The notes under the pieces were generated by a model that saw nothing but the letters and a program-made list of their open reading frames with translations, was not told the origin of the DNA and did no database searches. From Candidatus Omnitrophota bacterium (GTDB lineage: Bacteria > Ratteibacteria > UBA8468 > B48-G9 > JAFGKM01): a DNA stretch of 10,972 nucleotides. Where the stretch lies: NCBI GenBank assembly GCA_023819375.1, contig JAMWDI010000012.1, positions 1 to 10,972 of the forward strand, given 5' to 3'. How positions within the stretch are numbered: position 1 is the first letter of the stretch; each line of letters starts with the position of its first letter. Below, piece by piece: positions 1-10,972 of the stretch. Made by a program: the position numbers and the translations under genes.

Positions 1-1
1 G

Positions 2-439
2 AGAGTTGGTTTTGCGGTAGGGAATAAATATATAATAAAAGCGCTTGCAAAACTTAAAAGTTACTATGATTATGGTGTCTTTACTCCAATACAGGTTGCT
101 TCTATATGTGCTTTAAGGCTTGATGAAAAATATATTGAGCAAGTCAGAGAAACGTATAAGAAAAGGAGGGATGTCCTTGTTGATGGTCTTAATAGAATTG
201 GATGGTATGTAGAAAAACCAAAAGCAACTATGTACGTTTGGGCAGAAATCCCAGAAAAGTTTAAAAAAATGGGTTCTATGAAATTCGCTTTATATCTTCT
301 TGAAAAAGCAGATGTTGCTGTCTCACCAGGAATAGGTTTCGGTAAATATGGAGAGGGATATGTAAGATTTGCACTTGTAGAAAATGAAATGAGAATAAAA
401 CAAGCAATCAAAAATCTTAAAAAAATCTTTTCACAATGA
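2..439 (+). CDS. alaC: AlaC-like alanine aminotransferase, C-terminal part (5' end outside window)
   Basis: This is the last 145 residues of a fold-type I, PLP-dependent class I/II aminotransferase. The closest match I recall is the AlaC glutamate-pyruvate aminotransferase group, which interconverts pyruvate and alanine with glutamate as amino donor in the cytoplasm. The fragment opens with RVGFAVGN, which carries the phosphate-binding Arg that follows the PLP lysine; the lysine itself lies just outside the window. Next come [14 protein letters not shown], then [30 protein letters not shown] with the carboxylate-binding Arg, and a C-terminal helix ending in FSQ. All of these line up with the E. 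coli AlaC C-terminus as I remember it. Related LL-diaminopimelate aminotransferases are the main alternative. The gene stops 117 bases before the regulator, with no convincing terminator between them, and it is probably unrelated to the operon that follows. Confidence 0.88.
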
Positions 440-472
440 AATAGTTTTTCACAATTTTTTTTAATTTAAAAG

Positions 473-480
473 TGTATACA
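473..480. promoter_or_regulatory. Palindrome TGTATACA, candidate operator upstream of regulator 1
   Basis: This perfect 8-base palindrome lies 32 bases upstream of the -35 element of the regulator 1 promoter. The same palindrome, followed by AAAA and TTAATT-like sequence, lies 34 bases upstream of the -35 of regulator 2. AraR, which has the same GntR + LacI architecture as these regulators, binds TTGTACGTACAA-type palindromes, so an autoregulatory role is plausible. A half-site TGTATA also overlaps the -10 element (533-538). Function is inferred from conservation between two copies only. Confidence 0.5.
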
Positions 481-512
481 AAATTTTAATTATTTTAAAA
501 AATGAATAAATC

Positions 513-540
513 TTGACAAAATAAAAATTATTTGTATAAT
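513..540 (+). promoter_or_regulatory. Sigma-70-type promoter of regulator 1 operon
   Basis: A consensus -35 TTGACA (513-518) and a consensus -10 TATAAT (535-540) are separated by 16 bases. The -10 ends 16 bases before the ATG of regulator 1. A start of transcription about 7 bases downstream would leave a leader of only about 10 bases, so the message would be nearly leaderless. The second regulator copy has the same arrangement with the same 16-base spacer. Confidence 0.8.
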
Positions 541-556
541 AATTTATGAAGATAAA

Positions 557-1588
557 ATGAGAAGAGTACTTTTATGGTTTGAAATATATAAGGAATTAAA
601 AGAAGAAATAAACAAAGGCAGATATAAAAGTGGTGATAAATTTTTAAAAATTAAAGACATATGCAAGAAATTTAACGTAAGTGAGATAACAGCAAGAAGA
701 GTTTTGAACGAACTTGAAAGAGAGAAATTGATTATAAAAAAACAAAGGATTGGAACAATAATAAATAGAACAAATTTAAAACTTTTCTTTATTGTTCCTC
801 ATGTCTGGAATTTAAAAAACATATCCTCTTTACCTATTATTCAGGCAGAAGTTTTAAAAGGTATTTTTAAAAAAAGTGTTGAAGAAAATGTTGAAATTGA
901 ATTTGTTGATGAAAAAACATTTTTTAAAAATATTAAGAATGGAATTTATTTCCTTTTTTATCATAGTTTAGACGATAAAAAAGAGAAAGAAATTTTAGAA
1001 AAAATTTCTTCAAATATTGTAATAGTTCATTCTCCTGTTTCTATTAAAAATATCCATACAATTAGAGTAAATCTTTATAATGGCGCCTATATTGCAGTAA
1101 TTCATCTGATTGAGAGAGGTTACAAAAGAATAGGATTTATTACTGGTTCATTAAAAAATGAATGGTTTCTATTAAGATTTGAAGGATATCTATCTGCATT
1201 GAGGGAAAGGAAAATTGGATTTGATGTAAAATTTGTTAAAGAGACAGATGGAGAAAAAGAAGAAAATGACTGGAATGCCTTTGAAGAATTATTGAATTTA
1301 AAAAATCCACCAGATGCTATTTTCTGTGCCAATGATAAAAGAGCAATTCATATACTTGAATATTGTTATAAGAAAAATATAAAAGTGCCAGATGAAATAG
1401 GAATAATTGGATTTGATAATATACCAGAAACAGAAATAACAAATCCTCCATTAACAACAATAGAAACACATCTTGAAAAATTAGGAGAAAAGGCAATTGA
1501 ACTTGGAATTAAATTGACTACAGAAAAGATAAAAGAAACTCAAGATATAGTAATAGAACCAGAAATAATAATTAGAAAATCAACATAA
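557..1588 (+). CDS. GntR/LacI-type (AraR-like) transcriptional regulator, copy 1
   Basis: This 343-residue cytoplasmic repressor-type protein has a GntR winged helix-turn-helix at about residues 5-70. It includes YKELKEEI, a recognition helix in [14 protein letters not shown], and a wing around RIGTII. A LacI/periplasmic-binding-protein-like ligand domain follows at about 75-340, with [33 protein letters not shown] and [18 protein letters not shown]. This is the architecture of AraR, so a sugar effector is likely, but the ligand cannot be read from sequence. The ATG at 557 follows the -10 element closely and has no real Shine-Dalgarno, so translation is probably leaderless. It heads the operon: the pseudopilin starts 14 bases after its stop. 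From codon 41 onward it is identical at DNA level to the second copy at 9810-10841; residues 1-40 match only 24 of 40. Confidence 0.93.
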
Positions 1589-1719
1589 AAGGAGGTGAAA
1601 TTATGAAAAGGAAAGGTTTTACATTAATAGAATTACTTGTAGTAGTGGCAATCATAGCGATACTTGCAGCAATGCTTTTACCTGCTCTAAGTAAGGCACG
1701 TGAAAGAGCAAGACAGGCA
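677..1719 (+). repeat. Long direct repeat, copy 1 (regulator codon 41 to pilin codon 39)
   Basis: These 1043 bases recur at 9930-10972 at a constant offset of 9253. I read one mismatch, A at 1635 versus G at 10888, a synonymous TTA/TTG in pilin codon 11. The left edge is abrupt: immediately upstream, within the same gene, the copies are clearly diverged. The right edge is not seen because the window ends, so copy 1 may be longer. No transposase or inverted ends accompany it, so it looks like a gene-family duplication homogenised by recombination rather than an insertion sequence. Confidence 0.95.
1588..1598 (+). promoter_or_regulatory. Near-perfect Shine-Dalgarno of pseudopilin 1
   Basis: AAAGGAGGTGA matches the anti-Shine-Dalgarno tail of 16S rRNA over its whole core and sits 4 bases before the ATG at 1603. 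It begins at the last base of the regulator stop codon. It is far stronger than anything in front of the regulator, implying that the pseudopilin is translated at a higher rate. The second cassette has the identical site at 10841-10851. Confidence 0.85.
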
Positions 1720-2409
1720 GTATGTGTAAGTAATTTAAAACAAATAGGAATCGCTTTTTATATGTATATTGATGACTATGATGGATATTTCCCAAGAGCA
1801 GTCTATGGATGGAGTGGTCAATATATGGCTCACTGGCATGTTTTATTTTTAAGATTAGGATATTTAAAAAGAAAATCACCAACAAGTACTTACTTAAGTA
1901 GAAAAGATTTTCAACCTTTAATATGTCCATCTGCTCCAAATTTAAGGAAACCTTCTACAGATTTATATTCAATCCCGGGTTGGGATTATAGATACATTAG
2001 TTATGGATATAATATTTCTTTCATTGGTGGAAGTTCTGGTGTCGGAGGTTCATTATATCAACCAGCAAAATTATCTCAAATAAAAAAACCTTCCAAAACG
2101 ATACTACTTGCCGATTCACTTGCTGTTTACTATACAGGGGGTCCATCAGGAACAGTTAGTTCTTACGATGCAGGGTATTTTACTCTCTATCCATCTGCAA
2201 AGAATGCAGGAGTAACAGGAGTACCTCATGCAAGGCATTCACGAGTAGTTAATGTATTATGGTGTGATGGACATGTTTCCTCTCACAATGCTCCTTCAAG
2301 ACAAATTTATAGTGACGCACCTGAGTGGGAATGTTATCATCCAAGTTGCCTTGGAGATATATGGAGATGTCCCGAACCAGGAGAAAAGAGTTGGTGGGAT
2401 AGAGATTAA
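1603..2409 (+). CDS. Type II/IV pseudopilin with H-X9-DG motif
   Basis: This 268-residue pilin-like protein starts with a short basic leader and a class III prepilin signal, [20 protein letters not shown]. Cleavage is expected after Gly5, with the conserved Glu at mature position 5 and a hydrophobic helix to about residue 30. The region around residues 40-64 ([17 protein letters not shown]) is typical of prepilin-type proteins of planctomycetes, lentisphaeras and relatives. Near the C-terminus, H212 followed by nine residues and D222-G223 is the H-X9-DG processing-associated motif. Cysteines at 108, 221, 244, 249 and 256 could form disulfides or bind metal. After PilD-type processing it should be inserted in the inner membrane and may assemble into a surface or periplasmic pseudopilus. 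Sitting between a sugar-type regulator and secreted enzymes, it may help surface binding or export; this role is inferred. Confidence 0.93.
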
Positions 2410-2429
2410 ATCCTAAAAGAGAGATGGAA

Positions 2430-4847
2430 ATGCGAGTATTTTTATTTATGATTGTATCTTTTTTAATGTTTAGTTTTTTGAGTTTTTCACAAGAGATAAA
2501 GATTTTTGAAGAAACACATATAGAACCTGGAAGAGAAAAAATTTTAAAATTTAAAATTCCTGAAGAAACAGAAAAAGAAGTTGATTTTATATTTGAATTC
2601 AAGGCAAGGTTAGAAGCGCCCACCTATACAAAAGGTTTAAATAGTATGAAGATTTTTATTAACGAGAAAGAGATTGATTTGAAATATTTAGTAAATAAAA
2701 ATGAAAATATTATTGTTATGCCAGGTTGGACATATCCAACATATATTAGATTCTGGAGTGGATATTTTTTATTTAAAGCTCCTGATTTTAAAGAATTTCA
2801 AGAGAGCAATCAATTCAAACCTGCATTTGTAAACCCATATTTATTTCAATGGAGAATAAATGACTTTATTAAAGGAGGAGAAAATATTTTGAAAATTCAG
2901 CACACAAATAAACATATTAATGAAAAGATAATTGTCGCAGATGGGAAAATTTTTATAAAAGAAAGGGAAATAAAAAAAGTTGTAAAAGATAATTTAGAAT
3001 ATTTTGCCCCTCTAAATATAGAAAGACTCCCTTTGAAAGTAGAAGTAACTAAAGGCGGATCTATTGCAGTGAGTTTAAAAGAATTTAAAACAATAATAAA
3101 TTCCAAATATTCAATAGAAGGTGGGGGATGGGCAGAATTAAAAGAAAACGAATATTCAAATTTTAATAATATACAAGTAAAAAAGGAAGAGAATGATTTT
3201 AAAATATATTGTGAAGCAAATGATTTCAGTATTGAAAAAGAGATAAAGATAAAAGATTTATGTGTTGAAGTAAGAGAAAAATTAAAAAATAAAAAAGGAA
3301 GAATATTACCATTAATGCATAGACATTTTGTAGAACTTCCAGAATTACAAAGATTGTATCTTGGAGGGCAAATAATCCCTCAAAAAATAGGTGTTTGGCC
3401 TAATCCATCAAATCCAACAACAATATGTGTTGAGAAAAGAGGAGCAGTTGGTTTAATAGCACTTGATGACATTTTCAGGGTACATATTTGTCCTTTTGGT
3501 TCACATGGCATTTATGGTATTGCTGATAATGAACTAGTTATACCTCCTGAAAGCGAAATTAATATAAAATGGGCTATATTTTTAACAGACAAATCTGATT
3601 ATTATTCAATTATAAATTTAATGAGAAAATTTTTAGAAGTTAATTTTAAAATAGATGGTCCAATGGTTTTTATACATCCAAGAGAACCGAATACAAAATG
3701 GAGAACACATCCAAGAGAACTTCCAAACGTGGGAACAAGTATAGATGATTTAAAAAGTTATTTAATGAATAAAAGTGCAAAATTTGCCATTTCAGGTATT
3801 GGTGAAATAGGAAAATGGCAAGATTATAAGAACGAAATTCCTCTTGGTACAGCATTTCAGAAAGTTGTTGAAATAGAAAGATATAAAAAATTTTTCAGCA
3901 ATTTGAAAAAAGCATGTCCTGAAATTAAAACAGGAGTTTATTTTCACTGTTTTTTAGATGTATCAGAAGAAGCGCCAAGTAAGTTTAAAAATAGTAAAAT
4001 TCTTGATGAGAAAGGTAATCATATTGAATATGGATATGGCAGAAAAAGAAATATTCCACTTTTACTATATCTACCTACTTTGGATAATTCTTTTGGAGAA
4101 GAAATCAAAAAAAATGTTGATATTATAATTGACAAAATTGGAGCAGATGGTATTTATTGGGATGAATTTGAGTATTCTTATGTAAAATATCATTATGGCG
4201 AACCACATGATGGAGTAAGTGCTGATATAGAATGGGGAACAAATAAAATAAAAAGATTGAAAAGTTCTGTCACTCTTTTATCACAACCATGGAGAATGAA
4301 GATTGTTGATGAAATAGGCCAAAAAGGGAAATTTATGATATTTAATTTTCCACCACATACAGAAACAAGTTTAGAAATTAGTAAAAAATATAAAGTGCCA
4401 AGATTTGTAGAAAATGGTGGGACTACTATTCCCTGTATTAATACTCATTTATATACACCAATAGCACTTGGTAACCATACTTTTGAACAAGAAGAAGAAG
4501 ATAGTTATTGGTGGATGTTAAGAGTGCTAAATTATGGTTGTCTTTATTACTGGTATCATGATGGCATTTGGGCAGATTATCCTACTATTACAAAATATAT
4601 GTTCCCAATCACTCCCCTTGAAATTGGTCCAGGATATATAATTGGAAAGGAAAGAATATTGACTGTTAAAAGTGGTTATTTTTCATTTGGAGATATGTCT
4701 AACGGCGAATTACATTTTTTTGGAAAAGAAGGGAGAGAAATTAGAAAAGATTATAAAATCATTATAAAGGAAGGAAAAAAATATTTTAAAATAATTCTTG
4801 ATAATAATGAAAGTTGTGTAATAATTAAAAAGGGGGAGACAAAATGA
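2430..4847 (+). CDS. Secreted TIM-barrel glycosidase-like protein, family not recognised
   Basis: This 805-residue protein is probably exported. I prefer the ATG at 2430 over the in-frame ATG at 2424, because AGAGAG at 2418-2423 is then 6 bases upstream instead of touching the start. This gives a signal peptide MRVFLFMIVSFLMFSFLSFS followed by QEIKIFEE. Residues about 22-200 look like a beta-sandwich with FIN, LFKAPDF and NDFIKGGENILKIQH, the style of an accessory jelly roll. Residues about 200-400 look like a second beta-rich region. From about 410 a barrel-like part carries GVYFHCFLD (502-510) and DGIYWDEFE (573-581), where D578 and E579 are candidate catalytic residues at a strand end. A small beta region closes the protein. 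A glycoside hydrolase function is inferred from fold-like motifs and neighbours; substrate and family are unknown. It follows the pilin after 20 bases and overlaps the next gene by 4. Confidence 0.75.
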   Translation: MRVFLFMIVSFLMFSFLSFSQEIKIFEETHIEPGREKILKFKIPEETEKEVDFIFEFKARLEAPTYTKGLNSMKIFINEKEIDLKYLVNKNENIIVMPGWTYPTYIRFWSGYFLFKAPDFKEFQESNQFKPAFVNPYLFQWRINDFIKGGENILKIQHTNKHINEKIIVADGKIFIKEREIKKVVKDNLEYFAPLNIERLPLKVEVTKGGSIAVSLKEFKTIINSKYSIEGGGWAELKENEYSNFNNIQVKKEENDFKIYCEANDFSIEKEIKIKDLCVEVREKLKNKKGRILPLMHRHFVELPELQRLYLGGQIIPQKIGVWPNPSNPTTICVEKRGAVGLIALDDIFRVHICPFGSHGIYGIADNELVIPPESEINIKWAIFLTDKSDYYSIINLMRKFLEVNFKIDGPMVFIHPREPNTKWRTHPRELPNVGTSIDDLKSYLMNKSAKFAISGIGEIGKWQDYKNEIPLGTAFQKVVEIERYKKFFSNLKKACPEIKTGVYFHCFLDVSEEAPSKFKNSKILDEKGNHIEYGYGRKRNIPLLLYLPTLDNSFGEEIKKNVDIIIDKIGADGIYWDEFEYSYVKYHYGEPHDGVSADIEWGTNKIKRLKSSVTLLSQPWRMKIVDEIGQKGKFMIFNFPPHTETSLEISKKYKVPRFVENGGTTIPCINTHLYTPIALGNHTFEQEEEDSYWWMLRVLNYGCLYYWYHDGIWADYPTITKYMFPITPLEIGPGYIIGKERILTVKSGYFSFGDMSNGELHFFGKEGREIRKDYKIIIKEGKKYFKIILDNNESCVIIKKGETK

Positions 4848-7800
4848 AAAAGATTTACATTTTAGTTTATTTATTATTTTTTCTAATTCTGAAATCTGAA
4901 AATAGAGCAACTGTGATTAAACCTATAAAATTAGATTTTTCTCGGTATGGAATTATTAGTGATACCTATGATGTTGAGCAAATTATCTCAATGAATTTAG
5001 AAATAGAAAAGAAAATTTCAGAAAGTATAGATAATTCTCTATTATTAATATTTGGAGAACAAGTGAAAGAAGATGTTTTTGATAAAATTTTTTCGTCCTC
5101 TATTATCAAACTTTCAATAAAATCCCTTCTCAAAAGAGGCGGAGCAATTTTCTGGGGACCAACATCGTGGGATATTCTTGTTCGTATCCCTAAAAATATG
5201 AAGGATTTTTTTAAAGAAATAGGTGCACATCTTATTACAATTGAAAATTATAAAGGAGAAACACCGGATTATTATTATACTGGTATTGGTAATCCCGATT
5301 TTGAGCATCCATTTATTACAACTCCTAATGATCTTAGAAAATTATCTAAAAAATGGCAAGGAGCAAATTCTATAAGATATTTTGATAAATTACCTGAAAA
5401 TTGTAAAGTTTTACTTATTGATAAAGATAAAAAAGTACCTCTTATGATAATTCAGGAAAATATACTTACTAATGGTAAAATTATCAATTCTTACTGCTAT
5501 AGTATAATGAGAAGTGCTGAAGATGCTTTTTGGGAGAATTTAATTATCAATTTGTATGGTAAGAGAGAAAAGATATCTAAAAGGGAAGTTGTAGAAAGCA
5601 AACTATTTGGAGGGAATATTATAAGTCTAACAGAAAAAGAGAATACAGAAGAATATAAAGTAATATACCCAAAAAAGGCAAAAAAATCTCCAGTTATAGA
5701 TGGAATTTGTGAAGAAATTTGGAATATAGTTGACTGGGTTGAACTTGTTGAATCAAAAGAAGGGAAAGTGCCTAAAAAGAAGACATGGGTGAAAATTATT
5801 TATGATGATGAAAATTTTTATGTTTTTTATAAATGTGAAGAACCAAATCCATCAAATTTAAAAACATTAACAAAGATAAGAGATGGAGAGGTATGGAATG
5901 ATGACTCTGTAGAACTTTTTTTAAAAACAGAAGAAAATCTTTATCATTTTATAGTAAATGCAGAGGGAGTTACCTATGATGCAAAAAATCAAAATTCCCA
6001 TTGGAATCCAGAATACAAAATATCTACAAGAAAAGGAGATGAATACTGGACAGTTGAATTACAAATTCCTTTTGAAATTTTAGAAACAAATATTGAAAAA
6101 AGCCCAGTAATTAAGATTGGTTTATGTAGAAACGAACAGCAACTTAAAGAATATTCCTCATTATTACCTGCTCCAAAAGGATTTTATGACCCTAATTCAT
6201 GGGGGTTCTTATCCTTTATTTCAGAGAATGCATTTTTGAGCTATTTGAGAAATAAAAAATATGAGAAGAAAAAATTATTATATGAGGGTGGGTATTTAAT
6301 TTGGTATGATAATCCTTATAAAACAAAATATTCAAATACTCTACCTGAGAAGATGGAAGAAATAAAGAATTTAAAAATTATTCTTGCAAAAAATGAAAAA
6401 GAATGTAGTAATATTTTAATAACAAATTTTACAGATGATAATTTAATATTTAGAATAGAGCCAGATATAGATGGGGTGAAAGACCAAAAAGGCAAAATTT
6501 ATGATTTTTATCAAATTGTCACTTTAAAAGAATCAATTGCCCGTTTAAATCCTTATAAAGAAAGACAATTTGATCCACTTGTAAAATTAAACGAAGGGAA
6601 TATAATATCAGTGCCTCCGTATGAAACAAAACAAATATGGTTAGATATAAAAGGAGAATTGCCATCCGGTAAATATAATACATCTATTTCTTTTGTTCCT
6701 GTTAATAATCTTTTTAAAGAAAAAAAAGTTGATCTTGAAATTGAAATAGTTAACTTTGAGTTTCCTAAGAAATTACCTATAATTGGTTATGCTTATGGCC
6801 CATATGATATGACCTGGGCTAAAAACAAAAGAAGTGCATATTTTGCAGTTTGTCCAGAATATCATCTTTCATATGTGATGCTTTATTTTCCATTAAATGC
6901 TATTAAAAAAGACGAGAAAGGCAAAATTTATATTTCAAACGATAAAAAGGATTATTTTAGATGGTTTGTTGATGAAATAACAGGAAAAGAAATAATAGAA
7001 GAAAAACTTGCATTAAAATATGTAGAAGGATGGTTTTATAGTTATGGAATATATCTTGAATTTAATAGACGTTTAGTATCTCTGGGATTACCTTTAAAAA
7101 AAGATACTGTATATTATGAAGTTGATATATCAAAAGAAGAATGGGAGAAATTGTTTAAGGAATGGCTATACAAATGGTTTACGTTTTTAAAAGAAGAAAA
7201 TATAGATTTTAAAAAATTCTTCATTCCACTCCTTGATGAGCCAAGAGATTTCATTGCAGATAAATTGTTTGAAGTAGGGAAAATTATAAAAGAAATAGAA
7301 CCAAACTGTCAAATAACTTTAAATCCAGCAACTTGGACATCTTTTGAATTAATAGAAAAATTGAATCCTGTTGTTGATCTATGGGTGCCATGGGAAGTAA
7401 GATTAATTTCTCGTGGAGATATTTCAAAAAAAGAATTGGAATTTTATCAGAAAAATGAAAAAATGTTTGCCACTTACTTATGTAGCCCTTCTGGAATTAT
7501 TTTGCCTTTAATTTCTTATTATCGTTTAAGAGGAATAAGGGCATATTTAATGAAGACATCTGGAATAATTTTATGGGGTTTCAATTCCTGGAGAGGAAAC
7601 GACTGGAATGAATTTGACGATAAAGAGATAGATTATCATCTTTTTTATCATGGTGATAAAGGACCTATTCCCAGTATCAGAGCAGAATCTTTTAGAGAGG
7701 GCTTTGAAGATTATTATATATTGCTGTCAGTAGAAAAGAAACTAAAAGAAAAGTATGTAGATGAAATAGCAAAATTAATTTCAAGAGAACATTTAGAAAG

Positions 7801-7876
7801 ATTAATAAAAGAAGAAAATGCCGATTTAATTTTAGAATGGAGGGAAAAGCTATTAAAATTTTTAGGAGAATCATAA
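4844..7876 (+). CDS. Secreted CBM9-like / DUF4091 (GH123-like) protein
   Basis: This 1010-residue protein begins with a basic N-terminus and hydrophobic stretch (YILVYLLFFLIL), a probable signal peptide with no obvious cleavage site. Residues about 25-250 resemble a Rossmann-like ThuA/glutamine-amidotransferase-like module (LLKRGGAIFWGPTSW, PFITTPNDL); this is tentative. Residues about 275-458 are a CBM9-like sugar-binding domain with PVIDGICEEIW, IIYDDENFYVFYKC and WNDDSVELFL. Residues about 500-640 are the beta-sandwich usual before DUF4091 (LPSGKYNTSISF, FEFPKKLP). The C-terminal barrel has FFIPLLDEPRD with D798-E799, matching the Asp-Glu pair of GH123-type hexosaminidases, then ILWGFNSW and the DUF4091 signature FREGFEDYYIL (950-960). 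A secreted glycosidase on an amino sugar or complex glycan is the best guess. Its ATG overlaps the upstream TGA by 4 bases and has a GGGGGAG ribosome site, so it is translationally coupled. Confidence 0.85.
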   Translation: MKKIYILVYLLFFLILKSENRATVIKPIKLDFSRYGIISDTYDVEQIISMNLEIEKKISESIDNSLLLIFGEQVKEDVFDKIFSSSIIKLSIKSLLKRGGAIFWGPTSWDILVRIPKNMKDFFKEIGAHLITIENYKGETPDYYYTGIGNPDFEHPFITTPNDLRKLSKKWQGANSIRYFDKLPENCKVLLIDKDKKVPLMIIQENILTNGKIINSYCYSIMRSAEDAFWENLIINLYGKREKISKREVVESKLFGGNIISLTEKENTEEYKVIYPKKAKKSPVIDGICEEIWNIVDWVELVESKEGKVPKKKTWVKIIYDDENFYVFYKCEEPNPSNLKTLTKIRDGEVWNDDSVELFLKTEENLYHFIVNAEGVTYDAKNQNSHWNPEYKISTRKGDEYWTVELQIPFEILETNIEKSPVIKIGLCRNEQQLKEYSSLLPAPKGFYDPNSWGFLSFISENAFLSYLRNKKYEKKKLLYEGGYLIWYDNPYKTKYSNTLPEKMEEIKNLKIILAKNEKECSNILITNFTDDNLIFRIEPDIDGVKDQKGKIYDFYQIVTLKESIARLNPYKERQFDPLVKLNEGNIISVPPYETKQIWLDIKGELPSGKYNTSISFVPVNNLFKEKKVDLEIEIVNFEFPKKLPIIGYAYGPYDMTWAKNKRSAYFAVCPEYHLSYVMLYFPLNAIKKDEKGKIYISNDKKDYFRWFVDEITGKEIIEEKLALKYVEGWFYSYGIYLEFNRRLVSLGLPLKKDTVYYEVDISKEEWEKLFKEWLYKWFTFLKEENIDFKKFFIPLLDEPRDFIADKLFEVGKIIKEIEPNCQITLNPATWTSFELIEKLNPVVDLWVPWEVRLISRGDISKKELEFYQKNEKMFATYLCSPSGIILPLISYYRLRGIRAYLMKTSGIILWGFNSWRGNDWNEFDDKEIDYHLFYHGDKGPIPSIRAESFREGFEDYYILLSVEKKLKEKYVDEIAKLISREHLERLIKEENADLILEWREKLLKFLGES

Positions 7877-7894
7877 ATCAAAAATAAGGATAGG

Positions 7895-8589
7895 ATTCAA
7901 AAAATAAAGAAAAATTATTTATTAGTAATTTTTATCTTTTACTCTCTTTTTTTTCTTTGTATATCTTTAACAGGAAATTTTAAGATATTTGTCAAGAAAT
8001 TTTATTTACCTTATATTTTGATTGGCATTTTGATTTTACTATTCCTTTCAATCATAAAAACAAAAAGAAGATTAAAAAATTTAAAGAAATCAATGATTAT
8101 GATATATTTTCTTTTATTATATTTTTGTTCCCTCTAATTTTATTTATAATTGCAAAACCAACGAGTTTACCAACCTATGCTGCCTTAAAAAGAGGGATAA
8201 AAACAGAATTTTCAAGTGAAGATGTATTAAAGTCATTGCAGGAAAAAATAGAGATTGAAGGAAAATATAAAAAATTGACTATAAAACAATTACTTGCTTT
8301 TTCAAAATCAAAACCAGATGAAATAAATGATAGAGATATTTCAGTTGAAGGAATGGTATATAAAGGAGAAGGGAAAGAAAAATTTACATTGATAAGATTT
8401 TTAATAACCTGTTGTGCTGCTGATGCTACACCTCTTGGAATAGAAGTTAAATATGAAAATATAGAAGAATTGAAAAATGAAGAATGGGTAAAAGTAAAAG
8501 GTAAAGTAAAAATAGAGGATGGGAAAATAATAATATATGCAGAAAATATAGAAAAAATCAACCCACCATCTGACCCTTATTTATATTAA
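7895..8589 (+). pseudogene. DUF1980/TIGR03943 (YcgQ-type) membrane protein, frameshifted
   Basis: The intact C-terminal part (frame of 8125-8589) matches B. subtilis YcgQ in design: a hydrophobic FLFPLILFIIA, then ISVEGMVYK, RFLITCCAADATPLGIEV, EEWVKVKGKV and the final PPSDPYLY. This frame is open back to 7984 and reads KKFKEINDYDIFSFIIF before the membrane segment. The two N-terminal membrane helices expected for the family are in another frame just upstream (YLLVIFIFYSLFFL and LPYILIGILILLFLSI, about 7913-8052). One missing A in the run at 8062-8066 would join them into a single protein of about 230 residues. The first part has no ATG, GTG or TTG start; ATT at 7895 after AAGGATAGG is the only reasonable candidate. 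The family usually has a YcgR-type permease partner, which is not present here. Either a pseudogene or a sequencing error; a TTG start at 8125 for a short protein is unlikely. Confidence 0.72.
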
Positions 8590-8590
8590 T

Positions 8591-9647
8591 TTATTTAAAA
8601 ATGACTTCTTTCCCTTTTTCTGAACTTATATATATACCTTCAAGCATTTTTATTACTTCCAAACTTTCTTCAGGTTTTACTGGAACTTCTTTATCTTCCT
8701 TAACACATTCAAAGAAAATTCTTATTTTTTCATGATAAGGTGGATTGTCTGGTAAAAGGTCAAATCTTAATGTAATGTCTTGGAAGAACGCCATTTCTCT
8801 CTTTTGCAAGTTTTCCATCAGGCCATCTTATTCCACCTTCTGTACCAAATAAAGTTGTAGAAAAATCCTCTATTTTTTCCATATTTGCAAGGAAACTACA
8901 GGTTAAATTTAAACTTCTACCATCTGCAAATTTAATAAATCCTGCAGCAAAATCCTCTATATTATATTTCTCTCTATCCCACTCCCCATAATCCTCTTAT
9001 ATCTTTTCTTTTTGTAAGTTTTGTTAAAGTTACACCTGTAACTGAATATACTTTGGGACAACCCATAAACCAGTAAGTTAAGTCAAGAATATGAACTCCA
9101 ATATCAAACATAAGGCCACCACCTGAAAGATTTTTATCAATAAATGTATCTCTTGCTGGTAAAAACCTTCTTTTTAATGCATGTGCAATTGCAAAATATA
9201 TTTCTCCAAGTTCTCCATCATCAATATATTTTTTAAGAACTATGGAATCCTTTCTAAATCTTTGATGTTGTGTAGCCATTAATTTTTTATTTTCTTTTTT
9301 TGACCATTTAATCATATCCTCTACTTCTTTTACACTTGCTGCAAGTGGTTTTTTTCACAAATAACATGTTTTTTTGCTTTAAGTGATTCAATTGTTGCAG
9401 GATGATGAATCTTATTTGGTGCACATACATCAACTATATCAATCTCCTCAATTTTTAACATTTCTTTATAATCATCAAAAACATATTTTATACCAAATTC
9501 ATTTTTAGCAATATTTCTAACTTGTTCAGATGGGTCAGAAATAGCAATTACTTCAACATCTGGTATTTTTTTCCAGCCAGGATAATGTGTCATCCTTGCA
9601 ATTCCTCCAAAACCAATAAATCCAACTAAATATTTCCCATTTTTCAT
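8591..9647 (-). pseudogene. Gfo/Idh/MocA family oxidoreductase with three frameshifts
   Basis: Joined across frames this is a normal-length (about 350 residues) NAD(P)-dependent sugar dehydrogenase-type protein. The N-terminal Rossmann part has VGFIGFGGIAR (GxGxxA) and VEVIAISDPS. The first frame breaks after VICEK in a T7 run (9349-9355), exactly at the conserved EKP motif; the next frame supplies PLAASVKEVEDMIKW and continues to GGGLMFDIGVHILDLTYW with the conserved Asp and His. It breaks again at the C4 run 8984-8987, after RGLWG. The third frame reads EWDREKYNIEDFAAGFIKF, LFGTEGGIRWPDGKL and NGVL, and breaks near 8781-8787. The fourth frame gives QDITLRFDLLPDN and IRIFFECVKEDKEVPVKP to the stop. 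The start is the ATG at 9647, behind AAGGGAGGGA; an upstream in-frame ATG at 9713 lacks such a site. Its stop is one base from that of the DUF1980 gene. Substrate unknown; likely sugar or inositol-like. Confidence 0.85.
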
Positions 9648-9729
9648 CTTTCCCTCCCTTTTTAAAATTTTATTTATTTTTATCATAAAAACAAATTTTG
9701 TTATTAGATGCAATTTTTAAAAAAAATTA

Positions 9730-9737
9730 TGTATACA
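9730..9737. promoter_or_regulatory. Palindrome TGTATACA, candidate operator upstream of regulator 2
   Basis: The same palindrome as at 473-480, here 34 bases upstream of the -35 element of regulator 2 and in the divergent region shared with the oxidoreductase gene, whose ATG is 82 bases away. The regulator could therefore act on both genes. A half-site TGTATA again overlaps the -10 (9792-9797), 62 bases downstream of the palindrome versus 60 in copy 1. Confidence 0.5.
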
Positions 9738-9771
9738 AAAATTAATTTTTAAATAATATTTGAATAAAAAC

Positions 9772-9799
9772 TTGACAAATTCTAAAATATGTGTATAAC
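9772..9799 (+). promoter_or_regulatory. Sigma-70-type promoter of regulator 2
   Basis: TTGACA (9772-9777) and TATAAC (9794-9799) are separated by 16 bases, as in copy 1. The -10 ends 10 bases before the ATG at 9810, so transcription would start only about 4 bases before it, giving an essentially leaderless message. Confidence 0.75.
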
Positions 9800-9809
9800 T
9801 AATAAAAGA

Positions 9810-10841
9810 ATGGCAAAACTAATTTTATGGAAAATGATTTATAAAGAATTAAAAGAAGAAATAAAGAGTGGTAAATATAAAGAAGGTGACAGATTTTTGA
9901 AAATTAATGATTTATGTGAGAGATTTAAAGTAAGTGAGATAACAGCAAGAAGAGTTTTGAACGAACTTGAAAGAGAGAAATTGATTATAAAAAAACAAAG
10001 GATTGGAACAATAATAAATAGAACAAATTTAAAACTTTTCTTTATTGTTCCTCATGTCTGGAATTTAAAAAACATATCCTCTTTACCTATTATTCAGGCA
10101 GAAGTTTTAAAAGGTATTTTTAAAAAAAGTGTTGAAGAAAATGTTGAAATTGAATTTGTTGATGAAAAAACATTTTTTAAAAATATTAAGAATGGAATTT
10201 ATTTCCTTTTTTATCATAGTTTAGACGATAAAAAAGAGAAAGAAATTTTAGAAAAAATTTCTTCAAATATTGTAATAGTTCATTCTCCTGTTTCTATTAA
10301 AAATATCCATACAATTAGAGTAAATCTTTATAATGGCGCCTATATTGCAGTAATTCATCTGATTGAGAGAGGTTACAAAAGAATAGGATTTATTACTGGT
10401 TCATTAAAAAATGAATGGTTTCTATTAAGATTTGAAGGATATCTATCTGCATTGAGGGAAAGGAAAATTGGATTTGATGTAAAATTTGTTAAAGAGACAG
10501 ATGGAGAAAAAGAAGAAAATGACTGGAATGCCTTTGAAGAATTATTGAATTTAAAAAATCCACCAGATGCTATTTTCTGTGCCAATGATAAAAGAGCAAT
10601 TCATATACTTGAATATTGTTATAAGAAAAATATAAAAGTGCCAGATGAAATAGGAATAATTGGATTTGATAATATACCAGAAACAGAAATAACAAATCCT
10701 CCATTAACAACAATAGAAACACATCTTGAAAAATTAGGAGAAAAGGCAATTGAACTTGGAATTAAATTGACTACAGAAAAGATAAAAGAAACTCAAGATA
10801 TAGTAATAGAACCAGAAATAATAATTAGAAAATCAACATAA
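9810..10841 (+). CDS. GntR/LacI-type (AraR-like) transcriptional regulator, copy 2
   Basis: This 343-residue paralogue has the same domains as copy 1: GntR winged helix at about 5-70 and a LacI-type sugar-binding domain at about 75-340. The start is the ATG at 9810 (MAKLILWK), which aligns with the Met of copy 1. The longer reading from 9789 would begin upstream of the -10 element and is rejected. Residues 1-40 differ from copy 1 at 16 positions; residues 41-343 are identical, with no DNA difference that I can see. The recognition helix and wing lie in the identical part, so both proteins should recognise nearly the same operator and the same ligand. A second pseudopilin follows after 14 bases, as in the first cassette. 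Confidence 0.93.
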
Positions 10842-10851
10842 AAGGAGGTGA
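10841..10851 (+). promoter_or_regulatory. Near-perfect Shine-Dalgarno of pseudopilin 2
   Basis: AAAGGAGGTGA, identical in sequence and spacing (4 bases to the ATG at 10856) to the site in front of pseudopilin 1. Confidence 0.85.
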
Positions 10852-10855
10852 AATT

Positions 10856-10972
10856 ATGAAAAGGAAAGGTTTTACATTAATAGAATTGCTTGTAGTAGTG
10901 GCAATCATAGCGATACTTGCAGCAATGCTTTTACCTGCTCTAAGTAAGGCACGTGAAAGAGCAAGACAGGCA
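10856..10972 (+). CDS. Pseudopilin, second copy, N-terminal 39 residues (cut by window end)
   Basis: The fragment contains the basic leader, the KRKG|FTLIE prepilin peptidase site, the whole hydrophobic helix and the start of the KARERARQA segment. It is identical in protein sequence to residues 1-39 of the pseudopilin at 1603, with one synonymous change (TTG for TTA in codon 11). Whether the globular domain also matches, or diverges to fit different downstream enzymes, cannot be seen here. Confidence 0.9.

Follow-up and report, generated by a model that had tools for sequence, protein, structure and literature searches.

Probable recent homologous exchange between the regulator–pseudopilin heads of two old paralogous operons in a Candidatus Omnitrophota genome

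Genes and features of the window

The stretch of DNA analyzed here (the window; 10,972 nucleotides) is the entire contig C7 of a 13-contig, 1.73-Mb genome of a Candidatus Omnitrophota bacterium. It includes two cassettes, A and B, in which a regulator gene precedes a pseudopilin gene (Table 1). The frameshifted gene on the reverse strand, which we take to be a Gfo/Idh-like oxidoreductase, is 78% identical at the DNA level to a gene that is intact on contig C9. This intact relative adjoins a hydrolase gene, and contig C10 keeps a 5' remnant of that hydrolase. In our reading, the start of regulator B that is homologous to that of regulator A would be 9810 and not the listed ATG at 9789; translation from the latter, which sits immediately ahead of a -10-like box, runs through that box.

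Table 1. Coordinates of genes, predicted control regions, repeat copies and assembly overlaps in the window
Feature	Positions	Strand	Remarks
Left assembly overlap	1–127	+	Identical to C10 right end and C8 left end (reverse complement); inside aminotransferase gene
Class I/II aminotransferase, 3' part	2–439	+	Open frame across the C8 junction; truncated in the C10 join
Regulator A promoter region (predicted)	473–556	+	Candidate operator TGTATACAAAA at 473–483; putative TTGACA and TATAAT boxes
Regulator A	557–1588	+	GntR-type HTH and LacI-type ligand domain; 557–676 diverged from B, identical from 677 onward
Putatively homogenised block, copy A	677–1719	+	One mismatch to copy B, at 1635
Pseudopilin A	1603–2409	+	Prepilin N-terminal motif, DUF1559 start, H-X9-DG end
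807-aa protein, signal-like start	2424–4847	+	802-aa relative behind regulator and pilin in species G001
1010-aa protein, signal-like start	4844–7876	+	GH123 catalytic and CBM9-like domains
DUF1980_C / TIGR03943 protein	8125–8589	+	Domain matches
Frameshifted oxidoreductase	8591–9713	-	78% DNA identity to intact C9 gene
Regulator B promoter region (predicted)	9730–9809	+	Same candidate operator at 9730–9740; otherwise diverged from A
Regulator B	9810–10841	+	9810–9929 diverged from A, identical from 9930 onward
Putatively homogenised block, copy B	9930–10972	+	Pairwise comparison with copy A
Right assembly overlap	10846–10972	+	Identical to C10 left end and C9 end (reverse complement); pseudopilin gene start, continuing into two different pseudopilins

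Chimeric GntR/LacI regulators are exemplified by AraR of Bacillus. Like AraR, regulators A and B combine a GntR-type HTH with a periplasmic-binding-protein-like ligand domain, and they match both PF00392 and PF13377 above the cut-offs. The ligand domain resembles the solved structures of PurR, RbsR, CcpA and the arabinose repressor (3tb6 is among the matches). Unlike AraR, however, both regulators are encoded next to a pseudopilin operon, and the best matches among solved structures are ligand domains of the PurR and LacI type. The pseudopilin of cassette A was matched by PF07963, PF07596, TIGR02532 and TIGR04294, which together represent the prepilin N-terminal and H-X9-DG C-terminal motifs. 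Literature searches for Omnitrophota pseudopilins and for DUF1559 prepilins returned no papers. Throughout the genome, 59 prepilin-motif loci and 19 Peripla_BP_3 regulators were identified, and 15 of the 19 regulators are located directly 5' of a pseudopilin gene, as against an expectation of about 0.4% for each. The order regulator, pseudopilin, secreted protein is recurrent across the genome, with an HTH of either the GntR or the LacI type.

The promoters of A and B are still alignable, though diverged, and have in common the candidate operator TGTATACAAAA and a TTGACA/TATAA pair. This putative operator is conserved upstream of regulators A and B and of a third GntR/LacI paralog on contig C11, where a full palindrome, TTTTGTATACAAAA, is found near 38318–38331 and resembles the sites preceding A and B. 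Within this genome, the candidate operator was found outside genes only upstream of these three regulators, and the reading of a dispersed regulon was rejected on this ground.

The identical block and the age of its two copies

Base-by-base comparison at an offset of 9253 revealed an exact repeat of 958 bp (677–1634 and 9930–10887), followed by a single A/G mismatch (1635/10888) at a third codon position of the pseudopilin, which is synonymous, and by 84 further matching bases (1636–1719) with no difference. The first-pass annotation had reported this near-perfect duplication with one synonymous mismatch, along with a preceding 120 coding bases encoding 24 of 40 identical residues, and both statements are borne out; at the nucleotide level, the 120 bases are identical at 89 positions (74%). 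Over the remaining 303 codons, the two regulators are identical at 909 of 909 nucleotides. Identity starts at regulator codon 41, within conserved HTH-coding DNA and close to where the presumed recognition helix begins, and on this left side the block is bounded by diverged homologous sequence. Divergence had been noted for the N-terminal helices; the divergent part takes in the promoter too. Since the promoters have also diverged, the edge of identity is not an effect of a protein-domain boundary.

When the A–B differences were shuffled along the alignment, the longest identical run averaged 97 bp with a 99.9% quantile of 209 bp, as against the 958 bp observed. None of 5000 shuffles reached the observed run, and chance alone was thus rejected. 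What was found is a tract of near-identity within otherwise diverged paralogs, a pattern expected of ectopic gene conversion.

The age of the two copies was assessed by comparison with the ortholog from G001, a species of the same genus. In the first 40 codons, nucleotide identity is 0.74 between A and B, 0.73 between A and G001, and 0.68 between B and G001. In the rest of the regulator it is 1.00 between A and B and 0.70 between A and G001, with 180 of 303 residues identical in the latter pair. At their 5' ends, A and B are about as distant from each other as each is from the G001 ortholog; this short measure (one related species, 120 bases) supports the view that A and B are old paralogs, about the age of the species split, and that the block would have been homogenised later. 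G001 has a regulator, a pilin and the 802-aa relative of the window's 807-aa protein in the same order, and the C10 operon is also present in this species, with 79% DNA identity. G001 contig C90 begins just inside the pseudopilin gene of its C10-type operon, base 1 lying in the first codons; an identical partner of this contig was looked for and not found. In species G012, the two cassettes are diverged. On these two results, the same homogenisation in other species is unsupported.

The position of the break, at about the beginning of the presumed recognition helix, would be in keeping with purifying selection on a common ligand domain while the N-terminal helices diverged. The first-pass annotation considered this less likely than recombination, and we find it scarcely credible: 909 of 909 identical bases are not explicable by selection, the identity extends to synonymous sites and to the intergenic gap, and the divergence of the same region between A and its G001 ortholog indicates that it is not that constrained.

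Contig ends and copy number

The ends of C7 overlap exactly with other contigs: its first 127 bases are shared with C8 (reverse complement) and C10, and its last 127 with C10 and C9 (reverse complement). Judged from the contigs themselves, such exact 127-base overlaps are the mark of a k=127 assembly graph. The type of assembler was deduced from these overlaps, and the use of metaSPAdes, which collapses small strain-variant differences (PMC8021871), is an assumption; small differences between copies of the block may have been collapsed by the assembler. The comparison was made from assembled contigs, and the block exceeds the 127-base graph word, so the assembler would have had to resolve a loop.

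Because C7 ends on the right in a 127-base overlap and fork, the right edge of the repeat is not visible within the window. The match had been described as running to the window end, with a right-hand edge to be sought beyond 10972. Identity does reach 1719/10972, but this end is an assembly break and not a boundary of the repeat. Beyond it, the C10 continuation matches the copy that begins at 677 for 31 more bases (to 1750), whereas the C9 continuation diverges at once. On the right, pilin homology itself fades within about 190 bases.

On the left, the aminotransferase frame is uninterrupted when C8 is joined to C7, and is truncated, after the hydrolase gene remnant, when C10 is joined. The flanks provided by C8 and C10 are unrelated. 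According to the graph, parts of C7 are present twice. If all contigs share one chromosome, graph balance would place C7:1–676 and the last bases of C7 in two copies and the block in no fewer than three, at the head of three cargo operons. The middle of C7 (1720–9929) may be single copy. A circle made of C7 and C10 would be a further admissible topology. Moreover, the tail of C10 (8181–8328) is 91% identical to C9 sequence shortly before the intact oxidoreductase gene of that contig, and the frameshifted C7 oxidoreductase adjoins regulator B. On this basis, we suggest, without pressing the point, that two units of the order regulator, pilin, cargo, hydrolase, oxidoreductase formed an older array and that one of them might have been broken by the cassette-A segment.

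The junctions at the left end, with their unrelated flanks, indicate that recent segmental duplication does occur here. The block might accordingly owe its origin to a recent duplication of the regulator–pilin head before another cargo operon, after which one copy would have received a new promoter and initial 40 codons from a third paralog. This is unlikely, as two events are required, of which the later one must keep exact register across promoter and HTH, and no third paralog with a B-like 5' end was found in the genome, the next closest having 39% protein identity. Conversion between old paralogs is favored because it needs one step.

It must also be asked whether the assembler merged or misjoined one real copy, or differing copies. 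In favor of this, the contig that makes up the window has 127-base overlaps at its ends, and the graph word is shorter than the repeat. However, both left junctions lie in distinct sequence with intact reading frames, the difference at 1635 was retained (although SNPs could still be hidden inside the block), and de Bruijn assembly draws each 127-base word from reads, so both junctions should exist. Regulator B is an intact gene that remains in frame across the 9929/9930 junction, which makes a plain misjoin less likely, and an artefact of either kind appears improbable overall.

Probable homologous exchange here and conversion in known systems

The results from the remaining contigs indicate that C7 is not alone in this signature. 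Eleven pairs of contig ends form 127-base forks. The glnA paralogs on C1 and C4 (ends C1_L/C4_R) are identical over the 127 bases that they share on the 3' side, where G003 has 0.905 identity, while in the 5' part of glnA the C4 copy has 0.90 identity to species G003 versus 0.80 to its C1 paralog. The C12/C13 fork (C12_R/C13_L) is presumably, from our reading of its translation, a glnA 3' end, and the intervening stretch is absent from the bin. The paralogous two-gene operons at the ends of C2 and C8 (C2_L/C8_R; loci L017 and L032) share a 651-bp identical run with diverged homologous DNA on both sides, together with extra identical patches of 117 and 53 bp; the paralogs of the 807-aa protein at these ends are mosaic. 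Two more paralog pairs, one CBM9-like and one of membrane proteins, are mosaic as well. The occurrence of a sharp intragenic switch in other pairs supports homologous exchange as the origin of the block.

Four other contig ends (C3_L, C11_L, C12_L and C5_L) fall inside a repeated gene for a multi-pass membrane protein, which runs on into two different TPR-like C-termini, and one further repeat is transposase-like by translation. Both MutS and MutL were found in this genome and in 20 relatives, and loss of mismatch repair was rejected as a cause.

In toto, we consider it probable that A and B are old paralogs which were recently homogenised over ~1 kb by homologous exchange, be it gene conversion or a crossover within homology. 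The earlier proposal, that paralogous cassettes recently underwent gene conversion or unequal crossover, is supported both by the G001 comparison and by the recurrence in other pairs. In the proposed sequence of events, each paralog would have headed its own operon of operator/promoter, GntR/LacI-type regulator, pseudopilin and secreted carbohydrate-active proteins, and homologous recombination would recently have replaced the sequence of one copy by that of another, either through RecA-type gene conversion or through a crossover of equal local effect. The tract would extend from regulator codon 41 through the ligand domain to the conserved pseudopilin start, ending where pseudopilin likeness stops. 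Gene conversion and crossover leave the same local pattern; the mechanism and the direction of the exchange are inferred.

Because the ligand domain, the presumed recognition helix and the operator-like site are common to them, the operons headed by the block would be predicted to answer the same ligand, possibly a sugar. This suggests that, in this lineage, copying of the operon head might place operons for secreted carbohydrate-active proteins under a single sensor. A wider speculation, which we hold to be doubtful, is that the regulator–pilin head serves as a constant module that recombination sets before variable pseudopilin bodies and variable cargo operons. By exchange within the conserved DNA of the regulator and of the pilin start, the lineage would then reassign operons to an inducer, and this would belong to a genome-wide partial homogenisation of paralogs despite intact mismatch repair genes. 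Several contig breaks in this MAG may likewise correspond to partially homogenised paralogs, and short-read MAGs of such genomes can mislead on copy number and paralog identity.

The A/B pair appears to be a genuine and well-supported case of an already known kind of event, gene conversion between paralogs within a genome. Such conversion has been described between the duplicate tuf genes of Salmonella (PMC5485169) and between the rRNA operons of E. coli (PMC8022953), which serve here as comparison cases for an event deduced from sequence. In these systems, the homogenisation of paralogs within one genome is non-reciprocal, with tracts limited by the bounds of homology, as would also be the case for A and B. 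The tuf and rRNA copies, however, are nearly identical over their full length, whereas A and B have diverged to about 74% and were homogenised only in part. Concerted evolution of paralogs in prokaryotes includes long-lasting, recurrent cases in 26 genes (PMC6053082); in contrast to these, the A/B event looks recent and partial, and is known from one species.
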